From the NCBI GenBank assembly GCA_902800595.1, contig CADCFA010000011.1, positions 1-64,000 on the forward strand: a stretch of 64,000 nt of DNA, written 5' to 3'. The DNA comes from an uncultured Prevotellaceae bacterium. Its GTDB lineage: Bacteria > Bacteroidota > Bacteroidia > Bacteroidales > Bacteroidaceae. This document shows, piece by piece, positions 1 to 64,000 of this stretch. The translations under genes were made by a program, and so were the position numbers. Each line of letters starts with the position of its first letter. The stretch's first letter is position 1. The notes beneath the pieces are model-generated. The model was given only the letters and a program-made list of their open reading frames with translations, was not told where the DNA came from and ran no database searches.

Positions 1-5
1 AACCT

Positions 6-82
6 GCTTCAGTAGCTCAGTTGGTTAGAGCACCTGACTGTTAATCAGGGGGTCGTTGGTTCAAGCCCATCCTGAAGCGCCA
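6..82 (+). tRNA. tRNA-Asn (GTT)
   Basis: A full cloverleaf can be folded. The acceptor stem is GCTTCAG (6-12) with CTGAAGC (72-78). The anticodon stem is CCTGA/TCAGG with loop CTGTTAA, giving anticodon GTT. The 3' CCA is encoded (80-82). The T stem is GTTGG/CCATC, which leaves one U-U mismatch at its second pair (positions 56 and 70). A strong hairpin follows at 90-118. The VapE-like cassette begins about 500 bp downstream. Confidence 0.96.
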
Positions 83-89
83 AAGAATG

Positions 90-125
90 AGTCCTGTAGG
101 TCAATGACTTACGGGACTTTTCTTT
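90..125 (+). terminator. Intrinsic terminator of tRNA-Asn
   Basis: AGTCCTGTA (90-98) pairs with TACGGGACT (110-118) with one T-G pair. The inner bases extend the stem by two or three pairs. The run TTTTCTTTTT follows directly. Confidence 0.85.
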
Positions 126-432
126 TTCTCACATTTCAAATTTGCACCCAAATTGTAGCCAATTCTGAATATTACCTATGAATTTTTTGCAATATTTCCC
201 ACTTTTTGTGTGCTTGTGTAGTTGATTATTATCTTCATTCCTGTTACACCTTCAACAAGGATTGCTACTTCCCCATACCTTTGCTCCTTCCAGTCAAGGA
301 GTTGCTGATATATTTTTCGCTTCATAACGATGTCGCTTGCACCTTTTTGAGATTTTCTCCAAGTTTTTCGGCAAAAATATCGAAGTTTTCATTGTTTTTC
401 TTCTCGTTATAAACTAAAGTTTCTCAAAAAGT

Positions 433-463
433 TGCATAATCCGACAACTTTTATTATCTTTGC
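433..463 (+). promoter_or_regulatory. Distal promoter ahead of the VapE cassette
   Basis: TTG (433-435), 20 bases, then TATCTTTG (456-463): a Bacteroidetes-type promoter. It lies 500 bases upstream of the helicase gene, so a transcript from here would run through the whole repeat array before any long reading frame. Confidence 0.6.
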
Positions 464-586
464 ACCCATGACAAACAAAGTCGAGTCAACATGAATTAAA
501 AATAAGTTTAACCCCAGGTCAACCCTTATCACAAATAAGGCTCCAAGTAGTCAACTAAAATCTTAAACTACAAGCTTTAAAGGAAG
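464..586 (+). other. Non-coding leader with possible RNA structure
   Basis: There is no credible gene here. The hexamer GTCAAC occurs three times at even spacing (485, 518, 550). CCTTAT (524-529) can pair with ATAAGG (535-540) around a five-base loop. An outer AGTTTAA near 505 can pair with TTAAACT near 563. This stretch could be a structured leader RNA. It does not recur in the second cassette copy near 59.6 kb. Confidence 0.3.
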
Positions 587-667
587 TTCCCTGTATGGGA
601 ATGTTTGATTCCCAGTATGGGAATATTATGTTCCCAACGTGGGAACATTTGGTTCCCTTAATGGGAA
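587..667. repeat. Four palindromes TTCCC-N5-GGGAA at a 22-bp period
   Basis: The TTCCC arms start at 587, 609, 631 and 653, an exact 22-bp step. Each is followed by five variable bases (TGTAT, AGTAT, AACGT, TTAAT) and GGGAA. The step is close to two helical turns, so bound proteins would sit on one face. The same four-unit array, with the third and fourth cores identical, recurs at 59612-59692. The layout resembles iterons or a cooperative operator; which one is not determined. Confidence 0.9.
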
Positions 668-698
668 TGTTTTTCGCAAAAGAAGAGAAGCCACCCAA

Positions 699-763
699 CA
701 CCTAATGTATCACCTAACAGAACACCTAACAATCTCCTAACAAACACCTAACATACATCTAAC
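699..763 (+). repeat. Left arm: six CACCTAAC-type units
   Basis: The units start at 699, 711, 723, 734, 745 and 756 and vary slightly (CACCTAAT, CACCTAAC, CTCCTAAC, CATCTAAC). The period is 11-12 bp, one helical turn. They point towards the helicase gene. Reverse-complement units (GTTAGGTG) lie just after that gene at 2192-2295, so the gene sits between inverted arrays. Confidence 0.9.
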
Positions 764-834
764 ATCGGCCTTTTACCTTATTAATAAAAAAAGCACATTT
801 GTCGCGAAAAAACTGGTAAATAATTGGCAAAATA

Positions 835-866
835 TTTGGAATTGCTAAAAAAATTTTGTATCTTTG
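835..866 (+). promoter_or_regulatory. Promoter of the VapE-like gene
   Basis: TTTG (835-838), exactly 20 bases, then TATCTTTG (859-866). Transcription should start near 870, leaving a leader of about 110 bases before the ATG at 980. Confidence 0.8.
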
Positions 867-979
867 CACACCGAAAGCGGAAGCGATTCTGCTCACAAAA
901 ACGAAAAACGCTGTGGAAAGCGCAAATCGTACTAAGGAAACGGAATTAAGGAAGTAACTTATTATTTAATCATATCTCT

Positions 980-2188
980 ATGAGTAAGAAAAATCTTATC
1001 ATGGGAGAGGTTATGAATGCCTCTCTCGAAACAACGCTCGCCATCGAGCTGTTTCTTAATGACAACTACCTCTTCCGTCACAATGTGCTGAACGGAAAGG
1101 TGGAGTTTGCTATCAAGTCTGAAGACCATGAGCCTGTTTCCCGTCCACTGACTCAGGAGGCCCTCAACAGCATCATCCGCAGGGCCAAAAAGGAGCAGGT
1201 GTGCGAGAAAGGCAGTCCGAAGACGGAGATTATGGAGTTTGTACATTCTGAGGATGTGCAGACTTATGATCCCATCGGCGACTATCTGGCGAACCTGCCC
1301 AAATGGGACGGACAGAACCACATCGCCAAGCTCTTCAACCGCTTGCCTGGCATCACTTCTGAACAGCAGGGGTTCCTGACCATCTGGCTGCGATCCGTCG
1401 TGGCCCACTGGCTTCAGATGGACCAGCTGCACGGCAATGAGTGTGTGCCGACGCTGATTGGCGCTCAGGGCTGTGGCAAGACCACCTATTTCCATCGGCT
1501 GCTGCCACCATCGTTGCGACAGTATTATCTGGACCACCTGAACCTCTCGAACAAGTTCGATAAGGAGATGGCGCTGACGAACAATCTGCTGGTGAACCTC
1601 GATGAGCTCGATGCCATCCGTCGCTCTCAGCATGCAGCCCTGAAACAGACACTCTCGAAGAGCAAAGTCAACGGGCGACCCATCTATGGAGCCTCACAGG
1701 AAGACAGGCCTCGCTATGCCTCGTTTGTGGCTACCACAAACAATCCCCATCCGCTGACGGATGCCACAGGTAGTCGTCGTTATATCTGCCTGACGATTCC
1801 CAATGGGCAGTATATCGACAACTCGGGGGAGATCGACTACGGGCAGCTTTATGCCCAGGTGGTTTACGAGCTGACAGTTGCCAAGACGCCTTATTGGTTT
1901 GACAACAGTGAGGTGGCGCGTATTCAGGAGCTGAACCAGAACTATCTGGAACAGAAAGACATTGCTGAGATGGTGGAAATCTGCTTCCGCAAGCCTCATG
2001 AGGGTGAAGCTGCCAAGTCGATGAACTCGAAGATGATGCTGAAGTACATGCAGAAGGACTATCCTTCGGTGGAGATCAACCACAGCAACCGCATCAAGGT
2101 GGGACTGGCGATGAAGTCGCTGGGCTACGAGTGGACAGACCAAAGCAATGTTCCTTTCTACAAAGTCGTACCCATCACAGCAGCCTGA
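980..2188 (+). CDS. VapE-like P-loop helicase/primase-type protein
   Basis: A 402-residue protein of the virulence-associated protein E family (VapE, PF05272). These are superfamily-3-like ATPases that act in replication of phage satellites and other mobile elements. The Walker A motif GAQGCGKT is at residues 161-168, and a Walker B strand ending LLVNLDEL is at 203-210. A polar sensor motif ATTNN lies near residue 252. The C-terminal ~70 residues look like the domain often found after VapE in Bacteroidales (I recall it as DUF3874). No primase domain is apparent at the N terminus, so a partner would be needed for priming. The gene lies between inverted octamer arrays and has its own promoter (835-866). 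The role in DNA replication of the cassette is inferred from the family. Confidence 0.82.
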   Translation: MSKKNLIMGEVMNASLETTLAIELFLNDNYLFRHNVLNGKVEFAIKSEDHEPVSRPLTQEALNSIIRRAKKEQVCEKGSPKTEIMEFVHSEDVQTYDPIGDYLANLPKWDGQNHIAKLFNRLPGITSEQQGFLTIWLRSVVAHWLQMDQLHGNECVPTLIGAQGCGKTTYFHRLLPPSLRQYYLDHLNLSNKFDKEMALTNNLLVNLDELDAIRRSQHAALKQTLSKSKVNGRPIYGASQEDRPRYASFVATTNNPHPLTDATGSRRYICLTIPNGQYIDNSGEIDYGQLYAQVVYELTVAKTPYWFDNSEVARIQELNQNYLEQKDIAEMVEICFRKPHEGEAAKSMNSKMMLKYMQKDYPSVEINHSNRIKVGLAMKSLGYEWTDQSNVPFYKVVPITAA

Positions 2189-2191
2189 GAT

Positions 2192-2295
2192 GTTAGATGA
2201 CATGTTAGGTGTTTGTTAGGTGTTTAAGCGCCTTTTCAGATGCTAACATTCACAAAATGAGGTAGTTAACAGACATCGATGTTAGATGTTAGGTG
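2192..2295 (+). repeat. Right arm: GTTAGGTG-type units
   Basis: Units GTTAGATG (2192), GTTAGGTG (2204), GTTAGGTG (2215), GTTAGATG (2281) and GTTAGGTG (2288) are the reverse complement of the left-arm octamers. The first three are spaced 11-12 bp. Between the two clusters is a 58-bp stretch that is also partly conserved in the second copy (59829-59886). The last units end 31 bp before the next start codon and so may also lie in that gene's 5' region. Confidence 0.88.
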
Positions 2296-2325
2296 TTTCA
2301 CAGAAAAAAAATGAAAAATAAGAAT

Positions 2326-2766
2326 ATGGAAGAGAAAGAACTGAAAGCGAAAGACATTCCTTGGGGTTATGCCAAGTGTTTTAACGATGCATGCAGTCTG
2401 AAGGACAAGTGCTTGCACCATCTGGCCCGACTGATGAAATCGGATGGGCGTGATATCGGTCAGGCTGTGTTTCCAACCGCCTGGCAGGACGGCGAGTGCC
2501 GATGTTTCAGTGAGAAGAAACTGGTGAAGAAGGCCTGGGGCTTCTCTAAGCTCTATGATAAGATCCCCTATCGTGACAGGGCTGAGGCACGCCAGTGTGT
2601 AAGGAGTTACTTCAGTAGTGGCAACGGACCATACTATCGTGCCCATCACGGCGAAAACAAGCTATCGCCCAAACAGCAGGCGGACATTCTGGCAATCATC
2701 GCCAAGTTCTGTCCCATCGATGGCGTCAGGTTCGACCACTATGTGACAGACTGGGACTTTGGTTAA
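2326..2766 (+). CDS. Small Cys-containing protein, DUF6078-like
   Basis: A 146-residue soluble protein. I recognise it only as a Bacteroidales domain of unknown function (DUF6078 from memory). The N-terminal half carries cysteines in a spaced set (CFNDACSLKDKCL, then GECRCF), suggesting a metal-binding or structural cluster. The start is set at the ATG at 2326 because the truncated second copy (59934) keeps this ATG and the next 11 codons, while the earlier in-frame ATG at 2311 is not conserved there. The gene follows the right octamer arm by about 30 bp and is probably co-transcribed with the VapE-like gene. Confidence 0.7.
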   Translation: MEEKELKAKDIPWGYAKCFNDACSLKDKCLHHLARLMKSDGRDIGQAVFPTAWQDGECRCFSEKKLVKKAWGFSKLYDKIPYRDRAEARQCVRSYFSSGNGPYYRAHHGENKLSPKQQADILAIIAKFCPIDGVRFDHYVTDWDFG

Positions 2767-2787
2767 TCAGGCACGATAAAGACAATA

Positions 2788-3447
2788 TTACTTGATGAGT
2801 TTCACGATCTGCTTTTCGGAGGCTTCTGGGAGCAGTTTCTTCAGGTGGGCCAGCATACGCTCGAACGACTCCTGGGGTGTACGGGGACACTGACAAGCCT
2901 CGCGCCCAAGCAGGCGCTCTGGTGTGGTGAGCAGCGACCAGCCCCAGCCGTATTCATGTCCATGTCGATCCTGAGGATAGACAAAATCCTCCGTGATGAT
3001 GCGGCAGGCCATCTGAAGTCGGGTGATATACGCATCGAAACGGCTACGCATCTTCGGACCATTGAAGCCGCAGGCTGCTCGCAGCTCACGGGTGATCATG
3101 CTGCCCTGTTCATTCAAGGTAAACAGGATTGCTTCTTCAATGGAGCCCTCCTGTGGTATCGGATGCTGACTGCGCCGATAATTACAGAGATCAGGCCACC
3201 AGGCACGACTGACGAAGCCTGCCTTGCCTGCAAAGAACTTGCCATAGACACAGTTACCCTCCGTGACGATCGGACCCTTCCACTTCCACAACGGCCAGTC
3301 CCAACCACCATCAGGAAAGACCACATACCGACAGTCATCATCCACCAGATCCTCAGCCGAATAGCCCCTGACGCCACTATCGAGCAAAGGCAGGAACCCC
3401 ACCTGCTGGATTAGTGCCATCAACTCTGGACAAGAATGTATCTCCAT
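2788..3447 (-). CDS. AlkZ-related protein
   Basis: A 219-residue protein resembling the group annotated as AlkZ-related, distant relatives of the winged-helix DNA glycosylase AlkZ/YcaQ. Visible marks are a GKFFAGKAGF segment, then WWPDLCNYRR, and a C-terminal winged-helix-like half running from about SIEEAILFTLNEQG to YGWGWSLLTTPERLLG. Glycosylase activity is not shown; a role in DNA repair or binding is an inference from the name-giving family. The start at 3447 is preceded by AAGGA at the right distance. A TAATTTTG element (minus strand, 3483-3490) would put the transcription start between this ATG and the upstream in-frame ATG at 3516, which argues against the longer form. Confidence 0.65.
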   Translation of the reverse strand: MEIHSCPELMALIQQVGFLPLLDSGVRGYSAEDLVDDDCRYVVFPDGGWDWPLWKWKGPIVTEGNCVYGKFFAGKAGFVSRAWWPDLCNYRRSQHPIPQEGSIEEAILFTLNEQGSMITRELRAACGFNGPKMRSRFDAYITRLQMACRIITEDFVYPQDRHGHEYGWGWSLLTTPERLLGREACQCPRTPQESFERMLAHLKKLLPEASEKQIVKLIK

Positions 3448-3509
3448 CTGTTTCATCCTTAATAATACTGAATATGATGATGCAAAATTAGGCATTATTT
3501 TCCAAATAA

Positions 3510-3617
3510 AAAGCAAAAAAAAGTAATTTCAACGGATTAATTCAAAATAAAAACTGTATATTTGCACAACTTAAAGTTAACTGATATGGAAAAAAGATCT
3601 TTATGGATGCTGACCGC
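3510..3617 (+). repeat. Promoter plus signal-peptide cassette, copy A
   Basis: About 108 bp that recur almost unchanged at 6162-6268. The block includes a promoter -7 element (TATATTTG at 3557-3564), a short leader and the first ten codons of a signal peptide (MEKRSLWMLT). Copy A drives the decayed serine hydrolase gene. The two copies are direct repeats flanking the AmmeMemoRadiSam genes. Confidence 0.85.
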
Positions 3618-3842
3618 TGTGGTGCTGGTGGCACTCGTGGCAGGTAAGAGCAATGCGAAGGAACGGGCAGAGGTGACAAATCTGCCACGTGTAGAAACCC
3701 CTGACAGTGTGAAGACGGTGCCAGAGGGCAGTATATCATCGTGCTACCAGAGAGGAATGCCGTCATTGCCATCACCTCAGATGTCGAGGACTTGCAGGGC
3801 GAACTGAATCTCGTGTGGGAGCGTATCCTTCCGATACTTTAA
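3586..3842 (+). pseudogene. Decayed secreted serine hydrolase (class C beta-lactamase type), internal deletion
   Basis: The reading frame from the ATG at 3586 gives a signal peptide (MEKRSLWMLTAVVLVALVAG) and about 25 further residues. It then runs out of register to a stop. In the next frame, from 3729 to the TAA at 3840-3842, the sequence reads QYIIVLPERNAVIAIT and ends LVWERILPIL. That is the typical C-terminal tail of secreted serine hydrolases of the beta-lactamase/PBP4 fold. The catalytic core (SxxK, YxN) is absent. So the gene is the two ends of a hydrolase joined by a large out-of-frame deletion. Its promoter may now serve the AmmeMemoRadiSam genes 13 bp downstream. Confidence 0.72.
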
Positions 3843-3854
3843 AGAATAGAGAGG

Positions 3855-5300
3855 ATGATGAATATGCGTAACGGACAGACGGAAAAGAAATCCGTGGTAA
3901 GGCCTGCTACTCAGGCAAACCTGTTCTATACGGGAGATGCCAGAGAACTACGCGAAGAGGTGGACAGTTTTCTTGCATTGAATCGTGGAAGAACTATATT
4001 TAATAATGTGGCGGCGGTCATCGTGCCCCATGCAGGCTATTATTTCTCAGGCAATGTAGCGGCTGCGGCATATATGTCGATTCCTCAGGAAAAGAAGTAT
4101 AAGCGGATTTTCCTGTTGGGGCCGAGTCACCATGAATGGCTCGACGGGGCTTCGGTGAATACGGATGCTGACTATTACGCAACACCATTGGGTCAGGTGA
4201 AAGTGGATCATGAGACGGCTATGGCTTTGACGGAAAAGGATAGCGTATTCCGCTACGAACCCAAGGCGCACGACAGAGAGCATTGCCTGGAGGTGCAGCT
4301 GCCGTTCCTGCAAAGGCGGTTTGGAGAGGATTCCATGCCTGCCATCGTGCCGATTATCATCTCTACAAACGATTTCCAGAAGTTGAAACGGATAGCAGAG
4401 ATGCTGAAGTCGTTTTTTTCTGAAGAGAACCTGTTCGTCGTCAGCAGCGACTTCGCACACTATCCGAAGTATGAGGATGCCTGCAAAGTGGATGCCCTAA
4501 CTGGCAAGGCCATTGAGAGTGGCGATGTGGAGCAGTTTATTGCCACGCTGGAGAAGAACGCACGTAGTGGTGTGCCTGGTCTGGCCACAAGTGCCTGTGG
4601 CGAACTGGCTATTGCCACGCTGATGATGATGATGGACAGCACCTATCAGGTGAAGCATCTGATATATCAGAACTCTGGTGATGCCGAGGAGTCTGATCAT
4701 AGTCGTGTGGTCGGCTATCATGCGTTTGCCATCATTCGCAACGGACAAGCACTGACGGATACGGACTTTTCTTTATCGAATGACGAGAAGCGGTTATTGA
4801 AGGAGATTGCGCTGACAAGTATCAAGGACTCTCTTGGAGGTAAGCCGATCGTAGCACATCCGTCGCTGACGGCTACCCTCCAGCAGAAGTGTGGTGCATT
4901 TGTATCGTTGCATAAAGATGGACGGCTTCGTGGTTGTATCGGGCACTTTGGCGAAGATGTGCCTTTGCATGAGATTGTGGCAGAGATGGCGCGTGCAGCT
5001 GCCTTCGAAGACCCACGGTTCATGCCGGTGACTTACGACGAGCTGGCTGATATCGATATTGAGATTTCTGTGCTCACGCCCATGCGACGCATTCAGAGTC
5101 TGGACGAGTTTGAGTTGCATCGTCATGGCATCTATATCCGTAAGGGCTATCGCAGCGGAACCTATCTGCCACAAGTGGCCGATGAGGTGAACTGGACAAA
5201 GGAGGAGTTTGTCTGTCACTGCGCCCAGGACAAGGCAGGCATCGGATGGGATGGCTGGAAGGATGCAGAACTATATGTTTATGAAGCTATCGTGTTCTGA
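3855..5300 (+). CDS. AmmeMemoRadiSam fusion: Memo-like domain plus AMMECR1 domain
   Basis: A 481-residue fusion of the B and A components of the AmmeMemoRadiSam system. Residues about 15-295 are the Memo domain, related to extradiol dioxygenases, with metal-site segments PHAGY (58-62), GPSHHEW (89-95), EHCLEVQLPF (142-151) and SSDFAHY (197-203). Residues about 310-480 are the AMMECR1 domain with its hallmark LRGCIG (358-363). The radical SAM component follows, overlapping by one base (TGATG). The biochemical role of the trio is not settled; co-occurrence suggests an oxidative or radical modification of an unknown substrate. Three in-frame ATGs lie at the 5' end (3855, 3858, 3864); the first is used here. 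Confidence 0.9.
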   Translation: MMNMRNGQTEKKSVVRPATQANLFYTGDARELREEVDSFLALNRGRTIFNNVAAVIVPHAGYYFSGNVAAAAYMSIPQEKKYKRIFLLGPSHHEWLDGASVNTDADYYATPLGQVKVDHETAMALTEKDSVFRYEPKAHDREHCLEVQLPFLQRRFGEDSMPAIVPIIISTNDFQKLKRIAEMLKSFFSEENLFVVSSDFAHYPKYEDACKVDALTGKAIESGDVEQFIATLEKNARSGVPGLATSACGELAIATLMMMMDSTYQVKHLIYQNSGDAEESDHSRVVGYHAFAIIRNGQALTDTDFSLSNDEKRLLKEIALTSIKDSLGGKPIVAHPSLTATLQQKCGAFVSLHKDGRLRGCIGHFGEDVPLHEIVAEMARAAAFEDPRFMPVTYDELADIDIEISVLTPMRRIQSLDEFELHRHGIYIRKGYRSGTYLPQVADEVNWTKEEFVCHCAQDKAGIGWDGWKDAELYVYEAIVF

Positions 5301-6163
5301 TGGAGTGCAGATACTATAAGCAGTTGGACGATGGGAGGATAGAGTGTCAGCTCTGTCCACATCATTGCAAGATAATGAATGGTAAGACGGGCATCTGCAG
5401 AAACCGACGCAATCAGGATGGCGTGCTCATCAGCGAGGTGTATGGACAGCCTTGCTCTCTGGCCATCGACCCCATTGAAAAGAAACCGCTCTACCACTTC
5501 CATCCTGGCACCAAGTGTCTCTCAATCGCCTGTACGGGCTGCAACTTCCGATGCCTGAACTGTCAGAACTATGAGATTTCGCAGGTTGCGCCATCGGAGG
5601 TAGGGCACTATGACCTCTCACCTGAGGCCATCGTAGAACTATGCCAGCAGTACCATTGCCCAGGAATCGCCTACACTTATACAGAACCACTGACATACCT
5701 TGAATATATCACAGACACGGCTCGGATGGCTCATGAAGCAGGACTATGGAACATTCTCGTCACAGCAGGTTATGTCTGCCAGGAACCTTTGAAAGACCTG
5801 TTGCCGTATCTCGATGCAGCCAATATCGACCTGAAGAGTTTTAACGACGATATCTATAAGCAAGTTAGCGGTGGGCATCTTCAGCCTGTCCTTGACACTA
5901 TTCTCGCCATGCGTGATGCAGGGGTGTGGATAGAACTGACGAACCTCGTCATCCCTGGTGTGAATGATGACATGCAGATGATTCGCCAGATGTGCCAATG
6001 GATTGTCAGCAATGGTCTTTCCGAGAATCCCTTGCATTTCAGCCGCTTCTTCCCTCGATACAAGATGGGGGACATTACTCCAACACCTATCCACACATTA
6101 AAGGAAGCAAAGCAGATTGCACAGGAAGAAGGTATCAAGCATGTGTATTTAGGAAACATATAA
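5300..6163 (+). CDS. amrS: AmmeMemoRadiSam radical SAM enzyme
   Basis: A 287-residue radical SAM protein. The cluster-binding CxxxCxxC is C81-NFR-C85-LN-C88. An additional N-terminal cysteine set (CQLCPHHC, 16-23, and GIC at 31-33) is characteristic of the AmrS and pyruvate-formate-lyase-activase-like group. The ATG overlaps the stop of the Memo/AMMECR1 gene (TGATG), so translation is probably coupled. The stop codon TAA (6161-6163) lies at the very edge of repeat copy B. Confidence 0.92.
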   Translation: MECRYYKQLDDGRIECQLCPHHCKIMNGKTGICRNRRNQDGVLISEVYGQPCSLAIDPIEKKPLYHFHPGTKCLSIACTGCNFRCLNCQNYEISQVAPSEVGHYDLSPEAIVELCQQYHCPGIAYTYTEPLTYLEYITDTARMAHEAGLWNILVTAGYVCQEPLKDLLPYLDAANIDLKSFNDDIYKQVSGGHLQPVLDTILAMRDAGVWIELTNLVIPGVNDDMQMIRQMCQWIVSNGLSENPLHFSRFFPRYKMGDITPTPIHTLKEAKQIAQEEGIKHVYLGNI

Positions 6164-6268
6164 AGCAAAAAAAAGTAATTTCAACGGATTAATTCAAATA
6201 AAAACCGTAAATTTGCACAATTTTAAATTAACTGATATGGAAAAAAGATTCTTGTGGATGCTGACCGC
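6162..6268 (+). repeat. Promoter plus signal-peptide cassette, copy B
   Basis: About 107 bp nearly identical to 3510-3617, with one base lost from an A run and a few substitutions. It contains TAAATTTG (6208-6215) as the -7 element, the leader and the codons for MEKRFLWMLT. It begins exactly at the amrS stop codon and supplies both promoter and signal peptide to the GH3 lipoprotein gene. Confidence 0.85.
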
Positions 6269-7388
6269 CATCTTGACTTGCGGTCTGACGATAACTTCCT
6301 GCTCAAACAATGACACGCCAAGTTTGCCGCAGGATGAGGTGGAAGCCCAACTCTCAAAGATGACACTGCGTGAGAAAGTGGGACAGATGTTCTTCGTACG
6401 CATGGAAACACTTGACACTACCATTCACTGGAATGCCTATTCTGACCTTCAGGACAATCCTATCCTTGAGGTGAACAAGACCATGCGCGATGTGAACGCA
6501 AACTATCCCATCGGCGGACTCATCCTCTATGCGTGGAATATCGACGACGAGGCGCAACTGGCGAAGTTAATCCCTCAGATACGGGCCCTGAACGGCAATC
6601 CCCTGCTCTGTATCGACGAGGAGGGAGGTCGTGTGTCACGCCTCGCCAACAACCCCAACTTCGACGTCAAGAAGTATGAGTCGATGGCTGCCATCGGGGC
6701 TACGGGCGACCCGAACAATGCCTACGAGTGCGGCAACACCATCGGCACCTATCTGAAATACTACGGTTTTGACATCGACTTCGCACCTGTAGCCGATGTG
6801 AACACCAATCCTGACAATATCATTATCGGTCCCCGTGCCTTCAGCGACGACCCTCAGGTGGCTGCGCCGATGGTGACCAGCTATCTGCAAGGTCTGAAGG
6901 ATGCAGGTATCACAGGCTGTATCAAGCACTTCCCCGGTCATGGTGACACGAAGACCGACACACATTTCGGTTACGCATCGACTCAGAAAACGTGGAAAGA
7001 GATGATGGATTGTGAGATGGTGACCTTCAAGGCTGGCATCAAATGGGGCTGCCAGTTGATTATGACCGCTCATATCGGTGCGCCGAATGTCACAGGTTCA
7101 GATATCCCCAGCACGATGTCGTCAGTGATCCTGCAAGACAAGCTGCGCGGCGAACTGGGCTACCAGAACATCATCATCACCGATGGTATGGAGATGGGTG
7201 CCATCACCCAGCAGTTCTCGAGTGCCGAGGCTGCCGTGAGGAGCATCCAGGCTGGTGTTGACATTGTGTTGGGTCCGAAGAATCTTGTGGAGGCCTTCGA
7301 TGCCGTCATCGATGCCGTCAACAAGGGCACCATCAGTGAGGAGCGTATCAACCAGAGCGTGCGCCGAATACTGAAAATGAGGCAATAA
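6237..7388 (+). CDS. Glycoside hydrolase family 3 lipoprotein (NagZ-like)
   Basis: A 383-residue lipoprotein with signal peptide and lipobox ITSC (Cys22). It is a GH3 N-terminal barrel: the KHFPGHGD motif at 230-237 and the nucleophile region DGMEM (Asp316) match beta-N-acetylglucosaminidases such as NagZ and its secreted homologues. There is no C-terminal GH3 domain, which is normal for this branch. The likely substrate is a GlcNAc-containing glycan or peptidoglycan fragment at the cell surface or in the periplasm. The start is the ATG at 6237 because the promoter -7 element (6208-6215) lies over the upstream extension. Promoter and leader come from repeat copy B. Confidence 0.9.
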   Translation: MEKRFLWMLTAILTCGLTITSCSNNDTPSLPQDEVEAQLSKMTLREKVGQMFFVRMETLDTTIHWNAYSDLQDNPILEVNKTMRDVNANYPIGGLILYAWNIDDEAQLAKLIPQIRALNGNPLLCIDEEGGRVSRLANNPNFDVKKYESMAAIGATGDPNNAYECGNTIGTYLKYYGFDIDFAPVADVNTNPDNIIIGPRAFSDDPQVAAPMVTSYLQGLKDAGITGCIKHFPGHGDTKTDTHFGYASTQKTWKEMMDCEMVTFKAGIKWGCQLIMTAHIGAPNVTGSDIPSTMSSVILQDKLRGELGYQNIIITDGMEMGAITQQFSSAEAAVRSIQAGVDIVLGPKNLVEAFDAVIDAVNKGTISEERINQSVRRILKMRQ

Positions 7389-7410
7389 GCCAGCATTCGT
7401 TCGTATAAAC

Positions 7411-7863
7411 ATGAAACATAGCATACTCTTCGTGTGTCATGGAAATATCTGTCGCAGTCCGATGGCAGAGTTTGTAATGAAAGATCTTGTCAGCAAGGCA
7501 GGTCTCGACGACCAGTTCCATATCGAGTCGGCAGCCACTTCGACAGAGGAGATCGGCAATGAGGTCTATCCGCCAGCCAAACGGAAGTTGGCCGAACACG
7601 ACATCTCGTGCAAAGGGAAGACGGCCCGACAGATGACACGCAACGACTACCAGCGCTTCGACCTGCTGATAGGTATGGACTCATGGAATCTGCGCAACAT
7701 GAACCGCATCTGCGGCGGCGATCCGGATGGTAAAATCCATTTACTGATGGACTACACGAATCGTCCTGGTGATGTAGCTGACCCTTGGTACACTGGCGAC
7801 TTCGAAGCCACCTGGCGCGATGTCCTCGAAGGTTGCACTCAGCTGTTGAAAGAATTCAAATAA
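7411..7863 (+). CDS. Low-molecular-weight protein-tyrosine phosphatase
   Basis: A 150-residue cytoplasmic enzyme. The P-loop CHGNICRS starts at Cys9, the nucleophile, with Arg15. The general-acid motif DPWYTG is near residue 126. Length and layout fit the family. It begins 22 bp after the GH3 gene and is probably co-transcribed. A short hairpin follows at 7873-7889. Confidence 0.95.
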   Translation: MKHSILFVCHGNICRSPMAEFVMKDLVSKAGLDDQFHIESAATSTEEIGNEVYPPAKRKLAEHDISCKGKTARQMTRNDYQRFDLLIGMDSWNLRNMNRICGGDPDGKIHLLMDYTNRPGDVADPWYTGDFEATWRDVLEGCTQLLKEFK

Positions 7864-7872
7864 AAAGTGAAA

Positions 7873-7889
7873 CTACGTTAAAAACGTAG
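7873..7889 (+). terminator. Hairpin after the phosphatase gene
   Basis: CTACGTT and AACGTAG form a perfect 7-bp stem around AAA, 10 bp after the stop codon. The following bases (CCTTATTCTT) are only moderately T-rich, so termination may be weak. Confidence 0.55.
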
Positions 7890-7897
7890 CCTTATTC

Positions 7898-7928
7898 TTG
7901 TGCAGATAAGTTAATCATATTAACTTTG
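7898..7928 (+). promoter_or_regulatory. Promoter of the envelope operon
   Basis: TTG (7898-7900), 20 bases, TAACTTTG (7921-7928). Start near 7932, leader about 30 bases. All five genes to 15389 lie downstream on the same strand with gaps of 34 bp or less. Confidence 0.78.
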
Positions 7929-7961
7929 TGCCTCACAAAGATTATTCATACCCAACCATTT

Positions 7962-8720
7962 ATGAAGACTAAAAGTATTATCATTCTAAGCTCAGTGGCA
8001 GCCTTATGCACCATGGGTCTAATGGCCTCTCAGCATATAGACTGGGCAGTTAATTATAGCGATGCCAGCGGCGACATTGCCAAATCAGAGCGTTTCTCTC
8101 TCAGGCAATCTGTGGAGAAGCTCACCAACATGGAAGAACTCATCCAAAACGACTCTGCATATAAGGATGGTATCGTGACGGCCTACGTAGAGGTACTAAA
8201 CGATATGAATGAAGCCCGTAAGACAGTGACCAACGTGAATAACGCTCTGACACAGAACATCATCAATGCCTCACTGGCCTACACTACCCTACAAAGACAG
8301 AACAAGCTGGCCAACCATTTCATCGAAATCACCGACAAGTATCTGGAGACAGCCGAGGGTGATGACCGTCTGAAGTTCGTACGTGACCAGTGGGTAGATT
8401 ACCAGACGCAGAGTTGCAATCTGAGCCAGGAACTGAATATCAGTACCAGATTGACTAGTGTCATACCTCCCGAAAAGATGAACGCTATGGCTGATGAGAT
8501 CCTCAAGGATGTTTCTGCTATGCAGAAAGAAGGGAATGATTTAGTTATGGCAATAAACACTATGTATAATGCCTCAGAAGTGATGAGGGCCTACAATCAT
8601 TTCACCAATAATCTTTCGAATGTCATCAAGCAAAACCAAACTGCGATTTATCGTGTGCCTTGTCTCATGACTGAGATCATCAGCTCAACTGCTGAAGGCA
8701 ATAAACTTTCTTTCCTCTAA
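7962..8720 (+). CDS. Secreted helical protein of unknown function
   Basis: A 252-residue protein with an N-terminal signal sequence (MKTKSIIILSSVAALCTMG). The rest is predicted by eye to be long alpha-helices, with heptad-like leucine and isoleucine spacing, Asn/Glu-rich and with only two cysteines. I do not recognise the family. It is the first gene of a tight operon with a metalloprotease/barrel protein (17-bp gap) and PrsW. That suggests a periplasmic or surface role, perhaps as partner or substrate of the proteases; this is only context. The upstream in-frame extension is rejected because the promoter -7 element lies over it. Confidence 0.75.
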   Translation: MKTKSIIILSSVAALCTMGLMASQHIDWAVNYSDASGDIAKSERFSLRQSVEKLTNMEELIQNDSAYKDGIVTAYVEVLNDMNEARKTVTNVNNALTQNIINASLAYTTLQRQNKLANHFIEITDKYLETAEGDDRLKFVRDQWVDYQTQSCNLSQELNISTRLTSVIPPEKMNAMADEILKDVSAMQKEGNDLVMAINTMYNASEVMRAYNHFTNNLSNVIKQNQTAIYRVPCLMTEIISSTAEGNKLSFL

Positions 8721-8737
8721 ATAAAAATATTAGGTAT

Positions 8738-11725
8738 ATGCGTAAATGGATTTCTATTCTTCTGTTGTTGCTGATCCCCTGTATATCAAGGGGGCAGACC
8801 CAAACCTATTATCAGTATAAGACGGATGAAGCCACGCTGGTGTTCTTCGACAAGAATCTCTCGCGCTACATTCCTCACATGATACGTATGTATCAGAATG
8901 GCAAGGCGCTTCACAAGCAGATATGGACCACAGACTCCGTGTATCGGCCTGAAGCACCCCTGCTGTTGTTGACAGACTGGGAAGACGACGGTAACGGCGG
9001 TGCGACACCATTGCCGCGTTCTCTGATCCAGATCGGCATGGCGCCACTGAACATGTCGTACTATATTAATCCGTCGAGTGAACGATACCGTCAGCTGTTC
9101 AAGCACGAATACACGCACATTGTCATGACTGACAAGTACAACAAAAGGGACTTAAACTGGCGCCGCTTCTTCGGTACGAAGGTGGGCACCGACAATTCGC
9201 AGCCCATCTCAGCCCTGTGGAGCTATCTGAGCGTGCCACGCTGGTATGCGCCCCGTTGGTATCATGAGGGAATCGCCTGTTTCATGGAGACCTGGCTCGG
9301 CGGTGGTGTAGGACGTGCCTTAGGCGGCTATGACGAGATGTACTTCCGCAGCATCATCGACGGCGGTGACAAGCTCTTCTCGGTGGTAGGTCTGGAAACG
9401 GAAGGTTCGACGATGGACTTCCAGGTGGGTGCCAACGCCTATCTCTATGGTACCCGTTTCGTGAACTACCTCACCAAGACCTACGGCTACGAGAAGATGA
9501 TCCAGTTCTATAACAGAACGGCTGACAGTCGCACATTCTTCGGCAAACAGTTCAAGAAGGTCTATGGACAGTCACTCAGAAAAGTATGGAACGACTGGAA
9601 GGAGGACGAGAAGCAGCATCAGGAAGAGAACCTTGCTGCCATCCGCCAATATCCCATCACAGAGACCACACCGCTGACTAAAGAGCCGTTGGGCTCAGTG
9701 TCACCCTTTGTCTATGACCCAAATACAGGAAAGGCCTATGCCGCCATGAACGCCCCTGGTGGCTTCGCACACCTGACGGAGATCGACTTGCAGACTGGTG
9801 AGCAGAAGAAACTGAAAGATATCTACGGCATCCAGCTCTATAACCCAGCTTTTGTAGCCCTCGACTGCAAAGGACAGCGTCTCATCTATACATCGAACAA
9901 TGCGAAGATGCGTGGCTTGGAGATTTACGACATTCAACAGAATAAGGTTGTTAAGAAGAAAAAGTTCCAGCGCATCAACAATATCGTGTATGACAATACC
10001 CACGATTGCCTTTACGGCTTGTTCTCCAACGGCGGAACACAGTCGATTGTGCGTTTGGATCGCGACTTGGAGAACCCGGAAGTGATTTATGCCTTCCCGT
10101 TTGGCGTGAGTGTCTTTGACGTGGATATCAGCCACGACGGCAAATGGCTGTCGTTCACCAGCCAGGGAGACAACGGTGAGCACACACTTCTGCTGTTCAA
10201 TACAGAAGAGCTGGCTAAGGCTATCTTCAAGCCCGTGAAACTGATTACCTGGGAAGACAGCAACTTAGGACAGTTCCGCTTCTCGCTCGATGACAAGTAT
10301 CTGATCGGCAGCTCTTATTATACTGGTGTCTCCAACCTCTGGCAGATCAACCTGGAGACACGCGAGATGGAGATGCTTACCAATACCGATATCGGCCTCT
10401 TTGCACCATTGGAGATTACGCCTGGTCAGTTGTTGGCACTCCAGTTCAAGCGCGACGGACTGCAACCCGTCTTACTCTCCCGTGAGGTGGTGAAGGATGC
10501 CAATGCCGTGAAGCTCTACGGCCAGCTCGCCTATGAGAACAATAAGGAGGCGATGGAACAGGTAGGTCTGCTCAGGGACTCCCTGCCCAGGACGGAGTTC
10601 GGCGATGTCTATAACAACATCAGTTCCTACAATGTAATGAAGGAGATGAAGTTTGGAGGAGCCTATCCGATCCTTACCGGCTTCACCGATGCCGACTCAT
10701 GGAATCATATGACGCCAGTGCTGGGTTACCGCTTTATCATCAACGACCCCGTGGGACTGAGCTCCATGAAATTGACTGTCGGTACTTCACCTTGGAGTAA
10801 TAACAAGTGGAAAAACAAATTCCACATAGATTTCGACTGGAAATACTATTTCTGGACCCTCAAGGCCGCCTGGAACCACACCGACTTCTACGACCTGTTC
10901 GGTCCGTTGAGAAAAAGCCGTAAAGGCTATGTGGTGTCGTTAGCCTACGATTATACCTATTCATTAATCACGCCGTATTCCAGATCATGGGGGTTCTCTG
11001 TGGCTACCTACGGCGACATGGATGCGCTGCCGTTATTTCAGGAGATTGAGGTGAAGGATGTTACGTCAATGCAGACAGCCTCGATTTATGGAAAATGGTC
11101 AAAGACCCGCACCTCGTTAGGTGGTGTGATGAAGGAACAAGGCTACGAACTTGGTGCCGAGGGTTACGGCTATCTGGCTGGTGGGCGGTTCTATCCTTCC
11201 ATAGAGGCCATGGGTGACTTCGGCACATTGGTACCTTTCGACAGAAACACCTCTTTCTGGCTCCGCACTGCTGCCGGACACAGCTTCGGTGATGAAGAGA
11301 GCGTCTTTGGCAACACCTACTTCGGTGGTTTCCGAAACAACCGTGTTGACAATCGCAATACCTTCCAATACCGCACGTCAATGGCGATGCCTGGTGCCGA
11401 CATTGATGCCATCAAGGCGCACTCCTATGCCAAAGCAACGGCAGAGCTCAACCTTCGTCCCCTACGCCTCAACGACTTCGGTGCCCTGTTCTGCTATCCT
11501 ACATGGATACAGTGCTCACTGTTCGGAACAGGACTGTCTGCATGGAACCCCGGTGAATCGCATAAGATGTATTACAGCACAGGTATTCAGCTAACCACCG
11601 AACTGGTGTTTATGAACTATCTTAAAACCACCCTGTCGCTGGGTTATGGTCACCTGTTTGCACCAGAAGGATTCCCCAGCGGAAGACATGGTAATGAATT
11701 TATGATTTCTTTAAAGCTACTATAA
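8738..11725 (+). CDS. Outer-membrane metalloprotease/beta-propeller/beta-barrel fusion
   Basis: A 995-residue protein with a signal peptide cut after about residue 19. Residues 30-290 form a gluzincin-like peptidase: HEYTH at 123-127 and WYHEGIA at 174-180, with Glu177 as the probable third zinc ligand about 50 residues on. Residues about 310-600 read as a TolB/WD40-like propeller with repeated strand-turn units. Residues about 640-995 are rich in alternating aromatic strands and end in a short hydrophobic strand (FMISLKLL), as in outer-membrane barrels. So the enzyme is likely anchored in the outer membrane. Substrate and exposed side are unknown. Its stop overlaps the next start (TAATG), so it is translationally coupled to PrsW. 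Confidence 0.78.
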   Translation: MRKWISILLLLLIPCISRGQTQTYYQYKTDEATLVFFDKNLSRYIPHMIRMYQNGKALHKQIWTTDSVYRPEAPLLLLTDWEDDGNGGATPLPRSLIQIGMAPLNMSYYINPSSERYRQLFKHEYTHIVMTDKYNKRDLNWRRFFGTKVGTDNSQPISALWSYLSVPRWYAPRWYHEGIACFMETWLGGGVGRALGGYDEMYFRSIIDGGDKLFSVVGLETEGSTMDFQVGANAYLYGTRFVNYLTKTYGYEKMIQFYNRTADSRTFFGKQFKKVYGQSLRKVWNDWKEDEKQHQEENLAAIRQYPITETTPLTKEPLGSVSPFVYDPNTGKAYAAMNAPGGFAHLTEIDLQTGEQKKLKDIYGIQLYNPAFVALDCKGQRLIYTSNNAKMRGLEIYDIQQNKVVKKKKFQRINNIVYDNTHDCLYGLFSNGGTQSIVRLDRDLENPEVIYAFPFGVSVFDVDISHDGKWLSFTSQGDNGEHTLLLFNTEELAKAIFKPVKLITWEDSNLGQFRFSLDDKYLIGSSYYTGVSNLWQINLETREMEMLTNTDIGLFAPLEITPGQLLALQFKRDGLQPVLLSREVVKDANAVKLYGQLAYENNKEAMEQVGLLRDSLPRTEFGDVYNNISSYNVMKEMKFGGAYPILTGFTDADSWNHMTPVLGYRFIINDPVGLSSMKLTVGTSPWSNNKWKNKFHIDFDWKYYFWTLKAAWNHTDFYDLFGPLRKSRKGYVVSLAYDYTYSLITPYSRSWGFSVATYGDMDALPLFQEIEVKDVTSMQTASIYGKWSKTRTSLGGVMKEQGYELGAEGYGYLAGGRFYPSIEAMGDFGTLVPFDRNTSFWLRTAAGHSFGDEESVFGNTYFGGFRNNRVDNRNTFQYRTSMAMPGADIDAIKAHSYAKATAELNLRPLRLNDFGALFCYPTWIQCSLFGTGLSAWNPGESHKMYYSTGIQLTTELVFMNYLKTTLSLGYGHLFAPEGFPSGRHGNEFMISLKLL

Positions 11726-12768
11726 TGTCATTTGTCGCAGCACTTCTACCAGTAGTCATCTATATCTTTATCGTCTATCAGATCGACAACTTCTCGCTTA
11801 TGAGTGTAAAACGCCTTATCCTGCTAATTCTAAGTGGCATGCTGACAGCATTGGTCTGCTTCGGTCTGTTCCAGTTGACAGGACCGATTCTTTCCGAGAG
11901 TCAATCGGATTCTGTCAACCCCATCATAGAAGAGATGGTCAAAGCCATACCACTTTTGTTTTTAGCCGCCCGCAAGAAGATGGTGTTTTTCATCGATAGC
12001 GTTATCAGCGGTGCAGCCGTAGGTGGTGGATTCTCCATTCTCGAGAACCTGTTCTACCTGTTACTTGGTGATGAGTTGGGCATGGGTACCGTACTCTTTC
12101 GCGGGTTGGAAGTGGCACTCGTCCACATGGGTTGTAGTGCGATTGTAGCCGCAGGTCTCATGCTGGCAGTCCGTATGGTAGAACGTTCCCGTTCCCGATT
12201 AGGCCTCAAAAAGAGTGATGTCGCAATGTCGGTATTTCTTTTGTTTGAAGCACCTGTGCTGCACGTGTTTCACAACACCTTTCATTTCACGCCACTGGTG
12301 CAGTTCATTTTCGTTCTCGGCACCCTGGGTGGTCTCTTGATGTGGACTTACTACTACGATGTTGACATGATTCATCGTTGGATTGACAAAGGTCTCGACA
12401 AGCAGTTCGCCTTGCTGGACTCCGTCAAGAGCGGTCAGCTGGACAATACCACAACAGGCAGGTTCTTGTTATCTGTCAAAGAGAAATTTCCGCCAGAGGA
12501 CTTTTTCGACATCATCTGTTATGTGCAACTGCATGTGGAGCTGTCGGTGGCTGCCAAGAGCCGAGTGATGGTTCGGGAATCTGGTCTGGTGAAAGATCTT
12601 CCTTTGTCGGATGAGAATAAGGCATTAATTCTCTCTCAATACGAGGAATACAAACTTCTCGAGCAAAGATTAGGTAAGGTAGCCAGAATGACCATCGCTC
12701 CTATCGTAAAATATTATCCTGCTGATTATAAAGCCCTTGAGGACCTGCGGGCAGAATGTAAATCATAG
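11725..12768 (+). CDS. prsW: PrsW-family intramembrane metalloprotease
   Basis: A 347-residue membrane protein with about seven hydrophobic segments in the first 220 residues and a soluble C-terminal tail. PrsW hallmarks are present: Glu69-Glu70 followed by Lys73 (EEMVK), FSILEN at 103-108, His134 in LVHMG, and HVFHN at 180-184. PrsW proteases cut membrane-bound substrates, for example anti-sigma factors in Bacillus. No anti-sigma factor is encoded nearby; the coupled upstream gene is an outer-membrane metalloprotease-like protein. A two-step envelope proteolysis pathway is an inference from this context. Confidence 0.88.
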   Translation: MSFVAALLPVVIYIFIVYQIDNFSLMSVKRLILLILSGMLTALVCFGLFQLTGPILSESQSDSVNPIIEEMVKAIPLLFLAARKKMVFFIDSVISGAAVGGGFSILENLFYLLLGDELGMGTVLFRGLEVALVHMGCSAIVAAGLMLAVRMVERSRSRLGLKKSDVAMSVFLLFEAPVLHVFHNTFHFTPLVQFIFVLGTLGGLLMWTYYYDVDMIHRWIDKGLDKQFALLDSVKSGQLDNTTTGRFLLSVKEKFPPEDFFDIICYVQLHVELSVAAKSRVMVRESGLVKDLPLSDENKALILSQYEEYKLLEQRLGKVARMTIAPIVKYYPADYKALEDLRAECKS

Positions 12769-12772
12769 TTAG

Positions 12773-14185
12773 ATGACCATACTGATTACCATTCTGGTTT
12801 ACTTCGCCATACTCTTTGCTATCAGCCATCTCACAAGCAAGAAGGCTGATAACAGCACGTTCTATCGGGCTAACCGACGGGCGCCCTGGTATATGGTGGC
12901 TTTTGGCATGATCGGAGCCTCTATCTCAGGTGTTACCTTTGTCTCTGTGCCTGGAATGGTACTTACTTCCCAAATGACCTATCTGCAAATGTGTCTTGGT
13001 TTCATCGTGGGTTACTTTATCATTGCCTTCGTACTGCTGCCGCTCTATTATCGTCTGAACCTCACCACTATCTACACCTATTTAGGTCAACGGTTAGGGG
13101 AGCGTTCTTATCTGACAGGCGCCAGCTTCTTCCTGTTGTCGAAGATGACAGGAGCTGCAGTCAGGTTCTATGTGGTCTGCATCATCCTGCAACAGTTTGT
13201 GTTCACCCCTGCCGGCATCCCCTTTGCAGTGAATGTGGTAGTGATGGTGATGCTCATCTGGCTCTATACCCGTCGTGGCGGTATTGGCACACTGGTGTTT
13301 ACCGACTCGTTTCAGACACTCTGTCTGTTTACTGCCCTCGTACTGATCATATTAGAGGCTATGAGTCAGTTGCATCTGTCTGTGGGAGAAGCCATAAGCG
13401 TTATCAGCAATAGTCCGATGAGCAACGTGTTCGTCTTCGATGACTGGATATCGCCACACAACTTCTGGAAACAGTTCCTGAGTGGTGTGTTTGTAGCTAT
13501 CGTGATGACAGGACTTGATCAGGATATGATGCAGAAGAACCTCACATGCAAGACTTTACGTGATGCCCAGAAAGATATGTGTACTTATGGTATGGCCTTT
13601 GTGCCTGCCAACCTGTTGTTTCTCACACTTGGCGTCTTACTCACGATGGTTCTTGGTACAGGTATGAAGGGTGATGAACTATTACCTACCTTCATCCAGA
13701 GCACCACTTCTAATGCATCACTATTCACGCTGCATTTATTCATCCTCGGCATTTTGGCTGCCTCGTTCTCAAGTGCAGACTCCGCCCTCACCTCACTGAC
13801 AACCTGCTATTGTGTAGATATACGACGAAAAGCTGGTGACGAGAAGCTCCGGAAGCGTACGCACATCATCATGTGTCTGTTCTTCGTTCTCTTCATTCTC
13901 TTATTCCGCCAGCTCAACTCCACCTCGCTGATTGATGCTATCTATATCCTGGCAAGCTACACCTATGGTCCCTTGCTCGGTCTGTTTGTGTTCGGACTCT
14001 TCACAACGAAACACCCCAAAGACCGTCTGGTGCCATATATCTGTATCGTCTCTCCCCTGCTCTGCTACGCACTCGACAGTATGACAGGTCACCTCTTCGG
14101 CTATCATTTCGGCTATGAGCTGCTGATGCTTAATGGGACACTTACCTTCGCAGGCCTTTGGCTGACAGCGACCAGAACAATATAA
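12773..14185 (+). CDS. Sodium:solute symporter (SSS family)
   Basis: A 470-residue inner-membrane protein with about 13 hydrophobic helices. The segments RRAPWYMVAFGMIGASISGVT and later SFSSADSALTSLTT are typical of SSS transporters; the latter is the TM8 Na-site region. The substrate cannot be read from the sequence. It starts 4 bp after prsW and is followed 34 bp later by a PIG-L deacetylase, so an amino sugar or related ligand is one possibility. Confidence 0.88.
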   Translation: MTILITILVYFAILFAISHLTSKKADNSTFYRANRRAPWYMVAFGMIGASISGVTFVSVPGMVLTSQMTYLQMCLGFIVGYFIIAFVLLPLYYRLNLTTIYTYLGQRLGERSYLTGASFFLLSKMTGAAVRFYVVCIILQQFVFTPAGIPFAVNVVVMVMLIWLYTRRGGIGTLVFTDSFQTLCLFTALVLIILEAMSQLHLSVGEAISVISNSPMSNVFVFDDWISPHNFWKQFLSGVFVAIVMTGLDQDMMQKNLTCKTLRDAQKDMCTYGMAFVPANLLFLTLGVLLTMVLGTGMKGDELLPTFIQSTTSNASLFTLHLFILGILAASFSSADSALTSLTTCYCVDIRRKAGDEKLRKRTHIIMCLFFVLFILLFRQLNSTSLIDAIYILASYTYGPLLGLFVFGLFTTKHPKDRLVPYICIVSPLLCYALDSMTGHLFGYHFGYELLMLNGTLTFAGLWLTATRTI

Positions 14186-14219
14186 CAAAGATTATCTATA
14201 ATTCAAAAAACATAGCACT

Positions 14220-15389
14220 ATGAACTTGAATCTTACTGTCAATATCAAAATGCCAGAACATCGCCTGCGCCAGGAGGTAGTAAACCTGTGCCGCGCTACA
14301 GGCAAACCTATTCTGAAACTGTCTACCAAAGATTATCTGGAACACGATATGGGACACTGGGTAGAAGAATTCGGCTCGGCAGGACTCGTGAACATCGAAG
14401 TGTTCAATGAACTGCAGCATACGATTACGGGGTGGCCAGGCGGCAAACCCGGTGCCGATGATACTTATCGCCCTGAACGTGCGTTGCCTTACCCCAAACG
14501 TATCGTTGTGTTTTCACCACATCCTGATGATGATGTCATCTCGATGGGTGGCACCATCAGGCGTTTGATGCAACAAGGACACGACGTACATATCGTTTAC
14601 GAGACCAGCGGCAACATTGCCGTTGGCGACGAAGAGGTGTCACGCTTCATGCATTTCATCAATGGGTTCAACAAGATCTTCGCTAATGGCTCCGATGAAG
14701 TGATCAAGCACAGCTATCAGAGTGTGAAAGCTTTCCTGAAGAATAAGCAAGAAGGTGGTCTCGACAATGAGACGGTGCTGCGCCTGAAAGGACTGATCCG
14801 ACGTGGTGAGGCGCGCCTCGCCTGTGCCTATAATGGGATTGACAGCGATCATATCCACTTCCTCGATTTACCCTTCTATGAGTCAGGAAAAATTGAGAAG
14901 CTACCGATGACTGAACGTGATGTTATGCCCATTCAGCAACTGCTCGCCGAGATCCAGCCTCATCAGATCTATGTGGCTGCAGATCTTGCAGACCCTCATG
15001 GCACTCATAAGAAATGTACCGATGCCGTATTGGCAGCCATCGACGAAGAGAAACAAAAGATGGAATCACGCCGTCCAGATATACAGGAAGAGGGCAACGA
15101 CTGGCTGAAAGACTGTCGTGTATGGATGTACCGGGGTGCCTGGGCAGAATGGGATGTAGCCGATATTGAGATGTGTGTGCCGATGAGTCCTGAGGAACTG
15201 CGTGAGAAGCGTAATGCCATTCTGCGCCATCAGAGCCAGATGGAGAGTGCCCCCTTCCTTGGCAACGACGAACGGCTGTTCTGGCAGCGTGCCGAAGATC
15301 GCAATCGTGCAACAGCTAAGATGTACGACGATCTGGGGATGGCCTGTTACGAAGCGATGGAGGCATTTGTGGAATATAAGTTCCAGTGA
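14220..15389 (+). CDS. PIG-L family deacetylase (C-terminal half of the NagB/PIG-L fusion type)
   Basis: A 389-residue protein of the LmbE/PIG-L superfamily of zinc-dependent N-acetylglucosamine deacetylases. The metal motif SPHPDDD is at 99-105 and a second site PHGTH is in the last third. Residues 20-90 (for example GKPILKL and LQHTITGWPGGKP) match the linker between NagB and PIG-L domains in the ~660-residue Bacteroidales fusion annotated as glucosamine-6-phosphate deaminase. Here the NagB deaminase domain is absent and the protein starts just before the linker. It may act as a stand-alone deacetylase. It is the last gene of the operon. Confidence 0.82.
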   Translation: MNLNLTVNIKMPEHRLRQEVVNLCRATGKPILKLSTKDYLEHDMGHWVEEFGSAGLVNIEVFNELQHTITGWPGGKPGADDTYRPERALPYPKRIVVFSPHPDDDVISMGGTIRRLMQQGHDVHIVYETSGNIAVGDEEVSRFMHFINGFNKIFANGSDEVIKHSYQSVKAFLKNKQEGGLDNETVLRLKGLIRRGEARLACAYNGIDSDHIHFLDLPFYESGKIEKLPMTERDVMPIQQLLAEIQPHQIYVAADLADPHGTHKKCTDAVLAAIDEEKQKMESRRPDIQEEGNDWLKDCRVWMYRGAWAEWDVADIEMCVPMSPEELREKRNAILRHQSQMESAPFLGNDERLFWQRAEDRNRATAKMYDDLGMACYEAMEAFVEYKFQ

Positions 15390-15430
15390 TTTAGGACTTT
15401 AGCTTTGCTCGAAAGTAGGCTGCCCCTCGG

Positions 15431-15477
15431 AAATATCCAAATAAATTTGGTATTTCGCTCGATTTACACTACCTTTG
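15431..15477 (+). promoter_or_regulatory. argS promoter with palindrome shared with pyrE
   Basis: TTTG (15446-15449), 20 bases, TACCTTTG (15470-15477). The -33 element lies inside the palindrome CCAAATAAATTTGG. The surrounding block (CGGAAATAnCC through TATTTCGCTC) is almost identical to the pyrE promoter at 33138-33169. Either a common operator or a conserved extended promoter. Confidence 0.75.
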
Positions 15478-15497
15478 CACCCAAAATTTGAGAAAAG

Positions 15498-17285
15498 ATG
15501 AATATAGAAGCATTGATCAGCAAAGCTGCACAAGAAGCCGTAAAGGCTCTTTATGGCATGAATGCCACAGAGAAGATGCTGCAGCTACAGAAAACGAGAA
15601 GTGAATTTGAGGGTAACCTGACGTTAGTTGTTTTCCCCTTTGTCAAGGCTGCGAAGAAGAGTCCTGAGCAGACCGCACAGGAGATCGGTGAGTATCTGCA
15701 GATGAACTGCTCTGCTGTGGAGAAATTCAACGTGGTGAAGGGTTTCCTGAACCTCAGCATCGGCGATGGTGCCTGGCTGGAGCTTCTCAAGGTCATAGAT
15801 GCCGATGAGCACTTCGGCACGAAGCAGGCTACGGAAGATTCCCCCCTCGTGATGATCGAATACTCTTCGCCTAACACCAATAAGCCCCTGCACCTTGGAC
15901 ATGTGCGTAACAACCTGCTCGGATGGTCGTTGGCACAGATCATGGAGGCCAATGGCAACAAGGTGGTGAAGACCAATATCGTGAATGATCGTGGTATCCA
16001 TATCTGCAAGTCGATGCTCGCTTGGTTGAAGTATGGCAACGGCGAGACACCAGAGAGTTCTGGTAAGAAAGGTGATCATCTGATTGGCGACTATTATGTG
16101 GCTTTCGATAAGCACTATCGTGAGGAGGTAAAGGAGCTCGTTGCCCAAGGCATGGACGAGGAAAAGGCCAAGCAAGAGGCACCACTCATCAAAGAAGCTC
16201 ATGAGATGCTTGTGAAATGGGAACAGAACGATCCTGAGGTACGTGCCTTGTGGGAAAAGATGAACAACTGGGTGTATGCCGGATTTGATGAGACTTACAA
16301 AAAGTTGGGTGTAGGTTTTGACAAAATCTATTACGAAAGCCAGACCTACCTAAAAGGTAAGGCTAAGGTGGAGGAAGGTCTTGCCAAAGGTCTTTTCGAG
16401 CGCCATGAGGACAACTCCGTATGGGCTGATCTCACCAACGAAGGTCTGGATCAGAAGCTGCTACTCCGTTCTGATGGCACATCTGTGTATATGACACAGG
16501 ATATTGGTACCGCCGAGATGCGTTTCCAGGACTATCCCATCGACAAGATGATTTATGTTGTTGGTAATGAGCAGAATTACCACTTCCAGGTACTCTCTAT
16601 CCTGCTCGACCGCCTGGGCTTCAAGTGGGGTAAGGAGCTGGTTCACTTCTCTTATGGTATGGTGGAGCTGCCTAACGGTAAGATGAAGAGTCGTGAGGGA
16701 ACTGTTGTTGATGCCGACGACCTGATGGAACTGATGGTCAGCGATGCTTTGAAAACATCGATGGAACTGGGAAAATTTGATGACATGACAGAGGAAGAAC
16801 GCAACGAGATAGCCCGTATTGTAGGTATGGGTGCCTTGAAGTACTTCATCCTGAAAGTCGATGCTCGCAAGAACATGCTCTTCAATCCGGAAGAAAGTAT
16901 CGACTTCAACGGTAATACCGGTCCGTTTATCCAATATACCTACGCTCGTATTCGCTCGATTCTGCGCAAGGCCTCTGGGCTGTCTAGTATTGCTAGCCTG
17001 CCTAGTAATTCTAGCCTCTCTAGCAAAGAGATTGAGCTGATTCAGAAGATGAATGAGTTTAGCGCTGCTGTAGAACAGGCTGGCAAGGACTACTCACCCA
17101 GCGGTATAGCAAATTACTGCTATGAGCTCACAAAAGTGTTCAACCAGTTCTATCACGACTATTCTATCCTGAACGAGGCCGATGCCGATAAGAAGGCAGT
17201 TCGCCTCATGTTGGCTAAAAATGTCGCCAAGATTATCAAGAGCGGTATGGGCCTTCTCGGCATCGAAGTACCGGAACGCATGTAA
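15498..17285 (+). CDS. argS: Arginine-tRNA ligase
   Basis: A 595-residue class I aminoacyl-tRNA synthetase that charges tRNA-Arg. The N-terminal Add1 domain spans about residues 1-115. The HIGH-type motif is HLGH at 132-135 in a YSSPNTNKPLHLGHVRN context. The KMSK-type motif is KMKSR at 395-399. The DALR anticodon-binding domain forms the C terminus. An unusual Ser/Leu-rich insertion lies between the catalytic and DALR domains at about residues 495-511, encoded by five 9-nt CTAG repeats (16984-17028). The stop overlaps the start of the RNase HI gene (TAATG). Confidence 0.97.
   Translation: MNIEALISKAAQEAVKALYGMNATEKMLQLQKTRSEFEGNLTLVVFPFVKAAKKSPEQTAQEIGEYLQMNCSAVEKFNVVKGFLNLSIGDGAWLELLKVIDADEHFGTKQATEDSPLVMIEYSSPNTNKPLHLGHVRNNLLGWSLAQIMEANGNKVVKTNIVNDRGIHICKSMLAWLKYGNGETPESSGKKGDHLIGDYYVAFDKHYREEVKELVAQGMDEEKAKQEAPLIKEAHEMLVKWEQNDPEVRALWEKMNNWVYAGFDETYKKLGVGFDKIYYESQTYLKGKAKVEEGLAKGLFERHEDNSVWADLTNEGLDQKLLLRSDGTSVYMTQDIGTAEMRFQDYPIDKMIYVVGNEQNYHFQVLSILLDRLGFKWGKELVHFSYGMVELPNGKMKSREGTVVDADDLMELMVSDALKTSMELGKFDDMTEEERNEIARIVGMGALKYFILKVDARKNMLFNPEESIDFNGNTGPFIQYTYARIRSILRKASGLSSIASLPSNSSLSSKEIELIQKMNEFSAAVEQAGKDYSPSGIANYCYELTKVFNQFYHDYSILNEADADKKAVRLMLAKNVAKIIKSGMGLLGIEVPERM
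16984..17028 (+). repeat. In-frame 9-bp CTAG repeat inside argS
   Basis: CTAG starts at 16984, 16993, 17002, 17011 and 17020, an exact 9-nt period. The unit is CTAG plus five variable bases. In frame it encodes five three-residue units centred on serine (for example S-S-I, A-S-L, P-S-N). CTAG is normally rare in bacterial genes, so five in 40 bases stand out. Confidence 0.9.
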
Positions 17286-17743
17286 TGCAGAATCCTCCAG
17301 ATTATAGACACGACACGGTACTGCCCTTACCGCCTGAGGTGAGGGCAGACGCATGGGCGGTGGATGCAGCCTGTTCCGGTAATCCCGGTCCGATGGAATA
17401 CCAAGCCATCGATCTGCAGACGGGAGCTCGCGTATTCCACTATGGACCTATTCACGGCACGAACAATATCGGCGAATTTCTGGCTATTGTTCATGCCCTG
17501 GCTTTGGCTTGGCAACAGGGACTTCACAACAAGACCATTTACTCTGATTCTTACAATGCCATTCTCTGGGTGAGCAAGCGGAAATGCAAGACCAAACTTG
17601 AGCGCACACCCCAGACAGAACAGCTTTACCAGATCATTGCCCGTGCAGAGCATTGGCTGCAGACACATAACTTCAGAAACCCGATAATCAAGTGGGAAAC
17701 CCAGAAATGGGGCGAGGTTCCTGCAGATTTTGGGCGCAAATAA
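17285..17743 (+). CDS. Ribonuclease HI family protein
   Basis: A 152-residue RNase H fold. The first catalytic Asp is in VDAACSGNPG (residues 26-35), followed by Glu in GEFLAI, Asp in YSDSYNA and a final Asp in ADFGRK at the C terminus, so all four carboxylates are present. It would cut RNA in RNA-DNA hybrids. The start codon overlaps the argS stop (TAATG), so it is probably made from the argS transcript. It converges on the TPR regulator gene with only 3 bp between stops. Confidence 0.88.
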   Translation: MQNPPDYRHDTVLPLPPEVRADAWAVDAACSGNPGPMEYQAIDLQTGARVFHYGPIHGTNNIGEFLAIVHALALAWQQGLHNKTIYSDSYNAILWVSKRKCKTKLERTPQTEQLYQIIARAEHWLQTHNFRNPIIKWETQKWGEVPADFGRK

Positions 17744-17746
17744 TAG

Positions 17747-19333
17747 TTACAGTCTTTTGCTGTTGATGCGGGAGCGGGTGGATCGGAGGGTACTCTCGCT
17801 GATGCCCATGATACGCTGGATGTCCTCGTCGCTCTTGCCCTCATGCTCAAGGACAGCGAAGAAGATGTATTTCGGTGAGAGATGGTCGTACTCTGTTTCC
17901 ATCTCATTGACGAAAGGCAGATCTCTCATCTTATAGTATTCCAGATAGTTGATAAAGTCATTCTTACCCCATCGCACAGTAGTGCCTCCCGCCTCGATGG
18001 CATCGTAGAGTTCCCTGCCTTTGGCGAGGATGCCAGAGTGACGTTGCGTCAGGTCACTGATCTTCTCATGCAGCTTATTGATCTCTGCGGCACTGGCTTT
18101 GCCGCTGTTCTCCAACTCCGCTGCCTTCTTGGTGTAGGCATCCAGTTGCATCTTGCTTTCCGCCAGTTCCTTCTTGAACTTCATGCCTTGACGGCTCTTA
18201 TAGCCGAGGAAGGCAACGATGATTGTTGTCAGGGCAAGAAGTCCTAATCCCCAGGTCATATACTTCTCCCGCATATCCCTGACGGCAGTATCCTTGTCGT
18301 ATTTTGCCTGAATTTCCGCTATCTGATCTTCCCTTTGCCCTTCATAGAATTGCTCCTGAATTTTGAGGATACTATCAGCCAAAGCATTAGCTTGTTCGAA
18401 ATCCTTCCGTTCCATGCTTTGCTGACGCATCGCTTTCAAAATATCAATCCTCACAACACTATTTGTCGCATTTTTAGTCTTATTTAATGCTTTTTCCCAT
18501 AAATCACTAGCCTTTTCAACACTATCTTCTTTAAGATATATCATTGACAAAGTTCTGTAAGCATAAGGAAGTCCTTTGAGGTCAAGTGCCTTTTTCAAAT
18601 AAATTTTGGCAAGTTGAGGATCTTCTTTTTCGTATATTCTCCCAATATTGGTATAAAGGTATGACCTACCCTCGTTAGGCATAGAATTGATAAGGGAAAG
18701 GCATTTGTTAAGGCATACAGTAGCACTATCTTTCATGCCTAAGTGAAGATAATCTGAAGACATGTATTGCAGAGCAACGGCTTGTTTTTCTTCATCTTTC
18801 AGATCTGAAGCTATTGATAAAGCCTTCTTGGCATACTCGATTGCCAAATGATTTTCATGAGATTCACCATTATAAAATGCAAGCTTCTCAACAATTTTAT
18901 GTTTAACAAGATTGTTATTTGTTTTATTGGCTTTCTCTTCTGCTTGTTTTAGAAGTATAATTGTTTGGGGAGTGTTATGAAAAGAAAGAAAAGCTACACC
19001 TTTGTAATAATATGAACGAGCAAGTTTCTCATTGTCAGTATAATCCTCATAATAGTTGATACAGAAGTTGATTGCACTATCAGATTCTATTGGAATCCAT
19101 TTCCGATACTTGACCTCTGTCATTAGTAGGTAATAATATGCAGAATCCGTCTTATTGTGAATCGTCTCCATTGGGATATTTTCTAATATAAAGAGTGCGG
19201 AATCCACCTTGTCGTGAACCAACAAGGTATCTATCTGTTCCAATTGTCCTGTCACACCCCCTCCTTTGCATCCCATCATAAAGACAGTTGCAAGTAACAA
19301 AAGGGACAGGATACAACGCTTTTTCTTTCTCAT
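17747..19333 (-). CDS. Membrane-anchored TPR regulator with C-terminal HTH
   Basis: A 528-residue protein. The N-terminal signal ends in MMGC (Cys21), a possible lipobox. Tetratricopeptide-like helical repeats fill about 30-330. A single transmembrane helix lies at 361-378, a coiled coil at about 385-430, and a helix-turn-helix-like segment at 500-525 (SDEDIQRIMGISESTLRST). The architecture suggests an envelope sensor that controls transcription while membrane-bound, as in many Bacteroidales TPR regulators. It is divergent from the DUF3244/peptide/transporter genes and so is the likely local regulator. A TACCTTTG element ends only 4 bp before the ATG, so the mRNA may be leaderless. Confidence 0.75.
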   Translation of the reverse strand: MRKKKRCILSLLLLATVFMMGCKGGGVTGQLEQIDTLLVHDKVDSALFILENIPMETIHNKTDSAYYYLLMTEVKYRKWIPIESDSAINFCINYYEDYTDNEKLARSYYYKGVAFLSFHNTPQTIILLKQAEEKANKTNNNLVKHKIVEKLAFYNGESHENHLAIEYAKKALSIASDLKDEEKQAVALQYMSSDYLHLGMKDSATVCLNKCLSLINSMPNEGRSYLYTNIGRIYEKEDPQLAKIYLKKALDLKGLPYAYRTLSMIYLKEDSVEKASDLWEKALNKTKNATNSVVRIDILKAMRQQSMERKDFEQANALADSILKIQEQFYEGQREDQIAEIQAKYDKDTAVRDMREKYMTWGLGLLALTTIIVAFLGYKSRQGMKFKKELAESKMQLDAYTKKAAELENSGKASAAEINKLHEKISDLTQRHSGILAKGRELYDAIEAGGTTVRWGKNDFINYLEYYKMRDLPFVNEMETEYDHLSPKYIFFAVLEHEGKSDEDIQRIMGISESTLRSTRSRINSKRL

Positions 19334-19337
19334 GCTG

Positions 19338-19345
19338 CAAAGGTA
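19338..19345 (-). promoter_or_regulatory. -7 element of the TPR regulator gene
   Basis: TACCTTTG on the minus strand, followed by CAGC and the ATG. With usual Bacteroidetes spacing transcription would begin at or within two bases of the start codon. A clear TTTG at -33 is not present. Confidence 0.55.
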
Positions 19346-19538
19346 CGATAATTAATCCAAAAACGAAAATAATCCATCTATTTTCTTAGTAGCGTATGTT
19401 ATAGTATCATTTCGTATTCGGAATTTGCTGCATTTTCCGCCAGACTATTTTGTTGCATAAGATGCAACATTCTCATTTTTAAAGTGTTGCGCTTAGCCTG
19501 CATTCGCAACAGCATATTGAGAAAAGAATCAAAAACGC

Positions 19539-19569
19539 TTGGAAGAAAGTATTTTTGATTATAAATTTG
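19539..19569 (+). promoter_or_regulatory. Promoter of the peptide secretion locus
   Basis: TTG (19539-19541), 20 bases, TAAATTTG (19562-19569). Start near 19573 with a leader of about 60 bases. No other promoter of this type is seen before the peptide gene at 20140, so DUF3244 protein and peptide probably share this transcript. Confidence 0.7.
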
Positions 19570-19635
19570 CAAAACAGAAACGCTCCACATTGTCTGAATA
19601 GACACCCAAATGGGGCAAGTATTAACAAAATAAGA

Positions 19636-20022
19636 ATGAACAAAATGGAAAAAAGAAATCTTTTGATACTCCTGCTTGGAGGTGTGATGATGGTACCAAC
19701 AATGTGTATGGCTTATCCAGACAGAGATTGTACAGGTGGGGATGATGAGCATATAGATGTCCATCGTAGCCCCAAGCACAATCCTTATGTTTACATCTCA
19801 TATAACGAATGTAATGGGACAACTCTTATAACTTTCAACTCTACTATTGACAATGCAGAGATTCTGGTTTATCAGAATGGTGTGGAAATAGATTATCAAT
19901 TACTCGATGCCACTGCAGGAACACAGATTCCAATAGATCTGTCTGCCTATGGCACGGGGGAGTTCACCATCCAAGTAAAAAGATACTCCACGCTGTTAGC
20001 GACATACAGCATTACACTTTAA
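19636..20022 (+). CDS. DUF3244-like secreted protein
   Basis: A 128-residue protein with a cleavable signal peptide (hydrophobic LLILLLGGVMMVP, cleavage probably after CMA). The mature part is a small Ig-like beta sandwich as in DUF3244 proteins of Bacteroidales (NPYVYISYN through YSITL). Function unknown. A second in-frame ATG at 19645 (MEKRN) is an equally good start. It lies directly upstream of the double-glycine peptide gene and in the same orientation. Confidence 0.75.
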   Translation: MNKMEKRNLLILLLGGVMMVPTMCMAYPDRDCTGGDDEHIDVHRSPKHNPYVYISYNECNGTTLITFNSTIDNAEILVYQNGVEIDYQLLDATAGTQIPIDLSAYGTGEFTIQVKRYSTLLATYSITL

Positions 20023-20139
20023 GAAGAAATAATCAATCCGGAACGATTATAAATGTGCCCACAACTATAAAGATGGGGGAGGAATGCCGAAAGACCTTAG
20101 GATTAGGCAATAATAACAAACAAATTAATAACAAAAATT

Positions 20140-20292
20140 ATGGATAAATTATTTTTGAACGTTCTTCATGAAGAAGAAAAGATGGACGAGAATTCTCTTG
20201 ACATGCTAAAAGGAGGCACGGGCGGCAGTTGTTCTGGTCAATTTTGCAGTCCAAATTACTGCTCACCAAATAGTGAGCACGGACAGAAATAA
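20140..20292 (+). CDS. Double-glycine leader peptide with three evenly spaced cysteines
   Basis: A 50-residue precursor. The leader MDKLFLNVLHEEEKMDENSL ends in LKGG (Gly25-Gly26), the cut site of C39 peptidases. The 24-residue core is small, Gly/Ser/Asn-rich and has Cys31, Cys36 and Cys41, each followed by Ser (C-S-x-x-aromatic, five-residue step). The next but one gene encodes a C39-peptidase ABC exporter, so cleavage and export by it are very likely. No radical SAM, LanM or other modifying enzyme is encoded nearby, so the cysteines may simply form disulfides or be modified from elsewhere. Bacteriocin or signal roles are both open. The gene is preceded by an A-rich stretch (AACAAAAATT) rather than a Shine-Dalgarno site, which is normal in this phylum. 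Confidence 0.82.
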   Translation: MDKLFLNVLHEEEKMDENSLDMLKGGTGGSCSGQFCSPNYCSPNSEHGQK

Positions 20293-20317
20293 GTAAACGT
20301 CAAATCAAAGAGAGTAC

Positions 20318-20340
20318 GTATGTTTTCCATTAAAGCATAC
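20318..20340 (+). terminator. Hairpin between peptide and outer-membrane gene
   Basis: GTATGTTTT (20318-20326) pairs with AAAGCATAC (20332-20340) with one T-G pair, loop CCATT. No T run follows, so it may be an attenuator or mRNA-stabilising end that lets more peptide than exporter be made. Confidence 0.45.
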
Positions 20341-20423
20341 TTATTAATAACTGATTAGAAATGAGGTTACGCAACTTTGGGGTTGATACTGATGTCTAAT
20401 TATATATAAAGGAAAGAAACGTT

Positions 20424-22715
20424 ATGAAGAAGATTGTTTTGTTCACATTTATATGTCTGAGCAGTTTGTCACATGCCCAAAACCGTATTAATGGAGTTGT
20501 GGTTGATGAGCATCAGGAACCAGTTGCCTTTGCCAGTATTGCATTGTTACAGGAGTCGGACTCTGCCTTTATCTGTGGAGTGACTTCCGATGAAAAGGGA
20601 ACTTTCTCGTTGGATTACGACTACTCAGGGAAACTGCTGAGGGTAAGTTATGTGGGATATACCACCCAATACCAGAAGCCCTCGCAGAATATGACCATCT
20701 CACTGGAGCCAAAGGCAATGGCTATCGGCGACGTAGTGATAACCGGCAGTCGGCCTGCTTACAAAATGAAAAACGGTGTACTGATTGCTCCTGTCGAGAA
20801 CACAGCCCTCAGCCAACTTGGCGATGCCAAAGATGTGTTGGCTCAACTGCCTTTAGTAACTGGTGACAACGATAAATTCCAAGTTTTGGGAAGAGGTAAG
20901 ACTGCCATCTATATCAACAACCGTCTGATACGGGCCCCCCAAGAACTGTCAGAAATCAAGAGCAATTCAATTAAGGACATCAAGGTGGAAACAAATCCAG
21001 GTTCAAAATACGCAGCAGAAGTCGGCGCAGTCATAAAAATCGTGACCTTAAAACCTGTCGGCGAAGGATTGGGAGGTGAGATCATATTGCGCTACAACAG
21101 GCAAACCAAGAACCAACATTACGAAACAGCCCGTTTAAACTACCGCCATCAGGGATTAGACTTGTTTTTCAGTGGCGATTACGGCTATTACGAATACATA
21201 GCTGATCAGACCAGCAATCATAATTTCATGTTCGGTAGCATGCCGATTCATGCCAAAACCGATGACAAGATTGGCAATAAGAATTATCAGTACATTTATC
21301 TGACAGGAGGTTGCAACTATAGCATAAGCAGTAAGCAACTGGCAGGTGTCAGATACAATTTCTTCAAACTATTTCCTTATGAAACCTATATGGAATCCAT
21401 CGGTTCCTATACTGCGGGCAGTAAGACTTCTAATTATAAAGGCATCAGCGAAAAAGACGAGTGGTTCAGAGGCAGGCACCATGTAGATGCTTACTATCAA
21501 AACGAATTTTCAGAAAAGTGGCAGTTGAATATAAACTTGACATATTTTGGAAGAGAAACAACGACTGGAGGGTATCAACGTGAATGGAAGGACGGATTGC
21601 CTTCTGAGGTAAGGAATGAGAGCCTGCAGAAGCCACGGCTTTGGGCCATGAAGGTGGTGAACACCAACCAGTTGTTTGGAGGGATGATGGAATGGGGCGC
21701 AGAGATCACGGACACAAGAACAGAGCAAAATTACAAGATGTTTAATGAGGAAGTAGCCCAATACATCCCAAGCACAGCTACCCTTTCGAAACAAAAATCC
21801 CAAAGCGTGTTTGTCGATTATAATCGTCAGTTCGGGCTATTGTCAGCAGCAGTAGGCTTGAGATACGAGCATGTGGATTTCGACAGTGAGATTAACTATA
21901 AGCATAATAGCGAGGCGAGCCGTATTTACAATAATCTTTTCCCGTCGTTCTCACTATCATACAATAGCGACAAGTTTAATCTGTCTTTGGGGTATCGTAC
22001 TATTGTCCAGCGTCCTGGCTACTATGAACTGAGAGGAGAAGTACAATATAACAGCAGTTATAGTGCGGAGTGCGGCAACCCAGCACTCCAACCTACTTAT
22101 GACAACTGCCTGTCATTTATGGTAGGACACCGTAACCTTATGATAGATGCATCATACGATTATCTGGATAACGCTTGTCTGTTCTATAGCCGTGTCATGG
22201 CTGGCCATCCAATGACCTTGGCAAGTTTTATGAATCACGATATGCAGACTTATCATGTGAACTTGATTTACTCACCAACCATTGGTGCTTGGAAACCATC
22301 TCTCCTAATAGGTACAGAAGGACAGGTTTTAAATGACAACAGCCAAAGTTTCAGCGGATCTGCCTTGACCTATCAGTGGAAAAACATCTGGTCACTTCCT
22401 GGCAAATGGACTATCACATTCAACTTAGACGGACATTCTGCCAGATGGCAACAGTTTATGTACGAGAAACCAGCGTTCAGTGCAAATATAAGCATTAGAA
22501 AGGATATTGGCAACTGGCAACTAAGAGTTGGTGCGCTTGACATCTTTAACACCTCTCGCGAACGTTGGTGGATGAATACTTATGGCACACGTTTTGAGAA
22601 GTGGAATAACCCTCATGAGCATGGCTTCTATGTCCGTGTACAGTACACCTTCAACCCTGCCAAGTCGAAATATAAAGGTGGACAGGCAGGACAGAGTGAA
22701 CTAAACCGACTTTAA
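20424..22715 (+). CDS. Outer-membrane beta-barrel protein with carboxypeptidase-like N domain
   Basis: A 763-residue protein: signal peptide (to about residue 19), CarboxypepD_reg-like domain (about 22-95, starting INGVVVDEHQEPVAFASI), a plug-like region (about 100-215, VVITGSRPAYKMKNGV onwards) and a large barrel to the C terminus. It matches the outer-membrane protein beta-barrel family (PF14905) rather than a SusC. Lying between the peptide gene and its exporter, it may be the outer-membrane exit, receptor or self-protection component; the sequence does not decide. The stop is 10 bp from the transporter start. Confidence 0.85.
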   Translation: MKKIVLFTFICLSSLSHAQNRINGVVVDEHQEPVAFASIALLQESDSAFICGVTSDEKGTFSLDYDYSGKLLRVSYVGYTTQYQKPSQNMTISLEPKAMAIGDVVITGSRPAYKMKNGVLIAPVENTALSQLGDAKDVLAQLPLVTGDNDKFQVLGRGKTAIYINNRLIRAPQELSEIKSNSIKDIKVETNPGSKYAAEVGAVIKIVTLKPVGEGLGGEIILRYNRQTKNQHYETARLNYRHQGLDLFFSGDYGYYEYIADQTSNHNFMFGSMPIHAKTDDKIGNKNYQYIYLTGGCNYSISSKQLAGVRYNFFKLFPYETYMESIGSYTAGSKTSNYKGISEKDEWFRGRHHVDAYYQNEFSEKWQLNINLTYFGRETTTGGYQREWKDGLPSEVRNESLQKPRLWAMKVVNTNQLFGGMMEWGAEITDTRTEQNYKMFNEEVAQYIPSTATLSKQKSQSVFVDYNRQFGLLSAAVGLRYEHVDFDSEINYKHNSEASRIYNNLFPSFSLSYNSDKFNLSLGYRTIVQRPGYYELRGEVQYNSSYSAECGNPALQPTYDNCLSFMVGHRNLMIDASYDYLDNACLFYSRVMAGHPMTLASFMNHDMQTYHVNLIYSPTIGAWKPSLLIGTEGQVLNDNSQSFSGSALTYQWKNIWSLPGKWTITFNLDGHSARWQQFMYEKPAFSANISIRKDIGNWQLRVGALDIFNTSRERWWMNTYGTRFEKWNNPHEHGFYVRVQYTFNPAKSKYKGGQAGQSELNRL

Positions 22716-22725
22716 TGCCTGTGAT

Positions 22726-24930
22726 ATGTTTCATCAATTCCCCATCATAAACCAGCATGATGCTATGGAATGTGGCATAGCCTGCCTACAGATGATCTGT
22801 AGGTACTATGGACGCAGTTACGACACAGAAACCATGTCGCAATACTGTCATGCCACCACAGAAGGGGTCTCGATGTTGGGTATCAGTCAGGCTGCCAATG
22901 CCTTAGGGTTAGAGACTGTCAGTGCAAAACTGTCGGTGGAAAAGTTGATGGCGGCTCCTCTACCATGTATCATTCACTGGAACCAGAACCACTTTGTAGT
23001 ATTATATAGGGTTAGGAAAGGTAGGAAATTCTATGTAGCAGATCCAAGCAAGGGACTGACGATCTACTCTGCAAAGGAATTTTTGAGGGGTTGGCTAAGC
23101 AGCACAGACATAGGCGAAAGGAAAGGCGTGGGTATGTTCATAGAGCCGACAGAGGAATTTTATAAAAAAACAATAGCAATGAAAAAAGAGAACCATTCAC
23201 TAAAATTCCTGATGCGGTATTTCAGGCAGTATAAGGGACAGTTAGCAATAATAGCTCTAACATTGCTTATTGGGAGTGGGCTACAGCTGGTACTGCCCTT
23301 CCTGACCCAACAGATTGTAGATACAGGTATTAAGCATAAGAACATTGACCTGATTTGGCTTATCCTTGCAGGCCAGCTGATGCTGGTGGTGAGCCGAACG
23401 GCAGTAGATTTTCTGCGACGTTGGCTGCTGCTCAAGGTGAATATGAAGATTAATATCGCGCTGATAAGCGATTTCTTCGTGAAGTTGCTTCGTCTGCCCA
23501 TGTCATTCTTTGATACGAAACTGATGGGCGACCTGATGCAGCGTATGGGTGATCATTCACGAGTAAACACCTTTCTGACGCAGCAGTCGATGAGTACAAT
23601 GTTTGCCATTGTGACACTGCTCGTGTTTTCTGGAGTGCTCTATTGGTATGATCCGATAATCTTTATGATCTTCCTTGCTGGAACGATACTCTACGGCGGA
23701 TGGATGATGCTCTTTCTCCGCCGAAGAAAGGTGCTCGATTATGAATTGTTCGCCCGTCAGGCAGAGAACAATAACAAAACCTATCAAATGATCACATCGA
23801 TGCAGGAAATCAAGTTGCAATCATGTGAACAGCGGCGGACCGACGAATGGCGACAGGTACAAAACGACCTGTTAGGTACACAGGCGAAGTGCTTACGGCT
23901 GAAGCAACAACAAGAGGCTGGCTGCATTCTGATTAATGAAATAAAGAACATCATCATCACCGTCATTGCAGCAACAGCTGTCATCAACGGACATCTGACA
24001 CTCGGCATGATGCTTGCCATCCAATATATTATCGGTCAACTGAATACGCCCGTTAACGACTTGATGGATTTCTTCTATGCCATGCAGGACGTGAAGATTT
24101 CTCTGGAACGCATCAACGAGATACACAAGGCAAAGGAAGACCACATAGCGGACTGGCGATGGAAGTTCTATCGCAATGGTAAGAAGGAGATAGAACTTCA
24201 GGGGGTGAACTTCAAATACGATCCGCACAGCCCGAAATGGACACTTCAGGATGTAACATTCAAGATACCAGAGGGCAAGGTGACTGCCATCGTAGGGGCA
24301 TCGGGCAGCGGTAAATCGACCATCATCAAGCTATTGCTGAAGTATTATACCGTCTTTGAGGAGTACGGACAGGGCAATATCAACCTCGGTGGATGGTTCT
24401 TGTCACTCTATGATATTAAATGGTGGCACAATCATTGTGGTGTGGTGATGCAGGACGGTGTAATCTTTTCGGAATCCATCGCCCGCAACATCGCAGTCAG
24501 CGACGGTGAGATTGACAAAGAGAGGCTGATACGGGCAGCAGAGATTGCCTGTTGCAAGGACTTTATCATGAGTCTGCCATTGAAGTTCGACACAAAGATA
24601 GGCCGAGACGGTGTAGGACTGAGTCAGGGACAGAAGCAGCGCATCCTTATTGCCAGAGCTGTCTATAAGGATCCAGACTTCATCTTCCTCGACGAGGCCA
24701 CCAACTCGCTTGATGCCAAGAACGAACGGCATATCGTAGAGAATCTGGAGAAGTTCTATCAGGGCAAGACAGTTGTGGTAGTAGCCCATCGACTTTCGAC
24801 CGTAAAGCATGCCGACCAGATAGTAGTGTTAGACAAAGGACACGTGACTGAAATCGGTACGCATGAAGAATTAGTGAAAAAACGTGGTATGTATTATGAT
24901 CTTGTCCGTAACCAATTGGAACTTGGATAG
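22726..24930 (+). CDS. Peptidase C39 ABC exporter for double-glycine peptides
   Basis: A 734-residue PCAT-type transporter. Residues 1-150 are a C39 cysteine peptidase with Gln10, Cys16 (ECGIACL), His in IHWNQNHF and Asp in VADPSKG. Residues about 165-460 form the transmembrane domain. The nucleotide-binding domain has Walker A GASGSGKST near 524, signature LSQGQ in place of LSGGQ, Walker B FIFLDEA and a switch histidine in VVVAHRLS. It should cut after LKGG of the upstream peptide and export the core. No HlyD-like adaptor gene is present on either side, which is unusual for a Gram-negative exporter of this type. Confidence 0.93.
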   Translation: MFHQFPIINQHDAMECGIACLQMICRYYGRSYDTETMSQYCHATTEGVSMLGISQAANALGLETVSAKLSVEKLMAAPLPCIIHWNQNHFVVLYRVRKGRKFYVADPSKGLTIYSAKEFLRGWLSSTDIGERKGVGMFIEPTEEFYKKTIAMKKENHSLKFLMRYFRQYKGQLAIIALTLLIGSGLQLVLPFLTQQIVDTGIKHKNIDLIWLILAGQLMLVVSRTAVDFLRRWLLLKVNMKINIALISDFFVKLLRLPMSFFDTKLMGDLMQRMGDHSRVNTFLTQQSMSTMFAIVTLLVFSGVLYWYDPIIFMIFLAGTILYGGWMMLFLRRRKVLDYELFARQAENNNKTYQMITSMQEIKLQSCEQRRTDEWRQVQNDLLGTQAKCLRLKQQQEAGCILINEIKNIIITVIAATAVINGHLTLGMMLAIQYIIGQLNTPVNDLMDFFYAMQDVKISLERINEIHKAKEDHIADWRWKFYRNGKKEIELQGVNFKYDPHSPKWTLQDVTFKIPEGKVTAIVGASGSGKSTIIKLLLKYYTVFEEYGQGNINLGGWFLSLYDIKWWHNHCGVVMQDGVIFSESIARNIAVSDGEIDKERLIRAAEIACCKDFIMSLPLKFDTKIGRDGVGLSQGQKQRILIARAVYKDPDFIFLDEATNSLDAKNERHIVENLEKFYQGKTVVVVAHRLSTVKHADQIVVLDKGHVTEIGTHEELVKKRGMYYDLVRNQLELG

Positions 24931-25020
24931 CTCCTGCTAATACCTTGTTATTTAGCCATTACAACAAGCGTTTGAGCGGTAAATAAGGTGGTTTAATTCT
25001 TTTTAACTTACATTACAAGC

Positions 25021-25048
25021 TTGCAATCTGATTTTTTTAATATATTTG
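25021..25048 (+). promoter_or_regulatory. Promoter ahead of the ABC transporter gene
   Basis: TATATTTG (25041-25048) is a good -7 element. The nearest TTG is 17 bases upstream (25021-25023), shorter than usual. The 24931-25020 stretch upstream has an imperfect inverted repeat (ACCTTGTTATTTA/TAAATAAGGT) that may end the exporter transcript. Confidence 0.5.
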
Positions 25049-25097
25049 CAAGCAAAATTGCAATTTTGGACTTTGTGTTAGTGTTTTAATTAGGAAA

Positions 25098-27998
25098 ATG
25101 ACCGATATACTACTATCCAGTTTCCTTAGCTTGTTTGCCTTGTTTGGCAAGGAAGAAAATGTGGATGCGGCATGGGCGAAAACCATGCTGGAAAACTATC
25201 TGCGCCATCATTTCGGAATCAGAAACATCGAGTCTTACCTCGGTTTCTACAGCGATCTGCGAAACGTCTATGAGATGTCCGACGTGACGGGCATGGATCC
25301 TCAGGCTACCGTTGACGGCATCTGTACAGAGCTGAAAAGTAAGATCTCACACGTAGAGGCCTCGCTGCTGCTGTTGCGTTTGATGGAATTCTGCAACTAT
25401 CAGGAAGGTCACACCGACTATCTGTTTACCACTATGGCTAAGAACTTTCAGATATCCGATGTGCAATTCCAGGTTTTTGTGGATTTTGTCAACAACCGCC
25501 AGAACGAGCACGTGATGATTCATCAGCTCAGCGACACCAAAGGTCAGCTGAAGACATTGTTGAATCCTGAAACGGGTATGCTGCTCTTCACCTACACAGG
25601 TCCTGACACTGTTTTACTCAATGATGTGCCTGTACTATCAGGTGCCTATCAGGTGTGGATCCAGAGTAGTGTGCTGAAGGGAGCCACTGGCAAGCCCGTC
25701 TACTATTCCACCATCCTTGATGCCTACAGAACCGTCAAAGGACTGGCTGTGGACAAGACTGAAGAGGTGGAGTTCTGCGGACGAGACATCAACTTCCGTT
25801 TCCCGAACAGCGACAATGGTATGCACGACCTGAGCTTTACACTGCGCAACGGCGAGCTGTTGGCTATTATGGGTGGTTCAGGTACAGGTAAAACCACACT
25901 TCTCTCTCTGCTGAACGGTACACTGAAACCCCAAAGCGGTAGCATCACCATCAATGGACACGACATCTCTGAGCCTGATGCTAAGGCACTGATAGGATTC
26001 GTGCCACAGGACGATCTGCTGATCGAGGAACTTACCGTCTATCAGAACCTGTGGTTCACAGCTAAGCTCTGCTTCGAGGGTATGAGCGAGGAAGATCTCG
26101 ACAAGCGGGTGATGAAGACCTTGAAGGACTTAGGGCTCGATGCCGCCAAGAACCTGAAGGTGGGTTCCGCTATTAACAAATTCATCTCTGGTGGTCAGCG
26201 CAAACGTCTGAATATCGCCCTTGAGTTGATACGCGAGCCGGCAGTCCTCTTCCTCGATGAGCCTACATCAGGTCTCTCTTCTGCCGATACGGAAAAGGTA
26301 ATCAACCTGCTGAAGGAGCAGACCCAGAAAGGAAAACTGATTATCGTGAATATCCATCAGCCTTCAAGTGATGTCTATAAGCTGTTTGATCGTCTCTGGC
26401 TGCTTGATAAAGGCGGTTATCCTGTCTTCGACGGTAACCCCATTGATGCCATTACCTATTTTAAGACAGCAGCCGACTATGCGGATGCCGACACCAGTGC
26501 TTGTCCCACCTGTGGTAATGTGAACCCGGAGATTGTACTGAATATCATCGATGAAAAGGCACTTAATAACAACGGTGAGATCTCTGATGAGCGCAAGATG
26601 AGTCCACAGGAGTGGCATGAGCTCTATCTGAAGAACAGGCCTGAGTTGCCTGCCCCTGAAGTCAAGGACGTGCCGCATTCTGACCAGAAGAAGCCTCATG
26701 CGTTCAAGCAGTTCCTGATTTTCTTGCGTCGTAACTTCCGTACCAAGATTACCAATGTCCAATACCTGTGTATCACTCTGCTCGAAGCACCATTGCTGGC
26801 TGTGGTCTGTGCCCTGCTGACACGCTATGCCCCACCTGAAGGTTACACCGTGATGGACAACAAGAATCTGGTGAGCTACTTCTTCATGGCTGTCATCGTG
26901 GCTACCTTTATCGGTATGAGTGGCAGTGCTGAGGAGATTATTAAGGATCGTGCGTTACTGAAACGCGAGAGTTTCCTGAATCTGTCATACGGCAGTTATA
27001 TCTCTTCGAAAATTGTCTATATGGCAGGCGTATCACTGCTGCAGACCTTGCTGTTTATCCTTATCGGCAACTATATCATGGGACTTCACGGCTTGTTCCT
27101 GACATGGTGGATCATCCTCTTCGTCACAGCACTACTGTCAAGTCTGATGGGCCTTTTGCTGTCACAGTGCCTGAACTCAGTGGTAGCCATCTATATTACC
27201 ATTCCTATTCTGCTGATTCCACAGATCCTGCTTTGCGGACTGGTTGTCAGCTTCTCCGACCTTGCACCAAAGAGCACCACAGGCAATGTGCCTCTGATTG
27301 GTGAGATTATCCCCACCCGCTGGGCTTACGAGGCATTGGCAGTCACCTCATACACTGATAATATCTACGAGGCACCGTTCTTTGAGACTGACAAGAAGAA
27401 ATATGAGACCCAGTTTTATAACTTCGGATACGTTAATGAGTTGCAGTCACAGCTGGAGACCATGAAGAATGAGGAAAAGCAGGGCGAAGAGGTAAAGCCT
27501 ATCCACATGGAGACCATTCGCATCAACCTGCCCCTCGTAACTGCTTTTTGCGGCATGGAGCCATATAAGGGTGATTACAGCTACCCGTCGCTTCGCCAGT
27601 ATCTGAAGGATGCTGAGAAGATCCTGGTAGATCGCAGTAATACCATTTCGATCAAGGCCGACAAGCAGATCTCTGCTATGGTACGCGAGATGGGTAAGGA
27701 TGCCGTTCTGGAGCTGAAACGCGACAATTACAACCTCAAACTTGAGGATTGTGTGATTGGCGCAGACCAGAGAAACATGCTCGAGGTGATTGACGGCTAC
27801 ATCGTGCCCCGCATGCAGACCATCTTCCTCACCCCGCAAAGCACTTGTGGTCGCGCACCTTTCTATAGTAGCGTGAAGATTCTGGGCACTTGGCAGATTA
27901 AGACGCTTTGGTTCAACATATCCGTCTTGTTGCTGATGGGATTCATTCTCTCTATCTTCCTCTACACCGACTGGCCAGGAAAGATTATCAGGAAGTAG
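25098..27998 (+). CDS. ABCG-like ABC transporter with N-terminal TerB-like helical domain
   Basis: A 966-residue fused transporter. Residues 1-135 are a helical domain resembling TerB-like modules. An ABC ATPase follows (Walker A GGSGTGKTT near 258, signature SGGQRKR near 364, FLDEPTSGL, and INIHQPSSD-type switch). Near residue 468 is a CPTCGN pair. From about 540 there are six hydrophobic helices of an ABC-2 permease (RRNFRTKITNVQYL onwards), interrupted by a large soluble loop of about 170 residues (760-930). NBD-first order and sequence style are ABCG-like. Substrate unknown. It is followed 48 bp later by a lipoprotein gene. Confidence 0.85.
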   Translation: MTDILLSSFLSLFALFGKEENVDAAWAKTMLENYLRHHFGIRNIESYLGFYSDLRNVYEMSDVTGMDPQATVDGICTELKSKISHVEASLLLLRLMEFCNYQEGHTDYLFTTMAKNFQISDVQFQVFVDFVNNRQNEHVMIHQLSDTKGQLKTLLNPETGMLLFTYTGPDTVLLNDVPVLSGAYQVWIQSSVLKGATGKPVYYSTILDAYRTVKGLAVDKTEEVEFCGRDINFRFPNSDNGMHDLSFTLRNGELLAIMGGSGTGKTTLLSLLNGTLKPQSGSITINGHDISEPDAKALIGFVPQDDLLIEELTVYQNLWFTAKLCFEGMSEEDLDKRVMKTLKDLGLDAAKNLKVGSAINKFISGGQRKRLNIALELIREPAVLFLDEPTSGLSSADTEKVINLLKEQTQKGKLIIVNIHQPSSDVYKLFDRLWLLDKGGYPVFDGNPIDAITYFKTAADYADADTSACPTCGNVNPEIVLNIIDEKALNNNGEISDERKMSPQEWHELYLKNRPELPAPEVKDVPHSDQKKPHAFKQFLIFLRRNFRTKITNVQYLCITLLEAPLLAVVCALLTRYAPPEGYTVMDNKNLVSYFFMAVIVATFIGMSGSAEEIIKDRALLKRESFLNLSYGSYISSKIVYMAGVSLLQTLLFILIGNYIMGLHGLFLTWWIILFVTALLSSLMGLLLSQCLNSVVAIYITIPILLIPQILLCGLVVSFSDLAPKSTTGNVPLIGEIIPTRWAYEALAVTSYTDNIYEAPFFETDKKKYETQFYNFGYVNELQSQLETMKNEEKQGEEVKPIHMETIRINLPLVTAFCGMEPYKGDYSYPSLRQYLKDAEKILVDRSNTISIKADKQISAMVREMGKDAVLELKRDNYNLKLEDCVIGADQRNMLEVIDGYIVPRMQTIFLTPQSTCGRAPFYSSVKILGTWQIKTLWFNISVLLLMGFILSIFLYTDWPGKIIRK

Positions 27999-28046
27999 AA
28001 ATATTATTTAATTCATTTATTAATAACTATCAATTCAAAAAAAACA

Positions 28047-28850
28047 ATGAAAAAGTTATCAATTCTCGCTGTAGCATTCGCAGCAATCGCATTTGCAGCT
28101 TGTGGAAACAAAACTGCAAAAAACGCTGAGTCAGAAGATTCAGTGGTTAAGAGTTTCGAACAGGAGCAGATTGAGGCAAGCATCAAGATGCATGTTGACA
28201 GTCTGGCAAGTGAAATCGGTAAATTGAAGCAGCTCCCATTCCTGCAGAGCGACAACGAAGGTTCTTTCAAGCTGACAAAGGAAGAGAAGCAGGTTAAGCC
28301 CGACTATCTGCTGAATCCTTCTGTAGCAGAGGAAGCTACCACACTCGCAGAGAAATACCGCGTGCTGGCAGCACTTGAAGTTGATAAGAGCATTGCCAAG
28401 CTTTATGAGATGCCTCTTGAGGATTACGAGAAAGCTATCACCAAGCTGGCTGCCGACATCAACGATCCTTCTTTCAAGGTTCTTGAAAACACCAGCGCTG
28501 CTGAGACTCCTCAGGCTCTCTATGATGCCATGAACGAGAACAGCCGCATCAACTACTTCTGGCAGGTAGCCGCAGCTTCTCTCATCGAGCAGATGTATTG
28601 CGCCAGCAAGAACTCAGACAAGTTCCTCTCTGCTTTCGACGATGACGCTGCTGCCAACACCACCTTCCGTATCGTGCTGATCCTCGATGCTCTGAACCGT
28701 CTCTCTGAGTACGATCCCGACATCAAGCCAGTTGCTGAGGCACTTTCTACTCTCGACACCCTGAATGCTACTACCGTTAGCGAGCTGAAGTCTCAGCTCC
28801 AGGAAGCTAAGGAGCAGATTGACGCTGCCCGTAAGGCCCTCACTAAGTAA
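28047..28850 (+). CDS. Lipoprotein of unknown function
   Basis: A 267-residue lipoprotein: signal with lipobox AFAAC (Cys19). The mature part is acidic and mostly helical, with a Leu/Glu/Ala-rich C-terminal coiled-coil-like segment (SELKSQLQEAKEQIDAARK). I do not recognise a named domain; similar lipoproteins are common in Bacteroidales. A strong terminator follows at 28875-28901. Confidence 0.8.
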   Translation: MKKLSILAVAFAAIAFAACGNKTAKNAESEDSVVKSFEQEQIEASIKMHVDSLASEIGKLKQLPFLQSDNEGSFKLTKEEKQVKPDYLLNPSVAEEATTLAEKYRVLAALEVDKSIAKLYEMPLEDYEKAITKLAADINDPSFKVLENTSAAETPQALYDAMNENSRINYFWQVAAASLIEQMYCASKNSDKFLSAFDDDAAANTTFRIVLILDALNRLSEYDPDIKPVAEALSTLDTLNATTVSELKSQLQEAKEQIDAARKALTK

Positions 28851-28874
28851 GCATTTACACCTTATTATAATATA

Positions 28875-28901
28875 CCCCCGGAAGTGATCAACTTTCGGGG
28901 G
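28875..28901. terminator. Bidirectional terminator overlapping the ribD stop codon
   Basis: CCCCCGGAAGT (28875-28885) pairs with ACTTTCGGGGG (28891-28901) around GATCA, with one G-T pair. TTATTTT follows on the plus strand. The ribD stop codon (minus strand, 28888-28890) is inside the loop, so the hairpin serves both convergent genes. Confidence 0.88.
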
Positions 28902-29820
28902 TTATTTTATGATAGCGCACCAACTGGTTCTCGCCGTCTCTGATGGTCTCTTCCACCATCGCCTCTGCAGGTATCTGCGGGGCTCTTGTGCCGTCGCCAA
29001 CCGTCATACCTAAGTTCGTCTCCACGCGAAGCTCATCCCAAAGTCCCTTGTCAAGAAACGTCTGTAAGGTCTTGGCACCGCCTTCCACTATCAACGACTG
29101 AATCTGGTGGGCATACAGACTCTCCAGGTTCAGGGGATGCGAGCGATCAATCACCAGCCGTTTCGGATTGGAGCCATACCACTCACGCACAGTCAACTGA
29201 GGATGCTCTCGCTCTTCTGTCACGCGTCCCACAAGGATGGCATCTTCTTCTGCCCTCAGTTTATGTGATAACATCTTCGTAAAGTCGTTGGATATCCGAA
29301 CAGGCTTGAAATGGTCATCGATAAAGCCATTAGCCGTCTGAGCCCACTTCAGGATGATATAAGGCCGCTGTTCACGATGAAAAGTGAAGAAACGACGGTT
29401 CAGAGCCTCACATTCCTTCTCAAGCACACCCACTTCCACTTCAATACCGGCATTTCTCAGTTTACGGATACCCCGACCTTTCACCTCAGCAAAGGGATCC
29501 ACACAGCCCACAACGACACGCTTCACACCTTTCTTGATAATCAGGTCGGCACAAGGGGGCGTCTTGCCATAGTGAGAGCAGGGTTCCAGGTTCACATAGA
29601 TCGTAGCCTCAGCCAATAACGGCTCGTCTTCTGACTTCACAGAGGCAAAGGCATTCACTTCTGCATGCCCCTCTCCACAGCGCACATGATACCCTTCGCC
29701 GATAATCCTGCCATCGGATGATACTATCACTGCCCCAACCATCGGATTGGGCTTGGCATTCTGCCGACCATTCCGAGCCAACTGCAGACAGCGCCGCATA
29801 TATTTTACGTCATCTATCAT
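28888..29820 (-). CDS. ribD: Riboflavin biosynthesis protein RibD (deaminase/reductase)
   Basis: A 310-residue bifunctional enzyme for the second and third steps of riboflavin synthesis. The deaminase domain has HAEVNAF (52-58) and PCSHYGKTPPC (80-90), giving the His and two Cys zinc ligands. The reductase domain starts near residue 148. Compared with typical RibD (about 360 residues) the reductase lacks roughly 40 residues: KRLVIDRSHPLNL runs straight into YAHQIQSLIVEGG, where other members have further strands in between. The core NADPH-binding ends are present. An A/G-rich tandem repeat precedes the start. Confidence 0.9.
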   Translation of the reverse strand: MIDDVKYMRRCLQLARNGRQNAKPNPMVGAVIVSSDGRIIGEGYHVRCGEGHAEVNAFASVKSEDEPLLAEATIYVNLEPCSHYGKTPPCADLIIKKGVKRVVVGCVDPFAEVKGRGIRKLRNAGIEVEVGVLEKECEALNRRFFTFHREQRPYIILKWAQTANGFIDDHFKPVRISNDFTKMLSHKLRAEEDAILVGRVTEEREHPQLTVREWYGSNPKRLVIDRSHPLNLESLYAHQIQSLIVEGGAKTLQTFLDKGLWDELRVETNLGMTVGDGTRAPQIPAEAMVEETIRDGENQLVRYHKITPES

Positions 29821-29823
29821 ATA

Positions 29824-29861
29824 TTTTTCACTTTTTCACTTTTCACTTTTCACTTTTTTTC
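29824..29861. repeat. CACTTTT tandem tract between ribD and prmC
   Basis: CAC starts at 29829, 29837, 29844 and 29851, period 7-8. On the minus strand it reads AGTGAAA and runs into the ribD ATG as an A/G-rich leader. On the plus strand it occupies the region where the prmC -33 element should be. Confidence 0.75.
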
Positions 29862-29878
29862 TTAACTTTGCATCCGCT

Positions 29879-30718
29879 ATGACATACGAAACGCTCTGTC
29901 ACAGACTGACCACATGCTATGATGCAGGTGAGGCTAAAGCCCTCGTCCGCTGGGTACTCGACGTGCGTTTCGGCATGTCGCTGACAGACATTCTTTGCGG
30001 CAAAGTTACACAATTATCTGCAGATGACCAAGCAGAACTGGAAAAAATCATGCAACGACTCGAAAGTGGTGAGCCTGTACAATATATAATAGGTGTAGCC
30101 GATTTCGCTGGGCGACAGTTCCAGGTAGCCCCAGGTGTACTCATCCCCCGACCAGAGACAGCTGAACTCTGCGAATGGATCATCAGCAGTGAGAAGAGAG
30201 ATAAAAAATGCCGTTTACTCGACATCGGCACTGGTAGCGGATGTATCGCCATCACCCTTGCGGCAGCGTTGCCTCAGGCACAAGTCATAGCATGGGACAT
30301 CTCCGATGATGCCCTCCGCATAGCCCAAGGAAATGCCAAAGCCCTGGGGGCGAACGTCGCCTTCGAGAAAAGAGACATCCTGAAGACCTCTCTTTCCACT
30401 TCACAAACATGGGATGTCATCGTGAGTAATCCGCCTTACATAAAACCTAAAGAGCGCAATGGAATGGAGAGAAACGTTCTCGATTATGAGCCCCACCTCG
30501 CCCTCTTCGCACCAGAGCAGAATCCCATCATCTTTTACCAGCGCATTGGCGACTATGCCTGGCAGAGCCTCAACAATGAGGGACTCCTCTTCTTCGAACT
30601 GAATCCCTTGACAGCTGATGACGTGGAGAGCTATCTCAGTAACCTCGGGTTCTCAGACATCGAGATTCGCCAGGACCAGTTTGGTAAGCAACGATTCCTT
30701 AAAGCTAAGAAGATATGA
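29879..30718 (+). CDS. prmC: Peptide chain release factor N5-glutamine methyltransferase
   Basis: A 279-residue SAM-dependent methyltransferase that modifies the Gln of the GGQ motif in release factors. The N-terminal helical domain covers about 1-80. The SAM-binding motif LDIGTGSGCIAI is followed by the catalytic NPPY near 184-187. The start is the ATG at 29879: TAACTTTG (29863-29870) lies just upstream, so longer forms starting before it are unlikely and the leader is only about five bases. recX overlaps the end by four bases (ATGA). Confidence 0.93.
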   Translation: MTYETLCHRLTTCYDAGEAKALVRWVLDVRFGMSLTDILCGKVTQLSADDQAELEKIMQRLESGEPVQYIIGVADFAGRQFQVAPGVLIPRPETAELCEWIISSEKRDKKCRLLDIGTGSGCIAITLAAALPQAQVIAWDISDDALRIAQGNAKALGANVAFEKRDILKTSLSTSQTWDVIVSNPPYIKPKERNGMERNVLDYEPHLALFAPEQNPIIFYQRIGDYAWQSLNNEGLLFFELNPLTADDVESYLSNLGFSDIEIRQDQFGKQRFLKAKKI

Positions 30719-31206
30719 AGAAAGAAATGACAGAACAAGAGGCATTCCTGCAACTGGCAGCCCTCTGTGCACAAGCAGAACACTGTGAACAGGAGATGCG
30801 TGACAAACTCAAACGCTGGGATATCGATGAGTCCGCACAAGACCGCATCATCCAGCGCCTTATCCGTGAACGCTATATCGACAATGAACGTTATGCCAGA
30901 GCCTTTGTGAAAGACAAGATACGCTATAACAAATGGGGGCGTCGCAAGGTGCAGCAGGCTCTCTGGCTGAAGCGGATCGATAAAGACATCCAGCAGCGTG
31001 TACTCGATGAAATCGATGATCAGGAGTACCTCAATGTGCTCCGTCCTCTGCTCCGACAGAAGCGGAAGACCATCAAAGCCCAGAATGACTACGAACTGAA
31101 CCAGAAACTCGTGCGCTTTGCCTTGGGGCGCGGGTTCACCTTCGATATCATCCGCCAATGCCTCGATGTCGATGAGGAGATGGAAGAATACGATGAAACC
31201 GATTAG
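30715..31206 (+). CDS. recX: Regulatory protein RecX
   Basis: A 163-residue helical-repeat protein of the RecX family, which modulates RecA filaments. Typical segments include RERYIDNERYARAFVKDKIRYNKWG, followed by the second and third helical repeats. It overlaps prmC by ATGA and comF by 14 bases, so the three genes are tightly coupled. RecX with ComF, and dprA elsewhere in the window, are DNA-uptake or recombination genes. Confidence 0.9.
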   Translation: MKKEMTEQEAFLQLAALCAQAEHCEQEMRDKLKRWDIDESAQDRIIQRLIRERYIDNERYARAFVKDKIRYNKWGRRKVQQALWLKRIDKDIQQRVLDEIDDQEYLNVLRPLLRQKRKTIKAQNDYELNQKLVRFALGRGFTFDIIRQCLDVDEEMEEYDETD

Positions 31207-31894
31207 TTTCTGGCGTCGTCTGCTCGATCTGATAGCCCCACGTCTTTGTGTGGTGTGTGGGCATCGTCTCACGGTGACGGAAGAGACCATCTGCTCAACA
31301 TGCAACCTCCATCTGCCTCGCACTGGATTCCACCTCAATGCCTATGAGAACGAGATGGCCCGACTCTTCTGGGCACAGATTCCCATCGAGCGCGCCACCG
31401 CCTTCTTCTACTATGAGCCTCATGCCGAAACCGCCAATATCATCTACGAACTGAAATACAAGAACCGCCCCGAGATCGGCAGTATCGTGGGGCGCATGCT
31501 GGCAAAAGAGATCCAGCCCTCAGGATTCTTCGATGGAATCGACGGAATCGTACCAGTCCCTCTGGCAAAGAAGCGTCAGCGCCAGCGCGGCTACAACCAG
31601 AGTGAGGAGATAGCCCGGGGTGTCAGCGAGATCACAGGACTGCCTATCTATAAGAAGGTGGTGAGGCGCAACAGCTTCAAAGGCTCTCAGACCAACAAAG
31701 GTCGTTGGGATCGCCAGGAGAATGTAGAACATGTCTTCGAACTCATCGACGCAGAAGCCGTCAGCAACAAACATCTGCTCCTCATCGATGATGTCGTCAC
31801 CACAGGTGCCACCTGTATCGCCTGTGCCAAAGCCCTCTGCCAGACCGAAGGCGTCCGCATCAGCATCCTCTCCCTCGGCTTCGCCAAGTCTTAG
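31193..31894 (+). CDS. comF: ComF family phosphoribosyltransferase-like protein
   Basis: A 233-residue protein with a zinc-ribbon N terminus (CVVC at 19-22, CSTC at 34-37) and a phosphoribosyltransferase fold with the PRPP-loop LLLIDDVVTTGAT near 192. ComF is required for DNA uptake in naturally competent bacteria; its exact activity is not defined. The start chosen (31193) overlaps the recX end by 14 bases. An in-frame ATG at 31118 lies inside recX and would add 25 residues without ComF similarity. Confidence 0.9.
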   Translation: MKPISFWRRLLDLIAPRLCVVCGHRLTVTEETICSTCNLHLPRTGFHLNAYENEMARLFWAQIPIERATAFFYYEPHAETANIIYELKYKNRPEIGSIVGRMLAKEIQPSGFFDGIDGIVPVPLAKKRQRQRGYNQSEEIARGVSEITGLPIYKKVVRRNSFKGSQTNKGRWDRQENVEHVFELIDAEAVSNKHLLLIDDVVTTGATCIACAKALCQTEGVRISILSLGFAKS

Positions 31895-31895
31895 T

Positions 31896-33008
31896 TTAAA
31901 TGAGCCAAAGCCTCATCATCTGGTCGGCGATATAGTAGTTGCCAGAGTTAAAAGATACCAATCCGATTTCCTGCAGCTTCTTGATAGCACTCTGAACGCT
32001 ACTGGCTGACTTGAGACTGTGTCGGCGAATAAAGGCACCGGATGTGATCTGCTTTGCCCAATGTTCCTTGGCGATGGCATAAAGCAATTCTTTCTGAGGC
32101 AAAGTCAGGCGAGCCATTATTTCACTATAGTGCCTGTTGGCTTCCCTAACCATCTGGATAATCACCTTTTCTGTCATCTCTTTCGTGCAAAGAGCGCCTG
32201 AATCCGTTTCAGCAAAAGCCTCGCGCATGGTTTTCTGATTGTAATAGGTGTTACCGTCAAAGGTATGATACACATGGGTGATAGCGTCATCGGAGATTCT
32301 TTTCCCATTGGCGAGGAAATGATGATGTACAAATGCGGCATATTTTTCTTCTTCGATGACGTCGAGACTCTGGATATCAGCGCTGTTATAGAATGGGCGA
32401 GCGGCATCGAGGAACATCTCTTCTAACAGGTGACGCTCACTTCCAGAGAAGATAAACTGCGTATTGGATAGTTTCTGAATGTGCGAGCGGAGCTCTGCCT
32501 CGATGTTTTTCTCCGGATAATTAGTGATCTGTTGGAATTCGTCGATTGCAACAAGGCATTTCTTTCCTGCGTTTTCTAAGGTTCGGAATATCTCCTCTAA
32601 AGAGTAGATGGGATTCTGTATGTCGCCGATGGCTATACCAAAGGTAGGAAGGGCGGTTATAGGATCAAAGCCGATGTTACCTGTAAGAGACCGCATCGTG
32701 GCGATTGCCAGTTTCTGCATCTTCTGACCTCGAGAGGCAAGGGTGTTGAAGACTGCTTTGCCCAGTTCGTAGGTGAATTCTTGCAAAGTGGATGTCTTTA
32801 AGATGTCTATAAAGAAAGTTATGTAATTATCGCTGATGCTATGTTTGTCAAAGCAGTAATACATGAGCTGGGTTTTCCCTACACGGCGAGGTGCCATGAG
32901 TACGACATTTGCTCCATTGGTAAGGCTCTGGAGCAGGCGTGTGGATTCCTCTTTCCTGTCACAAAATAGTTCTGCAGGGATTTTACCTGTGGTTATAAAT
33001 GGATTCAT
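31896..33008 (-). CDS. AAA/ATPase_2-type ATP-binding protein
   Basis: A 370-residue P-loop protein of the group of archaeal-type ATPases common as repeated paralogues in Bacteroidales. The Walker A motif is APRRVGKT (39-46). The Walker B strand CLVAIDEFQQI lies near 145. The C-terminal third looks like a winged helix (residues near TSGAFIRRHSLKSASSVQSA). Function unknown; members are often linked to DNA or membrane processes. The start at 33008 fits a TATATTTG element on the minus strand (33027-33034) with a 15-base leader; the longer form from 33029 would start inside the promoter. Confidence 0.8.
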   Translation of the reverse strand: MNPFITTGKIPAELFCDRKEESTRLLQSLTNGANVVLMAPRRVGKTQLMYYCFDKHSISDNYITFFIDILKTSTLQEFTYELGKAVFNTLASRGQKMQKLAIATMRSLTGNIGFDPITALPTFGIAIGDIQNPIYSLEEIFRTLENAGKKCLVAIDEFQQITNYPEKNIEAELRSHIQKLSNTQFIFSGSERHLLEEMFLDAARPFYNSADIQSLDVIEEEKYAAFVHHHFLANGKRISDDAITHVYHTFDGNTYYNQKTMREAFAETDSGALCTKEMTEKVIIQMVREANRHYSEIMARLTLPQKELLYAIAKEHWAKQITSGAFIRRHSLKSASSVQSAIKKLQEIGLVSFNSGNYYIADQMMRLWLI

Positions 33009-33137
33009 AAGCAAACGTTTTAACCGCAAATATAGACATTCTTTCCCAAAGATACAAGGAATCGCCCTTGAATCGTTATTTATTTTGAATTATTTAACTT
33101 GCATTATGCAAATTGCATAATAAAGATGCTCATGTTC

Positions 33138-33186
33138 GGAAATAACCAAATAAATTTGGTATTTCGCTCACTTATTCGTAACTTTG
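33138..33186 (+). promoter_or_regulatory. pyrE promoter with palindrome shared with argS
   Basis: TTTG (33155-33158), 20 bases, TAACTTTG (33179-33186). The palindrome CCAAATAAATTTGG (33146-33159) overlaps the -33 element, in the same position and within the same ~32-bp conserved block as in front of argS. Confidence 0.75.
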
Positions 33187-33208
33187 CAGCCAAATCAACG
33201 TTGAAATT

Positions 33209-33844
33209 ATGGATATCAAGAATCAATTTGCCAAGAAACTGATGGACATTCAGGCCATCAAGCTGCAGCCCAACGACCCGTTTACATGGGCTTCAGGCTG
33301 GAAATCACCCATTTATACCGACAACCGTAAGACACTGTCGTTCCCTCAGCTCCGCTCGTTTGTGAAGCTGGAACTCTGTCACGCCATTCAGGAGAACTTC
33401 CCTGAGGCAGAGGCTGTGGCTGGTGTTGCTACTGGAGCCATAGCACAAGGTGCACTCGTGGCTGATCAGCTGGGACTCCCCTACAGCTATGTGCGTCCGA
33501 AGCCGAAGGATCACGGCATGGGCAACCAGGTGGAAGGTGAGATCAAGAAAGGTGCCAAGGTGGTAGTGGTTGAGGATCTGATCTCCACTGGCGGCAGCAG
33601 TCTGAAAGCCGTTGCAGCCCTGCGTGAGTATGGTGTAGAGGTGATTGGCATGGTGGCATCGTTCACCTATGGTTTCCCTGTGGCAGAGCAGGCCTTCGCG
33701 GAGGCTGGTGTGAAGCTCATCACCCTGAGCAACTACGAGGCTGTGATCGAGGAAGCTGCCAAGACAGGCTATATCAAGGAGGAAGACAAGGCTGTACTCG
33801 CCGAATGGCGCAAGAGCCCCGACACCTGGAAGCAGACAGAGTAA
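33209..33844 (+). CDS. pyrE: Orotate phosphoribosyltransferase
   Basis: A 211-residue enzyme that converts orotate and PRPP to orotidine monophosphate in pyrimidine synthesis. The PRPP motif VVVVEDLISTGGSS and the loop KPKDHGMGNQVEG are clear. It heads a run with an SRPBCC protein, argH and a lipoprotein on the same strand. Pairing pyrE with argH links two pathways that share carbamoyl phosphate upstream. Confidence 0.96.
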   Translation: MDIKNQFAKKLMDIQAIKLQPNDPFTWASGWKSPIYTDNRKTLSFPQLRSFVKLELCHAIQENFPEAEAVAGVATGAIAQGALVADQLGLPYSYVRPKPKDHGMGNQVEGEIKKGAKVVVVEDLISTGGSSLKAVAALREYGVEVIGMVASFTYGFPVAEQAFAEAGVKLITLSNYEAVIEEAAKTGYIKEEDKAVLAEWRKSPDTWKQTE

Positions 33845-33917
33845 TAATAAAGACAGAGTAACAGAATAACAAAAGTTAATATGTTAATATGTTACTGTGT
33901 CAAAAAGAAATGATATT

Positions 33918-34349
33918 ATGTCAATATTCGGAAGTGAATCAAAATTCGAGAGTAGTGTGAAGTTTGTGCCCTACTCTCAGCAGGCAGTCTATCATAACAT
34001 CAGCGACCTGAGAAACCTTGAGAAGGTGCGTGATCGTGTGCCCGAGGATAAGGTCAACGACTTCAGCTTCGATCAGGACACGGTGAGTCTCAACGTGGCG
34101 CCTGTAGGCCAGCTGAAGCTCCGTATTTGTGAACGTGAGGAACCTAAGTGCGTGAAGTTTGAGACGGTAGAGTCGCCCGTTCCCTTCAATGTATGGGTAC
34201 AGGTACTGCCTGTGGATGAGAACAACGCCAAGATGAAGGTGACGGTGAAGGCAGAGCTGCCCCCGTTTATTAAGAGTATGGTTGAAAAGCCCTTGCAGGA
34301 CGGTGTGGAGCAGATTGCCAACGCCCTTGCGCAGGTGCCTTATGTGTAA
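33918..34349 (+). CDS. SRPBCC/START-like family protein
   Basis: A 143-residue protein predicted as a single helix-grip (START-like) domain, with beta strands alternating through KLRICEREEPKCVKFETV and a long C-terminal helix (FIKSMVEKPLQDGVEQIANAL). These bind hydrophobic ligands; this member has no known role. The ATG at 33918 is chosen over the GTG at 33897, which would add seven residues. It sits between pyrE and argH. Confidence 0.75.
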   Translation: MSIFGSESKFESSVKFVPYSQQAVYHNISDLRNLEKVRDRVPEDKVNDFSFDQDTVSLNVAPVGQLKLRICEREEPKCVKFETVESPVPFNVWVQVLPVDENNAKMKVTVKAELPPFIKSMVEKPLQDGVEQIANALAQVPYV

Positions 34350-34382
34350 AGGTAAAAAGGTAAAAAGGTAAAAGGGTAAAAA
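34350..34382 (+). repeat. GGTAAAAA octamer tract before argH
   Basis: GGT starts at 34351, 34359, 34367 and 34375, an exact 8-bp period. The tract fills the gap between the SRPBCC stop and AAAGGAAAG before the argH ATG. The same octamer precedes dprA, and a 19-base inverted copy lies in the gene just after argH. Confidence 0.85.
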
Positions 34383-34390
34383 AAGGAAAG

Positions 34391-35725
34391 ATGAAACTCT
34401 GGGAAAAGAATTTTGAGGTAAATAAGGAGATAGAGCGCTTCACGGTGGGACGAGACCGTGAGATGGATCTCTATCTGGCGAAATACGACGTGCTGGGCTC
34501 GATGGCTCACATCACGATGCTGGAGAGTATCGGCCTGTTGGAGAAAGACGAACTCACACAGCTGCTGGCAGAGCTCAAGAACATCTACCAGCTGGCAGAG
34601 CGTGGTGAGTTTGTGATAGAGGAAGGCGTAGAGGATGTCCACTCCCAGGTGGAGATGATCCTCACCCGTCGTCTGGGCGATATGGGTAAGAAGATCCACT
34701 CAGGTCGCAGCCGCAACGATCAGGTGCTGGTTGACTTGAAGCTCTTCACCCGTCATGAGCTGAAGGAGATTGCCGACGAAGTAAAGATCCTCTTCGACGA
34801 GCTGATTCAGAAGAGCAACCAGTATAAGGATGTGCTCATGCCCGGTTACACCCATCTGCAGATAGCCATGCCCTCCAGTTTCGGACTCTGGTTCGGAGCC
34901 TATGCCGAGAGCCTCACCGACGACATGCTGTTCCTGCAGGCAGCCTATAAGATGACCAACCGCAACCCGCTTGGCTCTGCTGCAGGCTATGGCTCTTCCT
35001 TCCCCCTCAACCGCACGATGACCACAGAGCTGTTGGGTTTCGACTCGATGGACTATAACGTGGTCTATGCCCAGATGGGGCGCGGTAAGATGGAGCGCAA
35101 CGTGGGCTTCGCCATCGCCACCATCGCCGGCACCCTGGCAAAGCTGGCCTTCGATGCCTGTCTGTTCAACTCCCAGAACTTCTCCTTCGTGAAGCTCCCC
35201 AAGGAGTGCACCACTGGTTCGAGCATCATGCCCCATAAGAAGAATCCCGATGTCTTCGAGCTGATCCGTGCCAAGTCCAACAAGCTCCAGTCGCTGCCCC
35301 AGCAGGTGATGCTCATCATGAACAACCTGCCCTGTGGCTACTTCCGCGACCTGCAGATCATCAAGGAGGTATTCCTGCCAGCCTTCGACGAGCTGAAGGA
35401 CTGTCTGCAGATGGCAGCCTACATTATTAATAAGATAGAGGTCAACGAGCATATCCTCGACAACCCGATGTACGACCCGATGTTCAGTGTCGAGGAGGTG
35501 AACCGCCTCGCTGCCAACGGCATGCCCTTCCGCGATGCCTATAAGAAGGTGGGCCTCGACATCGAGGCAGGCAAGTTCCGCGCCAGCCACGATATCCATC
35601 ATACCCACGAAGGCTCTATCGGCAATCTCTGCAACGATCAGATCAGTCAGCTGATGCAGCAGACCCTCGACGGCTTCCACTTCGAGCGTATGACTGAGGC
35701 AGAACGTAAACTACTGGGCAGATGA
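34391..35725 (+). CDS. argH: Argininosuccinate lyase
   Basis: A 444-residue enzyme, the last step of arginine synthesis. The fumarase-superfamily signature GSSIMPHKKNPD is at about 276-287. Catalytic segments HSGRSRNDQ and GYTHLQ(I)A are present. It overlaps the next gene by ATGA. The leader is the octamer tract 34350-34382 with AAAGGAAAG as a likely ribosome-binding region. Confidence 0.97.
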   Translation: MKLWEKNFEVNKEIERFTVGRDREMDLYLAKYDVLGSMAHITMLESIGLLEKDELTQLLAELKNIYQLAERGEFVIEEGVEDVHSQVEMILTRRLGDMGKKIHSGRSRNDQVLVDLKLFTRHELKEIADEVKILFDELIQKSNQYKDVLMPGYTHLQIAMPSSFGLWFGAYAESLTDDMLFLQAAYKMTNRNPLGSAAGYGSSFPLNRTMTTELLGFDSMDYNVVYAQMGRGKMERNVGFAIATIAGTLAKLAFDACLFNSQNFSFVKLPKECTTGSSIMPHKKNPDVFELIRAKSNKLQSLPQQVMLIMNNLPCGYFRDLQIIKEVFLPAFDELKDCLQMAAYIINKIEVNEHILDNPMYDPMFSVEEVNRLAANGMPFRDAYKKVGLDIEAGKFRASHDIHHTHEGSIGNLCNDQISQLMQQTLDGFHFERMTEAERKLLGR

Positions 35726-36282
35726 AGAAAGTTCTTTTACCCTTTTACCTTTTCACCCTTTTACTGTTATCGGCCTGCAACGCCAACGACAGTATCAGCC
35801 GTGAGAACCGTTGCAGTTTCATCTTCGACACCACCCTTCACCCCCTGCCCTGTCATCTCACGGGCATCTTAGGCAACAGCGGGCATTTCTGCGTGGTTCA
35901 GACCTATGCCGATAATAAGGGTATCCGCCATCTGAAGACGATCCGCAACTACGACAACGCGACAGACGATGTGGCGCTCACCACAGCCCGTGAGACACAG
36001 TTCAATTACTATCTTGGTGCCAACGACTGTATCATCATCGGCACCAGCACCTACGACTTCACCCTTCAGGCTTACGACGGCCAGTGCCCCAACTGCCTCT
36101 CTGAGCTCGGAGGCTACAGCTATCCCCTCACCTGGCAGGACAATGGGCAGCAGCTCCGCTGTGCCAGGTGCAGCCGCAGCTACGATGTCAATAACGGCAT
36201 CGTGACAGAAGGAGCGTCAGGCCGACAGCTCCTCAGATATATGGCAGCCTATGACGGCGGTATCATCCGCGCCTGGAACTAA
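35722..36282 (+). CDS. Lipoprotein with two CxxC pairs
   Basis: A 186-residue lipoprotein (lipobox LLSAC, Cys19). The C-terminal half has CPNC (122-125) and CARC (147-150), followed by SYDVNNG and a GASG turn. The layout is like a Rieske fold in which histidines are replaced by cysteines, or a zinc ribbon. I do not assign a function. The signal peptide core (LLPFYLFTLLLL) is encoded by the pyrimidine-rich repeat 35734-35765. The gene overlaps argH by four bases. Confidence 0.78.
   Translation: MKKVLLPFYLFTLLLLSACNANDSISRENRCSFIFDTTLHPLPCHLTGILGNSGHFCVVQTYADNKGIRHLKTIRNYDNATDDVALTTARETQFNYYLGANDCIIIGTSTYDFTLQAYDGQCPNCLSELGGYSYPLTWQDNGQQLRCARCSRSYDVNNGIVTEGASGRQLLRYMAAYDGGIIRAWN
35734..35765 (+). 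repeat. Inverted copy of the GGTAAAAA-type tract, inside a signal-peptide coding region
   Basis: The reverse complement contains AAAAGGTAAAAGGGTAAAA, 19 bases also found at about 34364-34382. So the same repeat flanks argH in inverted orientation. Here it is translated as hydrophobic signal-peptide residues. Confidence 0.75.
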
Positions 36283-36310
36283 GCCAAAAATCTAAAAATT
36301 GTGTAAAATA

Positions 36311-36342
36311 TTTGGCTATTCCAATTATTAGGCTTACCTTTG
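36311..36342 (+). promoter_or_regulatory. tRNA-Leu promoter
   Basis: TTTG (36311-36314), exactly 20 bases, TACCTTTG (36335-36342), 40 bp before the mature 5' end. Confidence 0.85.
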
Positions 36343-36381
36343 CAGCCGTGATTAAAAAATCAAGCCTATAGAGAAAGGCTT

Positions 36382-36467
36382 GCCGTGATGGTGGAATTGG
36401 TAGACACGAGGGACTTAAAATCCCTTGACTAGAAATGGTTGTGCGGGTTCGAGTCCCGCTCGCGGCA
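36382..36467 (+). tRNA. tRNA-Leu (TAA)
   Basis: Acceptor stem GCCGTGA with TCGCGGC, discriminator A. The anticodon stem is AGGGA/TCCCT with loop CTTAAAA, anticodon TAA. The long variable arm (around GACTAGAAATGGTTG) is typical of leucine tRNAs. The T arm is GCGGGTTCGAGTCCCGC. CCA is not encoded. Confidence 0.96.
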
Positions 36468-36491
36468 CTAATACTATAACACTTCATTAAT

Positions 36492-38156
36492 ATGCAGAAA
36501 AAAAAGCTCCTTCTACTGACTGTAGTATCTACAATGCTCTCCACTTCATGCTCGAAGTTGGGACCCCTCTCGGCAGACCAGTTCTCAGTGACCCCCAATC
36601 CGTTAGAAACCAAGGGCGGTGTGGTTCCCGCTACCATCAACGGCCATTTCCCCGAAAAGTATATGAACAAGAAGGCTGTGGTGACCGTCATCCCCGAGTT
36701 GCGCTATGACAACGGCGAGCGGGTGAAAGGCGCGCCTGCCACCTTCCAGGGAGAGAATGTGGCAGCCAACAACCAGACCATCGCCTACCGCACCGGCGGC
36801 AACTACACGCTGAATACCGACTTCGCCTATGCCGACTGCAACAAGGCAGAGCTCTATATGACCTTTGATGCCCGACTGGGCTCCAAACAGGTCTCGATTC
36901 CCGAAGTCAAGGTAGCCAACGGCGTCATTGCCACCTCTGAGCTCTATCGCCGCACGGTGACGACGGCTCAGGCAGCATTGGCACCCGATGCCTATCAGCG
37001 CATCACCCAGAAGAAGCAGGAGGCAAATATCAAGTTCCTGATCCAGCAGGCCAACCTGCGCAAGAGCGAACTGAAGAACAACTCCGTCAAGGAGTTCATC
37101 AGGATGCTCAAGCAGATCAACGACGACCAGGAAGGACTGCGACTGCAGAATGTGGAAGTGTCGGCATACACCTCACCCGATGGCGGCTTCAGCATCAACG
37201 ACAAGCTGGCCAACGAGCGTCAGAAGGTGTCAGAGCAGTATGTGAACCAGGAGCTGAAGAAGCTGAAGATCGATACCAATGTCGATGCCAGATATACAGC
37301 ACAGGACTGGGACGGATTCCAGGAACTGGTGAAAGCCAGCAACATCCAGGATAAGGACATCATCCTGCGCGTGCTGTCGATGTATAAGGATCCTCAGGAG
37401 CGCGAACAGCAGATCAAGAATATCTCATCCGCCTTCCGCGAACTCGCTGACGGCATCCTGCCCCAGCTGCGCCGCTCACGCCTCATCCTCAACTACGAGG
37501 TGATAGGCCGCAGCGACCAGCAGATTCTCGATCAGATCAAGGCAGACCCCAAGAAGCTCAGCATCGAGGAGCTGCTCTATGGCGCTGCCCTCAAGGAGAC
37601 ACCGGCGGAACAGGAAACCGTCTATAAGCTGGCAACCACCGTCTATCCCAATGACGCACGCGCCTATAACAACCTCGCAACCATTGCCTATGCCCGTGGA
37701 GACTACGAGGCAGCCAGGACACTGCTGGCACAGGCACTGCGCATCAATGCCCAGCTCCCTGAGGCAAAAGCCAACCAGGCACTGCTGGCCCTGCAGAACG
37801 GCGACGTGAAGACCGCAGACCTTTATATCGCATCAGCCACAGGCGCCAACGGACTGTCAGAAGTGCTGGGCAACCTGAATCTCGCAAAGGGCAACTACGC
37901 ACAGGCAGAGCAGGACTTCGGCAACAACATCTCCAACAGCGCTGCGCTGGCACAGATCCTCAACAAGCACTATGCCGCTGCAGAGGCCACCCTGAAGCAG
38001 ATCCGCCAGGCAGATGCCGTCACCGACTATCTGAGAGCCATCGTCTATACCCACCTGGGCAACACCACAGATGCCAGAGAAGCCTTGAGTAAGGCAACAG
38101 GCAAGGATGAGCGTCTGGCAAGATATGCGGAGAACGATCTGGAACTAAGCAGATAA
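36492..38156 (+). CDS. TPR and OmpA-like lipoprotein
   Basis: A 554-residue lipoprotein (lipobox STSC, Cys20). Residues 30-150 are beta-rich. An OmpA-like segment (SAYTSPDGGFSINDKLANER near 220-245) suggests peptidoglycan contact. The C-terminal third holds at least three TPR units (AYNNLATIAYARGDYEAARTL and following). It probably acts in the periplasm as an assembly or cell-wall-associated factor. It follows tRNA-Leu by 24 bp and precedes the thioredoxin-fold lipoprotein by 4 bp. Confidence 0.82.
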   Translation: MQKKKLLLLTVVSTMLSTSCSKLGPLSADQFSVTPNPLETKGGVVPATINGHFPEKYMNKKAVVTVIPELRYDNGERVKGAPATFQGENVAANNQTIAYRTGGNYTLNTDFAYADCNKAELYMTFDARLGSKQVSIPEVKVANGVIATSELYRRTVTTAQAALAPDAYQRITQKKQEANIKFLIQQANLRKSELKNNSVKEFIRMLKQINDDQEGLRLQNVEVSAYTSPDGGFSINDKLANERQKVSEQYVNQELKKLKIDTNVDARYTAQDWDGFQELVKASNIQDKDIILRVLSMYKDPQEREQQIKNISSAFRELADGILPQLRRSRLILNYEVIGRSDQQILDQIKADPKKLSIEELLYGAALKETPAEQETVYKLATTVYPNDARAYNNLATIAYARGDYEAARTLLAQALRINAQLPEAKANQALLALQNGDVKTADLYIASATGANGLSEVLGNLNLAKGNYAQAEQDFGNNISNSAALAQILNKHYAAAEATLKQIRQADAVTDYLRAIVYTHLGNTTDAREALSKATGKDERLARYAENDLELSR

Positions 38157-38160
38157 GACG

Positions 38161-39189
38161 ATGAAGAAGGGATTCGGTATTTTGACGATGCTCCTGGGGC
38201 TGGTGCTCCTTACGGGCTGCGGAGAAAGGCGCAAGACGTTCCTGCTGGAGGGAACCTTCAAAGGTTTCAACCAAGGCGAGCTATACATCTGCGGCATCGA
38301 TGGTAAGTTCCCCATCGACACCGTTGCCGTTGTCAAAAGCCAGTTCCACTATGAAGTAGCCCTCGAAGAGCCAACCGCCTTTATCGTCATCTTCCCCAAC
38401 TACTCCGAAGTGCCCGTCTATGGAGAAAAAGGCGCAGCGGTTACGATAGAAGGCGATGTGTCCCACCTGCGTGAGATTGATGTGGAAGGCACTAAGGAGA
38501 ATGAGGTGCTGACGGCCTACCGCAAGAAGACCAGCCAGCAGACACCCCCTGAGGTAGCCCTCTCCACGGAGCAGTTCATCAAGGATAACCCCACCTCGCC
38601 CTTCGCCACCTACCTGATCCGTAAGATCTTCATACAGTCGCCCCAGCCCGACTACAAACGCGCCACCGAACTCATGTCGCTCGTCATCAAGTCCGACCCC
38701 AATGCCTCAGAGGCGATGAAAGCCCAGATGAAGTATCTGGATGGACTGAGCTATCTGAAGGATGGTAGTCGCCTGCCCTCGTTTACCGCTGTCGGCATCA
38801 ACGGAGAAGACATCAAGTCATCCGACCTGAACGCCAAGGTCAATGTCATCACGGTATGGAACATGTCTAACTACGAGGGACAAGGCACCCTGCGCCAGCT
38901 GCAGGATCGGCAGAAGAAGGTAGGCGAGAAAAACCTGAAGGTGCTGACTGTCTGTCTTGATGCCGATGTCAAAGCATGCAAGAAGCACTTGGAGAGAGAC
39001 TCCATCACCTGGAGCACCATCTGTGACGGACGACTTTGGGACACCCCCATCCTCAGCCGAACGGGCCTCTCCTACATCCCTGACAACATCCTGACCGACG
39101 ACAAAGGCAAGATCATAGCCCATTCGCTAAGTCAGAATGAGCTGATGAGAAAGATAGACAAACTCCTACCGAAAAAGGAGGAGCCATAA
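38161..39189 (+). CDS. DUF4369/thioredoxin-fold lipoprotein lacking CxxC
   Basis: A 342-residue lipoprotein (lipobox LTGC, Cys20). The N-terminal beta domain (LLEGTFKGFNQGELYICG onward) is DUF4369-like. The C-terminal ~140 residues follow a TlpA/AhpC-like thioredoxin fold (LPSFTAVGINGEDIKSSDL, VNVITVWNMSNYEGQG). Where a redox CxxC would be expected after VITVW the sequence is NMSNYEG, so no disulfide exchange is expected. The single cysteines further on do not form a pair. Possibly a binding or scaffold role. Confidence 0.8.
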   Translation: MKKGFGILTMLLGLVLLTGCGERRKTFLLEGTFKGFNQGELYICGIDGKFPIDTVAVVKSQFHYEVALEEPTAFIVIFPNYSEVPVYGEKGAAVTIEGDVSHLREIDVEGTKENEVLTAYRKKTSQQTPPEVALSTEQFIKDNPTSPFATYLIRKIFIQSPQPDYKRATELMSLVIKSDPNASEAMKAQMKYLDGLSYLKDGSRLPSFTAVGINGEDIKSSDLNAKVNVITVWNMSNYEGQGTLRQLQDRQKKVGEKNLKVLTVCLDADVKACKKHLERDSITWSTICDGRLWDTPILSRTGLSYIPDNILTDDKGKIIAHSLSQNELMRKIDKLLPKKEEP

Positions 39190-39223
39190 AATAAAACATT
39201 TCCAATTGTTAAACCCTGATACT

Positions 39224-40771
39224 ATGCTGATAAAAACTTTTTGTGCCGAAGTAATGGGCTTAGAGGCTACCACCATTACCATCGAAGTTAGTCTGACAAG
39301 AGGTGTGATGTTCCACTTGTCGGGATTGGCTGATACAGCTGTCAAAGAAAGCTATGACCGCATCCGTGCAGCCATTCAGAACGTAGGCTTCAAACTGTCG
39401 CCTGCCGATATGACGATCAACCTCAGTCCCGCTGACATCCGGAAGGAAGGTAGTGGTTACGACCTGTCGTTAGCCATCGGCATATTAGCAGCTCACGGGA
39501 AAGTGAGCGACAGTATGCTACATGACTATATGCTGATAGGCGAACTCGGTCTTGACGGACAACTGAAACCCGTCAGTGGTGTGCTCTCAGTAGCCATCCG
39601 GGCTAAGAAGGAGAACTTCAAGGGACTGATAGTACCTCAAGAGAACGCACGAGAGGCAGCTGTGGTTGACGGACTCGATATCTACGGCATCAATAGTCTG
39701 GCAGACGTCATCGGCTTCTTTAACGGATGCGAGACATTTGAGCCAACAGTAGTAGATACCAAAAAGGAATTCTATACACAGCAATATACCAGCGACCTCG
39801 ACTTTGCTGACGTGAAAGGTCAGGAGAGTGTAAAACGTGCCCTCGAGGTGGCAGCGGCTGGTGGACATAATGCCATCCTCATCGGACCTCCAGGAAGTGG
39901 AAAGTCTATGATGGCCAAGCGCCTGCCTAGCATCTTACCGCCACTCTCTTTAGCAGAGAGCTTAGAGACCACCCAGATTCACTCTGTAGCAGGGAAACTC
40001 TGTAACGGCACATCGCTGATAACGCAACGCCCCTTCCGCAGTCCGCATCACACGGTGTCACAGGTGGCGATGACAGGGGGTGGCAACAGAGCCCTTCCTG
40101 GCGAGGTCAGTATGGCGCATAATGGTGTGCTTTTCCTGGATGAGTTGCCGGAATTCAACAAGAGTACACTTGAGGTTTTACGACAGCCCCTTGAAGACCG
40201 CCATATCACCATCTCACGTGCCAGATATACGGTGGATTATCCTTGTTCATTTATGTTTGTAGCCTCGATGAACCCCTGCCCATGCGGCTACTATGGCGAC
40301 CCCACCCATCACTGTGTCTGTACACCAGGACAGATTCAACGTTACATGAACAAAATTTCAGGACCATTAATGGATCGTATAGACATACACTGTGAGGTGA
40401 CTGTTGTACCTTTCAAGCAACTTGCCCAGATGCAGGCTGGAGAGCCAAGCAGTGTCATCAGAGAGCGTGTCATCAAAGCCCGTCAGATACAAGAAGAGAG
40501 GTTCAAGGATTTCAAAGGCATCCATTGTAATGCCCAGATGACGGAGCGGATGATCCATCAGTTTGCTGAGCCCGGCGCCACCTCATTGGATATGCTTCGC
40601 ATGGCAATGGAACGGCTCAGCCTCTCAGCCCGTGCCTATAGCCGTATCCTGAAGGTGGCTCGTACCATCGCCGACCTTGAAGGCAGCGAGAAGGTACAGA
40701 GCCACCACATTGCAGAAGCCATCGGCTATCGCAGTCTTGACCGTGGTGACTGGGCTGAGCGTGGGGGATGA
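39224..40771 (+). CDS. YifB/ComM-family Mg-chelatase-like AAA+ ATPase
   Basis: A 515-residue protein. The N-terminal Lon-like/ribosomal S5-type fold (MLIKTFCAEVMGLEATTI) is followed by an AAA+ module with Walker A GPPGSGKS (221-228), Walker B LFLDELPEF and a Cys cluster (NPCPCGYYGD, HHCVC) near 350. ComM, the best-studied member, is a branch-migration helicase in natural transformation; with comF, recX and dprA this adds to a competence-type gene set. The ATG at 39224 is preferred to a TTG six codons upstream. Confidence 0.93.
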   Translation: MLIKTFCAEVMGLEATTITIEVSLTRGVMFHLSGLADTAVKESYDRIRAAIQNVGFKLSPADMTINLSPADIRKEGSGYDLSLAIGILAAHGKVSDSMLHDYMLIGELGLDGQLKPVSGVLSVAIRAKKENFKGLIVPQENAREAAVVDGLDIYGINSLADVIGFFNGCETFEPTVVDTKKEFYTQQYTSDLDFADVKGQESVKRALEVAAAGGHNAILIGPPGSGKSMMAKRLPSILPPLSLAESLETTQIHSVAGKLCNGTSLITQRPFRSPHHTVSQVAMTGGGNRALPGEVSMAHNGVLFLDELPEFNKSTLEVLRQPLEDRHITISRARYTVDYPCSFMFVASMNPCPCGYYGDPTHHCVCTPGQIQRYMNKISGPLMDRIDIHCEVTVVPFKQLAQMQAGEPSSVIRERVIKARQIQEERFKDFKGIHCNAQMTERMIHQFAEPGATSLDMLRMAMERLSLSARAYSRILKVARTIADLEGSEKVQSHHIAEAIGYRSLDRGDWAERGG

Positions 40772-40852
40772 GAGGGCTAAAAGCCTATCGGCTTCATTCA
40801 ACCTGAGGAAAAAGATGTATTTTCCGACAAAATCACCCCTTATCCCCCTACT

Positions 40853-40880
40853 TTGTCGCAAATCACTTCCGTTGTCGCAA
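40853..40880 (+). promoter_or_regulatory. Pair of 9-bp direct repeats upstream of the orphan peptide
   Basis: TTGTCGCAA at 40853-40861 and again at 40872-40880, 19 bp apart. They end 27 bp before the -33 element of the peptide promoter, a typical activator position. Confidence 0.55.
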
Positions 40881-40907
40881 CAACCTCAGGACAAAAATCA
40901 GCAAATG

Positions 40908-40939
40908 TTTGCCCACTTCCCCAAAACGCCATACCTTTG
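40908..40939 (+). promoter_or_regulatory. Promoter of the orphan double-glycine peptide
   Basis: TTTG (40908-40911), exactly 20 bases, TACCTTTG (40932-40939). Start near 40943, leader about 30 bases. Confidence 0.8.
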
Positions 40940-40971
40940 CCAACGCAAACAAGCAATAACGCCTGTCACTG

Positions 40972-41130
40972 ATGAATGAAATGAGCGCACGCGCTCTGTC
41001 AATGGAAGAGTTGGAGAATGTAAACGGTGGACGCGTCATGTTCCAGGGGGGATACAAAATTAAGGAGAAAATTGAGAAAATAAAAAACATCATTGATATA
41101 GACAAAAAGCGATATCGCGTAATTGCATAA
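40972..41130 (+). CDS. Orphan double-glycine leader peptide, cationic core
   Basis: A 52-residue precursor. The leader MNEMSARALSMEELENVNGG has the classic ELxxVxGG pattern cut by C39 peptidases (Gly19-Gly20). The 32-residue core begins RVMFQGG and then alternates Lys and Ile (KIKEKIEKIKNIIDIDKK), a likely cationic amphipathic helix, with no cysteine. Its own promoter lies at 40908-40939 and a strong terminator at 41189-41215, so it is a monocistronic gene. No exporter is adjacent; the nearest candidate is the C39 transporter at 22726-24930. Bacteriocin-like or signalling roles are possible. An alternative start is the in-frame ATG at 40981. Confidence 0.82.
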   Translation: MNEMSARALSMEELENVNGGRVMFQGGYKIKEKIEKIKNIIDIDKKRYRVIA

Positions 41131-41188
41131 AGATATAAGATATCAAATAAGAGAGGTAGAGACACCGCCCTTTAAGGATAAAGAAAGG

Positions 41189-41215
41189 GAGAGGCATCCG
41201 ATAAGGGTGCCTCTC
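41189..41215. terminator. Bidirectional terminator
   Basis: GAGAGGCATCC (41189-41199) pairs with GGGTGCCTCTC (41205-41215), loop GATAA, one T-G pair. The minus strand continues CCTTTCTTTATCC. It lies between the orphan peptide and the convergent AsmA-like gene. Confidence 0.85.
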
Positions 41216-41227
41216 TTGCATTTAATC

Positions 41228-43225
41228 CTACTTCTTCTCTTTATCTTTGTCTTTGTCTTTTTTCTTAAAGAGCCGCGTGAAGACATTGTCCTTCTTGGGC
41301 TTCTCCTTGGCCTTCTTTGCCTCATCGTCTGCATACTCCTTCTTGGTCTTAAAGAGGTTGCCCAGCTTCAGCTTCATCTTGGGCTTCACCTTGAGGTCGC
41401 TCATCTTATCGACATCGGTAAACGAGAAGGTGCAGTCCCAGTCCATCATCTTCTTGGTATGACTGACGGAGCCCTCTGCCAGCGTGCCGTTGCTGGCAAA
41501 CTCCACCTGCATGTTCTTCAGACGGAACCCGCCATAGCCTGCCTCATAGACGGTGGCCTTCACCTCGCCGATGGGCAGCTTGCCGCCGCCGTTCTTCTTG
41601 CGGATCATGGCGGTTCGCGCCTTGTGGATATCGATGATGAAACTGGCCTGGGCGCCCACATCCTCCACCTTCGGCATCTTCAGGACCTTGCCCAGCCTGA
41701 TCTTGTTGGAGCGGACGGAGCCCGAGACGTACTTGGTCTTCTCGTCGAGGGTGAAGTTGAATGCCAGGCTGCCCACATCGGTTCGCAGATTACCCCCGAA
41801 GATCTCCTTCTTCCAGAGCACGGAGAAGTCGCCCGTGAAATAGATGGTGCCCAGGGCATCGAGCTGGTTCATCATCATCTTCTTCACGGTGAACTGGTTG
41901 ATGATCTCGATGGGGATACCCCGCTGCGCCTTCATCTCCTTGACATGGAAGCCTACATCGAGCAGCTCTTTCTCCTTGAGATGCAGGATACGGCCGTCGG
42001 CAGCAATCTGCAGCCGTTTGTCGGCGGTATAGACATGGACATCCTTGAAGTAGAGGGAGCTGTCGTTGCCGCTGAAGAGCACGTCGAGCTCAAGCGGCAT
42101 CGCGAAGTTCTTCAGCACGGGGGCAAAGGGGCGTGAGATGTCACGCAGCTGGGTGGTGCCCTTGATGCGCGAGGTCTCAAACGAGAACTTGCGCCCTTGT
42201 TTCTTGCTGGGCAGCACCACATTGGCACTGTCGAACTTCAGCACGGTGGTTTCCTGCTGCAACATGATATGATCGAGGTGGAGCCTGTCTTTCAGGATGC
42301 CTACGCCGAAATGCATGTTCTTCACGTTGAAGCCTGTGACGGAATCTCTCGCCACCATATTGTTCATGACGGCATGGATGGAGTCCTTGGAGTAGAAATC
42401 GAGGGTGAGGTCCATCTTGGCGGTAACGTCGATGTGACCGACATCGAAGAAGCCTCGCTTCGGGCGGTCGTGATTCTTACGGGGCTTATGGTTGTCGGTG
42501 GTGAAGCGCACCTGATCGAGGTTGAAGTGATGGATGGTGTTCTCACCCTTATACTCGATGGAGCCGATGGCGAACGTGGCGGTGACGGGGCCCTTCTTCT
42601 TCACATAGCCCCACTTGCCTTTGAGGTTCGTCAGCTTGCCGCTGGGCTTGCTCAGCCAGGTGTCTTCATACTTCGCACTCTCCAGGCTCACCTGATTGGT
42701 GTCATTAAAGGTGAGCGCTATGTTCTTGATGGCTACCGCCTTGATGTCGAGTGCCATGGGCGACTTCTGCGCAGAGTCCTTCTTCTCGGTCTTTGGCTTC
42801 TGCTGCTTGGGATCCTTCTTGAAGGCATCGATCAGGAACTGGTAGTTGGCGGGACCGTCCTTCGGCTTATAGAGCTTGGCTGACACGCCGTCGAGCAGCA
42901 CCTCCTCGACGACAACTTCCCTGGTGATCAGCTTCAGCAGATCGACATCCACCCGCAGCTGTTTCAGCTCCAGCATCTTACGGTGCTCCTGGTCTTCTAC
43001 CTCCAGTCCTTCCAGATTGACCTTCTGGGCAAACAGGTTCACACCGGCATGGTCAATCTTTACACGCGTACCTAACTTCAACTCGAGCTGCTCTGTGGCA
43101 TACTTCACCAGATCGTCCTGCACCGACTGGGTATTCAGCAACGCTGTGGCTGTCACCAACAGCAGCACTACCACCACGACGACGATAGCGACAATCTTCA
43201 ATATGAACTTAATGACTGTTTTCAC
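41228..43225 (-). CDS. AsmA/TamB-like inner-membrane-anchored protein
   Basis: A 665-residue protein with one N-terminal transmembrane helix (very Val-rich, IVAIVVVVVVLLLVTATALL) and a long beta-rich periplasmic body of the AsmA/DUF748 type (for example VKYATEQLELKLGTRVKIDHAGV). Such proteins are thought to bridge the envelope for lipid transport. The C terminus ends in a highly basic, repetitive KDKDKDKEKK tail. The start is the GTG at 43225: TATTTTTG on the minus strand (43257-43264) lies inside the longer reading frame, making the upstream ATG impossible for that transcript. It is divergent from fur. Confidence 0.82.
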   Translation of the reverse strand: MKTVIKFILKIVAIVVVVVVLLLVTATALLNTQSVQDDLVKYATEQLELKLGTRVKIDHAGVNLFAQKVNLEGLEVEDQEHRKMLELKQLRVDVDLLKLITREVVVEEVLLDGVSAKLYKPKDGPANYQFLIDAFKKDPKQQKPKTEKKDSAQKSPMALDIKAVAIKNIALTFNDTNQVSLESAKYEDTWLSKPSGKLTNLKGKWGYVKKKGPVTATFAIGSIEYKGENTIHHFNLDQVRFTTDNHKPRKNHDRPKRGFFDVGHIDVTAKMDLTLDFYSKDSIHAVMNNMVARDSVTGFNVKNMHFGVGILKDRLHLDHIMLQQETTVLKFDSANVVLPSKKQGRKFSFETSRIKGTTQLRDISRPFAPVLKNFAMPLELDVLFSGNDSSLYFKDVHVYTADKRLQIAADGRILHLKEKELLDVGFHVKEMKAQRGIPIEIINQFTVKKMMMNQLDALGTIYFTGDFSVLWKKEIFGGNLRTDVGSLAFNFTLDEKTKYVSGSVRSNKIRLGKVLKMPKVEDVGAQASFIIDIHKARTAMIRKKNGGGKLPIGEVKATVYEAGYGGFRLKNMQVEFASNGTLAEGSVSHTKKMMDWDCTFSFTDVDKMSDLKVKPKMKLKLGNLFKTKKEYADDEAKKAKEKPKKDNVFTRLFKKKDKDKDKEKK

Positions 43226-43354
43226 TTCTTTTGGAGTTTTAGTTTGTATTCGGATGCAAAAATAAGAAAAAAAACCGATTCCTTTCCTATCATTGGGCAA
43301 AAATTTAGAAAATAATGTGTAACTTTGCAGTCGAATCCGATTATAAAGGTATAA

Positions 43355-43777
43355 ATGGATAAGTCAACATACATCCAGCTGCTCGAAGCGCACAACATCA
43401 AACCTACTGCCAACCGCATCGTGGTGGTGGAGGCTCTGGCCAACTCAATGCTGCCCCAGTCGCTGGCAGAACTGGAGCGCAGGATCCAGACCATCGACAA
43501 GTCGAACATCTTCAGAGCCCTCACCCTCTTCCGTGAACAGCATCTGATCCACGCGATAGAGGGTGGCAACGACGGCACACGCTACGAGCTGTGCCACAGT
43601 CACAGCGAGGACCACGACGACGACCAGCACCCGCACTTCTACTGTGAGGTGTGCCAGCAGACCTACTGTCTCGAGGGACTGGAGGTGCCGCAGGTGGCTG
43701 TACCGCAGGGCTTTGAGATACGCTCCGTGAACTATATGATCAAAGGAATATGCCCACACTGCCAATCCGAGTCATAG
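43355..43777 (+). CDS. Fur-family transcriptional regulator
   Basis: A 140-residue metalloregulator. The winged helix occupies residues 1-75 (KPTANRIVVVEAL, then KSNIFRALTLF in the recognition region). The dimer domain has an unusually His/Asp-rich stretch (80-95, HSHSEDHDDDQHPHF) and structural zinc pairs CEVC (97-100) and CPHC (133-136). Whether it senses iron, zinc or peroxide cannot be read. The promoter -7 element TAACTTTG is at 43319-43326. It overlaps the HAD gene by 28 bases. Confidence 0.9.
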   Translation: MDKSTYIQLLEAHNIKPTANRIVVVEALANSMLPQSLAELERRIQTIDKSNIFRALTLFREQHLIHAIEGGNDGTRYELCHSHSEDHDDDQHPHFYCEVCQQTYCLEGLEVPQVAVPQGFEIRSVNYMIKGICPHCQSES

Positions 43778-44439
43778 CCTTCGATGCCGACGACACCCTC
43801 TGGGACTGCCAGTCGCACTTCGAAGCCGTAGAGAAACATCTCTACCAGCTCATCGCGCCCTATTGTGAGGATCCCGCTCAAGAGCTCTTCCAGACGGAGT
43901 CGGGCAACATGGCTGACCTGGGCTACGGCTGCAAGGCCTTCACCATCTCCATCATCGAGACGGCGCTCCGTGTGGCAGGGGATCATCTCCCGGCAGACAC
44001 GCTAGCCGAGCTGCTCAGCCACAGCAAGTCGCTGCTGCACCTGCCCGCTACCCCACTGCCCGAGGTGGAGGAGACACTGCAGCGCCTACAGGCCTATCCG
44101 TACCGCCTCGTGGTGTTTACCAAGGGGGAGCTGCAGGATCAGGAGAACAAGCTGCGCCGCAGCGGACTGGGCAAGTACTTCAGTCATGTGGAGATCACGT
44201 CGGATAAGACGGAGGTGGAGTTCCAGCAGCTGTGCGAACACCTGGGCATCCTGCCTAACGAGCTGATGATGGTGGGTAACTCGCTGAAAAGCGATATCGC
44301 CCCTGCCCTGACCATCGGTGCCTGGGCGATCCATATCCCCTTCCACGTGACATGGCAGCTGGAGCATTTCGATGACATCGAGCACGAACGGCTCCAGAAG
44401 ATAGAACACTTCAGTGAAATCATCAAACTATTGAAATGA
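43750..44439 (+). CDS. HAD-family hydrolase
   Basis: A 229-residue phosphatase-like protein. The nucleophile motif is FDADDTLWD (Asp12, Asp14). Motif II is VVFTKGE (Thr). The Lys is in SDKTEVEF and the acidic motif is VGNSLKSDI. Substrate unknown. The start overlaps the fur gene and its end overlaps the thioesterase gene (ATGA), so all are in one operon. Confidence 0.9.
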   Translation: MPTLPIRVIAFDADDTLWDCQSHFEAVEKHLYQLIAPYCEDPAQELFQTESGNMADLGYGCKAFTISIIETALRVAGDHLPADTLAELLSHSKSLLHLPATPLPEVEETLQRLQAYPYRLVVFTKGELQDQENKLRRSGLGKYFSHVEITSDKTEVEFQQLCEHLGILPNELMMVGNSLKSDIAPALTIGAWAIHIPFHVTWQLEHFDDIEHERLQKIEHFSEIIKLLK

Positions 44440-44834
44440 AATACATCTTTGAAACCCGCATGGAGGTGCGCGACTATGAGTGCGACATCGAGGGCATCGT
44501 GAACAATGCCAACTACCTGCACTATGCCGAGCACACCCGCCACCTGTTCCTCAAGAGTCTGGGCGTGAGCTTCGCCAAGCTCCACGAACAGGGCATCGAC
44601 GCCGTGGTACACAGCATGAAACTGCAGTATAAGGTGCCCCTGCGCTGCGACGACGAGTTTATCTCACGCCTCAACCTGAAGAAAGACCGCTTCAAGTATA
44701 TGTTCTATCAGGACATCTACCGTGCCAGCGACGAGCAGCTCTGCTTCCGCGCCACGGTGGAACTGGTATGCCTGATCAACGGACAGCTCGGCAACAGTCC
44801 CGAATACGACGAGGCCTTCAAGGATTTTATCTGA
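44436..44834 (+). CDS. Acyl-CoA thioesterase (4-hydroxybenzoyl-CoA type hotdog fold)
   Basis: A 132-residue hotdog-fold protein. The segment VRDYECDIEGIVNNANYLHYAE carries the catalytic Asp17 and the typical NNANY motif of YbgC/FadM-type thioesterases. It overlaps both neighbours (ATGA before, TGATG after). Confidence 0.9.
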   Translation: MKYIFETRMEVRDYECDIEGIVNNANYLHYAEHTRHLFLKSLGVSFAKLHEQGIDAVVHSMKLQYKVPLRCDDEFISRLNLKKDRFKYMFYQDIYRASDEQLCFRATVELVCLINGQLGNSPEYDEAFKDFI

Positions 44835-45718
44835 TGACAACAAGCGTGCTTCGTGAGATCACCCCACTGGGCGAGAACGACTTCATGTATGTAGCGGATC
44901 GCCATAAGAAGGAGTTCGACTATCCCATCCATCGGCATGAGATATTCGAACTCAACTTCGTGATGGGTGGTGCAGGCTGTCGGCGGGTAGTGGGTGACTC
45001 CAGTGAGGTAATCGGCGACCTGGACCTGGTATTGATCACCAGTCCGGATCTGGAACATGTGTGGGAGCAGAACGGTGCTCAGACAGCAGATATCCACGAG
45101 GTGACAGTGCAGTTCCACCTTGACTTTGAATCCCCGTCGTCACCTTTCAGAACCAATCCCTTCCGTGCTATCCATCTGATGCTGACAAGGGCGAAACGCG
45201 GCTTGGCTTTCCCTGCAGAGGCGGTGATGATGGTCTCCCACAGGCTGCTGAACCTGTCGAAGATCCAGGAGGGATTTCTGGCTGTTCAGGAGTTCCTCTC
45301 CATCCTTTATGAGCTGTCGAAGTCTGAGGGGGCACGAGAGCTGGCCTCTTCTGCCTTTGCCAAAGTGGAGGTGGACAGCGACTCGAAGCGTATCATGAAG
45401 GTGAAGAGTTACATTGACGAGCATTTCCGTGACGAGATGACACAGGAACAGCTGTCGGCTCTTGTCAGCATGTCGCCATCGGCTTTCAGCCGCTACTTCA
45501 AGTTGCATACAGGCAAGAGCCTCTCTGAATATATCATCGACATCCGTTTAGGTCATGCTGCCCGCAGGTTGGTGGATACCACAGATAGTGTGAGTGAGAT
45601 CTGCTGGACGACGGGGTTCAACACACTCAGCAATTTCAACCGTCTGTTCCGTAAGCGCAAGGGGTGCAGCCCCAAGGAATTCCGTGAAAAATACCAAAAA
45701 ACGAAGCTGATTGTCTGA
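44834..45718 (+). CDS. AraC-family transcriptional regulator
   Basis: A 294-residue regulator with an N-terminal cupin-like sensing domain (FDYPIHRHEIFELNFVMGG, about 15-120) and a C-terminal double HTH (about 195-294, ending SNFNRLFRKRKGCSPKEFREKY). It is translationally coupled to the thioesterase gene but lies directly before the mannan genes and is the best candidate for their sugar-responsive regulator. The promoter that follows has a weak -33 region and paired GGTTAT sites, consistent with activation by this protein. Confidence 0.9.
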   Translation: MTTSVLREITPLGENDFMYVADRHKKEFDYPIHRHEIFELNFVMGGAGCRRVVGDSSEVIGDLDLVLITSPDLEHVWEQNGAQTADIHEVTVQFHLDFESPSSPFRTNPFRAIHLMLTRAKRGLAFPAEAVMMVSHRLLNLSKIQEGFLAVQEFLSILYELSKSEGARELASSAFAKVEVDSDSKRIMKVKSYIDEHFRDEMTQEQLSALVSMSPSAFSRYFKLHTGKSLSEYIIDIRLGHAARRLVDTTDSVSEICWTTGFNTLSNFNRLFRKRKGCSPKEFREKYQKTKLIV

Positions 45719-45741
45719 AAAGGCAAAATAGTGTCGGTTTC

Positions 45742-45786
45742 GGTTATGATAATGTCATATTGGTTATTGGTTTCTTCGTACCTTTG
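45742..45786 (+). promoter_or_regulatory. Mannan operon promoter with two GGTTAT sites
   Basis: The -7 element is TACCTTTG (45779-45786). No TTTG occurs 20 bases upstream. GGTTAT occurs at 45742-45747 and 45762-45767, exactly 20 bp apart in direct orientation, a spacing usual for AraC-type dimers. This suggests an activator-dependent promoter. Confidence 0.55.
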
Positions 45787-45809
45787 CACCGTCAAAACTT
45801 AAAAGCAAT

Positions 45810-46973
45810 ATGAACTATCAGGAAAAAGTACAGGCATTACGCCAGCGCCATGAGGCACTGCTTCAGCGCAAGAATCAAGTGATGGAGGGTGGTAACGGTA
45901 TTTACGAGAAATACGTGTACCCTATTCTGACGGCAGAGCATACGCCTCTGGAGTGGAAATACGACTTCAACGAGCAGGACAACCCCTTCTTGATGCAGCG
46001 CATCATGATGAATGCGGTGCTGAACGCAGGTGCCATCAAACTGGATGGACGCTACCTGCTGGTATGCCGTGTGGAGGGTGCAGACCGTAAGTCGTTCTTC
46101 GCCGTGGCAGAGTCGCCTAACGGCATCGACCAGTGGCGCTTCTGGGAGGAGCCTATCACGATGCCTGATACCGAGGATCCTGCTACCAACATCTATGATA
46201 TGCGTGTCACCCAGCACGAGGACGGATGGCTCTACGGCGTGTTCTGTGCGGAGCGTCACGACGCCTCACAGCCCGGTAACCTGAGTGCTGCAACGGCTAC
46301 CGCTGGTATCGCCCGCACGAAGGACCTGAAGACCTGGGAGCGCCTGCCAGACCTGAAGACGAAGAGTCAGCAGCGCAACGTGGTGCTGCATCCGGAGTTC
46401 GTCAACGGCAAGTATGCCCTCTATACCCGTCCGCAGGATGGCTTCATCGACACTGGCAGCGGCGGTGGCATCGGCTGGGCACTGGTGGATGACATGACAC
46501 ATGCCGAGGTGAAGGAAGAGAAGATTATCTATGAGCGCAAGTACCACACCATCACCGAGGTGAAGAACGGTGAGGGTCCTCATCCGCTGAAGACGGAGAA
46601 GGGCTGGCTGCATCTGGCACATGGTGTCCGTGGTACGGCTGACGGACTGCGCTATGTGCTATATATGTATATGACCTCACTCGAGGATCCCACGAAGGTG
46701 ATTGCCAAGCCGGGCGGTTTCTTCCTGGTACCGGAGGGCAACGAGTATATCGGTGATGTGATGAACGTGGCGTTTGCCAACGGATGGATCAAGGATGAAG
46801 ACGGACGTGTGCTGATCTACTATGCTTCGGCAGATACCCGTCTGCATGTCGCCACCTCAAGTGTGGACCGTCTGGTGGACTACTGTATGAACACCCCTGA
46901 GGACGGACTCACCACCAGTGCCAGTGTGGAGACTATCAAGAAGCTGATAGCAAAGAACAGGAATCAGAAATAA
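45810..46973 (+). CDS. GH130 4-O-beta-mannosyl-glucose phosphorylase
   Basis: A 387-residue glycoside phosphorylase of family GH130, subfamily 1 type. Typical segments are CRVEGADRKSFFAVAESPNGI, EDPATNIYDMRVT and the GEGPHPLKTEKGWL loop with phosphate-binding residues. It splits mannosyl-glucose with phosphate to mannose-1-phosphate and glucose in the cytoplasm. In Bacteroides fragilis the same enzyme pairs with a mannobiose epimerase, a symporter and a GH26 mannanase, all present here. Next gene after 21 bp: mannose-6-phosphate isomerase (broken). Confidence 0.92.
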   Translation: MNYQEKVQALRQRHEALLQRKNQVMEGGNGIYEKYVYPILTAEHTPLEWKYDFNEQDNPFLMQRIMMNAVLNAGAIKLDGRYLLVCRVEGADRKSFFAVAESPNGIDQWRFWEEPITMPDTEDPATNIYDMRVTQHEDGWLYGVFCAERHDASQPGNLSAATATAGIARTKDLKTWERLPDLKTKSQQRNVVLHPEFVNGKYALYTRPQDGFIDTGSGGGIGWALVDDMTHAEVKEEKIIYERKYHTITEVKNGEGPHPLKTEKGWLHLAHGVRGTADGLRYVLYMYMTSLEDPTKVIAKPGGFFLVPEGNEYIGDVMNVAFANGWIKDEDGRVLIYYASADTRLHVATSSVDRLVDYCMNTPEDGLTTSASVETIKKLIAKNRNQK

Positions 46974-46994
46974 CCCCTCAACAACAGAAGCCCT

Positions 46995-47947
46995 ATGAAA
47001 CCCTATAAATTTCAGCCTTATCTGAAGACCACCATCTGGGGCGGCTATCAGATTGCACCTTTCAAAGGTATCTTTAACGCACAGCCTAATGTGGGCGAGA
47101 GTTGGGAGATCAGCGGTGTGCCGGGACATGAGAGCGTGGCTATCAATCGCGGACTGGTGAATGATGTCGATGAAGGTCTGACACTGGTAGAACTGATCGA
47201 TAAGTACAAGGAGCTGCTGGTAGGTAAGAAGATCTACAAGAAGTTCGGCAATCAGTTCCCCCTGCTGGTGAAGTTCATCGACTCCCGTATCCCGACGATA
47301 AGTTGGCGATGGAGCGTCACGGCTGTGCGGGAAAGACGGAGATGTGGTATATCATCAAGAGCGATGTGGGCTCGAAGATCTATTCCGGTCTGAGAAAGAG
47401 CATCACACCAGAGGAATATGAACAGCTGGCAACGGCAGAGCCTCAGAACGGGCGTTCCCCGATGCAGGATGTGATAGCTACCCACGAGGCGCATGAGGGT
47501 GACCTCTATTTCCTGCCTGCAGGACGACTGCATGCCATCGGTGCCGGTAACTTCCTGGCAGAGATCCAGCAGACCAGCGACATCACCTATCGTGTGTATG
47601 ACTTCGGACGAAAGGATATGCATGGTAATCCGCGTGAACTGCATATCGAACAGGCGAAGGATGCCATCGACTATCAGGTGTGGCCTGCCTATCGTACCTC
47701 CTACGACAGCACGAAACCCATCTCACAGCTTATCAACTGTCCTTACTTTGTGGTACATCGTGTGGTGGTGCAGGTAGCCCAGCAGATCGACTTCCACTGC
47801 GACTCATTCGTCATTGTGGTCTGCCTCTGGGGAAAGGCCAACATCAACGGCATCGAGATCCGTCAGGGAGAGACCATCCTCGTACCTGCCAGTGAGAATA
47901 TCCTCTATATCTTCGGTAACGCCACCTTCCTGACAGCTACCATGTAA
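46995..47947 (+). pseudogene. Mannose-6-phosphate isomerase, class I, frameshifted
   Basis: The frame from the ATG at 46995 reads as a type I phosphomannose isomerase (TTIWGGYQIAPFKG, GESWEISG, FPLLVKFIDSR) to about 47290. It then shifts; the rest continues in another frame from PDDKLAMERHGCAGKTEMWY to the stop at 47947. Family members have DDLSIQVH between FIDSR and PDDKL; that segment, with the zinc-binding Gln and His, is missing. A 22-base deletion explains both loss and frameshift. So neither part can make an active enzyme unless the gap is a sequencing or assembly error. In an intact pathway the enzyme would feed mannose-6-phosphate into glycolysis. Confidence 0.85.
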
Positions 47948-47954
47948 AAAGTTG

Positions 47955-47980
47955 GAAAGGTAGGCAATCGCCTACCTTTC
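47955..47980. terminator. Bidirectional terminator overlapping the epimerase stop codon
   Basis: GAAAGGTAGGC (47955-47965) and GCCTACCTTTC (47970-47980) form a perfect 11-bp stem with a four-base loop. The stop codon of the convergent epimerase gene (minus strand, 47972-47974) is inside the stem. Confidence 0.9.
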
Positions 47981-49243
47981 TATAATTTCCAGACACATAC
48001 GTCCGTTGTGATAGGGGCATTTCCAGAAGCCTGCCTTATCATCGACGGTATTCAGTGAGCCGTCGGGATGACGACTCCAGTACCACTCACCATTCTCGCG
48101 GTCTATCAGGTTGTCCTTGATATACTGCCAGCAACGGAGGGCCTTCTCAAGGGCTGCCTCATCATGGAAGTGCTGATAGATGTTATAGAAGCCTACCACC
48201 GTCTCGGCCTGTACCCACCAGTGCAGGTCGTCGTCTTTTGTACCTGCGGTGAGATTAGCCTCATGTATCATGGAGCCATCGGCATTCAGTCCTTTCTCCG
48301 AGGCTTCTGCCACCATCTGAACGATGGGCTCCACCTTATCTAATACCTTGTGATCACCCAGCACCAATGCCGCCTCATGCATCAGCCAGGAGCACTCTAT
48401 ATCGTGTCCATAGCTCTCCAACTGTCCTGCCCCACGCTTCCAGTCCATCTCGAAGAAGAGATCAAGGTGATGCGTCTCGGGGTTGAGGATCCTATCCGTG
48501 AAGATCTCTATCAGATTACGGACAGAGGCCTCTACGCTGATCATCGTCTCTGGTGGCAGACTGATGCCAATGGGAAGCACTGCGCCAAGGGCAGGCACAT
48601 AATCGCATGATTCTGCCGCATGCAGCTCCCTGAGGCATCTGAGCAGATTGGTGTATGGCTCGATGATATGCAAGTGGGTGTTCTGCGACTTCGGGTAGTT
48701 CTCGTCTAGTTCTGAGAGTCGCATGTCAGCAATCTCGCCCCACTCCCGGGTGCAGGCTTCGATATAGCCATTATACTCCCGATCGAAGGCGTGCTCCTCA
48801 ATGCAGTCATACAACTGCAAGGCATAGTCCAACACCTCCCTATCGCCTGTGGCACGTACATATTCTGTCAGTCCGTAGATCACGAAACCGATGGCATAGA
48901 ACTGCTTTTTCGTGTCCTTGGGCTGTCCCTGATAGTCGAGACTCCAATACACGCCCCCGTATTCGGGATCGATGAAGTGGTCGATGATATAGTCCTTGGC
49001 ACGAGTCGCCATATCCAGATACTCAGGCTTACGCAGCACCCGGTAGGCGGCTGAGAAGGTCCAGAGGATACGGGCATTCAGGATGGCTCCCTTGTCTGCA
49101 TCTTTATGCAACACATTGCCGTTGTCGATGCGTCCATAGAAGCCGCCATGCTCCTCATCCTGCATGCGGTCGATCCAAAACCGCAAGATATTGTTCTCCA
49201 ACACCTCGCGCATCTCCTGCTTCAATGTCTCGATCTGTGTCAT
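47972..49243 (-). CDS. Mannobiose/cellobiose 2-epimerase (AGE family)
   Basis: A 423-residue alpha-barrel epimerase of the N-acylglucosamine/cellobiose 2-epimerase family. Characteristic segments are HGGFYGRID near 33, LNARILWTFSAAYR, YGGVYWSLDYQG and SYGHDIECSWLMHEAA with active-site His. In the mannan pathway it converts mannobiose to mannosyl-glucose, the GH130 substrate; the context favours mannobiose over cellobiose. It overlaps the symporter gene by ATGA. Confidence 0.9.
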   Translation of the reverse strand: MTQIETLKQEMREVLENNILRFWIDRMQDEEHGGFYGRIDNGNVLHKDADKGAILNARILWTFSAAYRVLRKPEYLDMATRAKDYIIDHFIDPEYGGVYWSLDYQGQPKDTKKQFYAIGFVIYGLTEYVRATGDREVLDYALQLYDCIEEHAFDREYNGYIEACTREWGEIADMRLSELDENYPKSQNTHLHIIEPYTNLLRCLRELHAAESCDYVPALGAVLPIGISLPPETMISVEASVRNLIEIFTDRILNPETHHLDLFFEMDWKRGAGQLESYGHDIECSWLMHEAALVLGDHKVLDKVEPIVQMVAEASEKGLNADGSMIHEANLTAGTKDDDLHWWVQAETVVGFYNIYQHFHDEAALEKALRCWQYIKDNLIDRENGEWYWSRHPDGSLNTVDDKAGFWKCPYHNGRMCLEIIER

Positions 49244-50580
49244 TTCTTAATCGGATAAATATAGATAAGACCAATCATTATCAACGCGATGATAGCTGGG
49301 AACATAGAGAACAGTGCCCAGATCATATTGTTGACAGACTCAGCATCCGTAATCGTGATGACAGTCTGACCTGTGGCATCGGTACCTGACACGAAACCTG
49401 CGATACCCAGCAACAGGGCTACCAACGAACCGGAGATGGCGGTGCCGAACTTCTGCGACATCGTACCACTGGAGAAGATAAGACCTGTTGAGGAAGTACC
49501 GTTCTTCTCAGTAGCATAGTCGGCTACATCGGCATACATAGACCACAGCAGCGGCGAGTAGAGTCCTATACCGATAGAAGTCAGAATCACGACGCCTACC
49601 ATCAGCCAGATGCTGGCGGCATCCATCGGGATGAAGAAGAAGATCACTGAGGTAACGACACAGATCACTGCAGCCCAGATGAATGCCATACGCTTGGAAC
49701 CTACCCACTTGGTGAATGCAGGCGACACACCACCGAAGATCATACAGGTGAGTTCACCGAAAGTCATAAACACCGTATAGTTGATGATGAGTCCACTCAC
49801 CGTCACGTCGCCATGCAGACAGTACTCGAACATATAACCAGCCACCGCATAGCGGAAGCCGTTGAAGAAGTTCATGCAGATACCTATCAGCGTAAGGATC
49901 ACCCAGGGACGGTTACGGAACAGGTCGGCAAAGGGTTTTAAGGAGAACTTCTCGGCACGGGCTGGCTTCTTGCGCTCCTTCGTCAAGAGGCCACAAGCCA
50001 AAGTACCTACCGTTGCTACAAAACCAAGCAATGCTCCCACCACCGCATACTGATGCTGGTCGCTGCCTCCCACCATCTTCTGCAGGTAAGGGAACGACAG
50101 CAACGTGATGAATCCCATGGCATAGGCTCCTACCATACGGAAGGAAGAGAACTGATTCTTCTCGTTGTCATCATCAGTCATCACGCCCAGCAATGAGCCA
50201 TAGGGGACATTCACCGCCGTATAGACCACCATCATCAGCAGATAGAACGTGTAGGCCCAGATGCGCTTACCCGTCAATCCGAGGTCGGGGGTGTAAAGCA
50301 ACAAAGCAAAGATGAGTCCAAGGGGTACGGCTCCGAAGATGAGCCAAGGACGATAGGTACCCCATCGAGACTGCGTGCGATCTGCCAACGAACCCATCAG
50401 GGGGTCAGTTACCACATCGAACATACGTGCTATCAGCATCAACGTTGCTGTATCTGCCACTGTCAGACCAAATACATTGGTGAAGAACAAGGGAAAGGCT
50501 ATCGACATCACCTTCCAGGTGATACCACCGGCAGCGGCATCACCCAAGGCATAGCCAATCTTTTCGCTTAATTTTGCCAT
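49240..50580 (-). CDS. GPH-family sugar:cation symporter
   Basis: A 446-residue MFS protein with 12 hydrophobic helices. The N-terminal motif GYALGDAAAGGITWK and the loop DPLMGSLADRTQSRWGTYRPW are diagnostic of glycoside-pentoside-hexuronide symporters. Placed between the mannanase and epimerase genes it most likely imports mannobiose or short manno-oligosaccharides. Start 14 bp after the GH26 stop. Confidence 0.93.
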   Translation of the reverse strand: MAKLSEKIGYALGDAAAGGITWKVMSIAFPLFFTNVFGLTVADTATLMLIARMFDVVTDPLMGSLADRTQSRWGTYRPWLIFGAVPLGLIFALLLYTPDLGLTGKRIWAYTFYLLMMVVYTAVNVPYGSLLGVMTDDDNEKNQFSSFRMVGAYAMGFITLLSFPYLQKMVGGSDQHQYAVVGALLGFVATVGTLACGLLTKERKKPARAEKFSLKPFADLFRNRPWVILTLIGICMNFFNGFRYAVAGYMFEYCLHGDVTVSGLIINYTVFMTFGELTCMIFGGVSPAFTKWVGSKRMAFIWAAVICVVTSVIFFFIPMDAASIWLMVGVVILTSIGIGLYSPLLWSMYADVADYATEKNGTSSTGLIFSSGTMSQKFGTAISGSLVALLLGIAGFVSGTDATGQTVITITDAESVNNMIWALFSMFPAIIALIMIGLIYIYPIKK

Positions 50581-50594
50581 AGGTTTATTATTGA

Positions 50595-51707
50595 TTATTG
50601 AATTTCTTTCAGGAACATGACGTTTTCTGCTTCCTTGAAGACCTTATAGTCTTCGCCACAGGGCGTGTTGGGCACAGGTCCGAACCACTCCTTGTCATAG
50701 TTACGCCACAACAGGAAGTAGCTGATAGTATATTTATCCATCTGAGGCTTCAACACCCGTGAGAACCAAGTGGAGTCAGGGGTGTTCTGCATGCCGCACT
50801 CCGTCATCGCCAACAGCTTGCCGTTATCTTTGGCAAACTTTGTCAGGAACGTGAGGTCGGCATTCAGCTGCTTCACGAAATCCGCTTCCGTACCCCACTG
50901 ATAGGCATCCTCACCAATCAGTGTCACCCTGTCATTACCAGGATAGCGAGCCATGAAGCGCTCGATGGTCCAGTTGCCGTCAAGATTTGGCGAATAGCTC
51001 CATAGCAGATTATTGAGACCACGACTTGTCATATAGTCCTGCAACAGATTCCACAGACCTTTGAACTCCTCGTCGGAACAGAGTTTCTGTCCCCACCAGA
51101 ACCAAGAACCGTTGTTCTCGTGCCAGGGGCGGAAGATGACAGGTACAGGTTTGCCGTTCTCATCTTTCAGTGATTCGAGGAAATCGCCCACACGCTGCAT
51201 CCATGTCTGGAAAAGCTCGGCTTTCTGTCCACCAGGCAGTATGCTTTTCACCACTGTGGTGTCGTTGACATCCCAGGCAGAGCCGGCAGGGAACTTCTGT
51301 TCTCCCCTACCACCGTCGGGAGCTGTTGTCAACGGGTTACGCGGATGCCAGCTGATGGTGACGATACCACCACGCTTCACATGCGCCAGCAGCTCATCGT
51401 GGATACGGGTGAAGGGTACGCTGTCGAGGTTCTTGTCATCACCCATCTCAATACCACCCAGATCGAATCCCATCACGGCAGGATAGTCACCAACGGTGAG
51501 CTTCACATCGCTCTTACCGTCTTCGTAAGCCCAACCGATGCCATAGAACGGATCATCCTGATGACCCGCCATATAACCTTTCTTCTGGAGGGAGTCCATA
51601 CGCTCCTCCAACTGCTGAGCCAGCGTCTTCACGGGCTCAGATTTCTGCTGTGCTTTACAGCTCATTATCGCAACTGTGGCGATTAGTAATAATAATAGTT
51701 TTCTCAT
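50595..51707 (-). CDS. GH26 beta-mannanase lipoprotein
   Basis: A 370-residue lipoprotein (lipobox IMSC, Cys17) of family GH26. The acid/base Glu197 is in FRPWHENNGSWFWWG and the nucleophile Glu303 in MTECGM; HPRNP near 121 is also typical. It would act at the cell surface or in the periplasm, releasing mannobiose or oligosaccharides from beta-mannan. The start at 51707 follows a good promoter (51716-51747) by 8 bp; the longer frame to 51746 would cover that promoter. Confidence 0.93.
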   Translation of the reverse strand: MRKLLLLLIATVAIMSCKAQQKSEPVKTLAQQLEERMDSLQKKGYMAGHQDDPFYGIGWAYEDGKSDVKLTVGDYPAVMGFDLGGIEMGDDKNLDSVPFTRIHDELLAHVKRGGIVTISWHPRNPLTTAPDGGRGEQKFPAGSAWDVNDTTVVKSILPGGQKAELFQTWMQRVGDFLESLKDENGKPVPVIFRPWHENNGSWFWWGQKLCSDEEFKGLWNLLQDYMTSRGLNNLLWSYSPNLDGNWTIERFMARYPGNDRVTLIGEDAYQWGTEADFVKQLNADLTFLTKFAKDNGKLLAMTECGMQNTPDSTWFSRVLKPQMDKYTISYFLLWRNYDKEWFGPVPNTPCGEDYKVFKEAENVMFLKEIQ

Positions 51708-51715
51708 TTCGCGTG

Positions 51716-51747
51716 CAAAAATAAGAAAAGTTGCCGAATTATGCAAA
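51716..51747 (-). promoter_or_regulatory. Promoter of the mannanase/symporter/epimerase operon
   Basis: On the minus strand TTTG (51744-51747), 20 bases, TATTTTTG (51716-51723). The ATG follows after 8 bases, so the leader is only about five bases long. Confidence 0.8.
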
Positions 51748-51763
51748 TTTTTATTTCCTTAAT

Positions 51764-52891
51764 TTACAATAGCAGGTGATACATACCGCCGGCGAGGGGT
51801 TTTATGATGCCTTTCATTTCGAGTTGGAAGAGGAGGGCGGTGAGTTGTCCGATGGGGATGCTGGTCTTGACGCTGATGATATTGAGTTGCAGGTCGTTGG
51901 TCTGTTGAAGCAGACTGACAATCTGCTGTTCACTTGGCGAGAGATCAGGAAAGAGGTTTCGTTCGATACCATCTGACTTGGCTTGTTGCAGACGAGCCTC
52001 ATCCTGCCAGTCCATCGCTTTCACAAAGTCGTCGGCACAGGTGATAAGGGCTGCCCCGTTATCACGGATCAGGTTGTTGCAGCCTTTGGAGAACTCTGCA
52101 CTCACATGACCTGGAAAGGCAAAGACACTGCGATTATAACTCTGGGCGATCTCTGCCGTGATGAGTCCCCCACCCTTGGCGGCACTCTCAACGATAATCG
52201 TCGCGTCAGCCATACCTGCCACAATACGGTTTCGGCGCACGAAGTTGGCTTTGTCGGCATTTGTCAGCGTCATAAACTCCGTGAGCAGACCACCGTGACG
52301 AATCATCTCTGCTGCTGTGTCGCGATGACGGTAAGGATAGATCTGATCCAGTCCGTGAGCCAGCACTCCCACCGTGGGATAACCATTAGCCAATGCCTGG
52401 CGATGGGCATTGATATCCACACCGTATGCCAGACCGCTGACAACCAATACCTGTGGACAACTGCGGTGCAGATCCTCGATGAAATGGCGGATAATATCCT
52501 GTCCGTAGGTGGTACAATGTCGGGTTCCGACAATACTGATGATACGCGACTGGTTCAGATCGGCATTACCCTTATAATAAAGGATGATAGGGGCATCAGG
52601 ACATTCCGAAAGCCTTTGCGGATAATCAGCGTCTGTCAGCGTGAGTGCCCGGATGCCGTGAGCCTGCATATACTGGAACTCTACTTCTGCCCGCCGCATC
52701 GGTTCATCCCAGTCTTTCAGGGCCTCCATCAGACGAGGCGAGCAGTCTTGCAGGATATCGCCGATGTCATGACGATGTTCAAAGATGAGTTGTGCACTGC
52801 CAACAGCACGATACAGTTCGAGTGCTGTTGCAAAATTAAAGTTGCTGATACGTGTCAGCGCCATTGTGAAAAAGATTTCGTCGTTGTTCAT
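51764..52891 (-). CDS. dprA: DNA-processing protein DprA
   Basis: A 375-residue protein of the DprA/Smf family, which loads RecA on incoming single-stranded DNA during transformation. Rossmann-like motifs IVGTRHCTTYG and SGLAYGVDINAH, then KGGGLITAEIA and GCNNLIRDN are clear. A winged-helix C-terminal domain (ending GMYHLLL) is present. The leader is an A-rich tract of 8-bp GGTAAAAA-type repeats (52896-52932). The mannanase promoter lies directly downstream. Confidence 0.94.
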   Translation of the reverse strand: MNNDEIFFTMALTRISNFNFATALELYRAVGSAQLIFEHRHDIGDILQDCSPRLMEALKDWDEPMRRAEVEFQYMQAHGIRALTLTDADYPQRLSECPDAPIILYYKGNADLNQSRIISIVGTRHCTTYGQDIIRHFIEDLHRSCPQVLVVSGLAYGVDINAHRQALANGYPTVGVLAHGLDQIYPYRHRDTAAEMIRHGGLLTEFMTLTNADKANFVRRNRIVAGMADATIIVESAAKGGGLITAEIAQSYNRSVFAFPGHVSAEFSKGCNNLIRDNGAALITCADDFVKAMDWQDEARLQQAKSDGIERNLFPDLSPSEQQIVSLLQQTNDLQLNIISVKTSIPIGQLTALLFQLEMKGIIKPLAGGMYHLLL

Positions 52892-52895
52892 TTAT

Positions 52896-52932
52896 TTACC
52901 TTTTTACTTTCTTACCTTTTTACCTTTTTACT
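52896..52932 (-). repeat. GGTAAAAA-type octamer tract before dprA
   Basis: Read on the plus strand TACC or TACT recurs at 52897, 52905, 52913, 52921 and 52929, an exact 8-bp period. On the coding strand of dprA it is GGTAAAAA-like and ends at the start codon, the same arrangement as before argH. Confidence 0.85.
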
Positions 52933-52946
52933 TTCTCTTAAGATAT

Positions 52947-54176
52947 TCATATCAGTTGGATGAGTGCCTGCGAGTCACCAGCAGTCTCAACAGGCAGTCC
53001 CACCTGCTGCCACATGCGGATGATATGATTGTTCTCTGCCTTCAACTGTTCCAGGAAATCAAAGGCCCTATCGCACAGCACCTCTTTGGAGCGATGACGC
53101 CCATAGGCGAACAGCATGGGGATAGCCGTATTGATCATCAGGAGGTTGAGTGAACCATAGCTCAGATGTTTCTCGTTTCTTGTACTGGTAGAGCCAAAGG
53201 TGTAATGCGTCTCCCAATAAGGAGTGACTTGGGAGGAAAGGAGCTTTTTCAGTTCTTCGATCGTTTCGCACTCCACCAGCTGACTCAGTCCAGCCTTCTG
53301 CTGGTAATAGAGGTTTGCCAACTGGGAGATACGGATATGCGGAAAGTTCTGAGGTCGCAGACGGAGGAATCGCCAGAGGTGGAAGTCAATAGGCTGCATC
53401 GAGAACTTGTGCGCCAGATAGAGGTACTCGTTGCGCAGTTTGGCAAAGTAACCCTCGTTGAGTGCATCTTTCTGATAATACTCTGGCACAGCTTCCAGCT
53501 GCAGCAGTCCTGCCTGGCCCATAAAGATCGCCTCTATCTGGAAGAGGTCGTCACGATGATGTGCCACTGCAGAGAGCGGGATATTCTGAGCCCACTGTTC
53601 GAACACATCGCCATTGATGCCAAAGCCGTAGTTACGAGCCAGCGTCACGAAATAGGCATCCTCCCAAGAGCCATTACACAGTTCTGCCCGATGCTTGATA
53701 GCCTCTGTCTTCTGTTCCAGTCGTTCCGTCTGCAAAGCTGCCATCCACGAGTGTATCATCAGACGCGTCAAATCAGGTATTACCTTATAACACGGTGGAT
53801 AACTGTCTGTCTTCAGCAGTTCATCGTAATGGTCTCTGACGTTCTCGGGCACATCGAGTTGCATCTGACGGATAAACTCACCGTTGGCATTCATCACTTC
53901 GGCATCGAGTACCCCAGCCACATGCAGGATGACGTTGTTGTAACCCTGATCCTTGTCATGTCCATGCAGATACCAGTCCGACGCCTTGTCGTGTATCTCC
54001 ACGTTGCCTACCCATAAGGTACGCCCGATTCTGACCTTCGCATTGAAGAAGTCTGGGCCTGCATTGTGATTATGCAAACCAGGATCGATCACTTCGACGG
54101 TATCACCATCGCTTGTCTGTAGTTCCCGCAGGGGGAACAGCTTGTGCTTCCACACATAATGCAATAATTGCTCCAT
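52947..54176 (-). CDS. DUF2851 family protein
   Basis: A 409-residue protein of the Bacteroidetes family DUF2851. It begins MEQLLHYVWKHKLFPLREL and contains the conserved GLHNHNAGPDFFNAKVRIG and WVGNVEIHDKASDWYLHGHD. The acidic and His residues in these two segments suggest a nuclease-like or metal-binding N-terminal domain, but no function is established. The start at 54176 follows a TACCTTTG element (minus, 54207-54214). Confidence 0.88.
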   Translation of the reverse strand: MEQLLHYVWKHKLFPLRELQTSDGDTVEVIDPGLHNHNAGPDFFNAKVRIGRTLWVGNVEIHDKASDWYLHGHDKDQGYNNVILHVAGVLDAEVMNANGEFIRQMQLDVPENVRDHYDELLKTDSYPPCYKVIPDLTRLMIHSWMAALQTERLEQKTEAIKHRAELCNGSWEDAYFVTLARNYGFGINGDVFEQWAQNIPLSAVAHHRDDLFQIEAIFMGQAGLLQLEAVPEYYQKDALNEGYFAKLRNEYLYLAHKFSMQPIDFHLWRFLRLRPQNFPHIRISQLANLYYQQKAGLSQLVECETIEELKKLLSSQVTPYWETHYTFGSTSTRNEKHLSYGSLNLLMINTAIPMLFAYGRHRSKEVLCDRAFDFLEQLKAENNHIIRMWQQVGLPVETAGDSQALIQLI

Positions 54177-54206
54177 AGTTTCAAATTTAAGTATGATAAC
54201 TCGCAG

Positions 54207-54264
54207 CAAAGGTAATGGTTTTTCTGAAAATCACCAAATAATTCAGGAAAAAGTTGTACCTTTG
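54207..54264. promoter_or_regulatory. Divergent promoter region of DUF2851 gene and dusB
   Basis: Minus strand TACCTTTG at 54207-54214 points to the DUF2851 gene (leader about 27 bases). Plus strand TACCTTTG at 54257-54264 points to dusB (leader about 6 bases). The two -7 elements are 42 bp apart, so their upstream regions overlap. No clear TTTG at -33 is seen for dusB. Confidence 0.65.
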
Positions 54265-54273
54265 CCCACAGAA

Positions 54274-55251
54274 ATGAAGATCGGTGACATAGAATTTGGA
54301 AAGCATCCCGTGTTTTTGGCTCCCATGGAGGATGTGACAGACATCGGGTTCAGACTGTTGTGTAAGCGTTTCGGCGCTGCAATGGTCTATACGGAGTTCG
54401 TCTCTGCTGAAGCCCTGATACGCGATGTGAAGTCAACTATCTCTAAGCTGACTATCAGCGACACAGAGCGCCCCGTTGGTATCCAAATCTACGGACGAGA
54501 TGTGGAGGCGATGGTGGAAGCTGCTATGATTGTAGAACAGGCAGGACCAGATCTCATCGACCTGAACTTCGGCTGTCCTGTGAAGAAGGTGGCTGGCAAG
54601 GGTGCTGGGGCTGGTATGTTGCAGAACATCCCCAAGATGCTGGAGATTACCCGCAAGGTGGTGGATGCCGTGAAACTACCTGTCACCGTGAAAACCCGTC
54701 TGGGTTGGAACCACGAACAACTGATCATTACCGATCTGGCAGAGCAGTTGCAGGACTGTGGCATCCAGGCACTGACAATTCATGGCAGGACTCGCAGTCA
54801 GATGTACACAGGTAATGCCGACTGGACCCTCATCGGCGAGGTGAAACGCAACCCCCGCATCCATATCCCCATCATCGGCAACGGTGACATCACCTCTGCG
54901 GAAGAAGCTAAACGGGCTTTCGATGAATACGGCGTTGATGCCGTCATGATAGGACGCGCCACCTTTGGTCGCCCTTGGATATTTAAAGAGGTACGCGACT
55001 ATCTGGACGAGACTAATGCCAAGAGCCTCGACTTCAACGAGAAGATGAATATCCTCGAAGAACTGCTTCGCATCAATGTGGAACGTATCGACGAGAAGCG
55101 AGGCATCCTCCATACCAGAAGACACCTCGCTGCTACACCTATCTTCAAGGGCATCCCCGATTTCCGCCAAACCCGCATCGCCATGCTTCGTGCCGAAACC
55201 ATGCCCGATCTCCTCACCATCCTTGAAGAAATCCGCCAACGATTAGGGTAA
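54274..55251 (+). CDS. dusB: tRNA-dihydrouridine synthase (DusB type)
   Basis: A 325-residue FMN enzyme that reduces uridines in tRNA. Motifs: LAPMEDVTDIGFR, DLNFGCPVKKVAGKGAGAGM with the catalytic Cys, TVKTRLGW, TIHGRTRSQMY and IGNGDI...GVDAVMIGRATFGRPWIF. The ATG at 54274 is chosen because the -7 element lies at 54257-54264; the frame is open further upstream but cannot be transcribed from this promoter. Confidence 0.94.
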   Translation: MKIGDIEFGKHPVFLAPMEDVTDIGFRLLCKRFGAAMVYTEFVSAEALIRDVKSTISKLTISDTERPVGIQIYGRDVEAMVEAAMIVEQAGPDLIDLNFGCPVKKVAGKGAGAGMLQNIPKMLEITRKVVDAVKLPVTVKTRLGWNHEQLIITDLAEQLQDCGIQALTIHGRTRSQMYTGNADWTLIGEVKRNPRIHIPIIGNGDITSAEEAKRAFDEYGVDAVMIGRATFGRPWIFKEVRDYLDETNAKSLDFNEKMNILEELLRINVERIDEKRGILHTRRHLAATPIFKGIPDFRQTRIAMLRAETMPDLLTILEEIRQRLG

Positions 55252-55274
55252 ACGACAAGATAATAGGCTAAATG

Positions 55275-55306
55275 TTTGGTAGTTTAAAAACTATTCACTA
55301 CCTTTG
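55275..55306 (+). promoter_or_regulatory. dinD promoter with palindrome in the spacer
   Basis: TTTG (55275-55278), 20 bases, TACCTTTG (55299-55306). The spacer contains TAGTTTAAAAACTA (55280-55293), a 14-bp palindrome with a two-base centre. A repressor bound here would block polymerase; an SOS-type site is plausible given the gene. Confidence 0.65.
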
Positions 55307-55342
55307 CAGGCGATAATTATATGTTCTTTAAACTATATACAT

Positions 55343-56173
55343 ATGAAAAAAGAAACAATCAATCAGTTGTACAAGGCATTTGAGCAATATGCCCTTGAAG
55401 TGAATGGTGTTGAATGTTGGAGTGCCCGTGAACTACAGGAACTTCTTGGTTACAGTAAATGGGAGAACTTCACCAATGTGATTAACAAGGCCAAAGAAGC
55501 ATGCAAAAACGTTGGCCAAAATGTATCAGACCATTTTCCTGACGTCAGGAAAATGGTCTCCTTAGGGAGTGGATCAGAACGCGATGTTGATGACTTTCTA
55601 CTCACCCGCTATGCCTGCTACTTGGTGGCTCAGAATGGAGATCCTCGCAAAGAACAGATTGCTTTTGCTCAGACCTACTTTGCCGTTCAGACAAGGAAAG
55701 CAGAATTGATAGAGCAACGTCTTCTTGAGGTAGAGCGTGTTCAGGCCCGTGCTAAATTGCAGGAGACAGAAAAGAAACTTTCAGGTGTCCTTTATGAACG
55801 TGGCATCAACGACAAGACCTTTGCAGTAATCCGTTCTAAAGGCGACCAGGCCCTCTTCCGGCTAAGTACTGCTACATTGAAGCGGAAAATGAATATACCT
55901 GCAAGTCGCCCATTGGCAGACTTCCTACCCACAATTAGCATCAAGGCTAAAGATTTTGCAGCAGAGCTGACCAGTGTAAATGTACAGGCCAAGGATCTAC
56001 AAAGCGAAACGATGATTACGCAGGAGCATATAGACAATAACGCTGCCGTTCGCCGCATTCTCTTGGAACGTGGTGTCATACCAGAGGACTTGCCTGCTGA
56101 AGAGGACGTAAAGAAGGTGGAGCGCAGAATAGCCAGTGAAAAGAAGAAAGCAATAGAAAACAAGCGAAAATAA
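55343..56173 (+). CDS. dinD: DNA-damage-inducible protein D
   Basis: A 276-residue DinD-like protein. The N-terminal BRO/KilA-like domain includes [18 protein letters not shown]. The middle section has [26 protein letters not shown], and the C terminus is helical and very basic ([20 protein letters not shown]). E. coli DinD is SOS-induced and interacts with RecA; this gene's promoter has a palindrome in the spacer. It borders the A+T-rich accessory region that follows. Confidence 0.88.
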
Positions 56174-56199
56174 TCATTATTGATCTTTTTGTGCCTCAG

Positions 56200-56263
56200 C
56201 AGCAGGATTTATGCCCCTTCCCTTCGGAACTGCAATCCGACGCGGTATTCATAAACCCTGCTG
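56200..56263. repeat. Inverted repeat downstream of dinD, possible gene remnant
   Basis: CAGCAGGATTTATG (56200-56213) and CATAAACCCTGCTG (56250-56263) are inverted with one mismatch over 14 bp. No T run follows. On the minus strand the same stretch (about 56215-56325) is open and reads like the last strands of a barrel (DSRVYEYRVGLQFRR), perhaps the tail of a deleted gene. Nothing else is seen between dinD and the WG-repeat gene. Confidence 0.4.
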
Positions 56264-56369
56264 TCATACCCATCCATTTCTGGCTGAGTTTTTACACTAT
56301 ATTCACGAAGTTTCTTCCAACTAAATAGAGACATCCATCAATACATTTTGACTGTATAAAAATACGGTT

Positions 56370-58106
56370 CTACTCAAAGCCACAGATTCTTTTTGTAAGA
56401 ACATAATCATCATTATCTCTATGAGGTTCACACCAATTATACTCACAATGGACTTCACCACCACTAAATGATTTAAGATTCACAATGTGGTGATCTGTCT
56501 TAATAACACATTCTCCTTTTTTGTTGATATATTGACTGCCAATTAAAGCCAAACCTTCTGAGAAGTCCTCACCTCGTCTGGTTACAAAAGGAATAGCCAT
56601 TTCTAAATTCTCATTGAGATAACACATTTTATCATTATACCCCACTAAAGCCATACCTTCAACAAACTTATGTGCTACACTAAAAATGGGGGGACATAGA
56701 ATTTTTCCATCTATTCTTTTAAAACCATATAATTGATTTTCTTCATAAGGTATGGGCGTTTCTAAATCCAAGAACATTTCTTGATAATCCTCTGTTTGTA
56801 TTGAGATTTTTATCTTTTTATAAACTTTTCTTACATCTTCAGCAGAATGAAATACACATGGCATTAATTCATTCAATTTACCATCAACGCATCCATATAA
56901 AGTACCTTTTTGAACGATAGAAATACCATTTTCAAAATCATATGCCCAATCATATTTATTAGGTATTCGTATTTCGTTTCCATCTTTTTTTACTATAATG
57001 TTACCATCTGTATCAATAGTCCCAAAATCTACATCATATCTTACTTTTGCCTTGCCATCAACAAAGGGGTGTATTTCATTGTATTTACAGCGTATCACTT
57101 CTATACTGTCTTCATTAACATAACCATAACCTCTTTTACTATCATATACAGGAAGTAAGCCATTACAAAATTGGATTCCTATCTCATCATAATACTTTCC
57201 CCATTCAAGTACAGGTACATTCACTCTGTCTTTTACAGAGATGGGATAAAAAGTACCATCTGTCTTCAACACACCTATGTTTGATACCCTTATCCAACCA
57301 TCTTTTATAATTCCTCCAATCATTGGTTCTTCATATATAACTTTTTGACTTTTAATATCTAGAAGAATTCCGTCATCAATAATCGCTACTTTACCATCGC
57401 AATCCCATATAAATCCATAAATAGGTGGAAGTATCTCAATACCTTCTTTGTTAACTATACCATGCCTCTCACCTATTTCAACTTGATATAATCCCAATCC
57501 CTTTCGGAAACCACAGCACCAAATAGAATCATATTTGGGTTCAACAATTATATTACCTTCATAATCGCAAAAGCCATATAATCGCTCATTCCACATATCT
57601 CCATTTCGATTAGGTATATCTTTGTATATCAATAAAAGTCTGTCAAAATCATCTTTTATCTTATATGGAAGTTTTATTACGTCTCCATTTGATATGATTA
57701 ATTCATTCTCGCCTTTTTTATAATTCTTTCTACCACAGAAAGACTCAAACTCTTCCCAATTACATATTGTCGCTTGTTCGCTCCTTATGTCTTCTTTTTG
57801 ATGTATAATTTTTATTTTTTTATTTCGCATAGAAAATAAATCACCATCATAAGGTGATATATTCCCATCCTCATCCATATAGAAACACTGTTCATTCTCT
57901 GAAACTAAAAATTTCTCATGATCTTTTATAATATACGCTTCTATTTCTGCATCATAAGTAGACGCAATGGCATATTCATAATTTATGATCCTTGCCGTCT
58001 TTTTTGTGGCATTGTAAATCACATATGAGGCAATGTGTGAAAAAGAATCTCTATAGTCTGGAATTCTAATCAAATATACACCTTTGGCTGTTTTGAAATT
58101 GAACAT
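56370..58106 (-). CDS. WG-repeat protein
   Basis: A 578-residue protein built largely of WG repeats, recognisable as YGFCDYEGNIIVEPKYD, HGIVNKEGIEILPPIYG, YGYVNEDSIEVIRCKYN and YGCVDGKLNELMPCVF. These fold as beta-rich units. The N-terminal ~170 residues lack clear repeats. There is no signal peptide, so it is probably cytoplasmic. Codon use is visibly A+T-rich (many AAA, ATA, AAT) compared with the flanking genes, which suggests horizontal transfer. It lies 59 bp downstream of an AbiH-like gene on the same strand, so the two may form one unit. Confidence 0.8.
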   Translation of the reverse strand: MFNFKTAKGVYLIRIPDYRDSFSHIASYVIYNATKKTARIINYEYAIASTYDAEIEAYIIKDHEKFLVSENEQCFYMDEDGNISPYDGDLFSMRNKKIKIIHQKEDIRSEQATICNWEEFESFCGRKNYKKGENELIISNGDVIKLPYKIKDDFDRLLLIYKDIPNRNGDMWNERLYGFCDYEGNIIVEPKYDSIWCCGFRKGLGLYQVEIGERHGIVNKEGIEILPPIYGFIWDCDGKVAIIDDGILLDIKSQKVIYEEPMIGGIIKDGWIRVSNIGVLKTDGTFYPISVKDRVNVPVLEWGKYYDEIGIQFCNGLLPVYDSKRGYGYVNEDSIEVIRCKYNEIHPFVDGKAKVRYDVDFGTIDTDGNIIVKKDGNEIRIPNKYDWAYDFENGISIVQKGTLYGCVDGKLNELMPCVFHSAEDVRKVYKKIKISIQTEDYQEMFLDLETPIPYEENQLYGFKRIDGKILCPPIFSVAHKFVEGMALVGYNDKMCYLNENLEMAIPFVTRRGEDFSEGLALIGSQYINKKGECVIKTDHHIVNLKSFSGGEVHCEYNWCEPHRDNDDYVLTKRICGFE

Positions 58107-58165
58107 ACTCTCAAAAATTTATTTGTTATACGTGTAATGAATGTCAATACAGTTATTCTAATGTT

Positions 58166-59077
58166 TCACAATTCAATATCATTCATAAGAAATGGCGTGA
58201 TACAACTATTGTTTACTCCTAAGTTAATAAGAGTTTCTTTCCTGACACCATATTGTTTCAACATACTATCTTTATCTTTAAAGAAAATATTCCATTTAGC
58301 ATCTTTCTTTGTCTTTTGTGATATTATCTTATAGTAAGGTAAATCTATGTCGTTAATAGAATGCCCAATTACCTTTATTTCAGAAACGTTGTGTAATGAG
58401 TTAAAGAACTTTAGATTCTTATGTATCAAACTTTCTACTGGTTTTAAAGTCTTTTGAAAATAATCATTTCGAATAATTGTTTCACATTCATATAACCTAA
58501 TATCGTCGAAATCATTTACAGGTTGCATGATTTTCATATTGTGCCCAGTTATTATAGAATCAGGATAGTCAGTTGTTCCATGAATATGAATCACTTGCTT
58601 TGGTGGTATTTTATAATATGACTCCAGAGTCTTTGTATAATTAAAAGTGAAATATATTGCATCTGCTTCCAATCGTAACCGTTTAGATGTTGCCAAAACA
58701 TTTATAAGGCATATCCAATTGACAAGATGTTGTATTAGTTTATTTGTTAAGCTATCTACCAAGTTTTGAATTATATATTGAACTCTGTGATTATCTTCAT
58801 CTTCCCAGTCTTCTGCTCCGTATTGGACAAGATTATCATTAATATATTGCCACAATAAGTCCTGGTCTATTTCTTTTAGTCCGTTTTCAAAATCTGCCCA
58901 CAAAGAAAAAACGCCCTTGTTCTGATTGTCGATAAAAGTAGGATACCAATTAGAAAGAATATCGTAGAACTCTTGATCATGAGTTTTAATAAAGTTCCCA
59001 AAATGAGAATATGAAGTTGGAAGGTCGTGAAAACGGTCCAGACCATTTCCGATTATATATAAACAAGGACTTGCCAT
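58166..59077 (-). CDS. AbiH-like abortive infection protein
   Basis: A 303-residue protein matching the AbiH family of phage abortive-infection proteins. Marks: IIGNG at 8-12 with LPTSY after it, FNYTKTLE at 145-152, HIHG at 164-167 and VIGHSINDID at 236-245. The motif set resembles a nucleotide-binding or SIR2-like fold, but the enzymatic activity of AbiH is not established. A+T-rich like the next gene. No TAnnTTTG element is seen before the start, so it may be expressed from the small gene 45 bp upstream. Confidence 0.85.
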   Translation of the reverse strand: MASPCLYIIGNGLDRFHDLPTSYSHFGNFIKTHDQEFYDILSNWYPTFIDNQNKGVFSLWADFENGLKEIDQDLLWQYINDNLVQYGAEDWEDEDNHRVQYIIQNLVDSLTNKLIQHLVNWICLINVLATSKRLRLEADAIYFTFNYTKTLESYYKIPPKQVIHIHGTTDYPDSIITGHNMKIMQPVNDFDDIRLYECETIIRNDYFQKTLKPVESLIHKNLKFFNSLHNVSEIKVIGHSINDIDLPYYKIISQKTKKDAKWNIFFKDKDSMLKQYGVRKETLINLGVNNSCITPFLMNDIEL

Positions 59078-59122
59078 AATGAAATATTGTGAATGAATCT
59101 GCTATACTAAAAGGAAATGAAA

Positions 59123-59473
59123 TCATGCAATAGTATTTGTTACCAAAACAACCTTGTTCGATATTTCTCTCGTTTCACCTTGCCCTAACTCTGGTGTGTT
59201 AATGCGGATATCGCAATCTACGACGAAAATGGTGTTGGATTTGTTGGAACGGATTACATTTTCATCATGCATGTCGCTGATATCAGACTGCTTTTGAGTA
59301 CTTTCCTTAAAAGTCGCTGAGTGCTGGCGAATCCTGGCTATCTGAGCCAGTTTCCGCTCCTGCGAGCAGGGATGCAATGACATTTGTTGTACCTCCCGCT
59401 GCGCAGCCATGCTGTTCATGCGGTGAAAATCGTTGATAAACAAACCTCCCTTTCCAAAGTTTACGTTATTCAT
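59123..59473 (-). CDS. Small protein of unknown function
   Basis: A 116-residue protein starting MNNVNFGKGGLFINDF. The N-terminal half is basic, Gln/Met-rich; the C-terminal half ends in beta-prone segments (NTIFVVDCDIRIN, EISNKVVLVTNTI). I do not recognise it. The -7 element TATATTTG (minus, 59494-59501) gives a leader of about 17 bases. As first gene of a same-strand run with abiH and the WG gene it may be part of that unit. Confidence 0.6.
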   Translation of the reverse strand: MNNVNFGKGGLFINDFHRMNSMAAQREVQQMSLHPCSQERKLAQIARIRQHSATFKESTQKQSDISDMHDENVIRSNKSNTIFVVDCDIRINTPELGQGETREISNKVVLVTNTIA

Positions 59474-59611
59474 ATTCAACCCGGATTTTGGTGCAAATAT
59501 ACAAATAAAAATGGAAATAATAAAGCAATTAAAGAAAAACTTCCAAAACTCAGGATTATGATAAGATGAATATTATTGCTATGACTAACAAGACCTAAGG
59601 CTCAAAATATG

Positions 59612-59692
59612 TTCCCAGTATGGGAATGTTTGGTTCCCAGGCTGGGAATATTATGTTCCCAACGTGGGAATATGTTGTTCCCTTAATGGGAA
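59612..59692. repeat. Four palindromes TTCCC-N5-GGGAA, second copy
   Basis: TTCCC arms start at 59612, 59634, 59656 and 59678, again exactly 22 bp apart. The cores are AGTAT, AGGCT, AACGT and TTAAT; the last two are identical to copy one. The following GGGAATGTTTTTCG is identical too. Confidence 0.9.
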
Positions 59693-59721
59693 TGTTTTTC
59701 GAGAATGACACAGGCTGCCAA

Positions 59722-59828
59722 CACCTAACGTATCACCTAACATAACTCCTAACAAACATCTAACAAACATCTAACAATCTCCTAACAAACACCTAACGTT
59801 AGGTGATATGTTAGGTGTTTGTTAGGTG
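59722..59828. repeat. Octamer arms joined head to head, second copy
   Basis: Seven CACCTAAC-type units (59722, 59734, 59746, 59757, 59768, 59779, 59790) are followed without any gap by three GTTAGGTG units (59798, 59810, 59821). The junction is the perfect palindrome CACCTAACGTTAGGTG (59790-59805). In the first copy 1.4 kb with the VapE-like gene lies between the arms. Confidence 0.92.
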
Positions 59829-59933
59829 TTTAAGCACCTCATCATATGCTAACACTCTCAAAATGAGACAGTTAACTGTCATCGATGTTAGGTGTTAGGT
59901 GTTTACAGAGAAAAAATCATAAATAATCAGAAT

Positions 59934-59975
59934 ATGGAAGAGAAAGAACTGAAAGCGAAAGACATTCCTCAGTAA
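59934..59975 (+). pseudogene. Truncated DUF6078-like gene (13 codons left)
   Basis: The start ATG and the codons for MEEKELKAKDIP are the same as at 2326, then CAG and a TAA stop. The rest of the gene is gone and unrelated sequence leads into the end of the esterase gene. Confidence 0.85.
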
Positions 59976-59999
59976 CGGTAACGGGCTCCCCTCTGCACT

Positions 60000-61130
60000 T
60001 TAGAACCAATTCATCAGAGAACGGAGGTAGGCTGTGAGTTCACCTGCCATCTTTTCGTCTTCGTAGATGTTGGGGTGGTAATCATTACCATAGAACTCCT
60101 CGCCTGAGATAGGCTCCATATCGAAGCGATAGACCTCCTTGTCACCTGCTTTCTGAGCCTCAGCAGTCACTTCGTCGAGCAGTTGCTTGACCTCCTTCAA
60201 CTCTTTGTTGTAGAGCATAGAACCCGTTAGAAAGACAATCTTCGCCTTAGGATTATGGTCGCGCACCTGCTTCAGGAGCTTCTGATAGCCCTGTTTCAGG
60301 AGCTTCAGGTCATAGTTGTCCGTTGAAGTATCGTTGGTGCCAAGATTGATGCAGACCACATCGGGCTGATAGCGGCTGAAGTCCCACTTCTCACTGAGGA
60401 ATGTCGCCTCCTTGCGGAGTTCAGGTTTCCAGGCATAGCCCGTATATTCGTATTGCATAGGCATGCAAGAACCAGGTGAACCCGTCTTGGCCTCACCATA
60501 GTTACGATAGGCACCGATGCCGCTGCGGGCCACCACCCAGTGCTGGGCTTCGAGGTTGCGAGCTGCGATGGATGCGTAAGAGTAATAGTGATTCTCGGTG
60601 GCATAATCGAAACCTTCCTCCTTCTTCAATCCTTCGTTGCCATAGCCGCAGGTGATGGAATTACCGATGAATTCGATTTTCCTCGTAGGCAAAGCCGGTG
60701 TTTCAACGAGTTTACAACCCTTGTCGAGTACAAAGCCCCAGAACTCAGGGAAGAATTCATACCCCTCAATGGCATACATCAGTTTGACTGTATGCACGCC
60801 ATTCGGCAGGGCTGTGGCAAGGGTCACCACTGAGTCGCGCTCCCCACGAAAAGCTACCTTGAAAGGTTCTGCCTGATCGATCTGAGCCACAAAATAACCA
60901 CTACGAGGTTTGGCAATCATACGTAACGAAGTTCCCTCGAACGACGCAACAATCTGAATACCAGGGAAGTTCCAAGCCGGTCGTTCAGGATTGGCAAAGC
61001 TGATACGCCCAGCGTATTGGATGAACTGATCTGTAGGACTGATGATGCTACCTTTAATGGGTACAGTCTTAATAGCAAAGGTACTCATGCACATGATAGT
61101 CAGCAGTGCTGACAAAACAATCTTTCTCAT
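60000..61130 (-). CDS. Secreted SGNH esterase (CE2-like acetyl esterase)
   Basis: A 376-residue protein with a signal peptide (MRKIVLSALLTIMCMSTFA). Residues 20-140 form a jelly-roll domain. The SGNH esterase has EFIGNSITCGYG (catalytic Ser), GTND and NDYHPN (Asp and His near the C terminus). This two-domain order is that of family CE2 acetyl esterases that remove acetyl groups from xylan or mannan. It lies 16 bp after the GH97 gene and is probably co-transcribed. The ATG at 61130 is used because a signal peptide starts there. Confidence 0.88.
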   Translation of the reverse strand: MRKIVLSALLTIMCMSTFAIKTVPIKGSIISPTDQFIQYAGRISFANPERPAWNFPGIQIVASFEGTSLRMIAKPRSGYFVAQIDQAEPFKVAFRGERDSVVTLATALPNGVHTVKLMYAIEGYEFFPEFWGFVLDKGCKLVETPALPTRKIEFIGNSITCGYGNEGLKKEEGFDYATENHYYSYASIAARNLEAQHWVVARSGIGAYRNYGEAKTGSPGSCMPMQYEYTGYAWKPELRKEATFLSEKWDFSRYQPDVVCINLGTNDTSTDNYDLKLLKQGYQKLLKQVRDHNPKAKIVFLTGSMLYNKELKEVKQLLDEVTAEAQKAGDKEVYRFDMEPISGEEFYGNDYHPNIYEDEKMAGELTAYLRSLMNWF

Positions 61131-61146
61131 ATTCTTTAGTTCTCTA

Positions 61147-63168
61147 TTATTTCGTTTTGATAATAGCTGTCCAGCCACCACCACTGCTAAGATGGATATC
61201 GAGCCGATCTTTAGCTGTCACAGCTTGTTGCGTGCGTTTATAGTCGGTAGCCTCCTTATCAGCATTGATGCCATCGGCGAAGATATCAGCAGAGAACTGT
61301 CCTGCCCCTAAGAAACTCAGGTCGATGGTCAGGTCGCGGGCTGTCCAGTCAGTCATTGCAGCTACAAACCAGGTAGAGCCTTTACGACGGGCTATGACGG
61401 TATATTCGCCAAGTTGTCCATCAAGGGCTATCGTCTCATCGAAAGCTGTTGGAACCTGTGCGATGAAATCCGTACACTCCTGATTCTGCATATATTTCGT
61501 AGGACTGTCAGCCAGCATCTGAAGCGGTGCCTCAAAGGTGGTGTACATCGCCATCTGGTGTGCACGTGTGCCCTGACTCATCGGATGATCGTTGTTGCCA
61601 AAGAAACTGTCCTTCAGCGCATTCATCATAGCTCCTGGGGTGTAATCCATCGGACCAGCAAGCATGCGGAGATAAGGTGCTGTAACATCATAACGAGGCT
61701 GGTTGTGCAGAGGGCCGTCGCCTGCACGAGGCTCCCACTTGGAGTTCTCCAGACCCTTCACACCCTCGAAGTTGAAGATGTTAGGATAAGCACGCTGGAT
61801 ACCAAAAGGCTTCAGTCCGTGATAGTCGAGATACAAATGATGCTTGGCAGCGCAGGCAGCCATCTGATAGGCAGAGGCTATGACCTGCTGATCATCACGA
61901 TCGAAGAAATCGACTTTAAAACCTTTGATCCCCATATCGGCATAGTGCTTCATAACAGTCTCCATCACAGAAGTGCCTCCTAATGGGTTGCTGCCAATCA
62001 TATTACGCCAACTGGACCACAGGATGATACCCACCCCCTTCTCACGACCATAGGCAATCAGACGAGGCAAGTCGATTTCAGGACTCAGATCCTCCAAGAG
62101 TGATTCCTTACCACTCCAGCCCTCATCGATGATGATGTATTCGATTTGATTCTTGGCAGCGAAGTCTATATAATACAAATAGGTGTCGGTGTTCATGCCT
62201 GACTTGAAGTCAACACCTGTGATATTACAGTTGTTCCACCAGTCCCACGCTACCTTACCGGGTTTGATCCACGAGACATCCGCAATACGGCAGGCTGGCG
62301 CAAGGCGCTGAGCCATATCACAATTCAAGATGTCTGCATCACGCTCTGTGATAACCACTGCCCGCCAAGGGAGTGACTGCTCCCCATTCAGTTTGGCAAT
62401 ATAGTCAGCACGCTTTGTAGGTACGAGGTTCAGACGATCATAGCCGCCAACCTCCTGAGCCAGTGGATAAGGTGCAAAAACTGCCTTTAAGGAATGGTTC
62501 GCCCCCTTTTCCAGGAACATGCCAGGATAGTTCTCCACACCAGCATCCATCACGATTGCCTTCATGCCACCAGGCAGGCAGACGGCTAAAGGAGAGATTG
62601 CCAACGAATCGGCATACATCTTCGACAGAGGCACCTCGTCGTAGTAGGACTCGAAGGAGTAACAATAGCGTTCGCCATTACGATTGTCGTTGATATAAGG
62701 GATGAAGGCAGGATAATCTTCAGCGAAGCAAAACTCCGTTGTTTCATTAGTCACCAATGCCGGCTTCTTCTCCTTAGAAATCAGGCGATAGGCTGCGCCA
62801 TCATTATAGGCACGCACCTCAATTGTGAATTTCTGTGTCGTATAAAGCAACAGCTGTCCATACTCATCACTAACAGTCTGACGCTTATAGAAAGGATTCT
62901 TAAAACTGCTATTGACAGAATGGCGAGCCACCTTTCCTACTGTTCCCAAGCCAACAGTCTTCTTACCTTGCACCATACGGATATCTATTGCAGAAGGCAG
63001 TAATACCTGTTGTCCGTTGTAATCTACTGACCATTTTACTTCCGCATCGGTATTAACAGTTACTTTTACCTTCCCATTGGGTGAGCTCACCTCATAGTTT
63101 CCTGCAGAAGCAGCCATCGCTATCAAGCAGGAAAAAACCATCATCTTAGTCCTCATGACAGAAATCAT
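61147..63168 (-). CDS. GH97 glycoside hydrolase, probable retaining alpha-galactosidase type
   Basis: A 673-residue secreted enzyme with signal peptide, N-terminal beta-sandwich (to about 280), barrel and C-terminal beta domain. The segment GIKGFKVDFFDRDDQ places an Asp at residue 420, where retaining GH97 enzymes such as the Bacteroides alpha-galactosidase have their nucleophile; inverting SusB-type members lack it. Alpha-galactosidase activity is therefore more likely than alpha-glucosidase. With the CE2 esterase it could strip galactomannan side groups. Promoter TATCTTTG on the minus strand at 63208-63215. Confidence 0.88.
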   Translation of the reverse strand: MISVMRTKMMVFSCLIAMAASAGNYEVSSPNGKVKVTVNTDAEVKWSVDYNGQQVLLPSAIDIRMVQGKKTVGLGTVGKVARHSVNSSFKNPFYKRQTVSDEYGQLLLYTTQKFTIEVRAYNDGAAYRLISKEKKPALVTNETTEFCFAEDYPAFIPYINDNRNGERYCYSFESYYDEVPLSKMYADSLAISPLAVCLPGGMKAIVMDAGVENYPGMFLEKGANHSLKAVFAPYPLAQEVGGYDRLNLVPTKRADYIAKLNGEQSLPWRAVVITERDADILNCDMAQRLAPACRIADVSWIKPGKVAWDWWNNCNITGVDFKSGMNTDTYLYYIDFAAKNQIEYIIIDEGWSGKESLLEDLSPEIDLPRLIAYGREKGVGIILWSSWRNMIGSNPLGGTSVMETVMKHYADMGIKGFKVDFFDRDDQQVIASAYQMAACAAKHHLYLDYHGLKPFGIQRAYPNIFNFEGVKGLENSKWEPRAGDGPLHNQPRYDVTAPYLRMLAGPMDYTPGAMMNALKDSFFGNNDHPMSQGTRAHQMAMYTTFEAPLQMLADSPTKYMQNQECTDFIAQVPTAFDETIALDGQLGEYTVIARRKGSTWFVAAMTDWTARDLTIDLSFLGAGQFSADIFADGINADKEATDYKRTQQAVTAKDRLDIHLSSGGGWTAIIKTK

Positions 63169-63207
63169 TTTTTTAAGTTAGTGACTGATTTTGAGTTATT
63201 TCCGGTG

Positions 63208-63285
63208 CAAAGATAAAAAAAAAACTATAAAAACTGTTTTTTATCGGCAAAATATTCATCTTTTAATTATAATTGTCTATCTTTG
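63208..63285. promoter_or_regulatory. Divergent promoters of GH97 and crp-like genes
   Basis: Minus strand TATCTTTG (63208-63215) serves GH97; plus strand TATCTTTG (63278-63285) serves the Crp/Fnr gene. The 62 bp between them are very A+T-rich with poly-A/T runs. Neither has a clear TTTG at -33. Confidence 0.65.
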
Positions 63286-63306
63286 CATCGAGAGAAATAA
63301 ATTCAA

Positions 63307-63996
63307 ATGGAAAAGAACGTACTAAAGGCCTTACAACTATGCCCTCTTTTTGAGGGGTTCACAGCTAAAGACATCGAGCAAATGATGGACATTATTCCTT
63401 ATCGGCTATTCAAAGTCGATAAGAAAGAGGTATTTGTAACAGCTGGAACACCATGTAAATATGCCGATATTGTTGTGGCAGGCGAGGTGGTTGCACGAAT
63501 GGAAGGATCATCTGGCAAGGAGATGCAAATCACTTCCAAGCCTGTTGGTTCATTATTGGCCTCCGCTTTTATCTTTGGCAAGAACAATATTATTCCTGTC
63601 AACTTAATGGCCAACAAGCCAGCAACCATTCTCAGGATGACATCTAACTCCATGCAGATGCTTCTCAATATGGATGAACGTTTCAGATTCAATTTCATCC
63701 AACTCTTGTCTGCATTCTGCGATAATCTGTCGCGAAAGGTACGGCTGCTTACGCTTCATACCGTCAGAGAAAAGGTAGCTATCTTACTTTTAGAACAGGC
63801 GAAACGGACCAATTCCGATGTTTTTATGCTGGAGAAATCACGTCAGGAGATAGCCGACTCGTTTGCCATACAGAAATTCTCACTACAAAGATGTCTGAAA
63901 GAGTTTGCTGCTGATGGTATCATCCAACTTAACGGCAAGCAGGTAGCCATCCTCAACAAGAGCAAGTTGATGACGCTGGCTAATGTAATCGAGTAA
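63307..63996 (+). CDS. Crp/Fnr-family transcriptional regulator
   Basis: A 229-residue regulator: cyclic-nucleotide-binding-like beta roll at about 10-130, dimer helix and C-terminal winged HTH (SRQEIADSFAIQKFSLQRCLKEF near 178-200). The canonical cAMP-binding Arg/Ser pair is not obvious and there are no Fnr-type cysteines at the N terminus, so the ligand is unknown. It is divergent from GH97 and could regulate that operon. The gene is complete and ends four bases before the window edge. Confidence 0.9.
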   Translation: MEKNVLKALQLCPLFEGFTAKDIEQMMDIIPYRLFKVDKKEVFVTAGTPCKYADIVVAGEVVARMEGSSGKEMQITSKPVGSLLASAFIFGKNNIIPVNLMANKPATILRMTSNSMQMLLNMDERFRFNFIQLLSAFCDNLSRKVRLLTLHTVREKVAILLLEQAKRTNSDVFMLEKSRQEIADSFAIQKFSLQRCLKEFAADGIIQLNGKQVAILNKSKLMTLANVIE

Positions 63997-64000
63997 AAGC

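Follow-up and report, generated by a model that had tools for sequence, protein, structure and literature searches.

In the SaPI/PICI elements, as described in the available parts of PMC6092414 and PMC7581432, repeat arrays are located directly 3' of rep in two sets, and the repeats are read by a C-terminal domain. According to the same portion of PMC7581432, the SCCmec helicase Cch2 uses its C-terminal domain to bind direct repeats located immediately downstream. Here we compare these systems with a cassette found in a 64,000-nucleotide stretch of DNA from an uncultured Prevotellaceae bacterium (the window). Its parts, among which all those named in an earlier note on this DNA lie where that note had placed them, are the following:

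587..667, no strand: four-unit palindrome array TTCCC-N5-GGGAA, units starting at 587, 609, 631 and 653 in exact 22-bp steps
711..763, + strand: left arm, five CACCTAAC-type words in 11-12 bp steps, the inner set
859..866, + strand: TAnnTTTG (TATCTTTG), promoter-like box of the VapE gene
980..2188, + strand: VapE-like helicase gene, 402 aa
2192..2295, - strand: right arm, GTTAGATG/GTTAGGTG words at 2192, 2204 and 2215, then at 2281 and 2288
2311..2766, + strand: DUF6078 gene, complete (PF19555, 6.5e-31)

The right arm is complete, with its second word set 66 bp from 2215, and judging from this arrangement it is likely to be an origin-like iteron array. The left arm is partial, with no distal word set 66 bp away. 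The box at 859..866 is presumably a promoter-like -7 box. The array at 587..667 is the left edge of a mobile unit, and the DUF6078 gene its right edge in the subfamily of the window.

The cassette looks like a SaPI-type initiator-origin pair. By its initiator-helicase fold VapE falls among the Rep-type initiator helicases, and the likeness extends, in layout only, to repeat arrays that follow the gene immediately and whose words form two sets, 35-95 bp apart in 55 of 61 right arms. These 61 arm-bearing cassettes have an own-arm score of at least 15, exclude one duplicate and derive from 34 genomes of the genus and nine named-contig loci, with possible overlap (L111 is one of the G094 copies). 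A C-terminal repeat reader, reported for SaPI/PICI, would be present in the cassette as well. The cassette differs from SaPI/PICI in that another array, in inverted orientation, precedes the gene, in that the unit lacks genes for a primase, an integrase or packaging (its only genes being VapE and, at most, DUF6078), and in the several copies and gene-less derivatives per genome, with about 20 word kinds in one genus. Since integrase and primase are missing from the shared unit, the cassette is not a PICI. PICI origins are AT-rich between the iteron sets, whereas the spacer between the word sets of the cassette, with a mean AT of 0.58 (range 0.43-0.83), is not clearly so. With Cch2 the cassette shares downstream repeats and, as a prediction, the C-terminal reader, but the gene for Cch2 is one part of a large resistance cassette and shares its operon with those for the polymerase CCPol and a small partner protein (PMC7581432, part of the text).

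In its behaviour the cassette also resembles a mobile element that gives rise to MITE-like forms, but its full form has no transposase. As in MITEs, gene-less inverted ends have been produced from the full element by internal deletion (L223 and L008, see below), but the genes of the full cassette are those of a helicase and of DUF6078, with no transposase family among their matches. The MITE BrickBuilt of Porphyromonas gingivalis is likewise a short multi-copy non-coding element of the Bacteroidales with tandem repeats and inverted ends; in the portion of PMC4596501 available it differs by its 23-nt repeats without spacers, its always intergenic position, its insertion-sequence-like ends and its having no helicase parent.

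Distribution and proteins of the cassette

The cassette is carried by Prevotella, many from ruminant stomachs, in one or a few copies of ~2-2.2 kb each. From left to right it consists of an array of 22-bp period, the left arm, a promoter-like box, VapE and the right arm, followed in many copies by DUF6078. According to the earlier note, a scaffold confined to the same two loci in all relatives would make mobility unlikely; in related genomes it lies at many loci, which leaves mobility unrefuted. A VapE protein search at E <= 1e-30 detected some VapE in 91 of 150 genomes of the genus; by our reading of the search list, 32 of the 150 hold a standalone VapE of ~400 aa at >= 60% identity (partial in G081). 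Nearly all VapE copies listed are open frames without internal stops. Among 247 genomes across the order, just two of them others from the same family, none besides that of the window had a VapE at E <= 1e-90. A VapE scan of IMG/VR, which reaches close relatives only, confirmed no relative, and the best VapE match listed was 36% both in phage records and in plasmids. In the two of 480 matching phage records that were inspected, the genes were VirE-like and the flanks, by eye, had no arms. Among the open-licence papers listed as matches, no title or opening of an abstract described this cassette or these arrays.

The fold of VapE is that of a helicase and lies near those of replication initiators, with the SaPI5 primase-helicase and PriRep1, which we take to be a SaPI-type Rep, as the solved folds. 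Residues 325-398 form a predicted winged helix in our reading of the structure model, and this C-terminal domain is likely the arm reader; the N-terminus showed a small correlation of its own, which was reached by 0 of 500 permutations. Family scans of VapE and DUF6078 (Pfam, NCBIfam, PHROGs) revealed no nuclease or transposase. DUF6078 is missing from some units, and its model (pLDDT 75.7) gave no fold match at E <= 0.001. A role as a defence system was rejected, PADLOC having no match for either protein.

Arms matched within the cassette and differing between cassettes

Of 71 VapE loci collected, 62 reach an own-arm score of 15 and nine stay below it; the cross comparison was carried out with 68, after one duplicate and two length-filter failures had been dropped. 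The left arm, compared with the inverted right arm, scored a mean of 41.3 within its own cassette and 11.3 with other cassettes, and scores of at least 15 were reached by 60 of 68 own pairs versus 12.4% of cross pairs. The own arm was the best match in 38 of the 68 rows and within the best three in 53. An earlier set of 37 had given 41.1 for own and 12.4 for cross pairs; there, arms compared in direct orientation scored 12.9 and shuffled ones 9.2. The arms are thus matched within a cassette and differ between cassettes, the words of the 61 cassettes forming about 20 groups. Cassettes of the same genome also differ (cross mean 14.1 for 56 ordered pairs); some paralogues have common arms, notably two G035 copies (cross scores 84 and 78.5). 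The eight of 68 loci that score below 15 for their own arms comprise five diverged VapE genes (<56% identity) and three that are not (L199, L201 and L255); in L199 the arms are visible by eye, the left one outside the scored stretch.

The right arms begin at a median of 8 bp past the VapE stop codon, and the step between their word sets is 65-68 bp in 39 of 61 (66 in 23, 67 in 12). A step of 66-67 bp corresponds to about six turns at an 11-bp period, the period that dominates the DNA downstream of VapE (z 13.2). Of 39 spacers, 20 contain CCTTT, where 3.1 would be expected. Among the 61 left arms a step of 65-67 bp was found in 32 and a different one in 11; the other 18, that of the window included, have no step. 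In L055, L102, L126, L128 and L158, paired CCTCTAC/GTAGAGG arms flank an array with no VapE between them; L128 has a distantly related VapE (37%) elsewhere on the locus.

An RNA element was discarded as an explanation: no Rfam family besides two tRNAs was found, and the arms of the window fold no better than shuffles (z -0.48 right, 0.19 left). The abutting arms of the gene-less copy at 59612 do fold better (z -8.3), as does the palindrome array of the window (z -5.5). Words of the form RYYYAAC/GTTRRRY are integron attC-like; this reading was dropped as well, the words changing between cassettes.

Gene-less scaffolds and palindrome arrays

The second scaffold of the window, which the earlier note had placed at 59612-59975 without the helicase gene, has the same parts. 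It matches the first in a left block (84.5% over 181 columns, E 1.4e-50) and a right block (88.4% over 173 columns, E 3.6e-58), and it is located at the right edge of an islet that also contains a Bro-N gene, a WG-repeat gene, AbiH and a small ORF:

55256..59997, no strand: 4.74-kb islet, absent from the sister genome G131
59612..59692, no strand: four-unit palindrome array of the gene-less scaffold, units starting at 59612, 59634, 59656 and 59678 in 22-bp steps
59722..59797, + strand: its left arm, seven CACCTAAC-type words
59798..59901, - strand: its right arm, GTTAGGTG-type words at 59798, 59810 and 59821, then at 59887 and 59894, again with the 66-bp step
59934..59969, + strand: first 12 codons of the DUF6078 gene, with unrelated sequence beyond

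The Bro-N gene of the islet matches PDC-S13 in PADLOC. Beside another gene-less scaffold, a DNA methylase gene (PF01555; L009:4699-6618) probably belongs to a restriction system.

Both scaffolds of the window are real, although the genome (G000; 2.37 Mb in 75 contigs, 79% complete, most genomes compared being drafts) has not two but five, on contigs C6, C11 (twice), C18 and C24. The 402-aa VapE gene occurs in it at the 587 copy only, four other VapE matches being 32-40% identical pieces of longer frames. Chance is excluded for the palindrome arrays because in this genome the palindrome-pair pattern is matched 25 times in forward reading, at 10 places, and never when read backwards. Besides the five scaffolds there are five array-only places, perhaps four: the end of C13 and the start of C30 hold an identical array with identical flanks and are maybe one place. 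As both contigs end in one array sequence, the assembly broke at the array, and such arrays may cause assembly breaks elsewhere too. CACCTAAC arms accompany all five four-unit arrays and none of the five three-unit arrays.

The pattern was found in 37 of the 150 genomes of the genus, and a scan of named genomes gave at least 119 stretches, by record title nearly all from Prevotella/Prevotellaceae and many from ruminant stomachs; among the matches listed there are single carriers outside Prevotella, e.g. Bacteroides timonensis and a Paenibacillus. Twenty-five viral-contig stretches of IMG/VR (L166-L190) also hold it. A catalogue with 155 entries, either arrays or single units, was seeded on exact units and hence overstates conservation; it includes 97 three-unit and 32 four-unit arrays, with 328 of 338 steps exactly 22 bp. 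Arrays occur in 26 of the 32 VapE-402 genomes versus 11 of the 118 others (Fisher p 4.8e-15). The proposal that the palindromes are the helicase iterons was dropped, given these 11 genomes without VapE-402 (>= 60% identity) and a TTCCC type that lies upstream in 24 of 60 cassettes and downstream in none of 60. As iterons the CACCTAAC/GTTAGGTG arms are the likelier candidates, the arrays being far more widespread, often alone and sometimes inside genes. In the 36 of 60 cassettes without a TTCCC array upstream the strongest upstream period is still 22 bp (z 9.8), stemming, by eye, from other palindromes. Such palindromes of 22-bp period, read by eye as AATAAGG-N-CCTTATT and CGGACTGNNAGTCCG, were seen near the arms in L040, L057, L198, L200, L211 and L214, beside or replacing the TTCCC array.

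Among arrays with at least three units and enough flank, 30 of 122 lie inside long open frames versus 2144 of 2504 random positions; therefore the arrays avoid genes, yet they are read in frame when inside. In-frame examples are the three-unit, 66-bp arrays L006:3954-4012 and L010:3973-4031. In-gene arrays recur in the same genes across species, namely ABC-F (linker), CobB/CbiA-like genes and glycosidases, names assigned by eye except for ABC-F. Among the best 120 ABC-F homologues, insert peptide signatures numbered at least two in 62, one in 15 and none in 35, and eight had no match to the linker pattern. The Rickettsia palindromic elements are also palindromic inserts read in frame within proteins; the insert here differs in being typically a three-unit array of 66 bp. 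REP/REPIN sequences with RAYT are likewise dispersed palindromes, some inside genes, but carry GTAG/CGTC tags in the part of PMC3733652 available, whereas the present arrays consist of TTCCCANNNTGGGAA units of 22-bp period with no GTAG/CGTC at the palindrome foot and a flank consensus of about TAAAT. An insertion-sequence-like end (TGTAGTTTAACGATTTTAGTTGA and variants) adjoins arrays in four of its five occurrences among the catalogue loci (window:551-572, L115, L119 and L165), as though it targeted them. Long inverted flanks outside the arrays were discarded as not real (own score 6.18, shuffled pairs 6.07).

The earlier view of the scaffold as belonging to a small mobile element is borne out by much the same block recurring at different sites. 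Block borders were compared in six pairs of similar cassettes. The common block runs from the array to the DUF6078 stop between the window and L226 (92.6%), where homology begins 18 bp left of the array and stops 5 bp before the DUF6078 end, and between L192 and L193 (91.2%); L111 and L123 (94.8%) share this block and about 90 bp past the stop. In L203 and L207 (84.4%), without DUF6078, the block extends about from arm to arm; it covers -298 to +1746 in L095 and L119 (86.3%), with a weaker piece over the array, and -75 to +1331 in L073 and L207 (85.1%), with weaker pieces upstream. Apart from one match of 124 bp, downstream in L192/L193, the flanks compared in the six pairs gave no further match at E <= 1e-8. 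The unit, its borders and its presence at different sites are hence observed directly. The block common to copies at different sites contains no transposase, integrase or primase gene, and the borders of 16 loci showed by eye no consistent target-site duplication.

At the site of the window cassette, the sister genome G131 carries L223, which keeps both arms and a right flank 98% identical, while all that is left of its VapE is two scraps, 106 and 64 bp long, and its DUF6078 is truncated; the left flanks beyond the array have no match. The intact cassette of G131 (VapE DNA 95.9% and protein 98.8% identical to that of the window) occupies the site of the gene-less scaffold L008 in the window's genome. 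The gene to the right of L008 continues in G131 on two contig ends, at C8:3-62 (60 bp, beside the cassette) and C6:1-2072 (2072 bp, 96%). L223 and L008 are deletion remnants of full cassettes; the loss of the gene was therefore reciprocal between the two species. The view of a gene-less copy as a deleted form thus holds, by internal deletion, for these two. About 100 bp left of the array, common to L226 and L008, recur at the 59612 copy, so the unit may extend further left and the L226/L008 match is no proof of a shared site.

Proposed mechanism and rival explanations

The reading that we consider rather probable is that the cassette is a recently mobile unit, likely a minimal replicon, whose VapE is a self-loading initiator predicted to read its own arms. 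The C-terminal winged helix would bind the 8-9-bp words as iterons, hexamers would load at the arm downstream of VapE and open the DNA there, and the unit would be copied by host enzymes. Gene-less scaffolds would be origin-only derivatives, served only by a helicase of the same word. Counted against this reading are the left-arm step missing in many cassettes, the low-scoring loci, the N-terminal correlation, the arms common to the G035 paralogues, the AT content of the spacer, the lack of a consistent target-site duplication, the chance that the words are operators, and the draft state of most genomes.

The arms might instead be the inverted ends of a DNA transposon, with VapE (or DUF6078) as the recombination protein and the gene-less copies as ordinary MITEs. 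Inverted arms, a discrete unit at different sites and internally deleted copies all agree with this, as do gene-less paired arms within 500 bp of an array at 34 of 144 array loci (some related strains included) versus 0 of 115 control stretches. We nevertheless hold it to be improbable, given a VapE fold that is a helicase near replication initiators, two proteins without nuclease or transposase in Pfam, NCBIfam or PHROGs, units that dispense with DUF6078, a DUF6078 model without a fold match at the threshold used, and no target-site duplication seen.

The arm words could also be operator arrays for transcription of VapE or its neighbour, spread passively by recombination and insertion sequences. 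A TAnnTTTG box less than 200 bp upstream of VapE in 56 of 61 cassettes and the insertion-sequence-like end adjoining four arrays would fit; this explanation appears still less probable than a transposon, as a right arm placed so close past the stop codon, often with the fixed 66-67-bp step, is needless for an operator, and both arms are retained in gene-less copies. Least probable of the three is a decayed replication module of an integrated PICI-like phage satellite, its other genes lost. The PriRep1-like fold and the repeat arrays downstream of rep (PMC6092414 and PMC7581432, in the parts available) are in its favour, whereas the open frames of nearly all copies listed, the 2.2-kb borders that stay nearly the same from site to site, and the absence of a close relative confirmed in IMG/VR or better than 36% among the phage and plasmid matches listed stand against decay.

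The minimal-replicon reading admits a bolder extension, speculative and in our opinion rather unlikely, in which the cassette represents a new class of transposable element: its own initiator helicase would drive its spread by firing from origin arms in inverted orientation, with neither transposase nor integrase, and the genus would contain dozens of mutually blind initiator-origin pairs, each with its own gene-less, origin-only parasites. If the minimal-replicon reading is true, one genus would offer natural initiator-origin pairs, about sixty in number, that share a conserved helicase core and use some twenty kinds of word, and the co-change of initiator and iteron specificity could be tested by swapping domains and words. 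The cassette would also be a mobile element whose movement depends on no known recombinase encoded by itself. The sister species, in turn, provide a clean example of the reciprocal origin of gene-less derivatives.
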